Assembly (NCBI RefSeq): GCF_001402915.1
Contig: NZ_CP012945.1
Location: 3,759,501-3,823,500, forward strand
Source of the DNA: Devosia sp. A16
GTDB lineage: Bacteria > Pseudomonadota > Alphaproteobacteria > Rhizobiales > Devosiaceae
Direction of reading: 5' to 3'
DNA: 64,000 nt
In this document: positions 1-64,000 of the stretch, in pieces
Position numbering within the stretch: the stretch's first letter is position 1
How the letters are laid out: every line of letters begins with the position of its first letter
Notes under the pieces: generated by a model
Databases searched by the model: none
The model's input: only the letters and a program-made list of their open reading frames with translations
What the model was told of the DNA's origin: nothing
Made by a program: the position numbers and the translations under genes

Positions 1-1
1 G

Positions 2-259
2 CGCGTGCTGGTGCGTGAACGCCTGACCGCCGGCGACAGCGACCAGCAGGTGCGCGACTACCTCGTGGCGCGCTATGGCGAATATGTGCTGCTCAATCCG
101 GTGATGGCGCCGCATACCCTGCTGCTGTGGATCGCCGCACCGGCGGTGCTGCTGATCGGCGGCATCGTGGTGTTCGCCGGGGCGCGGCGGAAGCGCGCCG
201 CCGGGCAGACTGCGCTGACCGAAGACGAGGTCAGGGCACTCGAGGAGTTGGAGCGCTAG
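2..259 (+). CDS. ccmH: Cytochrome c-type biogenesis protein CcmH/CycL, C-terminal part
   Basis: The reading frame is already open at the window edge, so the N-terminus, including the expected CxxC redox motif, lies outside. What remains is the end of the conserved domain (RLTAGDSDQQVRDYLVARYG, then YVLLNPVMAPHTLLLW), one membrane segment (LLLWIAAPAVLLIGGIVVF) and a short acidic cytoplasmic tail. This order is typical of CcmH, a membrane-anchored periplasmic thiol oxidoreductase that keeps apocytochrome c cysteines reduced for haem ligation. A downstream degP, two-component pair and glnE is a familiar rhizobial arrangement, which supports the call. Confidence 0.85.
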   Translation, partial: RVLVRERLTAGDSDQQVRDYLVARYGEYVLLNPVMAPHTLLLWIAAPAVLLIGGIVVFAGARRKRAAGQTALTEDEVRALEELER

Positions 260-325
260 CCCCGATCTCACCGCCTTGTTTCGTCTGGCTGGTCCGACTC
301 GACAACCGGCGCTACCGCTCTCCTC

Positions 326-1075
326 GTGTCCCCTATCGACCTCCTCCCCGCCGATCTTGACCTCACAGCGGCCCTCGCGCTGGTCCTGCTGAGTCTCGTC
401 ACCTCACTGATCACCGCCACTTTCTCACTCGGGGGCGGCACGCTGATGGTGGCCGTGCTGGCGCTGGTGTTCCCGCCTATCGTGGTGGTGCCGCTGCACG
501 GCGCCATCCAGCTCGGCTCCAATAGCGGGCGGGCCCTGGTGCAGCGTGCGCATATCCAGTGGTCGCTGGTGCTGTGGCTGTCGCTCGGCGGGGCGATCGG
601 CACGGTGATCGGCGGTCAGTTCGCCAGCCTGCTGCCCGCCAGCGCATTGCAGGTCGCCATCGGCGCCTTCGTGCTGCTGACCACCTGGCTGCCGCAGCCG
701 AAGCTCGTCGGGCGGTCGCGGCTGGCGCAGGTCGTCGGCGGCGCGGTGATCGCCGCGGTATCGATGGTGGTGGGCGCCACCGGACCGCTGGTGGCGGTGT
801 TCATCAAGGGCCTGGACGACCGACGGCAACTGGTCGCCACCCACGCCATGCTGATGACGCTGCAGAACAGCTTCAAGCTGGGGATGTTCGTGCTGCTCGG
901 CTTCGCCTTTGCCGCCTACCTGCCGCTGATCGCCGCGATGATCCTCTCGGGGTTCGTCGGCACGGCGATCGGCAGCCGGTTGCTGGTGCGGGTGCCCGAG
1001 GCCGCATTCCGCTGGGGCTTCAAGCTGGTGCTGACGCTGGTGGCGCTCGACCTGCTGCGCACCGCCCTTTTCTAG
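326..1075 (+). CDS. TSUP-family (TauE/SafE) membrane permease
   Basis: A 249-residue, strongly hydrophobic protein with about seven to eight membrane segments in two halves. It has the glycine-rich first-helix motif FSLGGGTLMVAVLAL and a second copy around VVGATGPLVAVFIKG, as expected for the TauE/SafE (TSUP) fold, whose characterised members move sulfite, sulfonates or other organic anions. The substrate cannot be read from sequence. The start is a GTG at 326 without a strong ribosome site, so a slightly different start is possible. It stands alone between ccmH and the protease gene. Confidence 0.8.
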   Translation: MSPIDLLPADLDLTAALALVLLSLVTSLITATFSLGGGTLMVAVLALVFPPIVVVPLHGAIQLGSNSGRALVQRAHIQWSLVLWLSLGGAIGTVIGGQFASLLPASALQVAIGAFVLLTTWLPQPKLVGRSRLAQVVGGAVIAAVSMVVGATGPLVAVFIKGLDDRRQLVATHAMLMTLQNSFKLGMFVLLGFAFAAYLPLIAAMILSGFVGTAIGSRLLVRVPEAAFRWGFKLVLTLVALDLLRTALF

Positions 1076-1197
1076 CCGCCCGGCGGCGCCGATAGGTTCG
1101 CAACATTACCGATAATTAACACCCGGGTCACCGTGCAGAAAGGCGTCGGGCTCCATATCTCACTGCCATCAAGAGTGCCTGAGTGAAGGAGATCATC

Positions 1198-2760
1198 ATG
1201 CCCTCGACTAAGTTCAACGCTCGCCGCTGGCTCGGGGCTTCGGCCCTGGCGATCCTCGCCGGCATCGGTGGTGGCACCGCCTTCGTCGCGGCCACTGCCC
1301 CGTCGACCGCTCAGACTGCAACCCTGCTGCCGGCTGCCCAGATTACCCCGCCCGCCGTGACCAACGCCCCGAACTTCGCCGACCTCGTCGAGGCGGTGAA
1401 GCCCGCCGTGGTGTCGATCATCGTCGAAGGTGGCGAAAAGGACAATCCGCGCCAGCTGCAGCGTGGCGGCCCGCAGTTCCGGTTCAACTTCCCCGACCTG
1501 CCCGACGACCATCCGTTCAAGGACTTCATGGACCAGTTCGGCCAGCAGTTCGGTCAGGGCGGCGGTCAGGGTGGCGGCCAGGGCGGACAGCAACAGCCGC
1601 CGCGCAAGTTCATGGCGGCCGGCTCTGGTTTCGCCATCTCGGCTGACGGCTACATCGTCACCAACAACCACGTCGTCGAGAACGCCGACAAGGTGACCGT
1701 GGTGTTCGACGACGGCAAGGAAATGACCGCCAAGGTGGTCGGCACCGATGCCAAGACGGACCTCGCCGTGGTCAAGGTCGAAGGCGTCACCGATCTGCCC
1801 TTCGTCAAGCTGGCCGAGAACGAGATCCGGGTCGGCGAATGGGTGGTGGCCGTCGGCAACCCATTCGGCCTTGGCGGCACCGTGACCGCCGGTATCGTCT
1901 CGGCGCGCGGCCGTGACATCGCCGGCTCGGCCTACGGCGATTTCCTGCAGATCGACGCCGCGGTGAACACCGGCAACTCCGGTGGCCCCGACTTCAACAT
2001 GCAGGGTGAAGTGGTCGGCGTGAACACCGCCATCTTCTCCCCCAATGGCGGCAATGTCGGTATCGCCTTCGCCATCCCGGCCAGCGTCGTCAAGCAGGTG
2101 ACCACCCAGCTGATCGAGAACGGCACGGTGACCCGTGGCTTCCTCGGCGTCGGCATTCAGGATGTCAGCCGTGACATTGCCGACAGCGTCGGACTGAAGG
2201 ACGCGGCCGGTGCGCTCGTTACCGAACCGACCAAGGACAGCCCGGCCGACAAGGCCGGCGTGAAGTCCGGCGACGTCATCACTGCCGTGGACGGCAAGTC
2301 GGTCAGCAACGCGCTCGACCTCAGCCGCACCATTGCCGGCAAGAACCCCGGCACCGCCGTGGAACTGTCGGTCTGGCGCGACGGCAAGGAGCAGAAGATC
2401 TCCGTGACGCTGGGTAAACTCGACGAAGCCGCTGCGCCGTCCGAGGAGCAGCAGCAGGCTCCGGCCGAGGAACCCGCGGCTCCGGCTCCGACCAGCGTCG
2501 GCCTGACCCTGGTGCCCAACTCGGGCGGTGAGGGCCTCTTGATCCAGGACGTGGATCCGAACTCGGCTGCTGCCGAAAAGGGCTTCGCCGTCGGCGACAC
2601 CATCCTCGAGGTCAACAACCAGCCGGTCTCGTCGGTCGCCGACTTCGAAAAGGCCGTGCAGGGCGTCAAGGACGCCGGCCGCAGCACGGCTCTGGTCAAG
2701 GCACAGCGCGACGGCAACACCCGCTTCATCGGGCTGCCGATCACCGAAGGCAAGTCGTAA
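1198..2760 (+). CDS. degP: Do-like periplasmic serine protease (DegP/HtrA) with two PDZ domains
   Basis: Quality-control protease and chaperone of the periplasm. The ATG at 1198 is chosen because AAGGAG lies six bases upstream (1186-1191); an in-frame GTG at 1183 would contain that site. The protein is 520 residues: signal peptide (about 1-38, ending near STAQ), trypsin-like domain with catalytic triad His158 (TNNHVV), Asp188 (KTDLAVV) and Ser261 (GNSGGP), then PDZ1 (about 305-400) and PDZ2 (about 430-510) separated by a Glu/Pro/Ala-rich linker. A Gly/Gln-rich run (residues 113-133) sits in the LA-loop position. A GC-rich hairpin follows the stop. Confidence 0.95.
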   Translation: MPSTKFNARRWLGASALAILAGIGGGTAFVAATAPSTAQTATLLPAAQITPPAVTNAPNFADLVEAVKPAVVSIIVEGGEKDNPRQLQRGGPQFRFNFPDLPDDHPFKDFMDQFGQQFGQGGGQGGGQGGQQQPPRKFMAAGSGFAISADGYIVTNNHVVENADKVTVVFDDGKEMTAKVVGTDAKTDLAVVKVEGVTDLPFVKLAENEIRVGEWVVAVGNPFGLGGTVTAGIVSARGRDIAGSAYGDFLQIDAAVNTGNSGGPDFNMQGEVVGVNTAIFSPNGGNVGIAFAIPASVVKQVTTQLIENGTVTRGFLGVGIQDVSRDIADSVGLKDAAGALVTEPTKDSPADKAGVKSGDVITAVDGKSVSNALDLSRTIAGKNPGTAVELSVWRDGKEQKISVTLGKLDEAAAPSEEQQQAPAEEPAAPAPTSVGLTLVPNSGGEGLLIQDVDPNSAAAEKGFAVGDTILEVNNQPVSSVADFEKAVQGVKDAGRSTALVKAQRDGNTRFIGLPITEGKS

Positions 2761-2773
2761 CCGCATTCGGGCT

Positions 2774-2791
2774 CCGGGGCGTCAGCCCCGG
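2774..2791 (+). terminator. GC-rich hairpin after degP
   Basis: CCGGGGC, loop GTCA, GCCCCGG forms a perfect seven-pair stem 13 bases after the degP stop. There is no T-tract, so it may slow or stabilise transcript ends rather than act as a full intrinsic terminator. Confidence 0.45.
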
Positions 2792-2803
2792 GGCCTGACC
2801 CTC

Positions 2804-2876
2804 GTGAATGGCGAATGGTGAGTAGTGAATGGAGAAGAGTTCGGCATCATTCACTATTCACCACTCACCATTCACC
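2804..2876. repeat. Heptamer-based inverted repeat between degP and the response regulator
   Basis: The left arm (2804-2832) is made of near-identical seven-base units (GAATGGC, GAATGGT, GAGTAGT, GAATGGA). The right arm (2848-2876) is the complementary series (CATTCAC, TATTCAC, CACTCAC, CATTCAC). Together they form a long imperfect hairpin with a loop of about 15 bases. Short-tandem-repeat palindromes of this kind occur in rhizobial and cyanobacterial intergenic DNA. It lies in the leader of the two-component operon. Confidence 0.7.
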
Positions 2877-2906
2877 CTTCATGATGATCGCCGCGGGGCT
2901 GGTGAA

Positions 2907-3578
2907 ATGAAGATTCTGTTGATCGAAGACGACCGCGAGGCAGCGAGTTACCTGATCCAGGCGCTGGATGAGGCCGGCCACATCGCCCACCACGCCAGCG
3001 ACGGGGAGACCGGCTACGCCATGGCCTCCTCGATGGATTACGACGTCCTGGTGGTCGATCGCATGCTGCCGCGCCGCGATGGGCTGTCGATCATCGAAAG
3101 CCTGCGCGCCGAGGACAACCACACGCCGGTACTGATCCTGTCGGCGCTGGGCGAGGTGGACGATCGGGTGACCGGGCTGCGCGCCGGGGGCGACGACTAC
3201 CTGGTCAAGCCCTACGCCTTCACCGAGCTGCTGGCCCGCATCGAGGTGTTGGCGCGCCGCTCGTCGCCGGCCGAAGCGGCCACCAGCTTCGAGGTCGGCG
3301 GCCTGGCGCTCGATCGGCTCAGCCGCAAGGTGGAGCGCGACGGCGAGGTGATCCTGCTGCAGCCGCGTGAGTTCCGCCTGCTCGAGTATCTGATGAAGAA
3401 CGCCGGCAAGGTGGTCACCCGCACCATGCTGCTCGAGAACGTCTGGGACTATCACTTCGACCCGCAGACCAATGTCATCGACGTGCACATGTCGCGGCTG
3501 CGCGCCAAGATCGACAAGGGCCACGCCAACCCGCTGCTGCATACCATCCGCGGCGCGGGCTACATGATCCGCGACTGA
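2907..3578 (+). CDS. OmpR-family response regulator
   Basis: DNA-binding regulator of a two-component system, 223 residues. The ATG at 2907 is the natural start (MKILLIEDDREAAS); longer in-frame starts would translate the heptamer repeat. The receiver domain has the acidic pocket Glu7/Asp8/Asp9, phospho-acceptor Asp51 (VVDRMLP) and Lys in LVKPYAF. The C-terminal winged helix has LQPREFRLLEYLMKN and the ending HTIRGAGYMIRD. It is followed two bases later by its histidine kinase gene, so the two form an operon. In related genomes this pair sits between degP and glnE. The stimulus is not evident. Confidence 0.93.
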   Translation: MKILLIEDDREAASYLIQALDEAGHIAHHASDGETGYAMASSMDYDVLVVDRMLPRRDGLSIIESLRAEDNHTPVLILSALGEVDDRVTGLRAGGDDYLVKPYAFTELLARIEVLARRSSPAEAATSFEVGGLALDRLSRKVERDGEVILLQPREFRLLEYLMKNAGKVVTRTMLLENVWDYHFDPQTNVIDVHMSRLRAKIDKGHANPLLHTIRGAGYMIRD

Positions 3579-3580
3579 CC

Positions 3581-4987
3581 ATGTTCCGGCTCGCCCAGCT
3601 CTGGCGCACCACCACGGTGCGCCTCACTGCGCTGTTCATGCTGATCTTCGTGATCTTCGCAGTGGTGCTGCTGGGGCTGGTCACCTGGCAGACCTCGGTG
3701 CAGCTGCAACGCCAGCAGACCGATGCCATCGACCGCGAGACCGTGCAGATCAAGCGCATGGACAGCGATTCCGGCTTCCGCGCCACCATCATCGCGGTAC
3801 AGCGGCTCGCCAGTCAGCCGGGGCCCGGAATCTACTACCTTGCCGATCCCTCAGGTCAGCTGATCATCGGCAACGTTACGGACCTGCCGCCCGAAGTACT
3901 GGCCGAGCCAGGGACCTACAGCTTCAACTATTCCAAGCCCCGGCCGTTCGACGATCCGCAGACCGACAGTGCTGTGCCGCAGCGCACCGGCTATGCCGTG
4001 GTGCGCTCCGAAAAGCTCGCCAGCGGACTGATCCTGGTGGTTGGCCGGGACGTGGTGGAGCGGCGCGGCTTTACCGCCATCCTGTTGCAATGGTTTGCCG
4101 TGGGCGCCGGCGGCATCCTGCTGTTCTCGCTGGTGGCCGGGGTGCTCACCGCCGTGCGCGTGCTGCGCCGCATCGATACGATTTCGTCGACCTCCAACAA
4201 GATCATGTCGGGCAACCTCAGCGAGCGCGTGCCGGTGACCGGCCGCAACGACGAGTTCGACGCCCTTGCGACCAACCTCAACCTGATGCTCGATCGTATC
4301 GAACAGCTGATGCAGGGCATGAAGGAGGTGACCGATAACGTCGCCCACGACCTCAAGACGCCGCTGACGCGGCTGCGCAACAAGGCGGAGTCGGCGCTGC
4401 GCGACGGACAGAGCGAGGCGACCCGCAAGGAGGCCCTCGAAACCACCATCGAGGAGAGCGACAAGCTCATCAAGACCTTCAACGCCCTGCTGATGATCGC
4501 CCGCGCCGAGGCGGGAACGCCTTCGGGCGCCCTCAGCGAGATCGACCTGAGCGCCGTGGTGGCCGATGTTGCCGAGCTCTACGGGCCGCTGGCCGAGGAC
4601 GAGGGCCTGAGGCTCGAGACCGACGTCGAACCGGGGATCCGGATCAATGGCAACCGCGAACTGCTCGGGCAGGCCCTCGTCAACCTGATCGAGAACGCGC
4701 TGAAATACTATGAGCCCGAGGAGGGCAAGGCCGGCCTGATCACGGTCGGCCTGAAGCGCACCGGCGCCCGTGTGCGCATCGAAGTGGCCGATAACGGCCC
4801 CGGCATCCCGGCTGAGGACCGCGACCGCGTCATCGAGCGTTTCGTGCGGCTGGAAAAGAGCCGGACTGAACCAGGTTCGGGGCTGGGCCTCTCGCTGGTG
4901 GCAGCGGTGGCGCAACTGCACAAGGGGGAGTTGCGGCTGGAGGACAACATGCCGGGCGTTCGGGCCGTGATCGAACTGCCGGGGTAG
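3581..4987 (+). CDS. Membrane sensor histidine kinase (HAMP, HisKA, HATPase)
   Basis: Partner of the preceding response regulator. The 468 residues comprise a TM helix (about 17-38), a periplasmic sensor region (about 39-165), a second TM helix (about 168-192), a HAMP linker (RVLRRIDTISSTSNKIMSG) and HisKA with phospho-acceptor His256 (NVAHDLKTPLTRLR). The ATPase domain shows the N box (NLIENALKYY), DNGPGIP and GSGLGLSLV. The periplasmic part has no recognisable ligand domain. Its neighbour on the opposite strand ends 43 bases downstream. Confidence 0.93.
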   Translation: MFRLAQLWRTTTVRLTALFMLIFVIFAVVLLGLVTWQTSVQLQRQQTDAIDRETVQIKRMDSDSGFRATIIAVQRLASQPGPGIYYLADPSGQLIIGNVTDLPPEVLAEPGTYSFNYSKPRPFDDPQTDSAVPQRTGYAVVRSEKLASGLILVVGRDVVERRGFTAILLQWFAVGAGGILLFSLVAGVLTAVRVLRRIDTISSTSNKIMSGNLSERVPVTGRNDEFDALATNLNLMLDRIEQLMQGMKEVTDNVAHDLKTPLTRLRNKAESALRDGQSEATRKEALETTIEESDKLIKTFNALLMIARAEAGTPSGALSEIDLSAVVADVAELYGPLAEDEGLRLETDVEPGIRINGNRELLGQALVNLIENALKYYEPEEGKAGLITVGLKRTGARVRIEVADNGPGIPAEDRDRVIERFVRLEKSRTEPGSGLGLSLVAAVAQLHKGELRLEDNMPGVRAVIELPG

Positions 4988-5030
4988 GGCGTAAACTGAG
5001 GCGCCGCCGTTTCCAGTGCCCCCGGGCCCC

Positions 5031-5639
5031 TCAGTGCGCCGTCTGTACCGAGGTCTCGCCGATCCCGATCCCTGCAACTTTGCCGCCCTTGATCAGGTAG
5101 CCGATATATTGCGCGATGTCGGAATAGCCGCCCGGCCGGTCCGAGCGGTAGGCGATCTTGCTGCCGGAGGCGGCCCCGAACGTGGCCTTGAGCTCGGCAG
5201 TCGAAGCGCCGAGACCCGGGATGCCGAAATTGGGGGCGGTGAAGCCGGCAGGCGCCGGGTCGCAGCTCTTCGACGGCTTGCTGGCGGTCTCGGCGGCAAC
5301 CATCATCACGAACTCGTAGCCGCCCAGCGCATTGGAGATGAACCAGACATTGGCGCCCGCGGCGCTGTAGCACAGCCAGTCGGCGCGGCTGGCGTCGTCC
5401 CCTTCGCGCCGGATGGTGCCGCCGAACGCCTTCTGGATGTCCTTGAGCTTGGTGCGCTGCAATTGCACCGTGAGCTTGCCGACACCGATCGCCTTCACCG
5501 GCGCCTTCTCGATATTGGCTTTGCTGAAATTGAAGCTGTTGCCGAAGATCGCCTGGCCCATGCCGTCGAGACCGGCGGCGGAGGCAGGAACGGCGTTGAG
5601 GATCAGGGCGGCGGTGAGGGCGGCAACAAGGGGGCGCAT
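5031..5639 (-). CDS. Secreted protein of unknown function
   Basis: A 202-residue protein with a clear signal peptide (MRPLVAALTAALILNAVPASA, cleavage near residue 22). The mature part is Gly/Ala-rich and mostly polar. Two cysteines (LCYSAAG and SKSCDPAP) could pair in the periplasm. I do not recognise the family. It is convergent with the histidine kinase gene and has its own promoter region shared with the divergent glnE. Nothing links it firmly to either neighbour. Confidence 0.7.
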   Translation of the reverse strand: MRPLVAALTAALILNAVPASAAGLDGMGQAIFGNSFNFSKANIEKAPVKAIGVGKLTVQLQRTKLKDIQKAFGGTIRREGDDASRADWLCYSAAGANVWFISNALGGYEFVMMVAAETASKPSKSCDPAPAGFTAPNFGIPGLGASTAELKATFGAASGSKIAYRSDRPGGYSDIAQYIGYLIKGGKVAGIGIGETSVQTAH

Positions 5640-5786
5640 GCGGAGCTCTACGGATTTGGCTGGCGCGGGAACATAGCGAGACGCATGCCGAAATCCAGTG
5701 ACTTTTAGGCTTAGCTAACCATAACCCGGGGCGCTCTCCGCCTGTGCCGGAATGACATGCGCGGCGGGGCAGGTTATCGAGGGGCT

Positions 5787-8558
5787 ATGAAAGTCGCCCT
5801 CGAAACGCTTCTCGCTTCAGCCCCTTACCTCAAAGATCTTGCCGATCGCCACGCCGAGTGGTTCGCGGCGGCGCTTGAGCTATCGCCCGATACAGCGCTG
5901 GCGGCTGTTCTCGATCAGGTTGCGAGAGCAGGACGCGATGCCGCAACCGAGGACGAGGTCGGGCGCGAGCTGCGCATCGCCAAGGGACGGGTGGCGCTGC
6001 TGGCGGCGGTCTCGGAGGTCGAGGGGCGCTGGACCACGGCGCAATCGACCGCAGCACTTTCCGATCTTGCCGATGCGGCGCTCGATGCCGGTCTCGAGGT
6101 GCTGCTGCGCCTCGCCGCGGCGCGCGGGCTGACCGAGGCGAGGGCTGCGAACTCCGGGCTGGCGCTGTTCGCCCTGGGCAAACATGGCGGACGCGAGCTC
6201 AACTACTCCAGCGACATCGACATCGTCGCCTTCTTCGATCCCGAGAAGCTGGCCGTGAAGGATGAAGGCGAGGAGACGAAGTTCTTCACGCGGATCGTCC
6301 AGCGGCTCGCCTCGCTGATGCAGGATCGCACCGAGCATGGCTATGTCTTCCGCACCGACCTGCGGCTTCGGCCCGATCCCGGCGCCACGCCGGTAGCCCT
6401 GCCTACCGAGGCGGCGCTCGCCTATTACGAGAGCCGCGGCCAGAACTGGGAGCGGGCGGCCTGGATCAAGGCGCGGCCCTGCGCCGGCGACAAGGAGGTG
6501 GGCGAGCGGTTCCTCAAGGACCTCGCGCCCTATATCTGGCGCAAGCATCTCGACTTCGCCACCATCGCCGACATCCAGGCGATGAAGCGCCAGATCAACA
6601 TCACCAAGAATGTCGGCGACGCCCGCGTCGCCGGGCACAACGTCAAGCTCGGGCTGGGCGGCATCCGCGAGATCGAGTTCTTCACCCAGACCCAGCAACT
6701 GATCGCCGGCGGCCGCGACCAGACCCTGCGGGTGCGCCCCACCGCGGTAGCGCTGCAGGCCCTGGCGGCGGCCAACTGGATTTCGAAGCGGGCGGCCGAG
6801 GATCTCACTCGCATCTACTGGTTCCTGCGCGGGGTCGAGAACCGGCTGCAGATGCTGCGAGACGAGCAGACCCATGTGATGCCCGAGGCCGAGGCCGATA
6901 TCGAGGTGATCGGGACCCTGATGGGCGAGAAGGATGTGCGAGCCTTTGAAACGGCTTACCGCGCGGCGTTGAATCAGGTTGTCGGCTATTACTCCGACCT
7001 GTTCGCGGAAGGCGAGAGCCTCGCGGCCGGCGGCGGCAACCTGGTGTTCACCGGGGCGGACGACGACCCCGAAACCATCGAGACGCTCTCCGGTATGGGC
7101 TTCAAGGCGCCCGCCAAGGCGATCGAAACGGTGAAGAAGTGGCACTATGGCAGCTATGCCGCCACCCGGGCGGCGGCGGCGCGCGCTCACCTCACCGAAC
7201 TGCTGCCGGCTTTGCTTTCGACCATCTCGGGGGCCGGCAACCCGGATGAGGCGCTGGCCCGCTTCGACAACTTCCTGTCGCGCCTGCCTTCTGGCGTCCA
7301 GCTCTTCGCGCTGTTGCGCAACCACGAAAATCTCAGGAGCCTGCTCGTCGCGCTGATGGCCTCGGCGCCGCGCATGGCCGATGCGGTGATCCACCGCGCC
7401 CATGTGATGGATGGGTTGATCGACCCAGCCTTCGCCGACGATGTGCGCCGGCGCGAGACGTTGCTGGGCAAGATCGAGGCTTTCTTCGCCGACGCGCGGG
7501 ACTACCAGGATGTGATCGACCGGGCGCGCATCATCGGCCAGGAGCAGATGTTCCTGATCGCCGCTGGGCTCTTGGCCGGCTCGCTGGATGCGGTGCGGGC
7601 AGGCGAGCAGTTCACCACGCTCGCCGAAGCGCTGCTGACCCGGCTGTTCGATGCGGTGCGGCGCGAGTTCGAGAAGCGCCACGGCGTGGTGCCCGGAGCC
7701 CGTGTGGCGCTTCTCGCATTCGGCAAGATGGCGAGTCGCGAGATGACGGCCCGCTCCGACCTCGATTTCATCATGCTGTACGAGACCGCCGGCGCCGACG
7801 AGTCCGATGGCGAGAAGCCTCTCGCAGCCAGCCAGTATTACGCGCGGCTGACCCAGCGGCTGCTGGCGGCGCTCAGCGCCCCGACCTCCGAGGGCGTGCT
7901 CTACGAGGCCGATATGCGCCTGCGGCCTTCCGGCAACGCCGGTCCGCTCGCCACCAGCCTCGCCGGCTTCATCCAGTATCATCACGAGAGCGCCTGGACC
8001 TGGGAACATCTGGCGCTGAGCCGGGCTCGCGTCGTCTATGCCGATGGCGAACTGGGCGGCAGGGTGGATGCGACGGTGGCCGAGATCCTGGCCCGGCCCC
8101 GCGATGTGGCCAAGACCATCGACGATGTATTGGCGATGCGGGCGCTGATGGCCAGGGAGCGCCCGCCGCGCCACCCCTTCGACCTGAAGCTCGCGGCCGG
8201 CGGACTGGTGGACCTCGAGTTCATCGCCCAATCGGCCCAACTGGTGGCCGGCGGGACCATCGCCGCCCCGCAGGCGACGACCGGCGTCGTGCTGCGCCGG
8301 CTGGCCGAGACCGGTCTCGTGCCGGAGGGGGTGCGGCTGGCCGAGATCCTCGAGCTCTATTCGACGGTCCTCCAGGTGATGAGCGCGGCGCTCACCGACC
8401 CGTTCAAGGAGGAAGGTTGGACAGAGGCGTTCCGCGAACTCCTGGCGCAACGCACCAACACCCCGAACTTCGAGCGCCTGGCCTCCGACGTACGGGAGAT
8501 GGAAGACGAGGTGAGCGCCGCGGCAGCGGCCTGGTACGCCAGGGCGAAGGGGCTGTAG
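5787..8558 (+). CDS. glnE: Bifunctional glutamine synthetase adenylyltransferase/deadenylylase
   Basis: Adds or removes AMP on glutamine synthetase according to PII signalling, setting nitrogen assimilation. 923 residues from the ATG at 5787, which has GAGGGG close upstream; an ATG at 5757 would add ten residues. The two nucleotidyltransferase halves are visible: N-terminal GGRELNYSSDIDIVAFF (deadenylylase) and C-terminal SREMTARSDLDFIMLY (adenylylase), each followed by a helical GlnD/PII-type domain (for example LGLGGIREIEFFTQ and LAAGGLVDLEFIAQ). Length fits the alphaproteobacterial family. It is transcribed alone. Confidence 0.95.
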   Translation: MKVALETLLASAPYLKDLADRHAEWFAAALELSPDTALAAVLDQVARAGRDAATEDEVGRELRIAKGRVALLAAVSEVEGRWTTAQSTAALSDLADAALDAGLEVLLRLAAARGLTEARAANSGLALFALGKHGGRELNYSSDIDIVAFFDPEKLAVKDEGEETKFFTRIVQRLASLMQDRTEHGYVFRTDLRLRPDPGATPVALPTEAALAYYESRGQNWERAAWIKARPCAGDKEVGERFLKDLAPYIWRKHLDFATIADIQAMKRQINITKNVGDARVAGHNVKLGLGGIREIEFFTQTQQLIAGGRDQTLRVRPTAVALQALAAANWISKRAAEDLTRIYWFLRGVENRLQMLRDEQTHVMPEAEADIEVIGTLMGEKDVRAFETAYRAALNQVVGYYSDLFAEGESLAAGGGNLVFTGADDDPETIETLSGMGFKAPAKAIETVKKWHYGSYAATRAAAARAHLTELLPALLSTISGAGNPDEALARFDNFLSRLPSGVQLFALLRNHENLRSLLVALMASAPRMADAVIHRAHVMDGLIDPAFADDVRRRETLLGKIEAFFADARDYQDVIDRARIIGQEQMFLIAAGLLAGSLDAVRAGEQFTTLAEALLTRLFDAVRREFEKRHGVVPGARVALLAFGKMASREMTARSDLDFIMLYETAGADESDGEKPLAASQYYARLTQRLLAALSAPTSEGVLYEADMRLRPSGNAGPLATSLAGFIQYHHESAWTWEHLALSRARVVYADGELGGRVDATVAEILARPRDVAKTIDDVLAMRALMARERPPRHPFDLKLAAGGLVDLEFIAQSAQLVAGGTIAAPQATTGVVLRRLAETGLVPEGVRLAEILELYSTVLQVMSAALTDPFKEEGWTEAFRELLAQRTNTPNFERLASDVREMEDEVSAAAAAWYARAKGL

Positions 8559-8672
8559 GTCCCCGATCGGCGCGTGACAGAGCCGGCGGAGCGGCGCCAG
8601 GCAAGCTCCATCGGGGCTGTCCCGACAGAACTCGCGTCACTGAGCCACGGACCTCCGCGGCGTCGAAGGCAA

Positions 8673-9098
8673 TCAGGCAGACGCGTAGGCGACTTCAACA
8701 TCCAGCACCCAGGTAATGCCGTAGCGATCCCTAAGCATACCGTAGAGCGGCGACCAGCCGGCCGGGGCCAGCGGCTGCAGGATCCTGGCGTCGGCTGCAA
8801 GCTTCTGCCAATAGCCGGCGACCTCCTCGGCGTCGTTGCCGCGCACCGAGACGAAGACCGGGATCTCGCCGGGGTTCCAATCGAGGCGTGATGGCACGTC
8901 ATAGGCCATGATGCGAAAGCCGTTGTCGGCCGCGACCTGGCCCCACATCACCTGCTCGGCTTCATCGGGGTTCTGCACGGCGCCGGCATCCCTGTAGCTG
9001 ACGATGGTCTGCTTCCCGCCGAACACCGACTGGTAGAAGTCGAGCACGGAACGGGCATTGCCGCGAAAATTGAGATGGGTGGTGGTCTTGATGGTCAT
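8673..9098 (-). CDS. VOC-family (PhnB/glyoxalase-like) protein
   Basis: A 141-residue single-domain protein of the vicinal-oxygen-chelate fold, subgroup PhnB-like (THLNFRGNARSVLDFYQSVFGG, then GFRIMAYDVPS and YGMLRDRYGITWVLDVE). The ATG at 9098 has AGGAG six bases upstream. Members of this subgroup usually have no proven catalytic activity. It is divergent from a WYL-domain regulator, and a 25-bp palindrome lies between them, so it is probably that regulator's target. Confidence 0.85.
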   Translation of the reverse strand: MTIKTTTHLNFRGNARSVLDFYQSVFGGKQTIVSYRDAGAVQNPDEAEQVMWGQVAADNGFRIMAYDVPSRLDWNPGEIPVFVSVRGNDAEEVAGYWQKLAADARILQPLAPAGWSPLYGMLRDRYGITWVLDVEVAYASA

Positions 9099-9144
9099 GG
9101 CGGGCTCCTGTTTGCTGGCCTGATGCAACCTGCTATAGCCGGAG

Positions 9145-9169
9145 CCAACTGCCACTTTCTGTCAGTTGG
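9145..9169. promoter_or_regulatory. Candidate operator of the WYL regulator
   Basis: CCAACTG (9145-9151) and CAGTTGG (9163-9169) are perfect inverted arms, 11 bases apart. The right arm touches the ATG at 9170. A TATAGC -10-like hexamer lies just upstream (9134-9139). YafY-like WYL regulators commonly recognise an ACTG...CAGT palindrome in front of their own gene. Autoregulation and control of the divergent VOC gene is the inference. Confidence 0.6.
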
Positions 9170-9868
9170 ATGATGGCCCGACCCGACCGGCTTTTCCGCC
9201 TGCTGCACGCCATGCGGGTATTGCCCGCTCCGGTCACCGCGGCCCGCCTGGCCGAGGAGACCGAGGTGTCACTGCGCTCGCTCTACCGGGATATCGATAG
9301 CCTGCGCGCCGCCGGCGCCCGCATCGAGGGAGAGCGCGGCTATGGCTATCGGCTGATCGAGGACTACGCGCTGCCGCCGCAGACCTTCGATCGCGACGAG
9401 ATCGAGGCACTGGCGCTGGGGCTGGCCGAGGTGAAGCGAATGGGCGATCCGGCGCTGGCGAAAGCCGCGACCTCGGTGCTGGCCAAAGTTGCCGCCACGC
9501 TGCCGGACGATCGGGAACAGCACCTGTTCCATGCCGTATCGCAAGTCTATCGGCCCGACGCGCGCTTCGCCGCCGGGCCGGACATGGACATTGTCCGACA
9601 GGCTTGCTGGCGCGAGGAAGCACTGGCCATCCGCTACACCGACAAGGTCGGTTCGCACTCGGAGCGTACCATCCTGCCCCTGGCCATCGTCTACACCGAG
9701 GGCGCGCTGACGGTGCTCGCCTGGTGCTGCCTGCGCGAAGCGTTCAGGATGTTTCGGGCTGACGGCATCGCCGAACTGCGCTCGGCAGGCACCAGCTTCC
9801 GGCCGCGGCGTGTGGTGTTGCTGCGGGAGTATCTGGCTGAGTTGCGACGTGGACAGCTTGAAGAATAG
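9170..9868 (+). CDS. YafY-like transcriptional regulator (HTH + WYL domain)
   Basis: 232 residues. The N-terminal winged helix-turn-helix (RLFRLLHAMRVLPAPVTAARLAEETEVSLRSLYRDI) is the HTH_11/DeoR type. A linker leads to a WYL domain (about 135-230) with the expected strand AIRYTDKVGSHSERTILPLAIVY and LAWCCLREAFRMFRADGI; the W-Y-L signature itself is degenerate. WYL domains sense nucleic acid or small ligands. There is almost no leader upstream of the ATG because the candidate operator abuts it. The Phd/VapC module starts 27 bases after its stop. Confidence 0.88.
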   Translation: MMARPDRLFRLLHAMRVLPAPVTAARLAEETEVSLRSLYRDIDSLRAAGARIEGERGYGYRLIEDYALPPQTFDRDEIEALALGLAEVKRMGDPALAKAATSVLAKVAATLPDDREQHLFHAVSQVYRPDARFAAGPDMDIVRQACWREEALAIRYTDKVGSHSERTILPLAIVYTEGALTVLAWCCLREAFRMFRADGIAELRSAGTSFRPRRVVLLREYLAELRRGQLEE

Positions 9869-9895
9869 GGTCAAGTGGACTAAGTGGAGTCAGTC

Positions 9896-10138
9896 ATGAC
9901 GACCTTCAACATGCACGAAGCCAAAACGCACCTGTCGCGCCTCGTCGAGCGCGCCGCCAGCGGTGAGACGGTGATCATCGCCAAGGCGGGCAAGCCGATC
10001 GCCAAGATCGTCCCGCTCGAGCCGACGAAGGTTGATACGTCGCGGCGCCTGGGTTTCCTGAAGGGGAAGTTCAAGGTGCCTGATGACTTCGATACGATGA
10101 TGGCGGACGAGATTGCCGAGATGTTCAACGGCAAGTAA
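9896..10138 (+). CDS. Phd/YefM-type antitoxin
   Basis: 80 residues from the ATG at 9896, which has AAGTGGAG six bases upstream. The N-terminal Phd/YefM fold is clear (TTFNMHEAKTHLSRLVERAA, then ETVIIAKAGKPIAKIVPL); it dimerises and binds its own promoter. The C-terminal tail (MADEIAEMFNGK) would neutralise the toxin. Its stop overlaps the toxin start by one base (TAATG), the usual coupling in these modules. The 27 bases before the start leave room only for a promoter inside the preceding gene. Confidence 0.92.
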   Translation: MTTFNMHEAKTHLSRLVERAASGETVIIAKAGKPIAKIVPLEPTKVDTSRRLGFLKGKFKVPDDFDTMMADEIAEMFNGK

Positions 10139-10524
10139 TGCGCACGCTTCTGGACACACATCTTTTGCTCTGGGTGAGCTATCTGCCCGAGCGTCTCCCT
10201 GACGGTGTCAGGCGAATTATCCTCGACCCGGAGCAGGAGCTTCACTTCAGTGTCGCTAGTTTATGGGAGATCGCTATCAAGCGCTCCCAGAACAGAAATG
10301 ACTTTGATTTTGACCCGAGCGTATTGCGGGAGGGTCTCCTGGAGGCTGGGTACATCGAGCTGCCAGTGCTGGGTGAACACGCGTTGGCAGTCTTGGCGTT
10401 GCCGCTGATCCACAAGGATCCGTTCGATCGTATGCTGGTCGCGCAGGCGATTGTCGCGGGTGTGGACTTGCTTACCGTGGATAAACAACTGGCCGGGTAT
10501 CCCGGCCCGATCCGGTTGTTCTAA
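10138..10524 (+). CDS. vapC: PIN-domain ribonuclease toxin (VapC family)
   Basis: 128-residue PIN nuclease, the toxin half of a type II toxin-antitoxin pair. Acidic metal-binding residues sit in the expected motifs: LLDTHLLLW (Asp6), SVASLWEIAIK (Glu), HKDPFDRMLVAQA (Asp) and LLTVDKQLAGY (Asp). VapC toxins cleave tRNA or rRNA; the target of this one is unknown. It belongs to the subgroup paired with Phd-type rather than AbrB-type antitoxins. Its end overlaps by four bases the end of the convergent histidine kinase gene. Confidence 0.92.
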   Translation: MRTLLDTHLLLWVSYLPERLPDGVRRIILDPEQELHFSVASLWEIAIKRSQNRNDFDFDPSVLREGLLEAGYIELPVLGEHALAVLALPLIHKDPFDRMLVAQAIVAGVDLLTVDKQLAGYPGPIRLF

Positions 10525-11777
10525 GCCGCCTTCGCCTCTTGGTCAGCCAGCACCGGCAGGCTGACCGCCACCGTGGTGCCGAGCCCCTGGCGGCTGTCGA
10601 TGGCGAGGTGCCCCCCGCTCAGCTCGGCGATGGCGCGCGCGATGGCGATGCCGAGCCCGGCGCCTTCGCGGTCGCGGGTCAGGGCAGCGTCGCCGAAGAC
10701 GAAGGGTTGCGACAGGGTGGCGAGGCGTTCGGCGGTCATGCCGATGCCGGTGTCGGTGATCTCGAGCACGACGCCGTCGCTGCCCGCATAGGCCGCAAGG
10801 GTGACCTTGCCGCCGCGCGGGGTGAAGCGCACGGCGTTTTCGACGAGGTTCGAGACCATGCGCTCGAGCGCGAAGCGGTCGGCCGTCAGCAGGGCGTTGC
10901 ACGGGCCGCCGAGCCCGAAGATCACTCCGGCATGCTGCGCCTGGCCGGCGAACCGGCGAAACACCCCCACCAGCAGTTCGTCGGCAGTGAACCGGTCGGC
11001 CCGCATCTCGCGGCGACCGCCTTCCAGTTCGGCCAGTTCGAGAATCGAGCCGAAAAACCCGAGCAGCCGCTCGCCGGACGACTTCACTGCCTCGACGTAG
11101 CTCAGATAGCGCGGGTCGCCCAGCGGCCCGTAGGGCTGCTGCCGCATCATGTCGGCAAAGCCGATAATGTGGTTGAGCGGCGTGCGGATATCGTGGCTGA
11201 GATGCGCAAGGAAGCTGGTCTTGGACCGGCTGGCGGCCTCGGCGCGCAGCTTTTCCTCGTGGTAGCGCCGGGCCAGCAGGCGCTGTTCCTCGCGGATCGA
11301 GGTCAGCAACTGGTTGGTGCGGCGGCTCTCGGTGACGTCCATCACCAGAGTGACGAAGCCCGAGCCCTCGAGCGGGCGCTCTTCGATCAGCAGGGTGGAC
11401 CCGTCTTCTCGATGCAGTTCGAGCAGCCGGTTCTGCCAGTCCTCGCGTACCGACTGCATATAGCCGCCCTGCGCGAGGCTCTTCACCACCTCGTGGTAGG
11501 CGGCGCCGGCGGCAAGCGCGTCCGGGGTGACGCCAAGCCGTTCGGCAAAACGGCTGTTGCTGGCGATCAGGCAGGCATCGGTGCCCCAGCAGGCGACGCC
11601 GAACGGCAGGGTTTCGATCAGCGAGGCATAGCCGGCCGTCGGTTTGCGACCCGTGAGACGGGTGAGCAGTCGCTCCAGCACGCCGATGAGTGTGCGCCGC
11701 AGCCAGTTGCCGCGCATCAGTCCATCAGGCGTGCGGAATCGCTTCGCCTCGTCGCCGGATTGCTCCGTCGGCCGCAT
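10521..11777 (-). CDS. Soluble PAS-domain sensor histidine kinase
   Basis: 418 residues from an ATG at 11777 with GGAG six bases upstream; a TTG directly before it is unnecessary. No membrane segments. A PAS-like domain (about 45-150: LIETLPFGVACWGTDACLIASNSR, GFVTLVMDVTESR) is followed by a coiled-coil stretch, HisKA with FLAHLSHDIRTPLNHIIGF, and a full ATPase domain (NLVENAVRFTPRGG, ITDTGIGM, GAGLGIAIARAIAEL). The dimerisation sequence resembles the PleC/DivJ/PdhS group common in Alphaproteobacteria. No response regulator is adjacent, so it is an orphan kinase. Confidence 0.9.
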   Translation of the reverse strand: MRPTEQSGDEAKRFRTPDGLMRGNWLRRTLIGVLERLLTRLTGRKPTAGYASLIETLPFGVACWGTDACLIASNSRFAERLGVTPDALAAGAAYHEVVKSLAQGGYMQSVREDWQNRLLELHREDGSTLLIEERPLEGSGFVTLVMDVTESRRTNQLLTSIREEQRLLARRYHEEKLRAEAASRSKTSFLAHLSHDIRTPLNHIIGFADMMRQQPYGPLGDPRYLSYVEAVKSSGERLLGFFGSILELAELEGGRREMRADRFTADELLVGVFRRFAGQAQHAGVIFGLGGPCNALLTADRFALERMVSNLVENAVRFTPRGGKVTLAAYAGSDGVVLEITDTGIGMTAERLATLSQPFVFGDAALTRDREGAGLGIAIARAIAELSGGHLAIDSRQGLGTTVAVSLPVLADQEAKAA

Positions 11778-11927
11778 CAAGTTCTCCGCCTATGTGATTG
11801 GGACGACCCAGTGATTTGCCCCGATAGGGGGACTTTGAATCCGCTTCGCCGTCACTGTCCAGAGGGGGTCTCGGGAGGCAATGACGGTGAAGCGCAAAAT
11901 CGTGAGTCGATTGAATCACTTAGCCCC

Positions 11928-11944
11928 GGAAGAAAAATTCTTCC
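11928..11944. terminator. Short perfect hairpin downstream of pepN
   Basis: GGAAGAA, loop AAA, TTCTTCC lies 16 bases beyond the pepN stop (pepN is read leftward). The seven-pair stem is AT-rich and lacks a T-tract, so termination strength is doubtful. The remaining ~150 bases up to the histidine kinase gene hold its promoter, which I cannot pin down. Confidence 0.35.
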
Positions 11945-11959
11945 AAGGGTAAGGTTCCG

Positions 11960-14599
11960 TTAACCAGCGAGCGTTCGCTCCAGGATGTCGGCGGTGTTGC
12001 GGCTGAGATCGCCGGTTTCCTGCAATGATTTCAGGGCCCTCTCGGCTTCGCCGCGACGTACGGATTCGAAGCTGCGCCATACGCGGAAGGCCGTAAGCAC
12101 CCTTGCTGCGACCTGCGGGTTGCGCTTGTCGACGTCGCCGACGAACTCGGCGAGGAAGCGGAAGCCGGCGCCGTCCTTACGGGCGAACTGCGTCGGGTTG
12201 TTCATGCCGAACGTCGCCATGAGGGCTCTTAGCCGGTTGGGGTTGTTCTGCGGGAAATCCGGTGCGGCGAGGATCGAGCGGATGCGGTCCAGCGCCCCGT
12301 CGTCCGCGGCGATCGCGTTGAGCGACAGCCACTTGTCGAGCACCAGGGGGTCTGCGGTGTATTTCTGGCGGAAGTCCGCCAGCAGTGTCGCAGCATCCCC
12401 GGTCCACGACTGGACCACCGTCGACAGCGCCGAGAGCCGGTCCGTCATGCTGAGGGCGCGCTCATACTGTTCGCGCGCCAGTCGGTCCGCACCCTCGGCC
12501 TTGCCGAGGACCAGCAGGCCCAGGGCGGTGTTCTTCATCGACCGCCGTCCGGTCTGCTGGAAATCCGGCGAATAGGCGAGGCGGCTGTCATTGGTCAGGT
12601 AGACCTTCTCCAGCGTCGGGGCGAGGTGCGCCACCAGCGCGGCCACCAGCCCGTTGCGCACCTCATGGATCCGGTCGGGGTCAACATCGCTGCCGATCTC
12701 GCGGGCAATGGTCTGCTCGTTGGGGAGACCCAGCGCCAACGCCTTGTAGGCAGCATCCAGTTCCTTGGAGGCCAGCGTCTCTTCGAGGGCGTCGGCGATG
12801 GCGGCAACCTGCGTGTCGCTCCAGGCCTTGCCGGCAACAGCCTGGGTGAGCAGCCGCATCGAGACGTCCTGCAGCGCCTGCCAGCGGTTGAACGGGTCGG
12901 TATCGTGCCGCGCGAGGAACAACTGGTCGGCCTCGCTGGCGTTGGTGCTCAGTGTCACCGGCGCCGAGAAGCCGCGGAACAGCGATGGCACCGGGCGGTT
13001 GGGAACGCCATTGAAGGTGAGGCTGACCTTGCCGCTGTCCATGACGATCAGGTCGTCGCGCACCTCGGCGCCCGACACCGAGCTCCAGCTCATCGGACTG
13101 CCGTTCGGGCCGATGAGCCCGAACTTGATCGGCAGCACCATCGGCTGCTTCTCCTCCTGGCCGGGAGTCGGCTTGTTCTCCTGCACGATGTCGAGCGTGT
13201 AGGTCTGAGTCGCGGCGTCGAACCGGTCGGTGACGCTGACAGCCGGCGTGCCGGCCTGCAGGTACCATTGCTGGAACTGCTTGAGATCCTGGCCCGAGGA
13301 ATCCTCGAACACCTTGATGAAGGCCTCGATGGTCGTCGCCTCGCCGTCATGGCGCTCGAAATAGAGGTCCATGCCCTTGCGGAAGCCGGCCTCGCCGAGC
13401 AGCGTCGCCAGCATGCGGACGATCTCGGCGCCCTTCTCGTAGACGGTGGCCGTATAGAAGTTGTTGATCTCCTTGTAGCGGTCGGGCCGCGCCGGATGGG
13501 CCAGCGGCCCGCCATCCTCGGGGAACTGCGTCTGACGCAACTGGCGCACGTCGTCGATGCGGTTCACCGGGCGCGAGCGCTCGTCCATCGAGAACTCCTG
13601 ATCGCGGTAAACCGTCAGGCCTTCCTTTAGGCAGAGCTGGAACCAGTCGCGGCAAGTGATTCTGTCGCCTGTCCAATTATGGAAGTACTCGTGCGCGATG
13701 ACGCTCTCGATGTTGATGTAGTCGGCATCGGTGGCGCTCTCCGGCTTGGCGAACACCAGCTTGTCGTTGAAGATGTTGAGGCCCTTGTTCTCCATCGCGC
13801 CGAAGTTGAAATCGGAGACGGCGACGATGTTGAAGATGTCGAGATCGTACTCGCGTCCGAACCGGCGTTCGTCCCAGGCCATCGAGCGCTTGAGCGAGTC
13901 CATGGCGTAAAGGCATTCGCTCTCCTTGCCATGCGCGCAGTAGATGCCGAGCGCTACCTTGCGGCCCGAGGCGGTGGTGAACTCGTCGTGGATCGAGCCG
14001 AGATCGCCCGCCACCATGGCGAACAGATAGGCCGGCTTGGGGAACGGGTCTTCCCACACCGCGAAGTGCCGGCCATCGGGCAGGGCGCCGGTTTCGACGA
14101 GGTTGCCGTTGGAGAGGAGGATCGGCGCGAGCGCCTGGTCGGCGGTCATCCGCACCTTGAACGGCGCCAGCACGTCGGGACGGTCAAGATAATAGGTGAT
14201 GCGGCGGAAGCCCTCCGGCTCGCATTGCGTGCACCAGGTGCCGTTGGAGCGGTAAAGGCCCATCAGCCGGAGGTTCTTCTCCGGCTCGACCGCCACTTCG
14301 GTCTCGAGCACGAAGCGCTTGTTGGGCGGCTGGTGGACAGTGAGCCCGCCCGAGGTGACCTCGTAGGCGGTGAGCGCTTGCGGCAGGCCGTCGATGGCGA
14401 CGGTGCGCAAGGTGAGGTCTTCGCCGTCGAGCACCAGCGGCGTTCCGGGCGGGGTATTGGGCCGCGGCACGAGCGTCAGCATGGCGCGGATCACCGAGGT
14501 ATCGGGGGCGATCCTGACATCCAGTTCGACCTTTTCGATCGCGTAGGGGGTCTCGGCATAATCCTTGAGGAAGACCGTCTCTTCGTTCTCGCCGCGCAT
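11960..14599 (-). CDS. pepN: Aminopeptidase N (M1 family)
   Basis: Zinc aminopeptidase that removes N-terminal residues from peptides in the cytoplasm, 879 residues from the ATG at 14599. Diagnostic motifs are the substrate-anchoring FGAMENKGLNIFN, the zinc site HEYFHNWTGDRITCRDW with the downstream KEGLTVYRDQEF, and the C-terminal helical PepN domain. Length matches E. coli PepN-type enzymes. There is no signal peptide. A 300-bp promoter region separates it from the divergent ABC exporter genes. Confidence 0.96.
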   Translation of the reverse strand: MRGENEETVFLKDYAETPYAIEKVELDVRIAPDTSVIRAMLTLVPRPNTPPGTPLVLDGEDLTLRTVAIDGLPQALTAYEVTSGGLTVHQPPNKRFVLETEVAVEPEKNLRLMGLYRSNGTWCTQCEPEGFRRITYYLDRPDVLAPFKVRMTADQALAPILLSNGNLVETGALPDGRHFAVWEDPFPKPAYLFAMVAGDLGSIHDEFTTASGRKVALGIYCAHGKESECLYAMDSLKRSMAWDERRFGREYDLDIFNIVAVSDFNFGAMENKGLNIFNDKLVFAKPESATDADYINIESVIAHEYFHNWTGDRITCRDWFQLCLKEGLTVYRDQEFSMDERSRPVNRIDDVRQLRQTQFPEDGGPLAHPARPDRYKEINNFYTATVYEKGAEIVRMLATLLGEAGFRKGMDLYFERHDGEATTIEAFIKVFEDSSGQDLKQFQQWYLQAGTPAVSVTDRFDAATQTYTLDIVQENKPTPGQEEKQPMVLPIKFGLIGPNGSPMSWSSVSGAEVRDDLIVMDSGKVSLTFNGVPNRPVPSLFRGFSAPVTLSTNASEADQLFLARHDTDPFNRWQALQDVSMRLLTQAVAGKAWSDTQVAAIADALEETLASKELDAAYKALALGLPNEQTIAREIGSDVDPDRIHEVRNGLVAALVAHLAPTLEKVYLTNDSRLAYSPDFQQTGRRSMKNTALGLLVLGKAEGADRLAREQYERALSMTDRLSALSTVVQSWTGDAATLLADFRQKYTADPLVLDKWLSLNAIAADDGALDRIRSILAAPDFPQNNPNRLRALMATFGMNNPTQFARKDGAGFRFLAEFVGDVDKRNPQVAARVLTAFRVWRSFESVRRGEAERALKSLQETGDLSRNTADILERTLAG

Positions 14600-14905
14600 C
14601 AAATGCTCCGCTGCATCAACTCGTTAACCAACTGTGGCGCAGGCGCAACAGCCGAATCCAGGGGTTAGTGTATTCTATGCGGCTGACAACCAGCCATGTG
14701 GAACGATCCTTGCCGATTTCGGCGGTATTGGGATCGACGCGCGGCTGGCCCGCCAGCACGCACCTCCGTCACGCTATTGGCGTGACGTGTGCGTAATCCA
14801 AATCAGACGAGAGGGTAAGCCCTCGGATGGCAAGAGCCGCTTGACCTCAACCTAGGTTGAGGCCGTAGCCGTGCCGCCATCCCGGGGTGGACGGAGGAGA
14901 CAGTC
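14600..14905. other. Intergenic region between divergent pepN and the ABC exporters
   Basis: About 300 bases. The right end contains the SoxR-type promoter described separately. A 73-codon open frame at 14634-14855 has no ribosome site and no recognisable product, so it is not called. The left half should hold the pepN promoter, but no hexamers stand out. Confidence 0.6.
14841..14871 (+). promoter_or_regulatory. SoxR-type redox promoter for the ABC exporter cluster
   Basis: An 18-bp perfect palindrome CCTCAACCTAGGTTGAGG (14845-14862) lies between a -35 TTGACC (14841-14846) and a -10-like TAGCCG (14866-14871), with a 19-bp spacer. MerR-family activators need such an over-long spacer, and SoxR sites have CCTCAA-N6-TTGAGG in this position (E. 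coli soxS). Transcription would start near 14877, giving a leader of about 29 bases with GGAGGAG (14893-14899) ahead of the GTG at 14906. No soxR gene lies in the window; it would act in trans. Confidence 0.75.
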
Positions 14906-16768
14906 GTGATCGACAGAGTGTTCAAGTGGTTCGAGGATCGGCTGAACCCCTATCCGCAGGGGGAGCCGACGCAGCCGCCCAAGGGCCTGGTCGCCTTCTG
15001 CCTGCACTATTGCATGGGCGCCAAGCGCTGGCTGATCGCCATGGCGGTTCTGGGCGCCGCGATCGCTGCTGGTGAGATTGCGCTGTTCGGCTTCATGGGT
15101 TCGCTGGTCGATTGGCTGAGCACTGCCGACAAGGCGACCTTCCTTCAGACCGAGGGCTGGAAGCTCGGGCTGATGGCGCTGGTGCTGCTGGTCGGCCTGC
15201 CGCTGCTGCAGATCGTCGACACCCACATCATTCACCAGACGCTGATCGGCAATCTGCCGCAGCGCATCCGCTGGATGGCGCACCGCTATCTGCTGCGCCA
15301 GTCGATGAGCTACTTCCAGGACGAGTTCGCCGGCCGTATCGGCGCCAAGCTGATGCAGACGGCCCTCGCCGTGCGCGAAGTGGTGATGAAACTGCTCGAC
15401 GTCACGGTGTTCGTGGTCGTCTACTTCGCCGGCGCCGTAGTGCTGGCGGCGATGAGCGACCCCTGGCTGGCCGTGCCGTTCCTCGTCTGGCTCGCCGCCT
15501 ATGTGGCGCTGCTGGTCAAATACGTGCCGCAACTGGGCAAGATCTCCGAGGCGCAGGCGGACGCACGCTCGTTGATGACCGGTCGTATAGTCGACAGCTA
15601 CACCAACATCGCCACCGTCAAGCTGTTCTCGCATTCGCGGCGCGAGGAAGCCTATGCGCATGAGGCGATGGACCAGTTCATGGGCACCGTGCACCGGCAG
15701 ATGCGGATGATCGCGTTCTTGCAGATCGTCATCCCGCTGATGAACAACATCCTGCTCTTCGCGGTGGTCTGCGTGGGCATCAACCAGTGGATCTTTGCCG
15801 GCATGACTCCGGGCGCCATCGCCGTGGCGGCGGCCCTGGTGCTGCGCTTCCAGGGCATGAGCCAGTGGGTGATGTGGGAGATGTCGGCGCTGTTCGAGAA
15901 CATCGGCATCGTGCGCGACGGCATCAACTCGATCTCGCTGCCGCGCGTCGTCGCCGACCAGCCCGATGCCAGGCCGCTCGGCCCGGTGAAGGGCGACGTG
16001 CGCTTCGAGGATGTCGGCTTCCACTATGGCAAGCAGTCTGGCGTCATCGACCACCTGAACCTCTCGATCAAGCCGGGCGAGAAGATCGGTCTCGTCGGCC
16101 GTTCCGGCGCCGGCAAGTCCACCATCGTCAACCTGCTGCTGCGCTTCTACGACCGCGAGAGCGGCCGGATCACCATCGACGGTACCGACATCGCCACCGT
16201 GCAGCAGGATACCCTGCGCGAGCAGATCGGCGTGGTGACGCAGGATACTTCGCTGCTGCACCGTTCGGTGCGGGAGAACATCCTCTACGGTCGCCCCGAT
16301 GCGACCGAAGAGGACATGCTCGCCGCGGCGCGCCTTGCCGAGGCCGACACCTTCATCGACGGGCTGGTCGATCTCAAGGGCCGCAAGGGCTACGACGCCC
16401 ATGTCGGCGAGCGCGGCGTCAAGCTCTCAGGCGGCCAGCGCCAGCGTATCGCCATCGCCCGGGTGCTCTTGAAAAACGCGCCGATCCTGGTGCTCGACGA
16501 AGCGACCTCGGCGCTCGACAGCGAGGTCGAGGCGGCGATCCAGGGCCAGTTGCAGCTGCTGATGCGCAACAAGACGGTGATCGCCATCGCGCATCGGCTT
16601 TCGACCATCGCCATGATGGATCGGCTGGTGGTGCTCGAGCAGGGCAAGATCGTCGAGCAGGGCACCCATGCCGAACTGATCGCGCTGGGCGGCGTCTATG
16701 CCAAGCTCTGGGCCCGCCAGTCCGGCGGCTTCATCGAGATGGATGCTCAGGAGGAGGCCGCGGAGTGA
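14906..16768 (+). CDS. ABC exporter, fused membrane and ATPase domains (first of three)
   Basis: 620 residues: a type I exporter membrane domain with six helices (about 30-320) and an ATPase domain with Walker A GRSGAGKST (about 397), Q loop VVTQDTSLLHRSV, signature LSGGQRQRIAIARV (about 507), Walker B ILVLDEATSALD and H-loop IAIAHRLSTI. All catalytic residues are present, so it could work as a homodimer or pair with a paralogue next door. The GTG start has GGAGGAG seven bases upstream. It is the first gene after the SoxR-type promoter, which suggests export of redox-active or toxic compounds. Confidence 0.93.
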   Translation: MIDRVFKWFEDRLNPYPQGEPTQPPKGLVAFCLHYCMGAKRWLIAMAVLGAAIAAGEIALFGFMGSLVDWLSTADKATFLQTEGWKLGLMALVLLVGLPLLQIVDTHIIHQTLIGNLPQRIRWMAHRYLLRQSMSYFQDEFAGRIGAKLMQTALAVREVVMKLLDVTVFVVVYFAGAVVLAAMSDPWLAVPFLVWLAAYVALLVKYVPQLGKISEAQADARSLMTGRIVDSYTNIATVKLFSHSRREEAYAHEAMDQFMGTVHRQMRMIAFLQIVIPLMNNILLFAVVCVGINQWIFAGMTPGAIAVAAALVLRFQGMSQWVMWEMSALFENIGIVRDGINSISLPRVVADQPDARPLGPVKGDVRFEDVGFHYGKQSGVIDHLNLSIKPGEKIGLVGRSGAGKSTIVNLLLRFYDRESGRITIDGTDIATVQQDTLREQIGVVTQDTSLLHRSVRENILYGRPDATEEDMLAAARLAEADTFIDGLVDLKGRKGYDAHVGERGVKLSGGQRQRIAIARVLLKNAPILVLDEATSALDSEVEAAIQGQLQLLMRNKTVIAIAHRLSTIAMMDRLVVLEQGKIVEQGTHAELIALGGVYAKLWARQSGGFIEMDAQEEAAE

Positions 16769-16792
16769 TGAACGAGAGTTTCAGGCACTTGG

Positions 16793-16910
16793 CCTCCCCC
16801 CTCCCAACCTCCCCCGCACGGGGGGAGGTGCCGCATCGTGTTCTCGGCCGGATCGTGCCCGACACACTGGCCGGCACTCTCCCCCTCGCGGGGAGGGTCG
16901 GGGAGGGGGG
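16793..16910. repeat. GC-rich palindromic intergenic repeat (copy 1)
   Basis: Two hairpins, one built on CCTCCCCC...GGGGGGAGG and one on CTCCCCCTCGCGGGGAG, are joined by a spacer containing GTGCCGCATCGTG. The outer ends (CCTCCCCCCTCCCA and GGGGAGGGGGG) are roughly complementary. The spacer start GGTGCCGCAT is shared with the copy at 45132, so they belong to one family. Confidence 0.7.
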
Positions 16911-16968
16911 CGCCACGCGCCCCGCCTTCTAGCCAGACACAACTTCAACCATCCCAAGGAGGGGACAA

Positions 16969-17070
16969 ATGGAAACTCGCAATCATCCCGGATTCATCGA
17001 CCTCAGCGCGGGCCCCAATGCCAGCTGGTCCAAAGTGAAGCGAAAACAATCCGTTAGAGCCCTCACCTGA
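16969..17070 (+). CDS. Possible 33-residue small protein between ABC exporters
   Basis: ATG at 16969 is preceded by an excellent ribosome site (AAGGAGGGG, 16956-16964, four bases before the ATG). The frame runs 33 codons to TGA and encodes a small basic peptide (METRNHPGFIDLSAGPNASW, then SKVKRKQSVRALT). No signal peptide or membrane segment. The next exporter starts 37 bases later and has a poorer ribosome site. It could be a leader peptide, a small accessory protein, or chance. Family unknown. Confidence 0.45.
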   Translation: METRNHPGFIDLSAGPNASWSKVKRKQSVRALT

Positions 17071-17107
17071 CTCGGATAGTCAGCCGGGCTCGGAAAATGA
17101 GTTCAAA

Positions 17108-18970
17108 ATGCTCAACCGAGTCATTGCCTGGTTCGATGCCCGCTACTCTCCGGTAGCGCTGGCCAAGGACACCCAACCCCCGATGGGGGTCACCAAGTTC
17201 ACCATGTACTTCGTCAACCAGTTCCGCGGCGCGTTCCTGCTCCGCATGGTGCTGGTGGCCATCGGCTCGATTGCCGATGCGATGATGCCGGTCTTCGTCG
17301 GCGTCGTGGTCGGTCTGCTCGCCACTACCCCGCCGGGGCAGATGTTCGAGCTGCACTGGCAGACCTTTCTCTGGATGATCCTCGTCATCGCCGTGGTCCG
17401 CCCGATCACCTTCCTGCTCGATACGCTGGTCCGTAACCACTCGATCGTCCCCAACCTCGTCGACATCGTCCGTTGGCAGAGCCATTGGCACGTGATCCGG
17501 CAGACCTGGAGCTACTTCCAGAACGACTTCGCCGGGCGCATCGCCAACAAGATCATGCAGGCCGGGGAATCGATCGAGACCTCGGTCAATATGACCATCG
17601 ATGCCGTCTGGTATGCCGGCATCTTCGTTGTCGTCGCGGTGGTGGTGCTGGCACGGCTCGACTGGGTGCTGCTGGTGCCGATCGCCGTCTGGCTGGTGCT
17701 CTACGGCATCCTGTTCACCATCGTCATGCCGCTGATCGCCAAGCATTCCGAGGATCTGTCGGAAGCCAAATCGGTGATGACCGGCCGCGTCGTCGACAGC
17801 TACACCAACATCCACACGCTGAAGACGTTCTCGACCGATGGGCACGAGGATGCGTATGTGGCGGACTCGGTGAACGAGCACGCCGTCGAGTTCCGCCGAC
17901 TGATGCGGGTGTTCACCTACATGTGGTCGACGCTGTTCCTGCTCAACGCCGGTCTGGTGATCTCCATCGCCTGGATCGCGCTCAGCAGCTGGAACGCCGG
18001 AACGCTGAACGCCGCTGCGGTGGCGACGGCGATCCCGTTTGCGCTGCAGATCATGAACATGAGTGGCTGGATCCTCGATGTCGGCTCCAACATCTTCCGC
18101 CAGATCGGCACCACGCGGGACTCGATGATCACCATCGCCCAGCCGATCACCATGCTCGACAAGCCGGAGGCCAAGGACCTCGTGGTGAAGGAGGGCGGCA
18201 TCGCCTTCGACAACGTCACCTTCAACTACTGGCGCGGCAAGGAAGGCACGGTGATGGAGGGGTTCAACCTCACCATCAAGCCGGGCGAGAAAGTGGGGCT
18301 GGTCGGCCGCTCCGGCGCCGGCAAGTCGACGCTGGTCAACCTGATGCTGCGTCTGTTCGACGTGGAATCCGGTGCCATCCGCATCGACGGGCAGGATGTT
18401 CGGGATGTGACGCAGGAAAGCGTGCGCGCCGCGATCGGGCTGGTCAGCCAGGACACCTCGCTGCTGCATCGCTCGGTGCGCGAGAACATCAAGTACGGCC
18501 GCCAGACCGCGACCGACGAAGAGATGATCCGCGCCGCCGAGCAGGCCAAGGTGGCGGAGGTGATTGCCGGCCTTGTCGATCCCAAGGAACGGCGGGGCTA
18601 TGACGCCCATGTCGGCGAACGGGGCGTCAAGCTTTCGGGTGGGCAGCGCCAGCGCGTCGCCATTGCCCGGGTGCTGCTGAAGAACGCCCCCATCCTGGTG
18701 CTCGATGAGGCGACCTCGGCGCTCGACAGCGAAGTCGAGGCAGCGATCCAGGACCAACTGGTGTCGCTGATGCAGGGCAAGACCGTGATCGCCATCGCCC
18801 ACCGCCTCTCGACAATCGCCGCCATGGATCGGCTGGTGGTGCTGGAAAAGGGCCGCATCGTCGAGGAAGGCACCCATGCCGAGCTGCTGGCCAGCGGCGG
18901 ACACTACGCCCAGCTCTGGCAACGCCAGTCCGGCGGCTTCCTCGACATGAAGTCCGAGGCGGCGGAGTAG
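17108..18970 (+). CDS. ABC exporter, fused membrane and ATPase domains (second of three)
   Basis: 620 residues, same architecture and length as the preceding exporter: membrane domain (about 35-325), Walker A GRSGAGKSTLVNL (about 400), LVSQDTSLLHRSV, LSGGQRQRVAIARVLL, ILVLDEATSALD and IAIAHRLSTI. The first residues (RVIAWFDARYSPVALAKDTQPP) match the head of its neighbours, showing duplication of the whole gene. The ribosome site is weak (GGAAAATGAG well upstream). It is probably read from the same SoxR-type promoter, although two repeat blocks between the genes could weaken read-through. Confidence 0.92.
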   Translation: MLNRVIAWFDARYSPVALAKDTQPPMGVTKFTMYFVNQFRGAFLLRMVLVAIGSIADAMMPVFVGVVVGLLATTPPGQMFELHWQTFLWMILVIAVVRPITFLLDTLVRNHSIVPNLVDIVRWQSHWHVIRQTWSYFQNDFAGRIANKIMQAGESIETSVNMTIDAVWYAGIFVVVAVVVLARLDWVLLVPIAVWLVLYGILFTIVMPLIAKHSEDLSEAKSVMTGRVVDSYTNIHTLKTFSTDGHEDAYVADSVNEHAVEFRRLMRVFTYMWSTLFLLNAGLVISIAWIALSSWNAGTLNAAAVATAIPFALQIMNMSGWILDVGSNIFRQIGTTRDSMITIAQPITMLDKPEAKDLVVKEGGIAFDNVTFNYWRGKEGTVMEGFNLTIKPGEKVGLVGRSGAGKSTLVNLMLRLFDVESGAIRIDGQDVRDVTQESVRAAIGLVSQDTSLLHRSVRENIKYGRQTATDEEMIRAAEQAKVAEVIAGLVDPKERRGYDAHVGERGVKLSGGQRQRVAIARVLLKNAPILVLDEATSALDSEVEAAIQDQLVSLMQGKTVIAIAHRLSTIAAMDRLVVLEKGRIVEEGTHAELLASGGHYAQLWQRQSGGFLDMKSEAAE

Positions 18971-19000
18971 GAACAGGGGCGGGCTTTGGTCCGCCTCTTT

Positions 19001-19142
19001 CTCCCTCCCCTTGCGGGGAGGTAGCGAAGCTGAACTTTGCCTCGGCCAAGTTCATAGCGCAGCTAGGGTGGGGGGAGCAGCGCGCTCAGAGTGTGCGGCA
19101 CCCCCCACCCTTGATCCCTCCCTGCAAGGGGGAGACGCTGGG
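19001..19142. repeat. GC-rich palindromic intergenic repeat (copy 2)
   Basis: Stem-loops CTCCCTCCCCTTGCGGGGAG at the left and CCCTCCCTGCAAGGGGGAG at the right enclose a segment with GGGTGGGGGGAGC and its near complement GCACCCCCCACCC. The layout matches the other G/C repeat blocks in this window, but the spacer differs, so this is a diverged relative. Confidence 0.6.
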
Positions 19143-19157
19143 GGTACCCTCAGTGCC

Positions 19158-19229
19158 ATGGCGCCTTACCCCGATTTCACGTTCCCTTCGTTAGGACTCA
19201 AGCTATTGAGGTTCCGAAGGGACACCTGA
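19158..19229 (+). CDS. Possible 23-residue peptide overlapping the third exporter start
   Basis: ATG at 19158 opens a 23-codon frame (MAPYPDFTFPSLGLKLLRFR, then RDT) whose TGA overlaps the next ATG (TGATG). That geometry would couple translation of the exporter to this frame. There is no clear ribosome site in front of the ATG, so coding is uncertain; the overlap may be coincidence. Confidence 0.2.
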   Translation: MAPYPDFTFPSLGLKLLRFRRDT

Positions 19230-21097
19230 TGAAGCTGCTCGAGCCTATTCACCGCTTCTTCGAGCGCTGGACCGATCCGTTCGGCCGGTCCGGTGATCTG
19301 CAGCCGCCGGCGGTGACCTGGCGGTTCTTCTGGTTCTACATCTCGCAGGCCAAGCTCGCCTTCCTCGCCTTGCTGGTGCTGGGTGGGCTGGTGGCGCTGG
19401 TCGAGGCGGCGCTGTTCTACTATGTCGGCCGCATCGTCGACATTCTCGACAGCTCCAGCCAGGCCCAGGGTTGGGCCGGGCTGATCGCCGGGTTCGGGCC
19501 CGAACTGGTCTGGATGCTGGTGGTGACGCTCGGCATCCGCTTCGTCATCACCTGGCTGTCGGCCACGGTGGAAGAGCAGACCGTCAATCTCGGCTTCTAC
19601 AACCTGGTGCGCTGGCAGGCCTACGCCCATGTGATCCGGCAGAACCTCACCTTCTTCCAGAACGACTTCGCCGGTTCGATTGCCTCCAAGGTCTGGCAGT
19701 CGGGTGGGGCGGTGGGCGATTTCATGGTCAGCCTGCTGCAGGTGGTGTGGTTTATCGGCATCTACACGGTGACCACCGTGGTGCTGGTCGGTCAGCTCGA
19801 CTGGCGGCTGGCCGCAGCGGTGCTGCTGTGGGTCGCGGCCTTTGCGGCACTGGCGCGCTACTATGTGCCGCGGATGCGGAAATACTCGGCTGGAGCGGCG
19901 GAGCAGGCCTCGGTGCTGACCGGGCGGATAGTCGACAGCTTTTCCAACATCCAGACGCTGAAGCTGTTCGGCACCGCTGATGCGGACGACAAGTTCGTCA
20001 GATCCGGCTTCGACAGCTTCATTGCCGCCATGACCAGGCTGGCGCGCACCCTGGTGGGTGTGCGCACCGCCATGGGGATGCTGTCGGGCATCGCCATCGC
20101 CGGCATCGCCGCTCTCTCGGTGCACCTGTGGACCGAAGGGCTGGTCAGCGTGGGTGGCGTCGCCTTCACCACCGGCCTGGTGCTGCGGCTCTATAACCTC
20201 CTGGGCCGGCTGATGAACCAGCTCAACGGGCTGATGCGCAACTATGGCACGGCGCAGAACTCGGCCGAGCTGATCGCCCGCCCGCTCGGCCTGGTCGATG
20301 CGCCGGACGCGAGGCCACTGGTCGTCACCGAGGCGGCGATTCGTTTCGACCATGTCAGCTTCAAATACGACAATGCCCTGCCGGTGATCGACGACCTGCA
20401 GCTCGAGATCAAGGCAGGTGAGCGGGTCGGGCTCATCGGCCGCTCCGGCGCCGGCAAATCGACCATCGTCAACCTGCTGCTGCGCTTCTATGACGTCCAG
20501 GCCGGCACGATCTCGATCGACGGGCAGGACATTGCCAAGGTTACCCAGGAGTCGCTGCGCGCCAGTATCGGCGTGGTGACCCAGGATACCTCGCTGCTGC
20601 ACCGCTCGATCCGCGCCAACCTGACCTATGGACGGCCCGATGCCACCGATGACGAGATGTTCGCTGCCGCCGCCTCGGCGGAGGCGGACGATTTCATCGA
20701 ACAGCTTATCGACCAGAAGGGGCGGACCGCCTACGACGCTTTTGTCGGCGAGCGTGGCGTCAAGCTCAGTGGCGGGCAGCGCCAGCGCGTGGCGATCGCC
20801 CGGGTGCTGCTGAAGAACGCCCCGATCCTGGTGCTTGACGAAGCCACTTCGGCGCTCGACAGCGAAGTCGAGGCGGCGATCCAGGGCCAGCTGAAGACCC
20901 TGATGCAGGGCAAGACCGTGCTCGCCATCGCCCACCGGCTTTCGACGATCGCCGAGATGGACCGGCTGATCGTGCTCGAAGCCGGCCGCATCGTTGAGCA
21001 GGGCACGCATGCCGAACTGCTCGCGACGGGCGGCCACTACGCGACGCTCTGGGCCCGGCAGTCCGGCGGGTTCCTCGACCTCAAGGCGGCGGAATAG
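19229..21097 (+). CDS. ABC exporter, fused membrane and ATPase domains (third of three)
   Basis: 622 residues with the same domain order as the other two: six-helix membrane domain, Walker A GRSGAGKSTIVNLLLRF (about 404), VVTQDTSLLHRSI, LSGGQRQRVAIARVLL, ILVLDEATSALD and LAIAHRLSTI. The ATG at 19229 has GAAGGGA about eight bases upstream. It shares extra features with the first exporter (GVVTQDTSLLHRS and NLLLRFYD), so these two are probably the closer pair. It is the last gene of the putative SoxR-controlled cluster. Confidence 0.92.
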   Translation: MKLLEPIHRFFERWTDPFGRSGDLQPPAVTWRFFWFYISQAKLAFLALLVLGGLVALVEAALFYYVGRIVDILDSSSQAQGWAGLIAGFGPELVWMLVVTLGIRFVITWLSATVEEQTVNLGFYNLVRWQAYAHVIRQNLTFFQNDFAGSIASKVWQSGGAVGDFMVSLLQVVWFIGIYTVTTVVLVGQLDWRLAAAVLLWVAAFAALARYYVPRMRKYSAGAAEQASVLTGRIVDSFSNIQTLKLFGTADADDKFVRSGFDSFIAAMTRLARTLVGVRTAMGMLSGIAIAGIAALSVHLWTEGLVSVGGVAFTTGLVLRLYNLLGRLMNQLNGLMRNYGTAQNSAELIARPLGLVDAPDARPLVVTEAAIRFDHVSFKYDNALPVIDDLQLEIKAGERVGLIGRSGAGKSTIVNLLLRFYDVQAGTISIDGQDIAKVTQESLRASIGVVTQDTSLLHRSIRANLTYGRPDATDDEMFAAAASAEADDFIEQLIDQKGRTAYDAFVGERGVKLSGGQRQRVAIARVLLKNAPILVLDEATSALDSEVEAAIQGQLKTLMQGKTVLAIAHRLSTIAEMDRLIVLEAGRIVEQGTHAELLATGGHYATLWARQSGGFLDLKAAE

Positions 21098-21156
21098 GGG
21101 CCTGCGCTCTCAGTCTTCCAGTCGAGCGTCGGAACAGCCACAGCTATCGGGGCCTT

Positions 21157-21292
21157 CCCCTCATCCGGCGCTACGCGCCACCTTCTCCCCGACGGGGAGA
21201 AGAACACGGAGAGCGCGGTGATCACCTCTTTTCCTCTCCCCGTCGGGGAGAGGGTGGATCGGCCGCAAGGCCGAGACGGGTGAGGGGTTGGC
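21157..21292. repeat. GC-rich palindromic intergenic repeat (copy 3)
   Basis: Contains TTCTCCCCGACGGGGAGAA and CTCTCCCCGTCGGGGAGAG hairpins. The outer ends CCCCTCATCC and GGGTGAGGGG are complementary with one mismatch. Such a double hairpin would make a stable structure after the third exporter and may end its transcript. Confidence 0.65.
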
Positions 21293-21318
21293 CACAGTTG
21301 AAGGGGAGGTCCCGGCTC

Positions 21319-21924
21319 CTACTTCTTCACCCGGTAGTGCAAGTGGGTAACCCCCTCGCCCTCGAGCACCCGCAGCCGCTCGAGTTTGCGCAAGCCGAAC
21401 CCCAGCGTCTCGAACAGCTGGGTGCCTTCGCCGAGCAGGAACGGCACCTGGTGCAGCATCAGCTCGTCGAGTAACCCAGCCTTGAGCGCCATCGGCACCA
21501 GCGTGCCGCCGCCATGCATCATGACGTTTCGCGTGCCGGCCGCGGCCTTGGCCTCGCGCATCGCCACGCCGAGATCGTCGACATAGTGGACGTTCTTCCA
21601 CTTGCGCACCCACTCGGGCGCCTCGTGCCGGCTGACGATGAAGATCTCCACCCCGTCATGGTGATCGCCGTTCCAGCCGCCGGCCGGCTCGAAGGTGTGG
21701 CGTCCCGCAAGCACGGCGCCGGTCTCCATGGTCTCGTCCCAGATCTGCCGGTTGACGCCAGTCAGTTGAGCGATCGCGGCATCGAAATCGCCGCCTTCGG
21801 CGTCGCCGAATACCCAGTCGTGCAGGTGCTGGCCTTGATCGCCGAGCCCGTTGTCCGGCCGGACGTTCGGTCCGGTGATGAAGCCATCGGCCGACATCGA
21901 CATGTAAAGTACGCTCGCACCCAT
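21319..21924 (-). CDS. Dihydrofolate reductase/RibD-like reductase
   Basis: 201 residues from an ATG at 21924 with AGGAGAG six bases upstream. RibD C-terminal domain fold: strand VLYMSMSADGFITGP, AVLAGRHTFEPAGGWNG, VFIVSRH-like segment, NVMMHGGGTLVPMALKAGLLDELMLHQVPFLLGEGTQLF. The last motifs form the NADPH pocket. Stand-alone members are annotated as dihydrofolate reductase family proteins, but the substrate is generally unknown. The TetR regulator is transcribed the same way, ending 77 bases upstream, so co-transcription is possible. Confidence 0.88.
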   Translation of the reverse strand: MGASVLYMSMSADGFITGPNVRPDNGLGDQGQHLHDWVFGDAEGGDFDAAIAQLTGVNRQIWDETMETGAVLAGRHTFEPAGGWNGDHHDGVEIFIVSRHEAPEWVRKWKNVHYVDDLGVAMREAKAAAGTRNVMMHGGGTLVPMALKAGLLDELMLHQVPFLLGEGTQLFETLGFGLRKLERLRVLEGEGVTHLHYRVKK

Positions 21925-22001
21925 CGTTTCTCTCCTCGGTTGGGCGGCACAGCCGCCGTCACCTTCACGACGAGTGAACGCCACGTGGATCGACAAGGCT
22001 G

Positions 22002-22559
22002 CTACATGATCTCCGCCAGGATCGTCTCGAGGCTCGATTCGAACGCTTCATCGACACTGCCGCCGAGGTTGAAGGCGTTGCCGATCTCCATCAGCACGAA
22101 TCCATGCAGAAACGCCACCAGGGTGCGCGACAGCGGCAGGATGCGCGCCTCGGCGATGCCGGCGGCCTTCAACTCCTCGAACAGCGGCTGCGCCGAGAAC
22201 AGGCAGGCAGCGCGGATATCGGGATCGTTGAAGGCGTTGCCGCTATAAATCGCCTTGTAGCGGTTGGGTGCGCTACGGCCGAAACGGCGATAGGCGGTGG
22301 CCAGGGCAACGAGCCGTGCCTTGGGCGTTGCTCCCCGCATTTCACGGCGGAGGCAGGCCTCGAGTTCGTGGAGAATCTCGATTTCCACTAGCTTGAGGAT
22401 CGCCGCGCGGTCGGCGAAGTGCTTGTAGAGCGAGGGCGGCTTGATTCCGGCGTTTGCGGCCACGGCCCCCATGGTCAAGGCTTCGGGGCCGGAGCTTTCG
22501 ACCAGCGTCCGGGCAATGCTTGCGAGCTGGGATGCTGAGGTCTTAGCGGGCGTCGGCAC
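22002..22559 (-). CDS. TetR-family transcriptional regulator
   Basis: 185 residues if read from the GTG at 22559, which overlaps the end of the DUF4260 gene by 17 bases; a longer frame to an ATG at 22646 lies inside that gene. N-terminal TetR helix-turn-helix: SQLASIARTLVESSGPEALT, MGAVAANAGIKPPSLYKHF. The C-terminal half (ALATAYRRFGRSAPNRYKAIY) resembles the WHG-type ligand domain. It is probably co-transcribed with the DUF4260 gene from the promoter with TAGCTA repeats at 22967-23014. Confidence 0.85.
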   Translation of the reverse strand: MPTPAKTSASQLASIARTLVESSGPEALTMGAVAANAGIKPPSLYKHFADRAAILKLVEIEILHELEACLRREMRGATPKARLVALATAYRRFGRSAPNRYKAIYSGNAFNDPDIRAACLFSAQPLFEELKAAGIAEARILPLSRTLVAFLHGFVLMEIGNAFNLGGSVDEAFESSLETILAEIM

Positions 22560-22983
22560 TGCGGGCAGCCTTCCTCGCCGGGCCGATGAGGCCCAGATGC
22601 GTGTGGTGGGCAAATCCGGGATATTTGAGACCGTAGCCGACCGCACGGTCCATACCGATATGCGCCCCCCAGATCAGCGCCACCTCGGTGAGCTAGAACA
22701 CGCCACCGAACCATCCGATGGCGCCGAGCACCGCAGGCACCGCGTAGGTGTGGGCGAGGTTGTAGATCCTCGCGCCCGCTGTCTCACCGGCATAGAGCCC
22801 GAGGAAACTGAGGTCGGGCCCCAGCAGCAGCACGGCGAACAACCACCAGTTGCCGCCGAGGAACCAATAGGCGGTGACTGCGGCGATGAGGGCGACCAGG
22901 CCTTCGACGCGAAGAATAGTCACGACGGACCTGGGAGGAAACCCGGGGGGTGGGGCATGGCAAATCTCATGGCTAACATTCAT
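22543..22983 (-). pseudogene. DUF4260 membrane protein interrupted by an in-frame amber codon
   Basis: The frame shows the DUF4260 pattern: ILRVEGLVALIAAVTAYWFL, NWWLFAVLLLGPDLSFLGLY, ARIYNLAHTYAVPAVLGAIG. It meets TAG at 22693-22695 but continues in the same frame with the conserved C-terminus (LTEVALIWGAHIGMDRAVGY, then GLKYPGFAHHTHLG) to TAA at 22543. One TGG-to-TAG change would explain this. Probable starts are the ATG at 22983 or, better matching the family, a GTG at 22923. Either the gene is recently inactivated or the stop is a sequencing error. Function of DUF4260 is unknown. Confidence 0.75.
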
Positions 22984-23014
22984 AGCTATTATCGCTATTT
23001 ATATTAGCTATGAG
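22967..23014. promoter_or_regulatory. AT-rich promoter with repeated TAGCTA half-sites
   Basis: CTCATGGCTAA (22967-22977) and TTAGCTATGAG (23004-23014) are inverted arms with one mismatch. A further CATAGCTA (22981-22988) pairs with TAGCTATG (23005-23012). On the leftward strand TTGACT (-35-like) lies just outside. The A/T content contrasts sharply with the surroundings. The adjacent TetR protein is the obvious candidate ligand, which would make this an autoregulatory operator. Confidence 0.55.
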
Positions 23015-23166
23015 AGTCAAGCGACGGTGCGTTCGGCTCTGCAGTGCTCGCCCGTGCTCGGAGCAGAACCGGTAAGCGTGACCACTCTCACCTGCGGCAT
23101 CCCCGCAAAGGCCGGGAGCTTGGGCATCGAGGGGGAGGGCGGCGTCGCAGGACGCCGCCCATCGCC

Positions 23167-23475
23167 TTACATCGGCATCAGCTCTGCGACTTCCACCGAG
23201 CCGCCGGCGTCGTAGATCGGGCAGCCGCGCGCCATCGAGATCGCATCGTCGAGGTTTTTCGCTTCGAGGATGGAGTAGCCGGTCAGGGCGTTGCCGTTGG
23301 TGCTGCTGACCCGCCCATCGGCGCCGATGGTTTTGCTCGGGCCCGCGGGGTTGCCGATGTCGGCAACGGCGCTGCCCATGCCCTTGTACCAGGCCATCCA
23401 CTTTTCCATCGAGTCCTCGAGGTCGGCGGGGGAGGACGCGGGCGATCCGTGAAAGCCCAGGATGTATTTTGCCAT
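23167..23475 (-). CDS. YciI-like protein
   Basis: 102 residues with the YCII-related fold (MAKYILGFHGSPASSPADLE, DGRVSSTNGNALTGYSILEA, LDDAISMARGCPIYDAGGSV). Such small ferredoxin-like proteins occur near SRPBCC and sigma-factor genes, and their function is poorly known; some act as dehalogenase-like or peroxide-related enzymes. It starts 34 bases after the ArsR-SRPBCC gene on the same strand, so the two form an operon. Confidence 0.85.
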   Translation of the reverse strand: MAKYILGFHGSPASSPADLEDSMEKWMAWYKGMGSAVADIGNPAGPSKTIGADGRVSSTNGNALTGYSILEAKNLDDAISMARGCPIYDAGGSVEVAELMPM

Positions 23476-23509
23476 TTCTCTGTTTCCCTGTTTTGCCGCT
23501 GCTTGCTTG

Positions 23510-24262
23510 TCACATGCTGGTCGGCAGGTTCAGCGGCTTGCCTGTCTCGAGCAGCGTCTTCAGCCCGGCGACGACCACCGGCCAGCCGGTATCGATGCCG
23601 GCGTTGGCCTTCTCGTAGTCATGGTGGGTGATGGTGAACTTGACGATCTCGCCCAGCGGCTCGATCGCGAAGGTAACGAGGGTCGGTTGCGAGTTCTCGG
23701 CCCAGCTCGGAATGAAGCTCGAGACGATCTTCTTCAGCGGCTCGATCTCGATCACCTCGCCGTCGAGCATCACTTGCCCGTCGCTGGTGAGGTAGCGGAA
23801 GGGGCCGCCTTGCTTTAGCTCGCTGTCGATGCGCGTGCCGTAATAGTAGAGCGCCGTGAGCTCGGGCCGGGTGAGCGCCTCCCACAGCGCCTCGGGCGTT
23901 GTGCGGATATAGGTCTCGAGCACGAAATTCGGTTTGTCGGCCATCGGTACTGAACTCTCCAACTGGTTCTTCAAGTCGAGGGCGAAGCGCGCGAACGGCT
24001 TCTGGTAGGGCGCGATCCACCGATCCGCGACTTCCTGGATCGGGGAGGCATTGAGGTAGTGGTACTTGAACCGCCCCTCCTTGCGGCTCGTCACCAGCTT
24101 CGCCTCTTCGAGCACTCTGAGGTGCTTCATCACCCCGAACCGCGTCATGCCAAGCCCCTGTTCGAGCTCGGTCAGGGTCTGTCCGGCCCTGTCGCGCAGG
24201 CTGTCGAGCAGCTGCCTTCGGGTCGGATCGGCCAGGGCTTTGAAGACGGCATCCACGGTCAC
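23510..24262 (-). CDS. ArsR-type regulator fused to a SRPBCC (AHSA1) domain
   Basis: 250 residues. The N-terminal ArsR helix-turn-helix (VDAVFKALADPTRRQLLDSL, LTELEQGLGMTRFGVMKHLR) is joined to an AHSA1/SRPBCC ligand-binding fold (about 105-245: IRTTPEALWEALTRPELTAL, PLKKIVSSFIPSWAE, FTITHHDYEKANAGIDTGWP). No cysteine metal site of classical ArsR is seen. The SRPBCC half probably binds a hydrophobic ligand and controls DNA binding. The GTG at 24262 fits the ArsR family start; upstream GTG codons overlap the operator. Confidence 0.88.
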   Translation of the reverse strand: MTVDAVFKALADPTRRQLLDSLRDRAGQTLTELEQGLGMTRFGVMKHLRVLEEAKLVTSRKEGRFKYHYLNASPIQEVADRWIAPYQKPFARFALDLKNQLESSVPMADKPNFVLETYIRTTPEALWEALTRPELTALYYYGTRIDSELKQGGPFRYLTSDGQVMLDGEVIEIEPLKKIVSSFIPSWAENSQPTLVTFAIEPLGEIVKFTITHHDYEKANAGIDTGWPVVVAGLKTLLETGKPLNLPTSM

Positions 24263-24270
24263 AACAATAG

Positions 24271-24286
24271 GTGACCAAATGGTCAC
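24271..24286. promoter_or_regulatory. Candidate ArsR operator
   Basis: GTGACCAAATGGTCAC is a palindrome with six-base arms and a four-base centre, nine bases upstream of the regulator's GTG start. Its place in the divergent promoter region and the dyad size suit an ArsR-type dimer, so autoregulation is likely. Confidence 0.55.
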
Positions 24287-24414
24287 GTGTCAAGCGTGGC
24301 TGGTTGCAGGCCTAGCGGAGAAGGGATTGGCAGTTGGAATGGCTGCGGCTACATCAGTCGCCTGCCGGCATGCAATCGATTGCGGGGCGGGCGTCGATCG
24401 GAGGAACTCACCAC

Positions 24415-26907
24415 ATGGCGAAGAGCAAGACGGCGGTGGTGCCCGCTACGACTGGCTACAGCGAACTCGATCTCGCGGGGCAGTTCCAGCTGACCTCGCC
24501 CAAACTGAAGCTCAAGGCGCCGATCACCCTGCCGGGCGACGTGCACACCGCATTGCTTGACGCCAACGAGATACCTGATCCGTATTTCGGCCAGAACGAA
24601 GTCGACGTCATGTGGGTCAACAAGACCCCCTGGACGGTGGAGCGGAAGTTCGAAGCGGCGTCCGTCGATATCGACGGCTACCTGACGCTGACGCTCGAAA
24701 ACGTCGACACTGTCGCCACGGTGATCCTCAACGGCGAGGCGATCGCCGAGACGCAGAACCAGTTTATCCGCTACGACATCGACGTCACCGGCAAGGTGAA
24801 GATCGGGGTGAACACGCTCCGCATCGAGTTTGCGGTGACCCGCGACGTCGCCAAGGCCCGCGCCGACGCACATCCGTTCCCGATCCCGTTCACTTACAAC
24901 TACCTCTCGAACGGCCTCGAGGGCGTACATATGAACTTCGTGCGCAAGGCCGCATGCCACGCCGGCTGGGACTGGGGCATCTGCCTGATGCCGACGGGCG
25001 TATATGGCCGCATGGTGATCCGGCGCTCGAAGCTGGCGCGGCAGGAGAGCGTCACCGTCGAGCAGGCGCACGGCAGGAAATCGGTCGAACTCTCGATAAC
25101 GACTCGGGTTTTCGCCTTCGCTGAAGGCTCGGTCGAACTGATGCACGAGATCGACGGGCAGAAGCTCGCCGACAAGGTGGTGGTGCGGCCGGGCGAGAAT
25201 GTCTTCACCCACAACCTCACCATCAGGAACCCAAAGCTCTGGTGGCCTAACGGGCAAGGCGAGCAGCCGCTCTACGAACTCTGGACCACGCTCGACGGCG
25301 AGGTGACCAAGCGCAGGCTCGGGTTGCGCAAGCTCGAGTGGCTGGTCGAGAAGGACGAGATCGACCACAGCTTCAAGGTGCGGATCAACGGCCGCGACAT
25401 CTCGATGTTCGGCGCCAACTGGATCCCCGCCGACGCCATCCCGTCGCGCATCACCCCAGACACGGTTCGCGACCTGCTGGAAAGCGCCAAGGCCGTGAAC
25501 ATGAACATGCTCCGCATCTGGGGCGGCGGGCAGTACGAGCCGGATTATTTCTACGAGATGTGCGACGAGCTGGGCATCCTGATCTGGCACGACTTCATGT
25601 TCGCGTGCATGAGCTACCCGTCCGATCGCGCCTTCCTCGCCGACGTGCGAACCGAGATCACCCAGCAGGTCCGCCGTCTCAGCCACCACGCTTCGATTGC
25701 GCTCTGGTGCGGCGACAACGAGGTGATCGGCTCGCTCCACTGGTATCCCGAGACCAAGGCGGCGCCGGAGCGCTATGTGGCCAATTACGACCGGCTCAAC
25801 TCGATGCTCGGCTACATCGTCGAGGACGAGGATCCGACCCGCCGCTTCTGGCCGTCCTCGCCGTCGCTCGGCTACATGGATTATTCCGATGGCTGGCTGA
25901 TGGATACGCGCGGCGACACCCACTACTGGAGCGTCTGGCACTCGGCCAAGGATTTCTCCGCCTATCGCGACGTGAACCCGCGCTTCGCCTCGGAGTTCGG
26001 CTTCCAGAGCTTCACCTCGATGAACGTCATCGAGAGTTTCACCACCCCGGCCGACCGCAACCCGACCTCGCCGGTGATGGAGGCGCACCAGCGCAATACC
26101 GGCGGCAACTCGCGCATCCTCGAAACCATGACGCGCTATTTCCGCTTCCCCTCGGGCTTCGAGAACATGGTGTTCCTGAGCCAGATCCAGCAGGGCCTCG
26201 CCATCAAGACCGCCATCGAGTACTGGCGCTCCACCAAGCCGCGCTGCATGGGTACGCTCTACTGGCAGATCAACGACGTCTATCCGGTCGCCAGCTGGTC
26301 GAGCCTCGACTATGGCGGGCAATGGAAGCTGCTGCACTACATGGCCAAGCGCTTCTACAACCCCATCAACGTTGTGGCCGTGCCGGACGGCGACACCATC
26401 CTGCTCAAGGCCATCAACGACACCGCCGAAAAGGTTGAAATCGCACTGGAAGTCCAGGCCGTGGATGCCAACGGCAAGGCGCGCATAATCGCCACCGCCA
26501 GGGTCAAGACCAACCCCGACAAGGCGGTGGTCGCGACCAAACTGAAGCTTGCGGACCTCGGCCCCAACGAGTTCCTGTTCTTCTCCTGGACCGCCGAGGA
26601 CGGCAAGCTCCTGGGGGAGAACGACTACTTCCCCAAGGCGTACAAGGCCTACGAGTTGGGCGAAGCGAAGGTGAAAGCGAGCTGGTCGGGCGGCGACAAG
26701 GCGCCGGTGTTGACGCTCAGCGCCGACAAGCCGGCGGTGTTCGTGACGGCGACGGTGGATGTGCCGGGCTACTTCTCCGACAACGCCGTGACGCTGCTGC
26801 CTGGGCGTGAGGTGAAGCTGAGCTTCACACCGCGCAAGGGCGCGAAGGTGACCAGGGACGTTTTGGCCAAGGGGCTGAAGGTCGGGCACCTGCGGCAGAC
26901 GTACTAG
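24415..26907 (+). CDS. GH2 beta-mannosidase
   Basis: Hydrolyses terminal beta-mannosyl residues. 830 residues from the ATG at 24415 with GGAGGAA upstream. No signal peptide, so it acts on imported mannosides in the cytoplasm. Order: N-terminal sugar-binding jelly roll (FQLTSPKLKLKAPITLPGDV, HAGWDWGICLMPTGVYG), immunoglobulin-like domain, TIM barrel. The acid/base is Glu436 (WCGDNEVIGS) and the nucleophile Glu527 (FASEFGFQSF). WGGGQYEPDYFYEMCDELGI is the typical mannosidase barrel segment. No sugar transporter is adjacent. Confidence 0.93.
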   Translation: MAKSKTAVVPATTGYSELDLAGQFQLTSPKLKLKAPITLPGDVHTALLDANEIPDPYFGQNEVDVMWVNKTPWTVERKFEAASVDIDGYLTLTLENVDTVATVILNGEAIAETQNQFIRYDIDVTGKVKIGVNTLRIEFAVTRDVAKARADAHPFPIPFTYNYLSNGLEGVHMNFVRKAACHAGWDWGICLMPTGVYGRMVIRRSKLARQESVTVEQAHGRKSVELSITTRVFAFAEGSVELMHEIDGQKLADKVVVRPGENVFTHNLTIRNPKLWWPNGQGEQPLYELWTTLDGEVTKRRLGLRKLEWLVEKDEIDHSFKVRINGRDISMFGANWIPADAIPSRITPDTVRDLLESAKAVNMNMLRIWGGGQYEPDYFYEMCDELGILIWHDFMFACMSYPSDRAFLADVRTEITQQVRRLSHHASIALWCGDNEVIGSLHWYPETKAAPERYVANYDRLNSMLGYIVEDEDPTRRFWPSSPSLGYMDYSDGWLMDTRGDTHYWSVWHSAKDFSAYRDVNPRFASEFGFQSFTSMNVIESFTTPADRNPTSPVMEAHQRNTGGNSRILETMTRYFRFPSGFENMVFLSQIQQGLAIKTAIEYWRSTKPRCMGTLYWQINDVYPVASWSSLDYGGQWKLLHYMAKRFYNPINVVAVPDGDTILLKAINDTAEKVEIALEVQAVDANGKARIIATARVKTNPDKAVVATKLKLADLGPNEFLFFSWTAEDGKLLGENDYFPKAYKAYELGEAKVKASWSGGDKAPVLTLSADKPAVFVTATVDVPGYFSDNAVTLLPGREVKLSFTPRKGAKVTRDVLAKGLKVGHLRQTY

Positions 26908-26920
26908 CCCATATTGATAG

Positions 26921-27045
26921 AGACGGCCCCCTCCCAGTCTCCCCCATAAAGGGGGAGGTGAAGGTCGAGGCTCTGTCTTCGATCGCGCCAAATGAACCGG
27001 CGGGGCACCTCCCCCTTCATGGGGGAGGATGGGAGGGGGCCGTCT
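26921..27045. repeat. 125-bp palindromic element, copy A
   Basis: Bounded by perfect 16-base inverted ends AGACGGCCCCCTCCCA and TGGGAGGGGGCCGTCT. Inside each end is a CTCCCCC...GGGGGAG hairpin, and between them a unique spacer with GTCGAGGCTCTGTCTTCGATCG-type sequence (26967-26988). The element at 60724-60847 is the same sequence in reverse orientation. It lies between convergent genes. No coding capacity. Confidence 0.85.
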
Positions 27046-27059
27046 GCCGGCGGTTGTCC

Positions 27060-28049
27060 CTACGGCACCAGCACAATCTTCCCCACCGATCCCCGACTTT
27101 CGATCAACCGGTGCGCCTCTGCCGCATCAGCCAAAGCAAACCTGTGGCGGATATCGACACTAAGCGAGCCGTCTACTACCGCTCCGAACAATCGCTGATA
27201 CGACGCCCTTAGCGCTGGCCCACGCCGCGTGGGATCGCCGAGCAGCGACCAGAGCGAGAAGCCGGCGATGGTCTGCGCTGCGGCGGTGACACCGGCCATC
27301 TGTGTGGGGCTGAAGCTCGGGTAGATCCCGCTCGCGCCGCCATAGACCACATAGCGCCCTTCCGGCGCCAGCAGGGGCAGGCTCGCCGCGGTGATCTCGC
27401 CACCCGCCGCATCGAAGATCACGTCATAGGGACCGGGTGCCTCGGCAGCCCAGGCCGGTGTCGTCGACACCACCACCTGATCCGCACCGGCCGCCATCGC
27501 CGCGTTGCGTTTCGCCGCACTGCCCACTGTGCCGACGATCGCGCGGGCGCCGGCAAGCCGGGCCAGCCGCACCAGCAATTGCCCGACCCCGCCGGCGGCC
27601 GAATGTACCAGCACCGACTTGCCTGCGACCGGGTTGCGCGACAGGAGCTGTTCCGCCGTCAGCCCCTGCACGGCTAGCCCAACCGCCGCATCGAACGACA
27701 CCTCGTCCGGCAGCTTGAACGTCACGTCGGCGGAAATCGCCACGAACTCGGCATAGCCGCCATCGAGCCGCGGCTCAGCGAAGATCGCACCCAGCACCCG
27801 GTCACCAACTGCCAGCCCGCCAGCGCCTGCGCCGACTGCCGCCACGGTCCCCGCCACCTCGCCGCCGGGAATGAACGGCATCGGCAACTCCAGCCCGGAG
27901 CGGCCGGCGCGGATGATCGCGTCGCCCAGATTGAGCCCGATCGCCGCCACCTTGATCAGCACCTGGCCCGGCGCGGCGGCCGGTGTTGGCGCCTCCGTCA
28001 AACGCAGCTCTTCAGGACCGCCGAACGCCGAAAACGACACAACCTTCAT
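27060..28049 (-). CDS. Quinone oxidoreductase-like NADPH dehydrogenase (MDR superfamily)
   Basis: 329 residues from an ATG at 28049 with GGAGG eight bases upstream. Medium-chain reductase of the zeta-crystallin/QOR type: MKVVSFSAFGGPEELRLTEA start, GroES-like domain with FIPGGEVAGTVAAVG, and the nucleotide fold motif VLVHSAAGGVGQLLVRLA. No structural or catalytic zinc ligands, as expected for quinone reductases. It is divergent from an HxlR regulator that probably controls it; HxlR proteins often sense quinones or electrophiles. Confidence 0.9.
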   Translation of the reverse strand: MKVVSFSAFGGPEELRLTEAPTPAAAPGQVLIKVAAIGLNLGDAIIRAGRSGLELPMPFIPGGEVAGTVAAVGAGAGGLAVGDRVLGAIFAEPRLDGGYAEFVAISADVTFKLPDEVSFDAAVGLAVQGLTAEQLLSRNPVAGKSVLVHSAAGGVGQLLVRLARLAGARAIVGTVGSAAKRNAAMAAGADQVVVSTTPAWAAEAPGPYDVIFDAAGGEITAASLPLLAPEGRYVVYGGASGIYPSFSPTQMAGVTAAAQTIAGFSLWSLLGDPTRRGPALRASYQRLFGAVVDGSLSVDIRHRFALADAAEAHRLIESRGSVGKIVLVP

Positions 28050-28087
28050 GGGAAAGCCTCCTTGTTGAAGGCGTTCCTTGTTCCGAT

Positions 28088-28102
28088 ATCGAACCTTGCC
28101 CG
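28088..28102. promoter_or_regulatory. Near-palindrome in the HxlR/QOR divergent region
   Basis: The line tgttccgatatcgaacct contains a perfect CGATATCG core flanked by GTTC and GAAC, offset by one base. Its place between the two divergent starts suggests an operator, but the dyad is short. Confidence 0.35.
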
Positions 28103-28155
28103 CTACAGACTTTCTGGTGTCATACGCACCGTCGGGTGCGCTTGGAGAACCCGCG

Positions 28156-28536
28156 ATGAACCGTCTCTCGACCTGGCCGCTCGAACGCACCCTGCAGATC
28201 ATCGGCGGCCGCTGGAAGCTCTACATCCTGTTCCATGTGCTGGCCGGGCCGCAGCGTCTGTCGCAACTGCAACGCGGCATTCCCGGCATCTCCCAAAAGG
28301 TGCTGGTGCAGCAGTTGCGCGAGATGGAGGAGCACGGCCTGATCACCCGGAAGGTCTTCGCCGCGGCGCCGCCGCATGTCGAGTACAGCGCCACCGAGCT
28401 CGGCCTGTCGCTGGCCCCGCTGATGGACAATCTGCAGAACTGGGGCATCCGCCACGCCAAGGCCACCGGAGACCACGCCCGCATGGTCTATTGCGACGGC
28501 TTTGCGGCCGAAAACCGTGCGGCGACGGCCGCCTGA
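28156..28536 (+). CDS. HxlR-family transcriptional regulator
   Basis: 126 residues from the ATG at 28156. The winged helix is typical of HxlR: WPLERTLQIIGGRWKLYILF, GPQRLSQLQRGIPGISQKVL, VQQLREMEEHGLITR, VEYSATELGLSLAPLMDNLQ. The cysteine used by some redox-sensing HxlR proteins near the N-terminus is absent. The 106-base divergent region to the quinone oxidoreductase holds GTTCCGATATCGAAC, a near palindrome that could be its operator. Confidence 0.9.
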   Translation: MNRLSTWPLERTLQIIGGRWKLYILFHVLAGPQRLSQLQRGIPGISQKVLVQQLREMEEHGLITRKVFAAAPPHVEYSATELGLSLAPLMDNLQNWGIRHAKATGDHARMVYCDGFAAENRAATAA

Positions 28537-28587
28537 ACGGTTGACCTTGCTGCGCTCCGGCTCGACAATCACGCTAGGAGATTGCGC

Positions 28588-29109
28588 GTGACCAACAGCG
28601 AACGACTTGCCCTGGGACTGATCGTCATCGGCGTCTTGAGCCGGCTGATCCCCCACCCGCCCAATGTCACGGCGGTGGTCGGCGTGAGCCTCCTCGGTGC
28701 CTACGCCATCCGCACTCCATGGCTGGCGGCGCTGATTCCGGTTGCAGTGATGGCGCTCGCCGACCTCGCGCTCGGCTGGCATGGCTCGGCCCTGTTCACC
28801 TATGCCGGCATGCTGGCCGGCGCGCTGATCGGGCGCGGCCTGCTGCGGCAGCTCTCGGTGCTCCGGCTCGGCAGCGCGGCCTTCCTCACCAGCCTGGCCT
28901 TTTTCCTCATCTCGAACTTCGGCGTCTATCTCGGCGGCTACTATGGCTTCGGGCTCGATGGCTTGGTGGCCTGCTACGTCGCAGCAATCCCGTTCTGGGG
29001 TTTGAGCCTTGTCGGCGATCTCGGCTCCACCGCGATCCTGTTTGCGTTGTTCGTCCTCGCCCGCCGTTTCGTCGAACGTGACCCCGGCGCCGCAGCCGCC
29101 AGACTTTAG
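28588..29109 (+). CDS. DUF6580-type integral membrane protein
   Basis: 173 residues, about five membrane segments (LALGLIVIGVLSRLIPHPPN, FTYAGMLAGALIGRGLL, SAAFLTSLAFFLISNFGVYL). The motif RLIPHPPNVTAV near the first helix and SNFGVYLGGYYG are typical of this uncharacterised family, which resembles ECF-transporter substrate-binding components in layout. The GTG at 28588 has TAGGAG seven bases upstream. No vitamin gene or ECF ATPase is adjacent. Confidence 0.65.
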   Translation: MTNSERLALGLIVIGVLSRLIPHPPNVTAVVGVSLLGAYAIRTPWLAALIPVAVMALADLALGWHGSALFTYAGMLAGALIGRGLLRQLSVLRLGSAAFLTSLAFFLISNFGVYLGGYYGFGLDGLVACYVAAIPFWGLSLVGDLGSTAILFALFVLARRFVERDPGAAAARL

Positions 29110-29212
29110 TCCAACTGAACCAATTGCAGCCGCCTCGCCATTGACAGGCTGGTCGGCTGCGCCTTTTGGTGCGGGTGCTGCCGCATCCCTCGGCGGCGCT
29201 TCGGACCCGTCA

Positions 29213-30124
29213 ATGACTTCCACCATCGCCCCCGTCGAGGAGCGCCGCAATTTCGGCATCGGCCTGCTGCTGTTCAGCCAGCTGTTCTTCGCCACGCTCG
29301 ACACCTCGGCCAAGTATCTCGGTTTCATCGGGCTGCCGCTGACGCAGATCGTCTTCATCCGCTACGCCATCCACGTGGCGCTGGCGATCGCCCTGTTCCT
29401 GCCGTTCCAGCGCAGCCTGTTCGTCAGCCGGAACTGGAAGCTGCAACTGATGCGCGGCCTTTGCCTGCTCGGAGTGACGGCGGCCAATTTCGGCGCCATG
29501 CAGTTCCTGCCGCTGACGGTCACCGGCGCGCTGATGTTCACCATGCCGCTGATGGTTACCGCGCTCTCCGGTCCGCTGCTCGGCGAAAAGATCGGCTGGC
29601 GGCGTTGGGCGGCGGTGGGCGTCGGCTTCATCGGCATCCTGATCATCGTCCGGCCGGGCACCGCGGCCTTCCACCCGGCCTCCCTGATCTGCCTTGCTGG
29701 CGCGCTCTGCGCTGCGTTCTACGGCATCATCACCCGCAAGCTCGCCGGCGTCGATTCCGCCGCGACGCAGCAGGTCTACTCCGGCCTGATCGCGCTCACC
29801 TGCATCACCCCGTTCGCCTTCAACGGCTGGGTCTGGCCGAGCGACGGGGCAGGGTGGTTCGCCTTCATCGCCATCGGCGTCACCGGAATGATCGCGCACC
29901 AGCTCAACACCATCGCGCACCGCTTTGCGCCGCCCTCGACGCTGGCGCCGTTCAGCTACACCGAACTGCTGCTGCTGGCGCTCGCCAGCTGGCTGATCTT
30001 TTCCGAACCCCCCGATGCCTGGTTCTTCCTCGGCGCTCCGATCATCATCGGTTCGGGCATCTATATCTGGCTGCGCGAGCGCCAGCTCAACCGGCCGACC
30101 ACCGTCGAGCCGGTGGAGGATTGA
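29213..30124 (+). CDS. EamA/DMT-family transporter (first of a tandem pair)
   Basis: 303 residues with ten predicted membrane helices in two EamA repeats (GIGLLLFSQLFFATLDTSAK and ICLAGALCAAFYGIITRKLA). The ATG at 29213 is chosen because the family starts shortly before the first helix; the frame is open much further upstream. DMT proteins export amino acids, metabolites or drugs; the substrate is unknown. The next gene, a paralogue, starts two bases after the stop. Confidence 0.88.
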   Translation: MTSTIAPVEERRNFGIGLLLFSQLFFATLDTSAKYLGFIGLPLTQIVFIRYAIHVALAIALFLPFQRSLFVSRNWKLQLMRGLCLLGVTAANFGAMQFLPLTVTGALMFTMPLMVTALSGPLLGEKIGWRRWAAVGVGFIGILIIVRPGTAAFHPASLICLAGALCAAFYGIITRKLAGVDSAATQQVYSGLIALTCITPFAFNGWVWPSDGAGWFAFIAIGVTGMIAHQLNTIAHRFAPPSTLAPFSYTELLLLALASWLIFSEPPDAWFFLGAPIIIGSGIYIWLRERQLNRPTTVEPVED

Positions 30125-30126
30125 GC

Positions 30127-31044
30127 ATGGCCAGCCCGGTAAAGCCCGTCGAGGATCGCCGCCCCTTCGCCATCGGCCTGATGGTGGCGGCGCTGTTCTG
30201 CTACACGGTGATCGACAGTTGCGCCAAACTCATGGTGCAGGCCGGGCTGCCGCCGATGGAGGTGGTGTTCGTCCGCTATGCCGGCCAGTTCATCCTGGTG
30301 CTGGCTTTCTTCCTGCCGCGCGAGGGCAGGGCGCTGGTGGCGACGCGCAACCTGAAGCTCGAGGTCGGGCGCGGGCTGTTCCTGCTCGGCTCGACCATCT
30401 TCAACTTCATTGCCGTGGTCTACCTGCCGCTGACCATCACCTCGGCGATTTCCTTCACCATGCCGCTGCTCCTGTGCGCCCTGTCGATCCCACTCTTGGG
30501 CGAAACAGTGGGCTGGCGCCGGTGGCTGGCGATCGGCGTCGGCTTCTTGGGCGTGATGATCATCGTACGGCCCGGCACCGAGGCATTCCATCCCGCGGTG
30601 CTGCTGTCTCTTGGCACTGCGGTCTGCGCCGCCCTCTACAACCTCTCGACCCGCGGCCTCGCCGGCGTCGACAGCACCTCGACGCAACAGTTCTATGCGG
30701 CGGGCGTGGCGACGGTCTGTGTGCTGCCCTTCTCGCTGGGTGGCTGGGTCTGGCCAACCGATCCGCTGATCTGGTTTTGCTTCGCCGTCATCGGCTTCGC
30801 CGCGCTGATCGGGCACCTGTTCATCACCACCGCCCACCGTTACGCTCCGGCCTCGGTACTGGCGCCGTTCGGCTACCTGCAGATTTTCTTCATGACTGGT
30901 GCCAGTTGGCTGGTCTTCAACCAGCCGCCGGACATCTGGATCTATGTCGGTGCGCCGATCGTCATGGCCTCCGGCCTCTACATCTGGCTGCGCGAGCGCC
31001 AGTTGGCGAAAAGCCTTCTCACCGACGTGGCGGTGCAGGACTAG
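30127..31044 (+). CDS. EamA/DMT-family transporter (second of a tandem pair)
   Basis: 305 residues, ten predicted helices, aligned along its whole length with the preceding gene (AIGLMVAALFCYTVIDSCAK, LPLTITSAISFTMPLLLCAL, GWRRWLAIGVGFLGVMIIVR, YIWLRERQL at the end). The close spacing and similarity show tandem duplication, and the two may form a heterodimer. It overlaps the end of the convergent ccdB gene by four bases. Confidence 0.88.
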   Translation: MASPVKPVEDRRPFAIGLMVAALFCYTVIDSCAKLMVQAGLPPMEVVFVRYAGQFILVLAFFLPREGRALVATRNLKLEVGRGLFLLGSTIFNFIAVVYLPLTITSAISFTMPLLLCALSIPLLGETVGWRRWLAIGVGFLGVMIIVRPGTEAFHPAVLLSLGTAVCAALYNLSTRGLAGVDSTSTQQFYAAGVATVCVLPFSLGGWVWPTDPLIWFCFAVIGFAALIGHLFITTAHRYAPASVLAPFGYLQIFFMTGASWLVFNQPPDIWIYVGAPIVMASGLYIWLRERQLAKSLLTDVAVQD

Positions 31045-31337
31045 AAGCCGTTGAAGAGCATGTCGTAGGCCGACTTAATCTCGTCATAGTGGCGGTCGAG
31101 GTTGTCGACCTTGCTGTTCAGTTCGGGCGTATCGACGGCAATGACGAACTGCGTGACCATGATGTAAGTTACCCCTTCGATCTGGACCTGCGGATTCAGC
31201 AGCTTGTGCCGGACGGGGGCAATACTCGGTGGCATGAGCGGAACCACAACACGGCTATCGAAGCCGCTCAGCAGATCAGTTTGGACATCGACCACGAGTT
31301 CGCCGTCTGCAAGTCTATACACGTCGAACTGTGCCAT
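31041..31337 (-). CDS. ccdB: CcdB-type gyrase-poisoning toxin
   Basis: 98 residues, the length and motif layout of CcdB: MAQFDVYRL start, LVVDVQTDLL, RVVVPLMPP, KLLNPQVQIEG, VTQFVIAVDTPEL, and an aromatic/hydrophobic C-terminus (YDMLFNGF, where F-plasmid CcdB has its gyrase-contacting tail). Members of the family trap DNA gyrase. The start overlaps the antitoxin stop by one base. The C-terminal WGI of F-plasmid CcdB is replaced by NGF here, so its potency is uncertain. Confidence 0.9.
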   Translation of the reverse strand: MAQFDVYRLADGELVVDVQTDLLSGFDSRVVVPLMPPSIAPVRHKLLNPQVQIEGVTYIMVTQFVIAVDTPELNSKVDNLDRHYDEIKSAYDMLFNGF

Positions 31338-31558
31338 CAGAACGAGCGATACTTGCGCATGGGAAGCCCATTGCGGGCGATGTACTCGTTGGTGCTGCGC
31401 ACCACCTCCGCATTCTCCTCGGTCCATCGTTTGGCCTTTTCTGCGGCCAGTACCCGACGGATACCCAGTTCGGCGGCCTGCGAGATGTTGATGTGCAGCT
31501 CCTTCGCCTCATCAAGCAACGCGCTATCGATCGAGAGGTTGGCGGCTCGTCGCGACAT
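31337..31558 (-). CDS. ccdA: CcdA-type antitoxin
   Basis: 73 residues from an ATG at 31558 with AGGAG seven bases upstream. The N-terminal ribbon-helix-helix (RRAANLSIDSALLDEAKELH, INISQAAELGIRRVL) binds DNA. The C-terminal acidic, Trp-containing tail (KRWTEENAEVVRSTNEYIAR, then NGLPMRKYRSF) is the typical CcdB-neutralising segment. Its TGA overlaps the ccdB ATG. Confidence 0.92.
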   Translation of the reverse strand: MSRRAANLSIDSALLDEAKELHINISQAAELGIRRVLAAEKAKRWTEENAEVVRSTNEYIARNGLPMRKYRSF

Positions 31559-31613
31559 TGACGGCTCCTGCAGGTGGACATGCGCATAAACATGCGCATG
31601 CCGATGGTTATCG

Positions 31614-31916
31614 TCAATCCTCGCGCCCGAACACCTTGCGCAACTCGTCCTTGGCGTCTTCGAGCACCTGCCGGTGTTTCTCGCTGAGGTTCTTGCCGGC
31701 CCGGTTGATGTAGAAGGTGAGCATCGACATGGCCGATTGGTAGGGCTCGGATTTGCGCCGCTTGCTGCGTTCGGCCGAGCGCTTGAGCGACAGCGCGATG
31801 GCGTGCGGGTCGTCCTGCTCGAACACCCCATCCTCGAGGTCCATCGCATCCGAGTGTTCGGTCACTTCCGCGGACCATTTCTCGCCCTTGTGGTGCTGGT
31901 GATGCTGGGTAGCCAT
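31614..31916 (-). CDS. DUF3175 protein
   Basis: 100 residues, highly charged, with the DUF3175 core (KWSAEVTEHSDAMDLEDGVF, DPHAIALSLKRSAERSKRRK, SAMSMLTFYINRAGKNLS). Ribosome site AAAGGAGG five bases before the ATG is strong. It begins 27 bases after the last metal transporter gene, so it may be in that operon. Function is unknown. Confidence 0.85.
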   Translation of the reverse strand: MATQHHQHHKGEKWSAEVTEHSDAMDLEDGVFEQDDPHAIALSLKRSAERSKRRKSEPYQSAMSMLTFYINRAGKNLSEKHRQVLEDAKDELRKVFGRED

Positions 31917-31943
31917 TGCCGCCTCCTTTCGAGTGGGTATTGG

Positions 31944-32801
31944 CTAATCCTGCTGCCTTGCCTGGGTTCCGCGTCGCAGCAATCCGCCGCTCGTCGCGAA
32001 CAGCAGCGCCAGGAGGAACACAGCGCTCTGGATCAGCACGATGCACGGACCTGTTGCGCCATTGATGCTGAAGCTGATCAGCGTGCCCAGGACGCCCGAG
32101 CCGATGGCGACGGTCATGGCGATGGCGAGCATCGCCTCGAAGCGCTTGGCCAGCAGGAAGCCGATGGCGCCGGGGGCGATCAGCATGGCGACGACGAGGA
32201 TGATGCCGACCGCCTTGAGCGAGGCGACGATGGTAATCGAGAGCAGAGCCAACAGGCCGTAATGCAGCAGCTTCACCGGCAGTCCGATGGCGCGGGCATG
32301 CTGCGGATCGAAGGCGTAGAGCAGGAAGTCACGGCGCTTGGCGAGAACGATCAGCAGCGTGCCGAGCGCGATCACGGCAGTTTCGATCAGGTCCTGCCAG
32401 GTGACGCCCAACATGTCGCCGAACAGGATATGGCTCAGATGCTGGTCGGTCTCGATGCGGGAGAACAGCACCAGCCCGACGGCAAACATGCCGGTGAAGA
32501 CGATGCCCATGGCGGTGTCTTCCTTGATCCGGCTGTTGTCCTTCAGGTAGCCGGTGCTCACCGCCGCAAACAGGCCGGCGACGAATGCCCCGATGGCGAT
32601 CGGCAGGCCGACCACATAGGCGATGACGATACCGGGCAGCACGGCGTGGGAGATCGCGTCGCCCATCAGCGACCAGCCCTTCAGCACCAGAAAGCACGAG
32701 AGGACCGCCGAGACGGCGCCGACGAGGATCGCGACGATCAGCGCCCGCTGCATGAAGTCGTAAGCCAGGGGCTCGACGAAAAAGGCATGGAGCGCGTCCA
32801 T
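31944..32801 (-). CDS. sitD: Manganese/iron ABC transporter permease (SitD-type)
   Basis: 285 residues with about eight to nine membrane helices of the ABC-3 (zinc/manganese) permease family. Signatures are LVLKGWSLMGDAISHAVLPG near the N-terminus and LSITIVASLKAVGIILVVAM. The ATG overlaps the preceding permease stop by one base (TGATG). Together with the other permease it forms the membrane channel for metal delivered by SitA and powered by SitB. Confidence 0.92.
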   Translation of the reverse strand: MDALHAFFVEPLAYDFMQRALIVAILVGAVSAVLSCFLVLKGWSLMGDAISHAVLPGIVIAYVVGLPIAIGAFVAGLFAAVSTGYLKDNSRIKEDTAMGIVFTGMFAVGLVLFSRIETDQHLSHILFGDMLGVTWQDLIETAVIALGTLLIVLAKRRDFLLYAFDPQHARAIGLPVKLLHYGLLALLSITIVASLKAVGIILVVAMLIAPGAIGFLLAKRFEAMLAIAMTVAIGSGVLGTLISFSINGATGPCIVLIQSAVFLLALLFATSGGLLRRGTQARQQD

Positions 32802-33658
32802 CAGCTCACCCCGGCTTCGCGCAATGCCCGTCGCCGCGCCGCAAGCCGTCCGTGCTTTGGCGCAAGGAAGAAGGCGAGGAGGAACAAAGCCGTCTGCAGG
32901 GAGACGATGACGCCGCCGGTCGCTCCGTCGAGGAAGAAGCTGATATAGGCCCCCACCGCCGCGGTGGTCGAACCGAGGATCACGGCGATGACGAGGAGGG
33001 TGCGGAACCGGTCGGTGAGCAGGTATGCCGTGGCGCCCGGCGTCACCACCATGGCGATGACGAGGATGGCCCCGACCGTCTGCAGCGCGGCGACGGTACA
33101 GGCGGCGAGCAGCGCGAAGAACAGCACCTGCAGCAGGCGCGGATTGAGCCCCACGGTACGCGCATGGTTCTCGTCGAAGAACACCAGCATCAGGTCCTTC
33201 CATTTGAGGATGAGGATCGCCAGCGACACCAGCGCGATGATCACCACCTGGATCACGTCGCCATCCGAAATGCCGAGGATATTGCCCATGACGATCGCCT
33301 GCACGTCGACCGCCGTCGGGTTCAGCGAGACGATGAGCAGGCCGAGTGCGAAGAACGAGGTGAAGATGATGCCGATCACGGCATCCTCCCTGAGCCGGGT
33401 GCGCGTCCGCACCAGCACCATCGCGGCGGCCGCCAGGCCGCCGGCGACGAACGCGCCGGCGGAGTAGGGGAGGCCGAGCAGGTATGCTGTGGCGACGCCC
33501 GGGACTACGGCATGCCCCAGCGCATCGCCGATCAGCGACCAGCCCTTCAGCATCAGGTAGGCCGAAAGGAAGGCGCAGACCGCGCCGACCAGCGCCGACA
33601 CCCACATGGCCTTGACCATGTAGTCATAGGTAAAGGGGACCAGCAGCTCCTCGATCAT
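32801..33658 (-). CDS. sitC: Manganese/iron ABC transporter permease (SitC-type)
   Basis: 285 residues, ABC-3 family, paralogous to the next gene ([40 protein letters not shown]). It overlaps the ATP-binding gene by four bases (ATGA). Two different permease subunits after one ATPase is the SitABCD/YfeABCD arrangement, known to carry Mn(II) and Fe(II). Confidence 0.92.
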
Positions 33659-34572
33659 GTCTCGTCCCGCGCCTTGCTTGACGAAGCCGGTTTGCTGCCG
33701 GTGTTCTCGCCGTAGAACACCACCGGCCGCTCGTCGTCGGTGAGCACCGTGACGCGGCGCTGGTCCTTGTCGTCGTGCAGGTCCTCGCCGGCCAGCTGGA
33801 AGTGCCGCAGCACACCGCCGAAGGCCTTCTCGAGGTTGGCTTGTGTGAACACCTCGGCGGTGGGGCCGAAGGCCAGGACGGTGCGGTTGACCAGCACCAC
33901 CTGGTCGCAGAAATCCGGCACACTGCCGAGGTTATGCGTCGAGACCAGCATCAGGTGACCCTGGCTGCGCAATTCCTGCATCAGCGCGATGATCGCCGCT
34001 TCCGTCTGCACGTCGACCCCGGTGAACGGTTCGTCGAGCAGGATGATGCGGCCTTGCTGTGCCAGCGCCCGGGCGAGGAACACCCGCTTCTTCTGCCCGC
34101 CGGAGAGTTCGCCGATCTGCCGTTTGCGGTAATCGCTCATCCCGACCCGGGCCAGCGCCTCCGCGACCAGCTCGCGGTCGCGCGCCGACGGCACGCGGAA
34201 GAAGCCCATATGGCCCTGCCGCCCCATCATCACCACGTCCTCGACCAGCACCGGAAAGTTCCAGTCGACTTCCTCGGCCTGCGGCACATAGGCGACGATA
34301 TTGCGCTTCAGCGCCTCGCGCACGGGCAGGCCGGCGATCCGTACGCTCCCGGCAATGGGCTGCACGAAGCCCATGATCGCCTTGAACAGGGTGGATTTGC
34401 CGCTGCCATTGACCCCGACGAGCCCGGCAATGGTGCCGGCTCCCAGCCCGAAGCTCGCATCGCGTAGCGCCACGTTGCCATTGGGATAGGCAACGGTGAC
34501 CGCTTCGACCTCGAGGCTCGGTTGCGGCGCCGGGTTCCACGCCTCGTGCGGCACGTTGGCGGAGAGGCTCAC
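33655..34572 (-). CDS. sitB: Manganese/iron ABC transporter ATP-binding protein (SitB-type)
   Basis: 305 residues. ATPase motifs: Walker [15 protein letters not shown] loop [13 protein letters not shown] (the EEVDW segment is typical of Mn/Zn transporters), signature [15 protein letters not shown], Walker [13 protein letters not shown] and H-loop VSTHNLG. A 45-residue C-terminal extension is acidic and without recognisable fold. Overlaps sitA by four bases. Confidence 0.93.
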
Positions 34573-35462
34573 TTTCCGAATCCCTTGGCGATGGTGTCGA
34601 CCGTGACTTCCAGCAGCTTGAGGTAGGTCGGCGTCGGGCCGTCTGCCTCGCTGAGGGAGTCGACGTAGAGAATGCCACCATAGGCGGCGCCGGTTTCCTT
34701 GGCGACCTGTCTGGCCGGCTTGTCCGAAACCGTGCTCTCGGAGAACACCACCGGAATCTGGTTCGCCCGCACCGCGTCGATCACCTTGCGGACCTGCTGC
34801 GGCGTGCCCTGCTGGTCGGCATTGATCGGCCAGAGGTAAAGCTCTTTCATGTCATAGTCGCGCGCCAGGTAGCTGAAGGCGCCCTCGCTGGTGACCAGCC
34901 AGCGCTGCTCGGCGGGGATCTGCGCCAGCCGCGCGCGCAGCGGCGCATCGAGTGCCTTGATTGCGGCCGCGTAGGCGGCGGCATTTGCATCGTAGGCCGC
35001 GGCATTCGCCGGATCGTACTGCACCAGCGCCTTGCGGATATTCTCGACATAGAGCAGCGCGTTGTTGGGCGACATCCAGGCGTGCGGGTTGGGTTTGCCC
35101 GAATAGGGCCCCTCGCCGATACTCATCGGCTCCACCCCGTCGCTGACCACCACCTGCGGCACGTCCTTCACGTTGTCGAAGAACTTCGCAAACCACTGCT
35201 CGAGGTTCATGCCGTTCCACAGCACGAGGTTCGCGCCCTGCGCCCTGACGATGTCGCGCGGTCCCGGCTGATAGCCGTGGATCTCGGCGCCGGGTCTGGT
35301 GATCGACTCGACCACCGCCGCATCGCCGGCGACGTTGCGCGCGATGTCGGCGATGATGGTGAAGGTGGTCACCACCTTGAACTTCTCCTGCGCCGGGGCC
35401 GGCAAGGGGAGTATGGCGATCGCGGTGATGAGCAGGGCGCCGAAAACGCGGCGATTGAGCAT
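34569..35462 (-). CDS. sitA: Manganese/iron-binding periplasmic protein (SitA-type)
   Basis: 297 residues from an ATG at 35462 with GGAGG five bases upstream. Signal peptide [20 protein letters not shown], cut after PAPAQ. Cluster A-I solute-binding protein with the four metal ligands in the Mn/Fe pattern His62 (EIHGYQP), His127 (NPHAWMS), Glu193 (VTSEGAFSY) and Asp268 (LYVDSLS). The Glu at the third position, instead of His, points to Mn/Fe rather than Zn. There is no lipobox. It starts 24 bases after the mntH stop on the same strand. Confidence 0.94.
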
Positions 35463-35486
35463 GAGAACCTCCAATAATTTGGGCGG

Positions 35487-36884
35487 CTAGAGCAGGGCGC
35501 CGCCAAAATCGACGAGCAGTTTCACATTGAGCGCGGCGATGATCACCGCGATGACGCTGGCGAAGACCACCAGCCAGAGAGGTGCGACCAGCGCACCCAT
35601 CTTCTTCTTGTCCGCGGTGAACATCACCAGCGGGAACACGGCGAAACTGAGCTGCAGGCTCAGCACCACCTGGGTGAGGATCAGCAACTGGCCGGTGCCC
35701 TGTTGGCCGAACCAGATGGTGACCCCGGCGGCGGGAATGATGGCGATGGCGCGGGTGGTCAGCCGGCGCAGCCAAGGCGCGAGGCGGATCTTGAGGAAGC
35801 CTTCCATGACGATCTGCCCTGCCAAGGTCGCCGTGACGGTCGAGTTGATGCCGCAGCAGAGCAGTGCGATGCCGAACAGGGTCGGCGCGATAGCGAGCCC
35901 GAGCAGCGGCGAGAGCAGGTTATGCGCCTCGCCGATCTCTGCCACGGTGGTGTTGCCGGCCGCATGGAAGGTGGCGGCGGCAAGGATCAGGATCGAGGCA
36001 TTGATCAACAGCGCGAACATCAGCGCCACCGTCGAGTCGATGGTGGCGAACTTCAGCGCCTCACGCTTTTCCGGCAGGGTCTCGCCATAGGCCCGGGTCT
36101 GGACGATCCCCGAGTGCAGGTAGAGGTTGTGCGGCATCACCGTGGCGCCGAGGATACCCAACGCGAGGTAGAGCATTTCGGGGTTGGTGACGATCTCGGT
36201 GGTCGGCGCGAAGCCGCGGATCACCTCGCCCCAGTTCGGATCGGCCAGCGCCACCTGTACGGCAAAGCACACGGCGATGACCCCGAGCAGCGTGATGATC
36301 AGCGCTTCGACCCAACGGAAGCCGAGCCGCTGCAGGTAGAGGATCAGGAACACGTCGAGCGCGGTGATGACGACGCCGATCTCCAGCGGGATGCCGAACA
36401 GCAGGTTCAGCCCGATCGCCGTGCCGATCACTTCGGCGATATCGGTGGCGACGATGGCGATCTCCGCCATCAGCCACAGCACCCAGGCCACCGGACGCGG
36501 GAAGGCGTCGCGGCAGGCCTGCGCCAGGTCGCGGCCGGAGCCGATGGCGAGGCGCGCGCAAAGCGACTGCAGCACGATCGCCATGATGTTGGAGATCAGC
36601 GCGACGATCAGCAGCGTGTAGCCGAAGCGAGAACCACCCGCGAGCGAGGTGGCCCAGTTGCCCGGATCCATATAGCCGACCGCGACCAGATAGCCCGGTC
36701 CGATAAAGGCGAAGGCCCGTCGCCAGAAGCTGCCGGAGCGCGCGACGGGAATGCTGCGATGCACATCGGTCAGCGACGCATCGCCGCGGTCGCGCCGCCA
36801 GCCGGGGAACACCTCGTTCGAACCGATATCCATCGTCCTGCCTTCAGGTGCGGTCGAGCCGGGAGCAGGCTCGACATTCGCCAT
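35487..36884 (-). CDS. mntH: Nramp-type manganese transporter MntH
   Basis: Proton-coupled Mn(II)/Fe(II) importer with eleven predicted helices, up to 465 residues. The metal site is intact: DPGNWAT in the first helix and [13 protein letters not shown] in the sixth. The start is uncertain: the ATG at 36884 has no ribosome site and sits near the transcription start, while the ATG at 36833 ([11 protein letters not shown]) has AGGA only two bases before it. Between them lies a GTCGAGCC/GGCTCGAC hairpin. The sitABCD genes follow with no gap for a promoter, so one transcript is likely. Confidence 0.95.
36853..36875 (-). promoter_or_regulatory. Hairpin at the 5' end of mntH
   Basis: GTCGAGCC and GGCTCGAC form a perfect eight-pair stem with a seven-base loop (GGGAGCA). 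If translation starts at 36833 this hairpin is untranslated leader and could regulate translation; if it starts at 36884 it is coding. No known manganese riboswitch was recognised. Confidence 0.35.
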
Positions 36885-36888
36885 CCAG

Positions 36889-36932
36889 TTGCGAATGGTT
36901 CTTAATAGCAGCTAATGGGCGACGCTTGTCAA
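36889..36932 (-). promoter_or_regulatory. mntH promoter with an ICE-like dyad
   Basis: Reading leftward, TTGACA (36932-36927) is followed after 19 bases by TATTAA (36907-36902). Overlapping and following the -10 is TTAAGAACCATTCGCAA (36905-36889), a dyad of form TT-N2-GAA-N3-TTC-N2-AA. That resembles the iron control element bound by Irr (TTTAGAA-N3-TTCTAAA; 11 of 14 arm positions match), and Fur-family Mur control is also conceivable. Repression in metal-rich cells is inferred. Confidence 0.5.
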
Positions 36933-37030
36933 CAGCGTCCCTGAGCGATTGCTTTTGAAAGCGGTTTCTTCCACCTTGGGTCAAATGCCGAAAGGCGAAC
37001 CAATCGCCTCGGAGCGGGGGACTCTCATCT

Positions 37031-38419
37031 ATGCCTGCCTTTCGACTGATCGACGCCAAGCTGCCGGATTTCGGCGTTCCTGCGACCCGTCCCGAGCTTG
37101 ACCGTTCCGTCTATACGGCCCGCTTTTCCGCCCTCGGCCGCGCCCGTCGTGCTGCCGGACTGGATGCGCTGGTGGTCTACGCCGACCGCGAGCATGCGGC
37201 GAACATGAGCTACATCACCGGCTTCGATCCGCGGTTCGAGGAAGCGCTGCTGCTGATCACTCCCGACGCCACCCCAACCCTGCTGGCCGGCCCCGAAAAT
37301 CTCGGTCGCGCCGCCAATGCGGCGATCGAAGTCGAGGCGCGGCTCTATCCCCCATTTGGCCTTCTCGGACAGGATCGTACCAAGACCCCGGCACTCGCCG
37401 AGGTGCTGCGCAATGCCGGCATCGCTGCCAACCAGCGGGTCGGTGTGCTGGGCTGGAAGTATTTCGGCCCGGACGAAGCCGCCAAGCCGGAAGCCTGGCT
37501 AGAGACGCCATCCTATATCGTCGACACGCTGCGCCAGATCGTCGGCGCCGATGGCCGCGTGGTGAACGCCAATGCCCTGTTGATGCACTCCGTGACCGGT
37601 CTGCGCGCCGTCAACGAGATCGTCCAGATCGCCCAGTTCGAGTTCGGCGCCGTCGCCTGCTCGGAAGCCGTCAAGGCGGTGATCGCCAATGTTCGGCCGG
37701 GCATGAGCGAGTTCGAGGCGGTGCAGCAGATGCGGCTGGGTGCGCTGCCGCACTCGTGTCACACCATGTTCTCGTCCGGCGACACCTTGGTCGGGCTCAA
37801 CAGCCCATCGGGCAAGAAGCTCGAAAAGGGCGACCCGATGACCTCGGCGGTCGGCTACTGGGGTGGGCTGTCGAGCCGCATGGGCTGGCTGGTCGAGGAC
37901 GACGCGGAACTGCCGGCCAATGTGCGCGACTATGTAGATCGCCTTGCCGGCCCGTACTTCGCCTGCGCCGCCGAATGGTATGAAACCATCGGCATCGGAG
38001 TGACGGGCGGCGAGCTCGATGCGCTGGCCCGCCGCCATCTCGATACGCCGTTCTTCAAGCTGGTGCTCAACCCCGGCCACCTGATTCATCTCGATGAATG
38101 GATGAACACCCAGGTCTATCCGGGCTCGAAAGAGGTGTTCCTCTCGGGCCAGGCGGTGCAGTGCGACATCATCCCGGCCGCCGGCCCGCCCTACTATGGC
38201 GCAAATATCGAGGACGGTATCGCGCTGCTCGACGCCGACGGCCGGGCTGAGCTGAAGGCCGATTTTCCGGACGTCTGGAACCGGGTCGAGGCGCGCCGCG
38301 CTTTCATGGGCGATGTGCTCGGCATCCGCCTCAAACCCGAGGTCATGCCGCTCTCTAACCTCGCCGGCGCGATGCCGCCCTACTGGTTGTCGCCGAACCG
38401 CATCGTTTCCAAAGCGTGA
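37031..38419 (+). CDS. M24 (creatinase/prolidase-fold) protein with degenerate metal site
   Basis: 462 residues. N-terminal creatinase-like domain (RFSALGRARRAAGLDALVVY, EHAANMSYITGFDPRFEEAL) and a C-terminal pita-bread fold (about 195-430). In active M24 peptidases two Asp, one His and two Glu bind metals. Here the two Asp positions read SAVGYWGGLSSR, the His is present (NPGHLIHLDEW), the first Glu is replaced in QCDIIPAAGPP, and only the last Glu (ANIEDGIAL) remains. It may be a creatinase-like, metal-free hydrolase or a pseudo-enzyme. Divergent from mntH. Confidence 0.8.
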   Translation: MPAFRLIDAKLPDFGVPATRPELDRSVYTARFSALGRARRAAGLDALVVYADREHAANMSYITGFDPRFEEALLLITPDATPTLLAGPENLGRAANAAIEVEARLYPPFGLLGQDRTKTPALAEVLRNAGIAANQRVGVLGWKYFGPDEAAKPEAWLETPSYIVDTLRQIVGADGRVVNANALLMHSVTGLRAVNEIVQIAQFEFGAVACSEAVKAVIANVRPGMSEFEAVQQMRLGALPHSCHTMFSSGDTLVGLNSPSGKKLEKGDPMTSAVGYWGGLSSRMGWLVEDDAELPANVRDYVDRLAGPYFACAAEWYETIGIGVTGGELDALARRHLDTPFFKLVLNPGHLIHLDEWMNTQVYPGSKEVFLSGQAVQCDIIPAAGPPYYGANIEDGIALLDADGRAELKADFPDVWNRVEARRAFMGDVLGIRLKPEVMPLSNLAGAMPPYWLSPNRIVSKA

Positions 38420-38613
38420 TGTGAGATGAGCGGCGTCACTTGCCAATTGACGCAACGCCCTCTATCCGTTCTGACATCGACATTTGGCTGACATCCGGCC
38501 GTATGCCCCCGCTCTCGGTCAGGCGCACGATAGGACTCCAAAATCGACTGACCGGGCAGGGTGATCCTTTTGTCGTTCTGTCCACCACATCACTGCGAAT
38601 GAGGGACCACCCT
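38420..38613 (+). promoter_or_regulatory. Leader region of the cold-shock gene
   Basis: About 190 bases without a convincing gene. Cold-shock genes often carry a long structured 5' leader whose folding changes with temperature, and this gap is large enough. I see no clear promoter hexamers or cold-box sequence, and only a weak purine-rich site (GAGGGA) before the ATG. Confidence 0.35.
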
Positions 38614-38823
38614 ATGGAAAAGGGCACCGTCAAATTCTACAACGATCAGAAGGGCTATGGTTTCATCCAGCCCGATAACGGCGGCAAGGACGTGTTCGTC
38701 CATGCCACCGCTCTGCAGCGCGCCGGCATGACCGGCCTCGCAGAGGGCCAGAAGGTCTCGTTCGAGACCGGCGAAGACCGCCGCACCGGCAAGATCGCCG
38801 TCACCGAGATCTCCGCCGCCTGA
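38614..38823 (+). CDS. Cold-shock domain protein (CspA family)
   Basis: 69-residue single cold-shock domain with both RNA-binding motifs, KGYGFI (RNP1) and DVFVHA (RNP2). It binds single-stranded nucleic acid and melts RNA structures. Start [10 protein letters not shown] is typical; GAGGGA lies about eight bases upstream. A strong intrinsic terminator follows, so it is a single-gene unit. Whether it is induced by cold or constitutive is not evident. Confidence 0.95.
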
Positions 38824-38846
38824 TTGGCGTAGGGATTTGAGTTGAG

Positions 38847-38882
38847 AAAGGCCGGACACCGCGAGGTGTCCGGCCTTTCTCT
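38847..38882 (+). terminator. Intrinsic terminator of the cold-shock gene
   Basis: AAAGGCCGGACACC, loop GCGA, GGTGTCCGGCCTTT is a perfect 14-pair stem followed by CTCTTT. Because the stem ends in AAA/TTT it can also stop the convergent ndh transcript (ndh stop at 38893). Confidence 0.9.
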
Positions 38883-38892
38883 TTGGCTGGGC

Positions 38893-40167
38893 TCAGTGCT
38901 TGCCGCTGCCGGCCTCGCCCCAGGTGATCAGCCGCGCACTGCGGTGGCCGCTGAGGTAGATCCACAGCCAGCTGATCGCCACCGAGATGCGGTTCTTGAG
39001 CCCGATCAGGAAGTAGATATGGGCCAGCCCCCAGGTCCACCAGCCGATCCAGCCGGTGAGTTGGAGCCAGCCGAAATCGATCAGCGCCGCGCTCTTGCCG
39101 ACTGTGGCGATGTCGCCCAGATGCTTGTAGCGGAACGGGCCGATCGTCTGGCCCCGCAGTCGGGCGCGGATCACCGCAGCCGCGTACTTGCCGCCCTGCT
39201 TGGCCGCATCGCCGATTCCCGGCACCGGCTTGCCGTTGGGCGCCAGCACCGTGACCGTGTCGCCGACGGCGAAGATGTTGGGGCTGCCCGGCACCGTCAG
39301 GTCGGGTTCGACCTTGATCCGCCCGGCGCGGTCCGCCTCGACACCCAGCCATTTGGCTGCAGGCGATGCCAGCACGCCGGCCGCCCAGATGATTGTATGG
39401 GCATGCAGCACCTGGCCGTTGAAGCTGACAGTGTCGGCGGTGACTTCGGTCACCGGCTGGCCCAGCATCACCTCGACACCGAGCTTTTGCAGCGCCGATT
39501 TGGCATAGCCCGAGAGGTTCTCGCGGAAATTCGGCAACACCCGCGGCCCCGCTTCGATCAGGACGACACGCGCGCCTTCCGGCCGGATCGAGCGGAACTC
39601 GTGCTTCAGCGTGGTGCGCGCCAGCTCGATCACCGCGCCGGCGAGTTCCACGCCGGTCGGGCCGGCACCGATGATGGCGAAGGTCAGCAGCGCCTTGCGC
39701 TTGTCCGGATCGGTCTCACGCTCCGCCGCTTCGAATGCGAGCAGCAGCCGGCGCCGCATCGCTGTTGCATCCTCCAGCGTCTTGAGTCCCGGAGCGAACG
39801 GTTCCCAATCATCGTGGCCGAAATAGGCATGCCGGGCTCCGGTGGCGATGATCAGGCTATCATAGGGTACCCGTCCGCCGTCCTCGAGCTCGACCAGTTG
39901 CGCCTGCTTGTCGATGCCGGTGACGTTGCCGAGCAGCGTCGTCACCTCCGGCCGGTGCTTGACCAGCATGCGGATCGGCCAGGCGATCTCCGACGGGCTG
40001 AGCGCCGTGGTCGCGACCTGGTAGAGCAGCGGCTGAAACAGGTGATGGTTGCGGCGGTCGACGACTGTGATGTCGACATCGGCGCCCTTGAGCTTTTGGA
40101 TCGCCGCTAGTCCGCCGAACCCGCCGCCGATCACGACGACCCGATGCCGTTGAGCCGAGTTGGTCAT
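38893..40167 (-). CDS. ndh: Type II NADH:quinone oxidoreductase (NDH-2)
   Basis: 424 residues from the ATG at 40167 (MTNSAQRHRVVVIGGGFGG). Two nucleotide-binding folds: FAD (VVVIGGGFGGLAA) and NADH (FAIIGAGPTGVELAG), plus the AVGDTVTV flavin-binding strand. The quinone/membrane region is near the C-terminus (WLQLTGWIGWWTWGLAHIYF), including a possible membrane-associating helix. It oxidises cytoplasmic NADH without pumping protons. Longer in-frame starts exist upstream but are not typical of the family. Confidence 0.93.
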   Translation of the reverse strand: MTNSAQRHRVVVIGGGFGGLAAIQKLKGADVDITVVDRRNHHLFQPLLYQVATTALSPSEIAWPIRMLVKHRPEVTTLLGNVTGIDKQAQLVELEDGGRVPYDSLIIATGARHAYFGHDDWEPFAPGLKTLEDATAMRRRLLLAFEAAERETDPDKRKALLTFAIIGAGPTGVELAGAVIELARTTLKHEFRSIRPEGARVVLIEAGPRVLPNFRENLSGYAKSALQKLGVEVMLGQPVTEVTADTVSFNGQVLHAHTIIWAAGVLASPAAKWLGVEADRAGRIKVEPDLTVPGSPNIFAVGDTVTVLAPNGKPVPGIGDAAKQGGKYAAAVIRARLRGQTIGPFRYKHLGDIATVGKSAALIDFGWLQLTGWIGWWTWGLAHIYFLIGLKNRISVAISWLWIYLSGHRSARLITWGEAGSGKH

Positions 40168-40301
40168 TTCAAAACCCCACTTGCAGCGCCCGCACTGCAT
40201 GTAGGGCTTTGATCCGCCATGCTCAATGAAGGCCAGGCGCAGGCCTCGCATGCACCCAGCGCCCACGCCAATGCGGCCGGTCGACAGATCTCGGAATCGA
40301 C

Positions 40302-40407
40302 GGGTGAGGGAGAGGGCGGAGGGAGCCTTGCACGATCATGCATGGGTAAGGCCCCCTCCGCGACGGCGCTTTTCGCGCCACACCCCGCTCCACGCGGGCG
40401 GGGAAGC
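40302..40407. repeat. Diverged GC-rich palindromic repeat
   Basis: GGGTGAGGGAGAGGGCGGAGGG on the left is loosely complementary to GCCCCCTCCGCGACG and CACCCCGCTCCACGCGGGCGGGG on the right. It resembles the other G/C repeat blocks in layout, but too many differences exist to be sure it is the same family. Confidence 0.4.
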
Positions 40408-40410
40408 CGT

Positions 40411-40758
40411 TCAGGCGCTCGAGCCGTCGAAGGCGCGCTTGGCCGCCTCGATGCTCTGCTGGTTGCGCACCGCGAACGAGCCCAGCGGCGAGACGCTGGC
40501 GGCGAAGTCCCGGCCGAGTTCGGTCAACTCGTACTCGACCCGCGGGGGAATGGTGGCGAAGGCCGCGCGGACCGCGAAGCCATGGCGCTGCAGGTTGCGC
40601 AACGTCTGTGTCAGCTGCTTCTGCGAGATGCCGTCGACGGCGCGAGAGATTTCGTTGAACCGCAGCTTGCCGTCACGCATCACCGACAGCACGTCAACGG
40701 TCCAGCGGGCACCGGCGAGATCGAGGAGGTCGTGTACAATCTCAAACTGGCTGGCCAT
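40411..40758 (-). CDS. HxlR-family transcriptional regulator
   Basis: 115 residues from the ATG at 40758, with GAGG about nine bases upstream. Winged helix: IVHDLLDLAGARWTVDVLSV, GKLRFNEISRAVDGISQKQL, TQTLRNLQRHGFAVR, VEYELTELGRDFA. It follows emrB by 61 bases on the same strand and may be part of the efflux operon or regulate it. No cysteine is present, so a direct thiol sensor is unlikely. Confidence 0.88.
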   Translation of the reverse strand: MASQFEIVHDLLDLAGARWTVDVLSVMRDGKLRFNEISRAVDGISQKQLTQTLRNLQRHGFAVRAAFATIPPRVEYELTELGRDFAASVSPLGSFAVRNQQSIEAAKRAFDGSSA

Positions 40759-40819
40759 GTCGTAATACCTCGTAGTTGTTGTGGTCCGCCCGGTCGCCAT
40801 CGGCGGCCGGGCTTAGTCG

Positions 40820-42370
40820 CTATTCGCCCATGGCGTGGGCGCGTTCCTCCGCCGTCATCGGCTTGGCGGTTCTTGGCCGGCGGAGCAGGAAGACGATCGG
40901 CAGCGACACGAAGGTCAGGATCATCATCAGGTGGAAATCGTCGAGGAAGGCGAGCATCGCCGCCTGCTGGGTGATCATGCCGTGGATGGTGCCGACGACG
41001 TTGGCGAAGCCGCCATAGGCTGCCGTAAAGTCGCGCAGCGGCCCGGAGTCGAGAGTCACCCGTTCGGCCAGCTCGCCGTAGTTCACCACCTGCATCTGCG
41101 CCAGGATCGTCGTCACCACGGAGATGCCGACGCCTTGGCCGACATTGCGGATCAGGCTGAACATTGCCGTGGCATCGACGCGGTACTTGGCGTTGATGGT
41201 GGCGAAAGCCAGCGAGTTGAGCGGCACGAACACAAAGCCCATGCCGATGCCCTGCAGGAACCCCGAGATGAGGATCGGGCCCGACCCCATGACGATGTCG
41301 AACTCGGTCATCATGTAGAGCGAGTAGCCCATCAGCAGCGTGCCGCCGACCACCAGCAGGCGTGGATCGTATTTCGATACCAGCCGGCCGACGATGATCA
41401 TCGAGACCATCGTGCCAATACCGCGTGGCCCCATCAGCAGCCCGGTCTCGATCACCGGAAAACCCATCAGGTTCTGCAGCATCGGCGGCAACAGGGCGAG
41501 GCCCGAGAACAGCGTGATGCCGGTGATGAAGATCAGCACCAGCCCCGTGACGAGGTTGCGATCCCTGAACATGCCCATGTCCATGAACGGGTTCTCGGCG
41601 GTGAGGCAGTGGACGATGAACACCCAGAGACCCGAGATGGCGAGCAGCAGATAGAGCCAGATCTCGGCCGAGTCGAACCAGCCGGCCCCTTGGCCGCGGT
41701 CGAGCAGCATCTGCAGCGAGGCCACGGCCAGCGCCAGCATGCCGAAGCCGAAGAAGTCGAACTTGCGGATCTTGATCGCCGTGTTCGGCATCAGCGCCGC
41801 CAGCATGAAGAAGGCGACGATTCCGACCGGCAGGTTGACCAGGAACACCGCGCGCCAGTTGAAGGTCTCGGTCAGCCAGCCGCCCAGCGTCGGCCCGATG
41901 ATCGGCCCGAACATGATGCCGGCGCCGAAGATGGCCATGGCCTGCCCCAGCTGTTCGCGCGGGTTGATGTCCATCATCGTCGCCTGCGCCAGCGGCACCA
42001 GCATGGCGCCGCAGATGCCCTGGATGACGCGGAACGCCACCATCTGCGCGAGGTTGGTGGCAATGCCGCAAAGCAGTGATGCCCCGGTGAAGCCGACCAC
42101 CGCAGCGAGCAGCAGGTTGCGCCGGCCGAAGCGGTCGGAGAACCAGCCGGTGAGCGGCGTCGCGATGGCCGCGGCGACGATGTAGGAGGTCAGTACCCAG
42201 TTGATCTCGTCCTGCGACGCGCCGAGGCTGGCGCGCATATGCGGCAAGGCGACATTGGCGATCGTGGTGTCGAGCACCTGCATGATCACCGCCACCATGA
42301 TGGCCGCCGTGAGCAGGCCCTTGTTCTTGACGACGACCGTAGGGGCAGAGACTGCGGCGGCGGCGGCCAT
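40820..42370 (-). CDS. emrB: DHA2-family multidrug efflux permease (EmrB-type)
   Basis: 516 residues with 14 predicted helices, major facilitator superfamily DHA2. Motif A variant GWFSDRFGRRNLLL and motif C-like GIMFGPIIGPTLGGWL are present. It pumps drugs through a tripartite system with the adaptor encoded just upstream (one base gap) and an outer-membrane channel encoded elsewhere. Its gene is third in a marR-emrA-emrB operon. Confidence 0.94.
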   Translation of the reverse strand: MAAAAAVSAPTVVVKNKGLLTAAIMVAVIMQVLDTTIANVALPHMRASLGASQDEINWVLTSYIVAAAIATPLTGWFSDRFGRRNLLLAAVVGFTGASLLCGIATNLAQMVAFRVIQGICGAMLVPLAQATMMDINPREQLGQAMAIFGAGIMFGPIIGPTLGGWLTETFNWRAVFLVNLPVGIVAFFMLAALMPNTAIKIRKFDFFGFGMLALAVASLQMLLDRGQGAGWFDSAEIWLYLLLAISGLWVFIVHCLTAENPFMDMGMFRDRNLVTGLVLIFITGITLFSGLALLPPMLQNLMGFPVIETGLLMGPRGIGTMVSMIIVGRLVSKYDPRLLVVGGTLLMGYSLYMMTEFDIVMGSGPILISGFLQGIGMGFVFVPLNSLAFATINAKYRVDATAMFSLIRNVGQGVGISVVTTILAQMQVVNYGELAERVTLDSGPLRDFTAAYGGFANVVGTIHGMITQQAAMLAFLDDFHLMMILTFVSLPIVFLLRRPRTAKPMTAEERAHAMGE

Positions 42371-42371
42371 G

Positions 42372-43523
42372 TCAGAGCGCCTTCGGGTTCTCGGCAGCCT
42401 GCGCCCCGGCGGGCTTGGTGTCGACGTTGACGGTGGCGCTCATGCCGGCCCGGAGCAGGTCCGTGCCGCTGTCGCAGGCGATGTTGACAGGCACGCGCTG
42501 GGTGACCTTCACCCAGTTGCCGGTGGCGTTCTGCGCCGGGATCAGGGCGAATTCCGCACCGGTCGCGGCGCCGATCGAGGCAACCTGACATTCGATCGCC
42601 AGCCCCGGATAGGCGTCGACTTTCACCTCGGCCGGCATGCCGACGGCGAGGGTGGTCAGCTGCGTTTCCTTGAAGTTGGCTTCCACCCAGGTGTCGCCGG
42701 TCTCGACCAGCGTCGCGATGGTCGAGCCGGTATTGATGAACTGCCCGACATTGAGGCTCGCCACCTGGCTGACGATGCCGTCGGCCGGGGCGACCACCGT
42801 GCTCTTGTCGAGGTTGCGCTGCGCGTTATCGCGTGCCGCGAGCGCCGCCCGCACTGCCGGATGGTCATCGGTCTTGATGTTGGGGTCGCCGCCGAGCGCC
42901 GCCGTGGCGTTGGCCACGTCCTGCTGCTCGAGCGCCACGTTGCTCTGGGCCTGCTGCAGCGCCAGCCGCGAGTCATCGAGCGCCGACTCGGCTGAAATGC
43001 CCTGCTTTTGCAGGTTCGAGGCGCGGTCCCATTCCTTCTGCCGGATCGCCAGGGTGGCGTTGGCGGCCTCGAGCTTGGCGGTGGCGACCGAATAGGCGAC
43101 GCGCAACTGCTCGACATTGACCCGCGCCGTTGCGAGGGCCGCGTCGGATTGGCTGAGCGCGATGCGATAGGGTTCAGGGTCGATGGCGAACAGCGTATCG
43201 CCGGCCTTTACCGACTGGTTGTCCTTGACCGCCACCGAGACGATGCGGCCGGCAACATCGGACGAGATCGACACCTTGGGCTGTTGCACATAGGCGTTGT
43301 CGGTTTCGACATAGCGTCCGCCGGTCAGCCAGAAATAGCCGCCGCCTGCCGCCAGCAGCACCGGCACCGCCAGCATGATGGCGAGCCGCCGGCCCGAGCG
43401 CTTCTTCTTGGCCGGCGCCTCGGGCGCGGGGACAGCCGCAGCTTCCGGCTTGGTGGCTTCAACCGCAGCCGCTGTGACGGGCTTGGCTTCGCCGGGGGCA
43501 GGGGGAGTGACGCGGGCGTTCAT
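42372..43523 (-). CDS. emrA: HlyD-family efflux adaptor (EmrA-type)
   Basis: 383 residues. Cytoplasmic Pro/Ala/Glu-rich N-terminus (about 1-45), one TM helix (RLAIMLAVPVLLAAGGGYFW), then barrel-sandwich and coiled-coil domains (VSISSDVAGRIVSVAVKDNQ, ARVNVEQLRVAYSVATAKLE, VVAPADGIVSQVASLNVGQF). It bridges the inner-membrane EmrB pump and an outer-membrane channel. Start is two bases after the marR stop. Confidence 0.94.
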   Translation of the reverse strand: MNARVTPPAPGEAKPVTAAAVEATKPEAAAVPAPEAPAKKKRSGRRLAIMLAVPVLLAAGGGYFWLTGGRYVETDNAYVQQPKVSISSDVAGRIVSVAVKDNQSVKAGDTLFAIDPEPYRIALSQSDAALATARVNVEQLRVAYSVATAKLEAANATLAIRQKEWDRASNLQKQGISAESALDDSRLALQQAQSNVALEQQDVANATAALGGDPNIKTDDHPAVRAALAARDNAQRNLDKSTVVAPADGIVSQVASLNVGQFINTGSTIATLVETGDTWVEANFKETQLTTLAVGMPAEVKVDAYPGLAIECQVASIGAATGAEFALIPAQNATGNWVKVTQRVPVNIACDSGTDLLRAGMSATVNVDTKPAGAQAAENPKAL

Positions 43524-43525
43524 AA

Positions 43526-43990
43526 TCAGACTTCCTCGAGATCGGCCGTCTGGCCGGAAAGGTTTTCGCGCATCTTCGACAGCGCGCTAATCACGGTCTG
43601 CCGTTCGTCGGGGGTGACGCCCTCGAGCGCGGCCTCATACATCGCCAGCCCGACCTTGCGGGCGGTCGTGAAGATCTCTTCGCCCTCGGCAGTCAGACGG
43701 GCGAGCTTGGCCCGGCTGTCGGTGGGGTCGGGATAGCGATCGATCAGCCCGCGCTTCTCCAGCCGGTCGAGCACGCCCGAAATGGTCATCGGGTCGGTAT
43801 CGGCTGCGGTTGCCAGCGCCACCTGGGTAATTCCGTCGTTGAGTGCGATCTGCGCCAGCACGCGCCACTGCGGCAGCGTGATCCCGTGCACCCTCGCTTC
43901 TTCCTCGAAGCGGCGCTTCATCAGGCGGGCGACTTCGTGGATCAGGTAGCCCATCGGGGCCTGGTGCTTGTAGCTCTGTTTCGATTTCAT
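43526..43990 (-). CDS. MarR-family regulator of the EmrAB efflux operon
   Basis: 154 residues from the ATG at 43990. Winged helix: TLPQWRVLAQIALNDGITQV, ALATAADTDPMTISGVLDRL, EKRGLIDRYPDPTDSRAKLA. MarR repressors release DNA when bound to phenolic or drug ligands. First gene of the marR-emrA-emrB operon. The start codon lies inside the candidate operator and only a few bases from the predicted transcription start, so the message is probably leaderless. Confidence 0.92.
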   Translation of the reverse strand: MKSKQSYKHQAPMGYLIHEVARLMKRRFEEEARVHGITLPQWRVLAQIALNDGITQVALATAADTDPMTISGVLDRLEKRGLIDRYPDPTDSRAKLARLTAEGEEIFTTARKVGLAMYEAALEGVTPDERQTVISALSKMRENLSGQTADLEEV

Positions 43991-44025
43991 AAGCGCACAT
44001 ATAATAAGTGCACATACGACGTCAA
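43989..44025 (-). promoter_or_regulatory. MarR operator: 13-bp direct repeat at the promoter
   Basis: Reading leftward, TATGTGCACTTAT (44016-44004) and TATGTGCGCTTAT (44001-43989) are direct repeats with one difference and a 15-bp period. Each contains a GTGCAC-like palindromic core. TTGACG (44025-44020) and TATATG (44003-43998) give a promoter with a 16-bp spacer. The second repeat ends at the ATG, so a bound repressor would cover -10 and start. Confidence 0.6.
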
Positions 44026-44081
44026 CGCGCGGGACTATTAGAAACCAAGCTAAATCTGCATGGCTGGCAATTTCGCCTCGC

Positions 44082-45098
44082 ATGCCCTATTTCCCCGCCA
44101 TGACCCACGACCTCGCAACCGCCCGCCGCTTCTCGGTGGCGCCGATGATGGACTGGACGGATCGGCATTGCCGCTATCTGCATCGGCTGCTGACGTCGCA
44201 TGCGCTGCTGTTCACCGAGATGGTGACCAGCGCCGCGGTGGTGCACGGCCCGCGCGAGCGCCTGCTGGGATTCGACCCGGTCGAGCAGCCGGTGGCACTG
44301 CAGCTCGGCGGTTCCGATCCCGGGGAACTGGCCGAGGCAACGCGGATCGCGACCGAGTTCGGCTACAGCGAGATCAACCTCAATGTCGGCTGTCCGTCCG
44401 ACCGGGTGCAGTCCGGCCGGTTCGGCGCCTGCCTGATGGCCGAGCCGGAGCTGGTCGCCGAGTGCGTGCGCGCCATGCGCGATGCCACCGATGTGCCGGT
44501 GACGGTGAAATGCCGCATCGGTATCGACGATCAGGATACCGAGGAAAGCCTAGACCGCTTCGCCGACGCCATGGTCGCGGACGGCGTCGATGCCCTCTAC
44601 GTGCACGCCCGCAAGGCCTGGCTCAAGGGCCTCAGCCCCAAGGAAAACCGCGAAATCCCGCCGCTCGACTACCCGCGCGTGCATCGCCTCGCGGCGCGGC
44701 TGAGGCCGCTGCCGGTGATGATCAATGGCGGCATCAAGACCATCAAGGACGCCGAGGCGCACATGGCGCACATGTCCGGCGTCATGCTTGGCCGCGTCGC
44801 CTATCACGAGCCGATGCTGCTGACGCTGGTCGACGAGCGCTTTTTTGGCGCGCCGAAACAGCAGATCGAATTGCGCGACGTGATGCTTGCCATGGCCGAC
44901 TATGCCGAGCACGAGATCGGCAAGGGTGCGCGGCTCAACAACATCACCCGCCATATGCTCGGGCTGGCCAATGCCCGTGCTGGGGCCCGCACTTTCCGTC
45001 AGATTCTGAGCGTCGACGCGGCCAAGCGCGGCGCCGGGCCGGAGGTGATCATGCGGGCCTTCGACGCGCTGGAGCCGGAGCTGCAGCTGGCGGTGTAA
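44082..45098 (+). CDS. dusA: tRNA-dihydrouridine synthase A
   Basis: Flavoenzyme that reduces uridines in the tRNA D-loop. 338 residues (or 332 from the ATG at 44100, equally plausible). Motifs: FSVAPMMDWTDRHCR (substrate/FMN), LNVGCPSDRVQSGRFGACLM with the catalytic Cys of the VGCPSD/FGACL segment, VKCRIGID, VHARKAWLKGLSPKENR and VMINGGIKT. Neither ATG has a good ribosome site. Divergent from the marR operon. Confidence 0.94.
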   Translation: MPYFPAMTHDLATARRFSVAPMMDWTDRHCRYLHRLLTSHALLFTEMVTSAAVVHGPRERLLGFDPVEQPVALQLGGSDPGELAEATRIATEFGYSEINLNVGCPSDRVQSGRFGACLMAEPELVAECVRAMRDATDVPVTVKCRIGIDDQDTEESLDRFADAMVADGVDALYVHARKAWLKGLSPKENREIPPLDYPRVHRLAARLRPLPVMINGGIKTIKDAEAHMAHMSGVMLGRVAYHEPMLLTLVDERFFGAPKQQIELRDVMLAMADYAEHEIGKGARLNNITRHMLGLANARAGARTFRQILSVDAAKRGAGPEVIMRAFDALEPELQLAV

Positions 45099-45131
45099 GG
45101 CGCTTCACCCTCGGCATCAATGCTTGCCGCT

Positions 45132-45235
45132 CCACCCCCTCCCATCCTCCCCCATCAAGGGGGAGGTGCCGCATGGCGTTTGCGGCACGATCCCGCTCAA
45201 ATCACCGGCCCCTACCTCCCCCTTGACGGGGGAGC
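45132..45235. repeat. GC-rich palindromic element interrupted by the IS110 copy
   Basis: Left part of a palindromic element: CCACCCCCTCCCA end, hairpin CTCCCCCATCAAGGGGGAG, spacer beginning GTGCCGCATGG, then second hairpin CTCCCCCTTGACGGGGGAG, cut at 45235. The missing end (GGAGGGGGTGG, complement of the left end) appears at 46394-46404 beyond the IS. Joining the two rebuilds a full element. Confidence 0.8.
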
Positions 45236-45249
45236 GACTGTGTTGCTGG

Positions 45250-46176
45250 TCAAGCGGTTTGCCATGGCTTGTTGTCCCGAATGATGGCGTTGAGGATGGT
45301 GAGGAGTTTTCGAGCGCAGGCGATGAGGGCGACGCGTTTTGGTTTTCCGGCTTCGATGAGACGGTTGGTGAAGGCTTTGAACACCGGGTTGTGACGGGCT
45401 GCGACGAGGGCGCCGATGAAGAGCGCGGCCCGGGGTTCGGGTCGGCCGCCTGCGATCATGCTATTGCCACGCCATCGACCGGACTGGCGGGTGAAGGGAG
45501 CCAGGCCGCACAGCGCTGCGATGGTGCGCCGATCGAGCTGGCCCAGTTCGGGCAGTTCGGCCATCAGCGTGCGGGAGATGATCTTGCCGACGCCGGGAAC
45601 CGACGCCAGCAGGTTCTCCTTATGGCGCCAGGCCGGCGAGCTGCGGATGGCGGTGTCGAGGTCGTCGTCGAGGGATGCCAGTTCGTCGTTCAGCGCCTTG
45701 ATGATGCGAGCGATGCTGGTTTTGATCCGGCCCGCAGCGCGGGCGTGTCGGTTCTTCTCGGCGACCAGCATGCCGACCAGTTGCCGGCGTCGCGCCATCA
45801 GTTCGCCGAGCAGTACCGTTTCGGCATCGGCCAGCGGGCGCAACTGGGGCTTGGTGGCGGCAAGGAACCGGGCGATCACCGCTGCGTCGATGCGATCGGT
45901 CTTGGCCCGCTTACCTTCCGCCTGTGCATAGTGCCGCACCTGCGCGGGGTTGAGCACCAGTACCGGCAACCCGGCCGCCGCCAGTTCGGCCACCGCCAGC
46001 TTCTCGAGCCCGCCGGTGCCTTCCAGCCCGATGCCGTCGGCTCCGATGGCCCGCAACCGCGCCACCAGCACCTCGATCCCGGCCGCCTCATTGTCCACGG
46101 CCAACCGTTCTCCGGACGGATGCACGAACACATCCAGCCGGTCCTTGCTCACGTCGATACCTACGGTGATCTCCAT
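45250..46176 (-). CDS. IS110-family transposase (DEDD recombinase)
   Basis: 308 residues from an ATG at 46176 with GGGAGG five bases upstream. N-terminal RuvC-like domain with Asp8 (VGIDVSKD), Glu52 (LEGTGG), Asp94 and Asp97 (KTDRIDAAVIARF). A coiled middle segment is followed by the Tnp_20 domain: ASVPGVGKIISRTLMAELPE, CGLAPFTRQSGRWRGNS with the serine expected for strand joining, and GGRPEPRAALFIGAL. It appears intact. Related enzymes use a bridge RNA from the element's own non-coding end to select target and donor DNA. Confidence 0.93.
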   Translation of the reverse strand: MEITVGIDVSKDRLDVFVHPSGERLAVDNEAAGIEVLVARLRAIGADGIGLEGTGGLEKLAVAELAAAGLPVLVLNPAQVRHYAQAEGKRAKTDRIDAAVIARFLAATKPQLRPLADAETVLLGELMARRRQLVGMLVAEKNRHARAAGRIKTSIARIIKALNDELASLDDDLDTAIRSSPAWRHKENLLASVPGVGKIISRTLMAELPELGQLDRRTIAALCGLAPFTRQSGRWRGNSMIAGGRPEPRAALFIGALVAARHNPVFKAFTNRLIEAGKPKRVALIACARKLLTILNAIIRDNKPWQTA

Positions 46177-46386
46177 TGCCTCCCATCCTTGCGCAAACGG
46201 GCTCGCCAAGCGGCCCAAGCGACTGTTCGGGATCAATGGATCGAGCCGCAGCGAAACCCGCTCCCCCACGGGCTCCAACACCCAGGCAAGCGTCGTACTG
46301 CTGCGGCTCACCGCACCTGGAACTTTATCAGATGCGGATGAGTCCAAGTTACAAGGCAAGCGCAGCTTGGCAGCTTGCTGCCTAGC
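46177..46386 (-). ncRNA. Candidate bridge RNA region of the IS110 element
   Basis: The 210 bases upstream of the transposase inside the element have no coding frame. They contain a ten-pair stem GAGCCGCAGC (46243-46252) with GCTGCGGCTC (46300-46309) around 47 bases, and a second hairpin GCAAGC/GCTTGC (46356-46378). Position and size match bridge RNAs of the IS110 group. Target- and donor-binding loops were not worked out, so the call rests on context. Confidence 0.55.
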
Positions 46387-46421
46387 GGAGCTCGGAGGGG
46401 GTGGGGCCCCGGGCCCGGCCC

Positions 46422-46911
46422 CTACTTGTGATCCTTCCAGAAATCCGCCTGCAACTGCGCGGCTTCATCGGCCAGCATCGGGCCGACGATCTCGGTGTGG
46501 CGCTGTCCTGCCTCGAACACGATATGGCAGGGCAGGTCGAGTGTCGGGTTCTCCTCGTGCGCCGGTCTGCGCCTTGAGGTCGCGCTCGGTCTGGCCGAAC
46601 ACCACGCGGCCGATACCGGCCCAGTAGATGGCGCCCGAGCACATCGCGCAGGGCTCGGCCGAGGTGTAGAGCGTGCAATCCTGCAGCTCTTCGAGGCTGA
46701 GGTTCTTGGCGGCCCAGGAAGCGAGCAGCTTCTCGGCATGCGCAGTGCGGTCGCCGCCTTCCGAGCTGTAGCCGTTCCCCTGTTCGCGCAGCACCTTGCC
46801 GTTCTTGTCGGCCAGCAATGAGCCGAACGGATGGTCGCCACCCTCGCGCGAACGTCTGGCGACGGCAAAGGATTGGCGCAGCAGGGCTTCGTCATAGGGG
46901 CGTTGAGGCAT
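46422..46911 (-). pseudogene. Cytidine/guanine deaminase-like nucleoside deaminase, frameshifted
   Basis: The first ~118 codons from the ATG at 46911 carry an intact zinc-deaminase core: TAHAEKLLASW (His and catalytic Glu) and TSAEPCAMCSGAIYWAGI (two Cys). After LKAQTGA the frame runs out of homology, and the expected C-terminus (HEENPTLDLPCHIVFEAGQR, ending DFWKDHK) continues in the next frame to TAG at 46422. The shift lies near 46556-46568. One extra base explains it. The core is complete, so partial activity cannot be excluded. The nearby IS shows local rearrangement. Confidence 0.8.
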
Positions 46912-46953
46912 CGAGGTCTCCGTTGATCTTCAGAGACTATGCCTCAGTGCCGC

Positions 46954-47640
46954 TCAGTCGACCAGTTCGAGCGCGTTGCCGCTCACTGCGTAGCGGGTGA
47001 GGGTGCCGAGGAAAGTCATGCCGAGCAGGCTCTGTTCCAGCGCCCCTTGTTCGGCGATGAAGGCGCGCACATTGTTGCGCACGATGCCGCCGACTTCGAC
47101 CTGGTCGAGCGTCACCGCCGCCGCCTTGCCGGTGCCGTTGGCGGTGGAGACCGAAATGTCGTAGCGCAGGCTCTCCGTCGCATAACCTGCCTTTTGCGCA
47201 TCGTCATGCGTCAGCACCACGGCGCTGGCGCCGGTATCGAAGATGGTGCGGATGTCGGCGCCGTTGATTGTCGCATTGATCTGGAAGTGCCCGTCGCGTC
47301 CACCGCGGAAGGTGGCGCTCCCGCGCTCGCCGTCCACCACAGCGATCCCCGGCATCAGCTCGCCGAACACCCGCGACGCCACCAGCGTCAGGTCGTCGCG
47401 ATAGGTGTAGCCGACCAGCACGACGCCGAAGATGCCGGCCCACAGGATCAGGTTGCCGAACAGCTCGGAGAATTTGTAGCGCCGCGAGAATAGCCCGCCG
47501 GCGACGAAGATCAGAATCGCCACCAACGGCAGCAACTGCCCGAGTTGGTCCTGGGTGAGCCCAACCAGCGTCCCGGCGTCAGCGCTGACCAGGAGCGCCA
47601 GTCCGACGGCGATGACGAGGGCGAAACCGATGAACAGCAT
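46954..47640 (-). CDS. Membrane-anchored retropepsin-like aspartic protease (TIGR02281 type)
   Basis: 228 residues. Two to three N-terminal membrane helices (LFIGFALVIAVGLALLVSA, LGQLLPLVAILIFVAGGLF, LILWAGIFGVVLVGYTY) are followed by a clan AA protease domain with the catalytic IFDTGASAVVL and a C-terminal ALEQSLLGMTFLGTL. A single protease domain means it must dimerise, as retropepsins do. Substrates of the bacterial family are unknown. Stands alone. Confidence 0.88.
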   Translation of the reverse strand: MLFIGFALVIAVGLALLVSADAGTLVGLTQDQLGQLLPLVAILIFVAGGLFSRRYKFSELFGNLILWAGIFGVVLVGYTYRDDLTLVASRVFGELMPGIAVVDGERGSATFRGGRDGHFQINATINGADIRTIFDTGASAVVLTHDDAQKAGYATESLRYDISVSTANGTGKAAAVTLDQVEVGGIVRNNVRAFIAEQGALEQSLLGMTFLGTLTRYAVSGNALELVD

Positions 47641-47693
47641 GCAAATTCCCTAGCTGGCGCTCCCCCACGATAATGGGAAGCTCCAGGTACAAT

Positions 47694-48581
47694 TCAAGCA
47701 CCGCGCCGGCCGGAGAACAGTGAACTCTCCGCGACCAGCCCGTCGCCGACGATCTCGAAGAAGGCCCTGACTCGCGCCGTCTTCCTGAGATCAGCATGGG
47801 TGACGATCCATAGCTCGCGTGTCAACTCGATGACCGGACCGCCGCCCACGCGCTTGAGGCCCGGCTCGATGTCGCCGAGGTAGCACGGCAGCACCGCGTA
47901 GCCGATTCCGGCCTTGGCGGCGGTAAACTGGTTGATCAGGCTGTTGGCGCGATAGACGATATGACGCGGCTCGATCTTCTCGCCCACCCAGTCTGCGGCT
48001 GCGATCCCGGTGACCTCGGGCCCCCAGCCGATGAAGTCGCGCCCGGCAAGCTCGTCGAGGGGACCGAGCGCCGGTGCGGCATAGATGGCCCAGGCGATAT
48101 CGGCGAGCTTGCGCCCGAACAGGTCGGGCTCCTTGGGCCGCGTTACCCTGAGCGCGATATCCGCCTCGCGCCGGCTGAGGCTCAGCACCCGGTTGTCGAC
48201 CACGAGTTCGACCACGATGCCTGGATGCACCTGGCGGAACCGCGCCAGCTGCGCAGTCAATACGCTGTAGGCCAGCGTCTCCGACGAGGTGACCCGCAGC
48301 GCGCCGATGAGGCGCTGGTCGCGACCGCCGACTTCGCGGCTCAGCGCGTCGGCCTCAGTCTCCACCCGCTCGGCAGTGGTGGCCACCCGCTCGCCCTCGG
48401 TGGTGGTCTGGTAGACGCCGCCAGGCAGCCGCTCGAACAGCCGCACCCCCAGTTTATCCTCGAGTGCGTTGAGCCGTCGGAAGGCCGTCGAATGATTTAC
48501 GCCGAGCGCCGCGGCGCCGCCGCCCAGGGTGCCGGCGCGGGCGATGGCCAACACCAGCTTCAGGTCGTTCCAGTTTTCCAT
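47694..48581 (-). CDS. LysR-family transcriptional regulator
   Basis: 295 residues from the ATG at 48581 (MENWNDLKLVLAIARAGTLG). N-terminal winged helix (AAALGVNHSTAFRRLNALED, KLGVRLFERLPGGVYQTTTE), then the substrate-binding domain (RQVHPGIVVELVVDNRVLSL, VTRPKEPDLFGRKLADIAWA). Divergent from a glutathione transferase gene, the likely target. The 118-base space between them contains no obvious T-N11-A box that I can single out. Confidence 0.9.
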   Translation of the reverse strand: MENWNDLKLVLAIARAGTLGGGAAALGVNHSTAFRRLNALEDKLGVRLFERLPGGVYQTTTEGERVATTAERVETEADALSREVGGRDQRLIGALRVTSSETLAYSVLTAQLARFRQVHPGIVVELVVDNRVLSLSRREADIALRVTRPKEPDLFGRKLADIAWAIYAAPALGPLDELAGRDFIGWGPEVTGIAAADWVGEKIEPRHIVYRANSLINQFTAAKAGIGYAVLPCYLGDIEPGLKRVGGGPVIELTRELWIVTHADLRKTARVRAFFEIVGDGLVAESSLFSGRRGA

Positions 48582-48699
48582 CGCTGCAGCATAGCAGTAT
48601 AGCCGCTTGCAATCATGCAAATCCAGATGGCGAAATCGCTGTTCGCCTTTCTCGGTTGCCGCGACTAGCTCTTCGGCACCACCAACCGGAGAGACTGAA

Positions 48700-49332
48700 A
48701 TGCAGCTCTACTACCATCCCTATGGATGCTCGCTCGCCCCCGCCATTGCCGCTGCCGAGGCCGGCATCGACCTCGACCTGGTCTATGTCGACATCGTCGG
48801 TGAACCGCACCGGCTGGCTGACGGGACGCTCTATGCCGAGATCAACGCCCGCAACTACGTGCCGTTGCTCGGGCTCGACGACGGTACCGAGGTCAGCGAA
48901 GTCGGCATCATCCTCAGATATCTCGCCGACCTGAACCCTGCGACCGGGCTGGCCCCGGCGCCGGGCACACCGGAGCGGCGGGAGCTCGAGCAGTGCCTGA
49001 CTTTCCTCGGCACGGAGTTGCACAAGACCTATTCGCCCTGGCTGTTCCACCCCGAGGTCGGCGAACTGGCGCAGGACTATGCCCGCAAGCGCGTCGCGGC
49101 CCGCTACGCGATCGTGGAAAAGCAGCTCGGGGGCAGGGCGTGGCTCTTGGGCGAGCAGTTCAGCGTCGCCGACGCCTATCTCTTCGTCATGGTCAACTGG
49201 GCAGCGGCTGCGAAGACGCCGCTGGCGGACTTTCCCAATATCCGCGCCTGGTTCGAACGGATGAAGGCTCGCCCGCAGGTTCGCGCCGCCATCAAGCTGC
49301 ACTCGGCCAGCCCGGCGGCGGTCGCGGCGTGA
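48700..49332 (+). CDS. Glutathione S-transferase
   Basis: 210 residues from the ATG at 48700 with GGAGAG seven bases upstream. Thioredoxin-like N-terminal domain (MQLYYHPYGCSLAPAIAAAE, NYVPLLGLDDGTEVSEVGII with the glutathione-binding cis-Pro and Glu/Ser-like pair) and helical C-terminal domain with the folding motif WLLGEQFSVADAYLFVMVNW. A Cys10/Ser11 pair near the N-terminus fits the beta-class bacterial enzymes. Probably controlled by the divergent LysR protein. Confidence 0.93.
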   Translation: MQLYYHPYGCSLAPAIAAAEAGIDLDLVYVDIVGEPHRLADGTLYAEINARNYVPLLGLDDGTEVSEVGIILRYLADLNPATGLAPAPGTPERRELEQCLTFLGTELHKTYSPWLFHPEVGELAQDYARKRVAARYAIVEKQLGGRAWLLGEQFSVADAYLFVMVNWAAAAKTPLADFPNIRAWFERMKARPQVRAAIKLHSASPAAVAA

Positions 49333-49333
49333 G

Positions 49334-49433
49334 CTCCCCTCCCCTTTGAGTGGAGGGGCTGGGGGTGGTCCTGTGATCACCGATGGATCCCCCCTCAATC
49401 CCTCACCTCAAGGGGGAGGGCGGCCCACGGCCG
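49334..49433. repeat. Diverged GC-rich palindromic repeat
   Basis: AGCTCCCCTCCCCTTTGAGTGGAGGGGCT-type hairpin at the left and CCTCACCTCAAGGGGGAGGG at the right, separated by a ~40-base spacer. It occupies the gap between convergent genes like the other blocks, but its sequence matches them only in the C/G tracts. Confidence 0.5.
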
Positions 49434-49445
49434 GTGGTTGATTTC

Positions 49446-50300
49446 CTAGACGAACACCAGCAACACGGTCAGCACGGCGACCTCGATCAGCGCTTGCAGC
49501 GCTCCGATCAGGTCGCCGGTCTGTCCGCCGATCAGCTTGCGGCAGGTCCACACCCATGCCGCGGCAACGCCGGTAGCGGCTGCCATCGACAGGATCACCG
49601 CCACCACGCTGGTAAACGGCGCTGCCAGCACGAAGCCCAGCAGCACAGCAAAGCCCATGCCGCCGAAGAATGCCTTTCGCGACACCCGCCCCACCGCAGC
49701 CGAGGCGCCACCCTCCCTGGCGTTGGGCAGCGCCACGCTGACCCATAGCGACGCCGATCGTCCGATCACCGTGGAGGCCAGCCAGATCGCCCCGGCCGCC
49801 AGCGGGTTGAACGCGGCCACCGCGCCGATCGCGGTGACCCGCAACAGCAGGTAGAGCCCGATCGCCGCCACCCCATAGGTGCCGTGGCGGCTGTCCTTCA
49901 TGATCTCGAGGCGTCGCTCGATGCTGGCGCCACCGATCAACCCGTCGGCGCTGTCGGCCAGCGCGTCGTCTGTCATGGCGCCGGTCGCCACCAGCATCGC
50001 CGCGACGCCGAGCGTCGCCGCGAAATAGCTCGGCACGCCGAGCCAGGCGACGAGCATCATCAGCAGCGCCGGCAGAAAGCCGATCGCCACGCTGGTGAAA
50101 CCGAGCCCCGCGGCGATGCGGTTGAGGTTGGGCTTTTCGAACGGGCTGTCGCCGGTGGGCAGGCGCGAGAAGAACCTGAGGCCCATGATCAGGTCGTCCG
50201 CCAGCCGCCAGCCGTAGGCCTCGGGTTGGGGCGGCTCGGGCTGGGTACCGGGGCGATGATTGTCCTGTCGTGGAGGCGTTCGGGGCGCGTCGTCGCTCAA
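49446..50300 (-). CDS. cobS: Adenosylcobinamide-GDP ribazoletransferase
   Basis: Last step of cobalamin assembly: joins adenosylcobinamide-GDP and alpha-ribazole at the inner membrane. 284 residues from a TTG at 50300 that lacks a clear ribosome site; an ATG at 50186 (MGLRFFSRLPTGDSP) is the alternative and fits the family better, as the first 38 residues are Pro-rich. Motifs: LRFFSRLPTG and DDALADSADGLIGGASIERR, with membrane helices throughout. Divergent from cobT by 70 bases. Confidence 0.92.
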   Translation of the reverse strand: MSDDAPRTPPRQDNHRPGTQPEPPQPEAYGWRLADDLIMGLRFFSRLPTGDSPFEKPNLNRIAAGLGFTSVAIGFLPALLMMLVAWLGVPSYFAATLGVAAMLVATGAMTDDALADSADGLIGGASIERRLEIMKDSRHGTYGVAAIGLYLLLRVTAIGAVAAFNPLAAGAIWLASTVIGRSASLWVSVALPNAREGGASAAVGRVSRKAFFGGMGFAVLLGFVLAAPFTSVVAVILSMAAATGVAAAWVWTCRKLIGGQTGDLIGALQALIEVAVLTVLLVFV

Positions 50301-50370
50301 TTTGCAAATGCTCGCCGATTGGTCCAGAAGCGTGCCTCCCTTAGCACCCCTCAGCCGGAGTCGTCATCCG

Positions 50371-51384
50371 ATGGCGTCCCCCTTCGCCGACATCATCGAC
50401 CTGCTGCATATCGCCCCCTCGGGCGACGAGAGCGCCGTTGCGGCCATCCGCGAGCGCGACCGGCAACTGACCAAGCCGCCGGGCTCGCTTGGCGAACTCG
50501 AGCAATTGGTCGAGTTTCTCGGCCGCTGGCAGGGCAAGGCCAAGCCCACCCTCGACAACCCGATGGTGGCGATCTTTGCCGCCAACCACGGCGTCACCGA
50601 CCAGGGCGTTTCGGCTTTCCCGCGGGAAGTCACGGCGCAGATGGTTGCCAACTTCACCGCCGGCGGCGCTGCCATCAGCCAGATCTGCGCGCTGCACGAA
50701 TTGAACCTGCGCGTCTTCGAGCTGGCGCTGGAACTCCCCACCGGCGACATCACCCGCACCGCCGCGATGGACGACCGCATGTGTGCGGCGACCGTCGCTT
50801 ACGGGATGGAAGCGGTGGCCGGCAAGCCGGATCTGCTCGCCATCGGCGAGATGGGCATCGGCAACACCACGGTTGCCGCCGCCATCTATGCCGCGCTGTT
50901 CGGCGGCACGGGCGCCGACTGGGTCGGTCGCGGCACTGGCGTCGACGATGCCGGCTTGCAGCGCAAAGCCGATGCGGTCGATCGGGCGCTGGCGCTGCAC
51001 CGAGAGGCGCTGGGCGACCCGCTCGCCATCCTCGCCCGCCTCGGCGGCCGCGAGATTGCCGCCATGCTCGGGGCCATCATCTCGACCCGCCAGCAGAAAA
51101 TCCCCGTCATCGTCGACGGCTTCGTCGCCACCTCGGCTGCCGCCATCGCCCAGGCGGTGAACCCGAACGCGATCGATCACTGCATCTTCGGGCACCTGTC
51201 GGGCGAGCACGCGCATGCTCGCGCGCTCGAGACCATGGGCAAGCGTCCGCTGCTCAGCCTGGGCATGCGGCTGGGGGAGGGGAGCGGCGCTGCGCTGGCC
51301 GCCGTACTTGCCAAGACCGCACTGCACCTCCACAACAACATGGCCACCTTCGGCAGCGCCGGGGTCAGCGACAAGGAGGCCTAG
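50371..51384 (+). CDS. cobT: Nicotinate-nucleotide-dimethylbenzimidazole phosphoribosyltransferase
   Basis: Makes alpha-ribazole phosphate, the lower ligand precursor of cobalamin, for use by the cobS product. 337 residues from the ATG at 50371. Motifs: RQLTKPPGSLGELEQLVEFL, FAANHGVTDQGVSAFPREVT, IGEMGIGNTTVAAAIYAALF, and the C-terminal catalytic-base region RLGEGSGAALA. Only 70 bases separate it from cobS, too few for a cobalamin riboswitch. Confidence 0.95.
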   Translation: MASPFADIIDLLHIAPSGDESAVAAIRERDRQLTKPPGSLGELEQLVEFLGRWQGKAKPTLDNPMVAIFAANHGVTDQGVSAFPREVTAQMVANFTAGGAAISQICALHELNLRVFELALELPTGDITRTAAMDDRMCAATVAYGMEAVAGKPDLLAIGEMGIGNTTVAAAIYAALFGGTGADWVGRGTGVDDAGLQRKADAVDRALALHREALGDPLAILARLGGREIAAMLGAIISTRQQKIPVIVDGFVATSAAAIAQAVNPNAIDHCIFGHLSGEHAHARALETMGKRPLLSLGMRLGEGSGAALAAVLAKTALHLHNNMATFGSAGVSDKEA

Positions 51385-51387
51385 GCG

Positions 51388-52170
51388 ATGATCACGGCCG
51401 GTGCGGAGGCGACCATCGACCTCGCTACTGGCCGTTTCGTCAGCCTGTTGCAGCGCAACACCGGCGACCTGATCACCGGACTCCATCTGGTCGGCTCCAT
51501 CGCGGATGGGGACTTTCGTCCGGCGATGAGCGACCTGGATTTCGTCGCCGTCCTGTCTCGCCCGCTGACTGGCGAGGATGCCGAGGCTCTGGTGCTGGTG
51601 CATCGCAGCTATCGCACCGATCCGACGCTGCCGCGCCTCGACGGCATCTGGCTCACCGCGGCGGAACTGCGCGCTGGTCCCGACGCCATGGGCGATGGGC
51701 CCACCTCGCAGCAGGGTGACTTCGTAATCGCTGCACGCGGCAACCGCAACCCGGTCACCTGGCACGCGCTGCCCGAGGCGGTGACGCTGATCGGTCCTGC
51801 CGATTTCTCCGCTCTTTGGCAGGACCGGCAGCGGCTGCTCGACTGGGTGGCCGAGAATGCCGCCACCTACTGGCGGGGCTGGCTGGCAAAGGCCGCCGGG
51901 TTCTCGCCCGGTATCCTCGGTCGCGCCCTGCCGATGTGGGGCGTGCTGGGCATCAGCCGGCTGGCCTACACCAGGGCCACCGGTGCCATCGCCTCGAAAT
52001 CGGCCGCCGGCACCTGGGCGCTCACCGCGTTCGATCCGCGCTGGCGGCCGATCCTCGCCGAGGCCCTGGCCTATCGCCGGGGTGAGCCATCGACATACCG
52101 CAACCCGTTCGCGCGACGACGCGATGCGCTGGCCTTCGTCGAGATGGCGATCGGCAAGGTCGTGGGCTGA
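51388..52170 (+). CDS. Nucleotidyltransferase-fold protein (aminoglycoside adenylyltransferase-like)
   Basis: 260 residues starting three bases after cobT, so co-transcribed. N-terminal nucleotidyltransferase motif LHLVGSIADGDFRPAMSDLD with the GS and two metal-binding Asp of the Pol-beta-like fold, then a helical DUF4111-like domain (ALPMWGVLGISRLAYTRATG). It resembles AadA-type enzymes, but the substrate is not identified and resistance should not be assumed. No obvious link to cobalamin. Confidence 0.82.
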   Translation: MITAGAEATIDLATGRFVSLLQRNTGDLITGLHLVGSIADGDFRPAMSDLDFVAVLSRPLTGEDAEALVLVHRSYRTDPTLPRLDGIWLTAAELRAGPDAMGDGPTSQQGDFVIAARGNRNPVTWHALPEAVTLIGPADFSALWQDRQRLLDWVAENAATYWRGWLAKAAGFSPGILGRALPMWGVLGISRLAYTRATGAIASKSAAGTWALTAFDPRWRPILAEALAYRRGEPSTYRNPFARRRDALAFVEMAIGKVVG

Positions 52171-52174
52171 GGGG

Positions 52175-53527
52175 CTACAGCCCGCGCTCGCGTGCCACTT
52201 CCTCCACCGAACGTGCGCACACCTCCACGGCCTGCGCCAGCTGTTCGGGCGTGGCGATCAGCGGCGGGGCCATCTCCAGCGCCGTGCCGATCGCCGAGGC
52301 GAGGATGCCATGGTCGCTCATGCGTCGAACGATTGCTGCCACCGTGTCGTCGGCAAAAGCCGCCTTGGTGCCCTTGTCGGCGGCGAAATCGACGCACCAC
52401 CACATGCCGAGCCCGCGCACCTGCCCGACGATGCGATGGTCGCCCAGCGCCGCCGTCAGGTCGGCACCGAAGCGCGCGCCATTGCGCTTGCCCGCCTCCA
52501 CCAGCCCGTCGCGCTCCTTGATATGGATGGCAGCGTTCGCGGCGGCAGCCATGCTGGCGTGGCCGGCAAAGGTATGCACATGCCGGAACAGCGGGATCGC
52601 ATCGGCGATTTCGTCGCGGGTGATCACTGCGCCGATCGGCGCATAGCCGGCGCTCAGAGCCTTGGCCATGGTCATGATGTCGGGCTCGAGCCCGAAATGC
52701 TCGCTGGCAAACCAGGTGCCGGTGCGGCCGAACCCGGTGATCACCTCATCGACGATCAGCAGCACGCCATATTTGTCGCAGAACTCGCGCACCCGATCCC
52801 AGTAGCGCTGCGGCGGCACCTGCACCCCATGCGCCTGCATCACCGGCTCGCCGATGAACGCCGAGACGCTCTCAGGGCCCTGCAACTGGATTTCGCGTTC
52901 GAGATAGGTGGCGCAGAGCTCGGCATACTCGTCGTCCGGCATGCCGAACGGGTTGCGGTAGCGCATCGGGTTGGGGATGAAACTGTGGCCCGGCACCCGC
53001 GGCTCGAACACGTCGCGCACCGCCAGCCAGTCGGTCACCGACAGGGCGCCCATGGAGGCGCCGTGATAGGCGTTCCAGCGCGAGATGGTCTTGTAGGCGC
53101 GCGGCTTCCTGCCGCTTTCGCGCTGGTACTGCTTGGCGAGCTTGAGCGCCGTCTCCACCGATTCCGAGCCGCCGCTGGTGAAGGCTGAGCGCTTGAGCCG
53201 CCCCGGCGCCAGCTCGGCCAGCTTGCCGGCCAGTCGCAACGTCGGCTCGGCAAAGTGGCTGGTGGTGCCGACATAGTGCACGGCGCTCATCTGCTCGAAC
53301 ACCGCCGTGGCGATCTCGCGGTTGCCGTAGCCCAGCGAGTTGGCGCGCGTATGCGAGCCCATCATGTCGAGCCGGGTGATGCCGTGGCTGTCGGTCAAGG
53401 CGATGCCGTCGGCGGCGACGTAGATCGTCGGCCCCTGTTCGCGCACCACGCGCTGGTCGGCGACGGGAAAGATGCAGTTGTCGAACGCGAGCCGGGTGAG
53501 CTCGTCGCTGTTGGGTATGGTGGACAT
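52175..53527 (-). CDS. Class III PLP-dependent aminotransferase
   Basis: 450 residues from the ATG at 53527. Fold type I, omega-aminotransferase group: FTSGGSESVETALKLAKQYQ (phosphate site), NAYHGASMGALSVTD, LLIVDEVITGFGRTGTWFAS (PLP-binding Asp) and MTMAKALSAGYAPIGAV with the PLP lysine. Closest in style to beta-alanine/pyruvate or similar omega-amino acid transaminases; the substrate is not certain. Convergent with the nucleotidyltransferase gene, ends four bases apart. Confidence 0.92.
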   Translation of the reverse strand: MSTIPNSDELTRLAFDNCIFPVADQRVVREQGPTIYVAADGIALTDSHGITRLDMMGSHTRANSLGYGNREIATAVFEQMSAVHYVGTTSHFAEPTLRLAGKLAELAPGRLKRSAFTSGGSESVETALKLAKQYQRESGRKPRAYKTISRWNAYHGASMGALSVTDWLAVRDVFEPRVPGHSFIPNPMRYRNPFGMPDDEYAELCATYLEREIQLQGPESVSAFIGEPVMQAHGVQVPPQRYWDRVREFCDKYGVLLIVDEVITGFGRTGTWFASEHFGLEPDIMTMAKALSAGYAPIGAVITRDEIADAIPLFRHVHTFAGHASMAAAANAAIHIKERDGLVEAGKRNGARFGADLTAALGDHRIVGQVRGLGMWWCVDFAADKGTKAAFADDTVAAIVRRMSDHGILASAIGTALEMAPPLIATPEQLAQAVEVCARSVEEVARERGL

Positions 53528-53610
53528 CGGCTGGTCTGGCTCCCTTTGGCGGGAGTATGTCGCCAGCCGGCCGTCTCGGCCATTGCCAGAAGGTACCGGT
53601 TGCCGGGATG

Positions 53611-55143
53611 TCAGCTGGCTTCGGAGTAGATTTCCAGCCGCGGCTTCTTTTCCACCACCGGCGCCAGCGCATCCATGACGCGGGCGCGTGGGAAGGTGGC
53701 GATCACCTCGGTGCCGAAGCGGAGCTTGGAGAACAGGTCGAACCGGCCCTGGTGCAGCTCCATGATTTTCTGCACGATCGGCAGGCCGAGGCCTGCACCC
53801 TGTTCCGCCGATTTCTGCGCCAGCGAGCCCTGACCGAACGAGCTGAGCACCGTCTCGATCTCGTTCTCGGGAATGCCTGGACCGTTGTCGCGCACGCTCA
53901 GCAGCTGCCCGCCATCGCCCGAGCGTGTCACCATCAGGTGCACCTTGCCCGATTGCGGCGTGAACTTGATGGCGTTGGAGAGCAGGTTCAACACCACCTG
54001 GCGGATCGCCCGCTCGTCGCCCCAGAGCTTGGGCAGGTTGTGCGCATAGCTGACGCTGAGCTCGATGCTCTTGGCCTTGGCGCGGATCTCCACCATCCGC
54101 CGGCAATCCTCGGCGATGTCGATCAGCGACACCGCTTCTTCGTTGAGGTCGTACTTGCCCGCCTCGATGCGGCTCAGGTCGAGCAGCTCGTTGATGAGGT
54201 TGAGCAGATGCTGGCCCGACGAATGGATATCGCCGGCATACTCCTTGTATTGCGGCACGTTGTGCGGCCCGAGCAACTCGGACTGCAGCACCTCGGAAAA
54301 GCCGATGATGGCATTGAGCGGCGTGCGCAGTTCGTGGCTCATCGTCGCGAGGAACTGCGATTTGGCGATGTTGGCCTGCTCGGCATGGCGCCGCGCCTCA
54401 TCGCTCATCTCCCGTGCTTCCTCGAGTTCGTTGATCAGCGAGTCCTTTTCTGCCTGATGCTCGATGGTCTCGAGTTCCGAAGCGTAGAGCTGCTTGGCGA
54501 GGTAGACGAAGAACAGCTCACCGCCCACCACCACGGCGGCCAGCGCCCAGTTGAGCGTGCCGCCGGCAATCACCAGGCTGATGGTCACAGTCGCGGCTGC
54601 GGGCAGGGTGCTCATCAGCGTCGCGCCCGGCAGCGTGCGCGTCGATACCGCATTGGCGGCAATGCCGACCAGGGTGATGGCGAACATCGCCACCAGCAGC
54701 GCCACGCTGTCGACCGCCACCAGCGTGAACAGGGCCAGCAGCGCCCACGAGATGCCGTTCACCAGCTCGCCGGCAATGAATGTCGCGGTCCAGCGGCCGG
54801 CGTTGAACTTGGTCGGGTCCTCGGTCTTGAACTGTCGGCAGAACCAGACGACCACCAGGTTGGCAACGATCACCGCAGCCGCCCAGGCCGCCGCCGCCAG
54901 CGGCGAGACCCAGAGGCTTGCGAACAGCGCCAGGATCAGCACCAGCGCGGGCACAGCCAGCAGCCCGCCGAGCCGCGAGCTGGCATATTCATCGAGCAGT
55001 TCGAAATCGAAGGAGGCGCGGGTGCCGGAGCTGGAGGTGAGGCGCTGGCGCGCGTCGAACACCGTCCGTTGCGAGTTGCGCCGAAGCTCGCGACCCATCT
55101 GGGCGCGCACGTCCTCATCGTGCATCGCGGGCTTGAGCGGCAT
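53611..55143 (-). CDS. Membrane histidine kinase of the PleC/PdhS type
   Basis: 510 residues. Five to six N-terminal membrane helices (about 62-225) without a large periplasmic domain, a coiled coil (LETIEHQAEKDSLINELEEA), HisKA with FLATMSHELRTPLNAIIGFS and EVLQSELLGPHNVPQYKEYA, and an ATPase domain (NLLSNAIKFTPQSG, VRDNGPGIP, GAGLGLPIVQKIMELH). The dimerisation sequence is that of the alphaproteobacterial cell-cycle kinases (PleC, DivJ, PdhS), but the membrane sensor differs, so a specific name is not given. Orphan: no response regulator beside it. Confidence 0.9.
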   Translation of the reverse strand: MPLKPAMHDEDVRAQMGRELRRNSQRTVFDARQRLTSSSGTRASFDFELLDEYASSRLGGLLAVPALVLILALFASLWVSPLAAAAWAAAVIVANLVVVWFCRQFKTEDPTKFNAGRWTATFIAGELVNGISWALLALFTLVAVDSVALLVAMFAITLVGIAANAVSTRTLPGATLMSTLPAAATVTISLVIAGGTLNWALAAVVVGGELFFVYLAKQLYASELETIEHQAEKDSLINELEEAREMSDEARRHAEQANIAKSQFLATMSHELRTPLNAIIGFSEVLQSELLGPHNVPQYKEYAGDIHSSGQHLLNLINELLDLSRIEAGKYDLNEEAVSLIDIAEDCRRMVEIRAKAKSIELSVSYAHNLPKLWGDERAIRQVVLNLLSNAIKFTPQSGKVHLMVTRSGDGGQLLSVRDNGPGIPENEIETVLSSFGQGSLAQKSAEQGAGLGLPIVQKIMELHQGRFDLFSKLRFGTEVIATFPRARVMDALAPVVEKKPRLEIYSEAS

Positions 55144-55254
55144 TTACTCGGTACTCAACAACTACACACTACGAACAGGAAACGCGTTCGTTACGCTTGT
55201 GCAAAAACCCTATGCGCCGCATGGTTAAGTTTGGGTGAAAGGCGGTTGCCCAGG

Positions 55255-55932
55255 ATGGGAAAAGCCCGTCGCGAGAAGCAGTTGCAGCCGACCCTGCAGC
55301 GGGCCATGCCTGCCTGGGCGAATGGCCGCCGCAACCCGTTGCCCCGACGTCGTCCGCTGCGCTGGCGCAGCTGGCTGGTGATCCTGGCCGGCCTCGGCAT
55401 CATCGCCTATCTGCTGTCGCTTCCCGACGCGCCGTTCTCGCTTGACGGGCCTTCGTTGACCGGCGCCGTCGAGCGCGTGAGCGACGGCGACACCATCGAT
55501 ATCGGCGGCCAGCGCATCCGCCTGCCCGGGATCGACGCGCCGGAATGGAACCAGACTTGCGGCACGGCCGATGGCGGCAACTGGGAGTGCGGCAAGGCCG
55601 CCGCCGGTCGCATGCGGGAGCTGACGCGCAACCGCACGCTGTCGTGCCGTCCGGAGGGGCATGATCGCTATGGCCGCTTGCTCGCGGTATGCCGCGACGG
55701 CCGGCTCGACATCGCCGAAGCGATGGTCGCCGACGGCTATGCGATCGCCACCAGCCGCTACCTCGCCGCCCAGACCGAGGCCCGGCGCGCAAAACGCGGT
55801 ATCTGGCAGGGCCGGTTCGATACGCCTGCAGACTGGCGCCGCCACAAGGCGGAGGGCGCCGCCGGAGAGGCCGGGAATCCCAGCCGCTTCGAGCGTTTCA
55901 TCAGCTGGCTCTGGGCCCTTCTGTCCAGTTGA
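55255..55932 (+). CDS. Membrane-anchored thermonuclease-like protein
   Basis: 225 residues from the ATG at 55255 (AGG just before). A basic N-terminus (about 1-38), one TM helix (WLVILAGLGIIAYLLSL), then a staphylococcal nuclease fold: ERVSDGDTIDIGGQRIRLPG, IDAPEWNQTCG (catalytic Arg/Asp/Glu pattern), HDRYGRLLAVCRDG. The cysteines suggest disulfides and an extracytoplasmic location. Substrate probably DNA or RNA. The TGA stop lies inside the -35 of the next gene's promoter. Confidence 0.9.
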   Translation: MGKARREKQLQPTLQRAMPAWANGRRNPLPRRRPLRWRSWLVILAGLGIIAYLLSLPDAPFSLDGPSLTGAVERVSDGDTIDIGGQRIRLPGIDAPEWNQTCGTADGGNWECGKAAAGRMRELTRNRTLSCRPEGHDRYGRLLAVCRDGRLDIAEAMVADGYAIATSRYLAAQTEARRAKRGIWQGRFDTPADWRRHKAEGAAGEAGNPSRFERFISWLWALLSS

Positions 55933-55957
55933 CATACGCAAGATATTTGCGTTGTAT
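55929..55957 (+). promoter_or_regulatory. Sigma70-type promoter with central palindrome for the Lrp gene
   Basis: TTGACA (55929-55934), 17 bases, TTGTAT (55952-55957). The spacer contains ACGCAAGATATTTGCGT (55936-55952), a perfect palindrome with six-base arms. TTGCGT-type half-sites recur at 55979-55985 and, inverted, near 56012-56017. The Lrp/AsnC protein encoded downstream is the likely ligand. The predicted start near 55964 gives a leader of about 78 bases. Confidence 0.65.
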
Positions 55958-56041
55958 GGCCGCCTTATCCGACCACCTTTGCGTTATCGCGCTGATTTTC
56001 CGCCAGTCACGCAATCTGATTTCTAGGGGGCTGCCATAGCT

Positions 56042-56521
56042 TTGGACAAGATCGACCGCAAGATTCTGGCGCTCCTGCAAAAGGATGCGACGACGCCGGT
56101 TGCTGAAATCGGCCGCAAGGTAGGGTTGTCGACGACGCCGTGCTGGCGCCGCATCCAGAAGATGGAAGAAGACGGGATCATTAAGGGCCGCGTGGCGGTG
56201 CTCGACCCCGCCAAGATCAACGCCGGCGTCACCGTCTTCGTGTCGATCCGCACCAACGAGCACAACGATGCCTGGATGCGCAAGTTTGCCGGCGTCGTCG
56301 AGGACTTCACCGAAGTGGTCGAGTTCTACCGCATGAGCGGTGAGGTGGATTACCTGCTGCGCGTCGTGGTGCCGGACATCGCAGCCTATGACTCGTTCTA
56401 CAAGAAGCTGATTTCCAAGATCAATCTGACCGACGTCAGCTCGTCCTTCGCCATGGGGCAGATCAAGTACACCACGGCGCTGCCACTCGAGTTCGCCATC
56501 GTTTCGGACGACGACAAGTAA
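56042..56521 (+). CDS. Lrp/AsnC-family transcriptional regulator
   Basis: 159 residues. The only reasonable start is a TTG at 56042 (reads LDKIDRKILALLQK, matching the family N-terminus); AGGGGG lies upstream but 12 bases away. Helix-turn-helix: TPVAEIGRKVGLSTTPCWRR. RAM ligand domain: VFVSIRTNEHNDAWMRKFAG, MSGEVDYLLRVVVPDIAAYD. Such regulators sense amino acids. It is co-transcribed with the hydrolase starting two bases later, and the promoter palindrome suggests autoregulation. Confidence 0.9.
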   Translation: MDKIDRKILALLQKDATTPVAEIGRKVGLSTTPCWRRIQKMEEDGIIKGRVAVLDPAKINAGVTVFVSIRTNEHNDAWMRKFAGVVEDFTEVVEFYRMSGEVDYLLRVVVPDIAAYDSFYKKLISKINLTDVSSSFAMGQIKYTTALPLEFAIVSDDDK

Positions 56522-56522
56522 C

Positions 56523-57404
56523 ATGGCGATTACCCGCCAGAGGCTGCGCCAGCTCGTCGGGCTGGTGGAACCGGTCGTGTCGCTCAGCGCTGTCCATATC
56601 GAACAGCGCGACGGCTACGAGATCGAGCACCTGACCCTGCGGCTCGGCGACACCGAGGTGCGCGGCATCCTCACCCGGCCGCAGAAGGTCGAGGGCCGGC
56701 TGCCCGCCATTCTCTACGGCCACTCGCATGGCGGCCGTTACGATATCGGCGCCGACGAGCTGCTCGATGGCCGCGAATATCTGCTCGATCCGCTGGGTCC
56801 GGTGTTCGCCCGACGAGGCTATGTGACGCTGTCGATCGATATGCCGGTGTTCGGCAAGCGCGCCTCGGTCACCGAGAGCGCCGCGGCCAAGGCGTTGCTC
56901 TGGTACGGCAAGGGCCTGTTCGGCCAGATGCTCTCGGATCATTCTGCGGCACTGAGTTATCTGGCTTCGCGCCCCGACGTCGACCCGGCGCGTATCGGCG
57001 CCTTCGGCATTTCGATGGGGTGCACGCTGAGCTATTGGCTGGCCGCCATGGACGAGCGGATCCAGGCGGTGGCGCACCTGTGCTGCTTTGCCGATCTGCG
57101 CAAGATGATCGAGCTGGGCAATCACGACGGCCACGGCGTCTATCTGATCGTGCCCGGTCTGCTGAACGAGGCCGATGCCGGCGCCATCGCCGCGTTGGTG
57201 GCGCCGCGCCCGCAGTTGATCTGCATCGGCGAGGCCGACGCGCTGACCCCGCCGGCGGCAGTGGCGCTGGCCTGGGAGGAAACCAGCGCCGCCTACGCCA
57301 GCCAGCCCGGGCGCCTGCAGCTGGTGTCCGAGCCCGGCATCAAGCACCAGGAAACGCCGCGCATGCGCGAGGCGGCGCTGTCCTTCTTCGCGGTCAATCT
57401 CTAG
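56523..57404 (+). CDS. Alpha/beta hydrolase (dienelactone hydrolase/prolyl oligopeptidase-like)
   Basis: 293 residues. Alpha/beta fold with oxyanion region LPAILYGHSHGGRYDIGADE, nucleophile Ser in AFGISMGCTLSY, acid in CIGEADALTPP and His in EPGIKHQETPRM. No signal peptide. The substrate is not indicated. It directly follows the Lrp gene, so an amino-acid or small-ester related role is possible but unproven. The 3' end overlaps the convergent XRE gene by four bases. Confidence 0.88.
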   Translation: MAITRQRLRQLVGLVEPVVSLSAVHIEQRDGYEIEHLTLRLGDTEVRGILTRPQKVEGRLPAILYGHSHGGRYDIGADELLDGREYLLDPLGPVFARRGYVTLSIDMPVFGKRASVTESAAAKALLWYGKGLFGQMLSDHSAALSYLASRPDVDPARIGAFGISMGCTLSYWLAAMDERIQAVAHLCCFADLRKMIELGNHDGHGVYLIVPGLLNEADAGAIAALVAPRPQLICIGEADALTPPAAVALAWEETSAAYASQPGRLQLVSEPGIKHQETPRMREAALSFFAVNL

Positions 57405-57694
57405 CTCGGAATTCTAGCGCGCCCGGCGATCCCGAGCGCCCCGTCGGCGTGAGTGACGAAGCGAATTCCGTGACGGGTGAAGGCCCCGCGGATCGCCTCG
57501 ATATTCTCGTCGCGGACGGCTCTGGGCCCCGGCAGTTCGACGCGGCGGACGGTGGAGAACGACACCCCGGATGCCGCGGCAAGGTCGAGCGCCGTCCAGC
57601 CCAGATAGGCCCTGGCCGCCCGGATCTGCGCATGCGACAGGGTATCGGTCGGCGTTTCGACCGGCTCGGAATGCATGGCCGAGTGATGTGTCAT
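57401..57694 (-). CDS. XRE-family (Cro/CI-type) small regulator
   Basis: 97 residues from the ATG at 57694, or 91 from an ATG six codons later. A single helix-turn-helix: LSHAQIRAARAYLGWTALDL, AAASGVSFSTVRRVELPGPR, then a short tail (NIEAIRGAFTRHGIRFVTHA) often seen in alphaproteobacterial members. No ligand domain. It faces a long intergenic region that may contain its operator. Confidence 0.85.
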   Translation of the reverse strand: MTHHSAMHSEPVETPTDTLSHAQIRAARAYLGWTALDLAAASGVSFSTVRRVELPGPRAVRDENIEAIRGAFTRHGIRFVTHADGALGIAGRARIPS

Positions 57695-58221
57695 GGCCCG
57701 GGCGCCTCGCGCCGTCGGGCCAGTTGGTCCGCCCTCGCGCCGTCGGCCCGAAAGGTCGCGCATGGTCGCGTATCGATAATAGTCATGTCCCCCACATCAG
57801 AACGCCGGTTCGTTGCTCCCCGTGCCTGAAGTCATGTCGTCGCCATCGATTCGCGCTTTGCTCGGTGCAAGCCGACCCGGATGGCGCCAGTCGCAATCAC
57901 ATTTGCGCCGATGAGCAAGACGTCTGCCCAACGGCCTACGAGTAAGAAAAGAACAAAAAGTGTTCTGCCGCATGATTGCTGCAACAGAGTACGGCGCACA
58001 ATCAAATCGGCGGCGCCAGAAAATGTAACTTGAGTCGAACTGTCAATGATCAATTGACCGGCCGGCCGCGTTCGTCCGCGAGCTGGGGGCTCGATGACGT
58101 GACCGTGAACGACAGGCCCGGACGGTTCGACTTTTTCACCGGTCCGTCTATTGTGCTTACCGGGAGCGGGCGAAAACGTCCGTCCCGCGCCGATCGGTGC
58201 AGGTCCTGGAGGGGGCGACAG
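57695..58221. other. Intergenic region between XRE and GMC genes
   Basis: About 525 bases. Several frames are open, including one continuous with the GMC gene, but none has a ribosome site or recognisable product. TATCGATA at 57772-57779 lies in front of the XRE gene. GTCAAT-N5-ATTGAC at 58042-58058 is a 17-bp dyad that could regulate the GMC gene. The stretch around 57935-58035 is A-rich compared with its surroundings. Confidence 0.5.
58042..58058. promoter_or_regulatory. Candidate operator upstream of the GMC oxidoreductase
   Basis: GTCAATGATCAATTGAC has perfect six-base arms (GTCAAT/ATTGAC) around GATCA, about 165 bases before the gene start. Its shape suits a dimeric regulator. The identity of the regulator is unknown. 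Confidence 0.35.
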
Positions 58222-59868
58222 ATGCGGGAGGAATTCGATCACGTCGTGATCGGAGGAGGAGCGTCGGGCTGCGTGGCCGCCGCCCGGCTGGTGACCGACG
58301 GCGGGCGGCGCGTGCTGCTGCTCGAGGCGGGTTACTCCCACCATCACCCGCTGCTCGACATGCCACCGGGCATCTTCAAGCTGATCAACGGCTCGAAGTA
58401 CATGACCTACCACCACACGGTGCCGCAAGAGCACCTGAACGGTCGTGTGCACGACATCCCGCAGGGCAATGTCCTCGGCGGCGGCACTTCGGTGAACGCG
58501 CAGGTCTATATGCGCGGCCGGCCGTCCGACTATGACGAGTGGGACCAGATCCTGCGCGGCAGCAATGACGGCGCCGCCTGGGACTGGGCGACCGTGCTGC
58601 GGCACTTCCGCCGCATCGAGGGCAACAACCGGCTGAGCAACGACTTCCACGGCAATGACGGCCCGCTGCTGGTCTCCGATCCCGGGCATGTCGACGACGT
58701 GTCGCGCTGGTTCGTGCAGAGCGTACAGCTGAAGGGCGAGCCGCTCACCAACGATTTCAACGGCATGACGCAGCGCGGCGTCGGCTTCTACCAGTTCATG
58801 AACCGCAAGGGGAAACGCTCGAGCGCCGCCTACGCCTATGTCGAGCCGCTGCAGGACGATCCGCGCCTGACCGTGCGGCTGCGCGCCGCCGTGCACAAGA
58901 TCAACATCGAAAACGGCAGGGCGGTGAGCGTCACCTATCGCGATGCGGCGGGGGCGGAGCACACCGCCTACTCATCCGGTGACATCGTGCTGAGTGCCGG
59001 CGCGCTCGTGACCCCCAAGCTGCTGATGCTCTCGGGCGTCGGTCCCACCGAGCAGCTCGACAGCCATGGCATTAGCACACTTGTCGATCTCCCGGGGGTC
59101 GGCCGCAACCTGATCGATCATCCCGAGGTGCCGGTGATCTCGGTCGCCAACGGTCCCTACGGCTACTTCAAGCAGGGTGTCGGCTGGCGCATGCTCAAGA
59201 ACGGGCTCAACTTCAAACTGTTCGGGAACGGCCCGATCCTCTCGGCCGGCTTCGAGGCCGGCGCGTTCATCAACCCGGTCGACCGCGACGCGCCGCCTTC
59301 CATCCAGGCCTTCTGCGTGCCCATCGTCTATCTCGATCGCGACCTGCTCAAGGTGTTCGACGATACCTATGGGGTCACCATCACCACTGTGCTGGTCAAG
59401 CCCAAGTCGCGTGGCTATGTCGAACTCCGTTCCGCCAACCCGGCAGACATGCCGCTGGTCTCGCCACATCTGCTGCAGCACCCCGACGACATGCAGATGA
59501 TGGTCGAGGGGCAGCGCTTCTTCCGCGACGTGCTGTTGTCGGGCCCGCTCGGCAAGCGCATCGAAAAGGTCATCGCGCCGCCCGGGCCGGACCTGAGCGA
59601 CGCGGCGATGGCCGAGCATTGCCGCCGCTTCGTCAAGACCAACTACCATCCGGCGAGCACTGCCAGGATGGGCGCCGACGGCGATCCGATGGCCGTGCTC
59701 GACGCGCGCCTGCGCGTCCGCGGCGTCGACAACCTCCGCGTCTCCGATATGTCGGCGGTGCCCAACATCAACGCCGGCAACACCACGGCGCCCGCCATGA
59801 TGCTGGGCGACCGCTGCGCCGATTTCATCCTCGGCCTCGATCGGCCGGGGGCCACCACCCTGCACTAG
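58222..59868 (+). CDS. GMC-family flavin oxidoreductase (choline dehydrogenase-like)
   Basis: 548 residues from the ATG at 58222 with GGAGGGGG six bases upstream. FAD motif VVIGGGASGCVAAARLV, then LLLEAGYSHHHPLLDMP, GNVLGGGTSVNAQVYMRGRP (GMC signature 1), GALVTPKLLMLSGVGP (signature 2), and the C-terminal active site NYHPASTARMG with NTTAPAMMLGDRCADFI. It oxidises an alcohol or sugar; the substrate is undefined. An SDR gene follows after 70 bases, so the two probably act in one oxidation pathway. Confidence 0.93.
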   Translation: MREEFDHVVIGGGASGCVAAARLVTDGGRRVLLLEAGYSHHHPLLDMPPGIFKLINGSKYMTYHHTVPQEHLNGRVHDIPQGNVLGGGTSVNAQVYMRGRPSDYDEWDQILRGSNDGAAWDWATVLRHFRRIEGNNRLSNDFHGNDGPLLVSDPGHVDDVSRWFVQSVQLKGEPLTNDFNGMTQRGVGFYQFMNRKGKRSSAAYAYVEPLQDDPRLTVRLRAAVHKINIENGRAVSVTYRDAAGAEHTAYSSGDIVLSAGALVTPKLLMLSGVGPTEQLDSHGISTLVDLPGVGRNLIDHPEVPVISVANGPYGYFKQGVGWRMLKNGLNFKLFGNGPILSAGFEAGAFINPVDRDAPPSIQAFCVPIVYLDRDLLKVFDDTYGVTITTVLVKPKSRGYVELRSANPADMPLVSPHLLQHPDDMQMMVEGQRFFRDVLLSGPLGKRIEKVIAPPGPDLSDAAMAEHCRRFVKTNYHPASTARMGADGDPMAVLDARLRVRGVDNLRVSDMSAVPNINAGNTTAPAMMLGDRCADFILGLDRPGATTLH

Positions 59869-59930
59869 AGCGCTTTCAGGAAAAGTTGCAGACTTTCCGG
59901 TTCGAAAGCGCGGCCAAACAAAGAGTAGAG
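59867..59930. repeat. Rhizobial-type palindromic intergenic element
   Basis: GCGCTTTC (59870-59877) pairs with GAAAGCGC (59904-59911), with an inner GGAAA/TTTCC pair, followed by CCAAACAAAGAGTAGAG. The outline TAGAGCG...GGAAAA...TTTCC...CGC...AAACAAAGA is widespread in Hyphomicrobiales intergenic DNA. Here it lies between two co-directional genes and may act as a processing or attenuation hairpin. Confidence 0.65.
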
Positions 59931-59938
59931 GAAATGCG

Positions 59939-60706
<768 letters not shown>

Positions 60707-60723
60707 GCGGAGCCGACTGAAGC

Positions 60724-60847
60724 AGACGGCCCCCTCCCATCCTCCCCCACAAGGGGGGAGGTGCTCCGCCGGTCCCCGGGCACGATCGAAGACAGAGCCT
60801 CGACTCTTCACCTCCCCCTTAATGGGGGAGGCCGGGAGGGGCCGTCT
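60724..60847. repeat. 124-bp palindromic element, copy B
   Basis: Begins AGACGGCCCCCTCCCATCCT and ends with GGGAGGGGCCGTCT. When reverse-complemented it aligns with the element at 26921-27045 along its whole length, including an identical 22-base spacer segment (60787-60808 here). Fills the gap between the convergent SDR and moaA genes. Confidence 0.85.
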
Positions 60848-60882
60848 TCATCAGTGCGGCTTTACTTTCCGCGAGCGAGGCG

Positions 60883-61944
60883 TCAGCCCCCCGTCACGCT
60901 CATGTGCCGGCTCAGCGCCGGCGCCGCGTGGTCGCGATCCAGCACGAAGTCGTGCCCCTTGGGCTTGAGGAGCATCGCCCGATCCAGCGCCGCATCGAGC
61001 GCGTCCGGTCCGCCCTCGCGGATCGCGGCGCGCAAGTCGACCATGTCGTCCTGCCCCAGGCACATATAGAGCTGCCCGGTCGCCGTCAGCCGCACCCGGT
61101 TGCAGCTCTCGCAGAAATTGTGGCTCATCGGCGTGATGAAACCCACCAGCCCGTTGGTTTCGGCCACGTAGTCGTAGCGTGCCGGCCCGCCGGTGCGGTG
61201 TCCGGTCGGCTCGAGCGTGTATTTCGCCTGGAGCCGTTCGCGCATCTCCCTGAGCGGCAGGTAGGTGTCGACCCGGTCGATCCCGACCTCGCCCAGCGGC
61301 ATTCCTTCGATCAGCGTCAGGCCGAAACCGCGGCCATGCGCCCAATGCAGCATCGGCTCGATTTCGTCCTCGTTGACGCCGCGCATCGCCACCATGTTGA
61401 TCTTGATCCCGAGCCCGGCATCCGCCGCGGCGTCGATCCCATCCAGCACGTCGGCAATGCGTCCGCGCCGGGTGATCTCTGCAAAGCGCTGCTCGTCGAG
61501 CGTATCGAGCGAGACGTTGAGCCGCTTCACTCCGGCTTGCGCCAGCCCCACGGCATGACGACGCAACTGGCTGCCATTGGTGGTGAGGGTCAGTTCCTCG
61601 AGGCCTTGCCCGAGATGCCCGCCGATCTTCTCCACCAGTTCCATGATGTCGCGCCTGACCAGCGGCTCGCCGCCGGTCAGCCGGACCTTCTTCACCCCGC
61701 GGGCGACGAAGGCGGTCACGATGGTGTCGATCTCCTCGAAGCTCAGCACGTCCTTTTTGGGCAGGAACGTCATGTGCTCCGACATGCAGTAGACGCAGCG
61801 GAAGTCGCAGCGATCGGTCACCGACACCCGGAGATAGCTGATCTGTCGCCCATAGCGATCTACGAGGGGACGCTGCGCCCCCGTGGGCACTGGTTTCGCG
61901 CCCGTGGGGACGAGGTTCGGCTGTTCGAGAAGCGTCAGGGACAT
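60883..61944 (-). CDS. moaA: GTP 3',8-cyclase MoaA
   Basis: Radical SAM enzyme for the first step of molybdenum cofactor synthesis, converting GTP to cyclic dehydro-GTP. 353 residues from the ATG at 61944, with AAGGGGA directly before it. N-terminal Fe-S cluster [11 protein letters not shown] motifs [15 protein letters not shown] and NVSLDTLD, second cluster Cys in [20 protein letters not shown], and the characteristic C-terminal Gly-Gly. No other moa genes are in the window. Confidence 0.96.
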
Positions 61945-61974
61945 TCCCCTTTCTACTCCACTGCCGCCCTCACC

Positions 61975-62012
61975 GCAAAACAAGAAAGGGCCGGCTCATC
62001 GAGCCGGCCCTT
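61975..62012 (-). terminator. Intrinsic terminator of the L,D-transpeptidase gene
   Basis: Reading leftward: AAGGGCCGGCTC, loop GAT, GAGCCGGCCCTT (62012-61986), a perfect 12-pair stem followed by TCTTGTTTTG. It separates the transpeptidase from moaA on the same strand. Confidence 0.9.
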
Positions 62013-62036
62013 CGAATTCGACAAAGGCGCCTGGCC

Positions 62037-62627
62037 TTACTGGTTCACCACCACCAGGGCGCCGACCCTGACGCGCTCGTAGAGGTCGGTGACGTCCTCG
62101 TTGGTGAGCCGGATGCAGCCGGACGAAACCGCCTGGCCGATGGTCCACGGCTCGGACGTGCCGTGGATGCGATAGAGCGTCGAGCCGATATAGAGGGCAC
62201 GGGCGCCGAGCGGATTATCGGGGCCGCCGGGCATATAGGCCGGCAGGTCCGGAACGCGCTGGCGCATGGCCGCCGGCGGCGTCCAACCCGGCCACTCGGC
62301 GACGCGGGTGATGCGGTGCTGACCCGACCAGCGGAAGCCGTCGCGGCCCACGCCGATGCCGTATTTCAGCGCCTTGCCGCCCTCGAGCACCAGATACAGG
62401 CGGCGTTCGGACGTCTCGATGACGATGGTGCCCGGCTTGTACTTGGTGCTGTAGCTGACGATCTCCTTGGGGATGGCCTTGCCCCGCTTGGAGCCAGGCT
62501 TGATCGCGCCTGCGTCCGACCAGGTGTCGGTAACCGGGTCATAGACCCGCTTTGCCGCGGTAGCCGGTGCGGCCAGCGACAAAGAAAGGATCGCCGACAA
62601 AAGAGCGGCGACCACTAGCTTGGTCAT
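62037..62627 (-). CDS. L,D-transpeptidase (YkuD domain)
   Basis: Forms 3-3 cross-links in peptidoglycan or anchors proteins to it, in the periplasm. 196 residues from the ATG at 62627. Signal peptide MTKLVVAALLSAILSLSLAA, cut after PATAA. YkuD domain with the active-site pattern IHGTSEPWTIGQAVSSGCIR (His, Ser and catalytic Cys) and the substrate strand GTIVIETSERRLYLVLEG. Followed by its own terminator. Confidence 0.94.
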   Translation of the reverse strand: MTKLVVAALLSAILSLSLAAPATAAKRVYDPVTDTWSDAGAIKPGSKRGKAIPKEIVSYSTKYKPGTIVIETSERRLYLVLEGGKALKYGIGVGRDGFRWSGQHRITRVAEWPGWTPPAAMRQRVPDLPAYMPGGPDNPLGARALYIGSTLYRIHGTSEPWTIGQAVSSGCIRLTNEDVTDLYERVRVGALVVVNQ

Positions 62628-62872
62628 GGAAATGTTCTTCAAACTGCGCCTCTTGACGTAATCGACCCTGATTCTGAGCCAGTCTCGGATGGTTGGTAAA
62701 CTGTTCCTAACAAGCAGTGAATGGCCTTGCCACGATTCGGACAAACTCAGGACACCAGAGCCACATTGTGTTGCCCCGATGCGACATTTCCATTCACCTC
62801 TGCGTGAGAAGGCCAGGTTGACACGTGCCCCGCGCCTCTCCTAGGTCGGCCGCAGACAGGCAGGGGACGCCC
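62628..62872. other. Divergent promoter region between the L,D-transpeptidase and rpiA
   Basis: 245 bases with no supported gene. An open leftward frame (62747-63493) is the shadow of rpiA. Nothing beyond the rpiA ribosome site (AGGGGA) stands out. Confidence 0.4.
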
Positions 62873-63565
62873 ATGAGCGACGAGCAGAAATACCGCGCGG
62901 CCGAAGCGGCGATGGCCGAAGTGACGAGCGGCATGCGACTGGGACTCGGCACCGGTTCGACCGCCAGGCACTTCGTCGATATCGTCGGGCGCGCCGTCCG
63001 CGACGGGCTCGAGGTGATTTGTGTGCCGACCTCGGAGGTCACCGCAGCGCAGGCGCGCGGTCTCGGCATTCCGCTGACCGACCTCGAAGCTACACCCGAA
63101 CTCGATCTTACCGTCGACGGCGCCGATGAACTCGGCCCTGGCCTGGCGCTGATCAAGGGCGGCGGCGGCGCCCTGCTGCGCGAGAAGATCGTCGCGGCGG
63201 CTTCGAGGCGGATGATTGTCATCGCCGACCAGAGCAAGCAGGTCGAAATGCTCGGCCGCTTCCCGCTGCCGATCGAGGTCAACCATTTCGGTCTCGGCGT
63301 CACCACCGTGGCCATCGCCAGGGTGATGGCCGATTTCTATGCCGAGGGCCCCTTGCGCCGCCGCCTCAAGGCCGATGGCACACCCTTCGTCACCGACGGC
63401 GGCCACGCCATCCTCGACGCTTTTTTTGGCCGTATTCCTCAGCCAGAAGCACTCGCGCAGGCCCTCGTCGAAATCCCGGGCGTCGTGGAGCATGGACTGT
63501 TCATCGGTCTCTGCCAGCGGGCCTACGTGGCCGGCCCGGCCGGTGTCGACGTTCTGGACGGCTGA
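62873..63565 (+). CDS. rpiA: Ribose-5-phosphate isomerase A
   Basis: Interconverts ribose 5-phosphate and ribulose 5-phosphate. 230 residues from the ATG at 62873 with AGGGGA seven bases upstream. Motifs: [16 protein letters not shown] (phosphate), [20 protein letters not shown] (catalytic Asp), [10 protein letters not shown] with catalytic Glu, and [16 protein letters not shown]. Followed by a DUF2059 gene, as is common in Hyphomicrobiales. Confidence 0.96.
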
Positions 63566-63656
63566 GTGCCGCTCGGATAGAGGCTAAAGTGAGCAAGGGG
63601 ATGGTCGGCGTGCACGGTCACGGCGATCGGCTCCCGCAGGGGAAACACATAATCAG

Positions 63657-64000
63657 ATGGGCACCAAGCCGATGACGTCCACCTTCAAACGCGCGCCGAT
63701 GCTTGTCGCGGCATTGCTGTCGCTGTTCCTGTCGAGCTTTGTCGCATTGCCCGCGATGAGCCAGGAAGCCTCCGAAATCTCGCCCGAGCACCTGGCGCTG
63801 GCGCGTAAATATGTCGATCTCACCGACACTGGCGGCCTCTACGAGGCCACCATCGTCCAGGCGGGCATCAACACCTACAAGCAGTTGCTGCCGCAGAATC
63901 CTGAAATCGCCCAGCCGCTCAATGACGCGATCGAGAAGGTGATCTCCACCTACAAGGGCCGCAAGGGCGAGCTGTTCGACCAGTTCGCACGCGTCTATGC
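63657..64000 (+). CDS. DUF2059 secreted protein, N-terminal part
   Basis: The frame opens at the ATG at 63657 (a second ATG at 63672 is possible) and runs off the window after 114 codons. Signal peptide with helix MLVAALLSLFLSSFVALPAM, then the start of a DUF2059 domain: ISPEHLALARKYVDLTDTGG, LYEATIVQAGINTYKQLLPQ. Function unknown. In related genomes glutathione reductase often follows, but this cannot be seen here. Confidence 0.85.
   Translation, partial: MGTKPMTSTFKRAPMLVAALLSLFLSSFVALPAMSQEASEISPEHLALARKYVDLTDTGGLYEATIVQAGINTYKQLLPQNPEIAQPLNDAIEKVISTYKGRKGELFDQFARVY

Follow-up and report, generated by a model that had tools for sequence, protein, structure and literature searches.

The IS621 element of E. 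coli belongs to the IS110 group and carries a bridge RNA, and guidance by this RNA was reported in 2024 (PMC11208160, PMC11208158). A seekRNA of IS110/IS1111 elements was reported in the same year (PMC11187229). ISPpu9, ISPpu10, ISPa11, and ISRm19 are IS110 elements whose copies, as reported in 2006, all lie in REP sequences (PMC1525189). The targeting of REP-like palindromes by IS110 elements through an RNA is already published (PMC1525189, PMC11208160, PMC11208158, PMC11187229). By title, none of the literature we found on Devosia and IS110 concerned such elements.

We analyzed an IS110-group element in a 64,000-nucleotide stretch of the Devosia sp. A16 genome (the window). The element resembles IS621 in having a recombinase homologous along its length, a CT core, a long leader at the left end, putative target and donor loops, a skipped-base right donor guide, and a REP target. 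It differs from IS621 in its target and repeat family, in its weak junction promoter, and in its guides: those of IS621 have 9 and 4 bases, whereas the right guide of the window element has 7, and over the lineages compared below matching appears strict on the right and, in several, loose on the left. Longer right guides in some relatives were already reported in the 2024 paper. The likeness to ISPpu9, ISPpu10, ISPa11, and ISRm19, drawn from their descriptions, lies in the family and the palindromic-repeat target, although the host and the repeat are different. As described for IS110-type seekRNA elements, there is a long non-coding region upstream of the transposase, regions of the putative RNA are complementary to both target strands, and there is no true target duplication; the targets, however, are others, and IS1111 elements carry the region downstream of the gene (PMC11187229).

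The transposase scored 84.8 bits for PF01548, 61.9 bits for PF02371, and 207.3 bits for the transposase model NF033542 (cut-off 140). The IS621 chain 8wt6_A aligned with it (E 1.3e-29) with the D, E, D, D, and S motifs kept, where the names of the catalytic residues were taken from PMC11208158 and matched to our protein by motif. The recombinase of ISCro4 (structure 9t56, by its title) was likewise homologous (E 6.1e-29). A DEDD transposase with a Transposase_20 domain, together with a 2-bp core, no further target duplication, and one AG at both empty sites described below, places the element in the IS110 family. With 179 bp of non-coding sequence upstream of the transposase and 15 bp downstream, it falls in the IS110 group rather than IS1111. 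The element is clearly an IS621-like, REP-targeting member of this group. Its features are collected in Table 1.

Table 1. Coordinates (window positions) of the element, its putative guide RNA, and its target repeat.
Feature	Position	Strand	Basis
IS110-group element, 1121 bp	45235..46355	-	End of identity of three copies, end matches, two empty sites
Core dinucleotide CT (AG on + strand), right-end side	45233..45234	-	Copy comparison, empty sites
Core dinucleotide CT (AG on + strand), left-end side	46354..46355	-	Copy comparison, empty sites
IS110 transposase (DEDD recombinase), 308 aa	45250..46176	-	PF01548, PF02371, NF033542, IS621 chain 8wt6_A
Non-coding leader (left end), 179 bp, with putative bridge RNA	46177..46355	-	Fold; covarying stem over 10 leaders
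Left target guide (putative), CGCTTGCCT	46284..46292	-	9/9, exact match to left target plus core
Right target guide (putative), GGGGGAG	46261..46267	-	7/7, exact complement of CTCCCCC
Left donor guide (putative), ACAGTCGCT	46218..46226	-	9/9, equal to element right end plus core
Right donor guide (putative), TTGCGCAAG	46188..46196	-	Pairs with left-end CTTGTAA: two bases skipped, one G-T pair
Right target half with core, GGGGGAG	45228..45234	+	Copy and boundary reads, guide match
Left target half, GCAAGCG	46356..46362	+	Copy and boundary reads, guide match
Hairpin CTCCCCC-TTGAC-GGGGGAG; arm is the right target	45216..45234	+	198 exact genome hairpins of this form
Left part of interrupted composite repeat	45132..45234	+	Inverted repeats; uninterrupted orthologous copy (L065)
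Right part of interrupted composite repeat	46356..46404 (end approximate)	+	Copies, element-free repeats, L065

The ends of the element were set by comparing its copies. Three copies in the genome (G000, 5.03 Mb in one contig) have 1121 bp in common with 0-1 differences, and they diverge past ...CCAAGTTACAAG on the right (46355) and ahead of CGACTGTG on the left (45235). Both ends carry the 2-bp core, and the limits could equally well be given as 45233-46353. A search of the genus returned 15 end-reaching matches (in G002, G007, and G010), all of them at query position 1 or 1121, and the weaker remaining matches were internal to the element. End fragments at three loci (L061-L063, 75% identical) were kept out of the counts for the window element. 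The closest named copy is that of Devosia insulae DS-56, with a 99% identical protein and the same flanks as the G002 copy. The sequence to the right of the element, GCAAGCG(N)AGCTTGG...GAGCTCGGAGGGGGTG, is repeat sequence that occurs free of the element at at least 12 of the places listed. The window element is apparently intact. In G010, this element is present at the place orthologous to a second G000 copy, L002 (L056 / L128, G010:C561), yet its end is 96% and the flank 80% identical; it is either a separate insertion at the same target or a transfer between species.

The window copy has a dihydrouridine synthase gene (44082-45098) on one side and a deaminase gene on the other. Of 18 other Devosia genomes searched, 15 were examined, and the two genes are neighbors in 14 of these. 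Among the 11 synthase-deaminase intervals listed, a single one (L065, in G010) bears the repeat, and there it is uninterrupted. This empty site, orthologous to the window copy, reads ...CTCCCCCTTGATGGGGGAG joined to GCAGGCGCAGCTTGGCAGCTTGCTGCCTAGCGGAGCTCGGAGGGGGTGG, with GGGGGAG followed by GCAGGCGCAGCTTGG at the junction. The site orthologous to the L002 copy (L127, in G004) reads GGGGGAG followed by GCAAGCGAAGC and is empty to the base, with the left flank stopping at 1422 and the right flank beginning at 1423. Since both empty sites have one AG, insertion adds the element plus one copy of the 2-bp AG core (CT on the element strand). For the third copy we found no clean empty site, and the repeat was unmatched in the orthologous loci found. 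The junction corrected in this way was present in 14/19 Devosia genomes at up to 3 mismatches, and its reversed control gave 3 matches in all. At three other Devosia intervals (L067, L074, and L076) the repeat is missing from the short space that separates the synthase and deaminase genes, and the repeat itself was therefore gained or lost there. The deaminase gene of the window (46422-46911, minus strand) is split over two overlapping frames and is one open frame in 8/8 relatives inspected, so that the split is either a frameshift or a sequencing error.

Read on the element strand, the target is CGCTTGC-CT-CCCCC within a repeated palindrome. The hairpin CTCCCCC-N5-GGGGGAG occurs at 198 exact places in the genome (control 0) while the intact 14-base target occurs at 10 (reversed control 0), 9 of them within the same repeat; the flanking CGCTTGC therefore selects a minority of the hairpins. 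All three copies in the genome occupy the exact target in this one repeat family. Over the boundaries read across the genus, our own copies included, the right half was exact in 8/8 and the left half in 7/10, with 1, 2, and 2 mismatches in the exceptions. Among the matches listed, these hairpins are often paired, about 70 bp apart.

The leader upstream of the transposase is predicted to fold. The fold of 46180-46345 had a z score of -3.13 and was equaled in 1/200 shuffles. In the stem of the putative target loop, 12/17 pairs had changed on both sides with pairing kept among 10 related leaders; over the whole structure there were 12 such pairs, compared with 3.3 in shuffles and 2-4 when slid by 1-3 columns, all counted on the same alignment that predicted the structure. 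Two short helices (helices 2 and 3) were invariant across the aligned leaders. The 10 leaders included L088; A2, B, C, and M were omitted because they were duplicates or had diverged too far. The target loop is complementary to both target strands, and the donor loop is complementary to the element's own ends, the right donor guide following the skipped-base scheme of IS621 (PMC11208158) with a different, still complementary outer pair; this last fit is one of pattern. In random leaders of like composition, both target guides appeared in order in 1/20,000, the right guide alone in 4.9%, and the left guide alone in 0.22%. Rfam returned nothing in the leader, its two matches, far below gathering scores, falling on the flanking hairpins, and a scan of the linear element for sigma-70 promoters and terminators found none. 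At the junction of joined ends, TTGACN was at the same place in 10/11 lineages with a weak -10, and the best score for the window element was 9/12 at 15-base spacing, so that a junction promoter is uncertain here.

We consider it very probable that an IS110-group element spanning 45235-46355 was inserted at CGCTTGC-CT-CCCCC in a repeated palindrome under the guidance of an IS621-like bridge RNA. The ends, core, target, empty sites, recombinase family with its catalytic motifs, conserved folded leader, guide-donor complementarity, and guide-target complementarity, in which guide and target vary in step between lineages, are all observations on sequence behind this reading. By analogy with IS621, the element would excise as a circle whose joined ends express the bridge RNA. 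The target loop may then pair with both strands of the repeat, through the left guide CGCTTGCCT and the right guide GGGGGAG, and the donor loop with the joined ends ACAGTCG-CT-TGTAA. A complex of RNA and recombinase would exchange strands at the CT core and leave no duplication beyond it. Homing to these repeats would follow, since the right guide matches the arm of a hairpin that is abundant and the left guide matches sequence beside one subfamily of it.

We also evaluated the match between guides and targets over 12 non-redundant IS110 lineages: A (the window element), B (4 copies), and C (3 copies) from G000, D (5 copies, G135), together with others found in Rhizobium and Xaviernesmea records and in further genomes of this order. 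The ends of A, B, C, and D were set by several copies and those of the other lineages by conserved end motifs, and the right guides were read from alignment columns, blind to the target. Loci L087 and L088 (left end TTTGTAAC, one base ambiguous) and L092, L094, L113, and L117 (left end absent or not set) were left out of the guide table, A2 (guides the same as A) out of the permutations, and J (N in the flank) out of the left-guide permutation. The right guide matched its own target at 7/7 positions by Watson-Crick pairing in 10/12 lineages (shuffled mean 2.0, maximum 8) and in 12/12 with G-U allowed (shuffled mean 3.0, maximum 9), and 0/20,000 permutations scored as high; several lineages have a right target in common, and the 12 are therefore not fully independent. 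At the best offset, the left guides summed to 76 compared with 57.3 in shuffles (maximum 73; 0/20,000 as high, n=11). Outside the window element they matched at 5-8 of 9 positions, and those of F, G, H, I, and K matched their own target no better than the best other target. As far as sequence comparison goes, this is the less ordinary feature of the set: the right guide, which in most lineages corresponds to the arm of a hairpin, holds strictly to its target, and the left guide is loose in several.

Other accounts of the locus were weighed against this one. The original prediction placed an IS110 element at 45231-46391, bounded by GGAGC, such that its removal would join CTTGACGGGGGAGC to TCGGAGGGGGTGG. 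Much of what it described is there: the GGAGC letters stand at 45231-45235 and 46387-46391, the transposase between them has the PF01548 and PF02371 domains of the family, the element does interrupt a repetitive palindrome, and of the two outer arms TCGGAGGGGGTGG (46392-46404) complements CCACCCCCTCCCA (45132-45144) at 12/13 positions. It was also right that the insertion point can be read from the interrupted repeat. The boundaries themselves are practically untenable. The three genome copies stop being alike after 46355, 36 bases short of the predicted right end, and target repeat takes up 46356 to about 46404. Neither orthologous empty site (L065, L127) matches the predicted junction, which was found in 0/19 Devosia genomes at up to 3 mismatches, and the boundary claim is refuted on the empty-site test that the prediction itself set. 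GGAGC occurs 65 times on the plus strand of the window and six 5-mers are common to the two 80-bp end zones, so its sharing means little; the only bases shared by the ends are the 2-bp AG/CT core. Copies, empty sites, and the junction search together rule out GGAGC as either an element end or a target duplication. An element defined to the base, with a readable putative guide RNA, takes the place of the earlier boundary estimate, and this leader RNA, which the prediction did not contain, appears from its sequence to explain the choice of target.

Two further accounts were considered. That the copies spread by recombination between repeats would fit their sharing one repeat family, but is very improbable: only 0 or 1 base separates the elements, yet their flanks diverge past the repeat, long identical flanks were not seen among the copies, and two of the three loci have empty orthologous sites. 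Recognition of the hairpin shape by the recombinase, with the leader match a by-product, is somewhat less remote, though still unlikely. The hairpin is abundant, with its 198 exact copies, and 9/13 groups target a hairpin arm by a loose criterion. However, shuffled flanks pass the same criterion in 3-41% of cases, and little therefore rests on it. Shape recognition also sits poorly with the three copies all being at the exact 14-base target, which is intact at only 10 places in addition to the 3 occupied, and the targets of C, D, K, and M fail the criterion even though their right guides match at 7/7 with G-U allowed.

Within the bridge-RNA reading, we tentatively suggest, as a possibility that we rate below even, that this clade chooses its targets mainly by a strict 7-base right guide, often on the hairpin arm of a common host repeat, with a relaxed left guide. 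The target loop might then follow the repeat families of the host, and three IS110 elements might divide the palindromes of one Devosia genome among them. If true, strictness over all 7 bases of the right guide would have practical interest in the use of bridge-RNA recombinases. One Devosia genome supplies three of the 12 guide-target pairs, and the whole set is a natural series for testing, beyond IS621, what the left and the right guide each contribute.

Each of the other two elements in this genome has its own site. Element B (L018-L021) is inserted at CT-CTCCCCAGAGGGG, another palindrome, and its right guide GGGAGAG matches this target at 7/7. The protein of element C (L121, L123, and L124) is about 40% identical, and its sites resemble CTTCTCCC-CT-CAGGGGAGAAG and lie, as judged by eye, over the center of a palindrome, with the right guide matching at 7/7 when G-U pairs are allowed.
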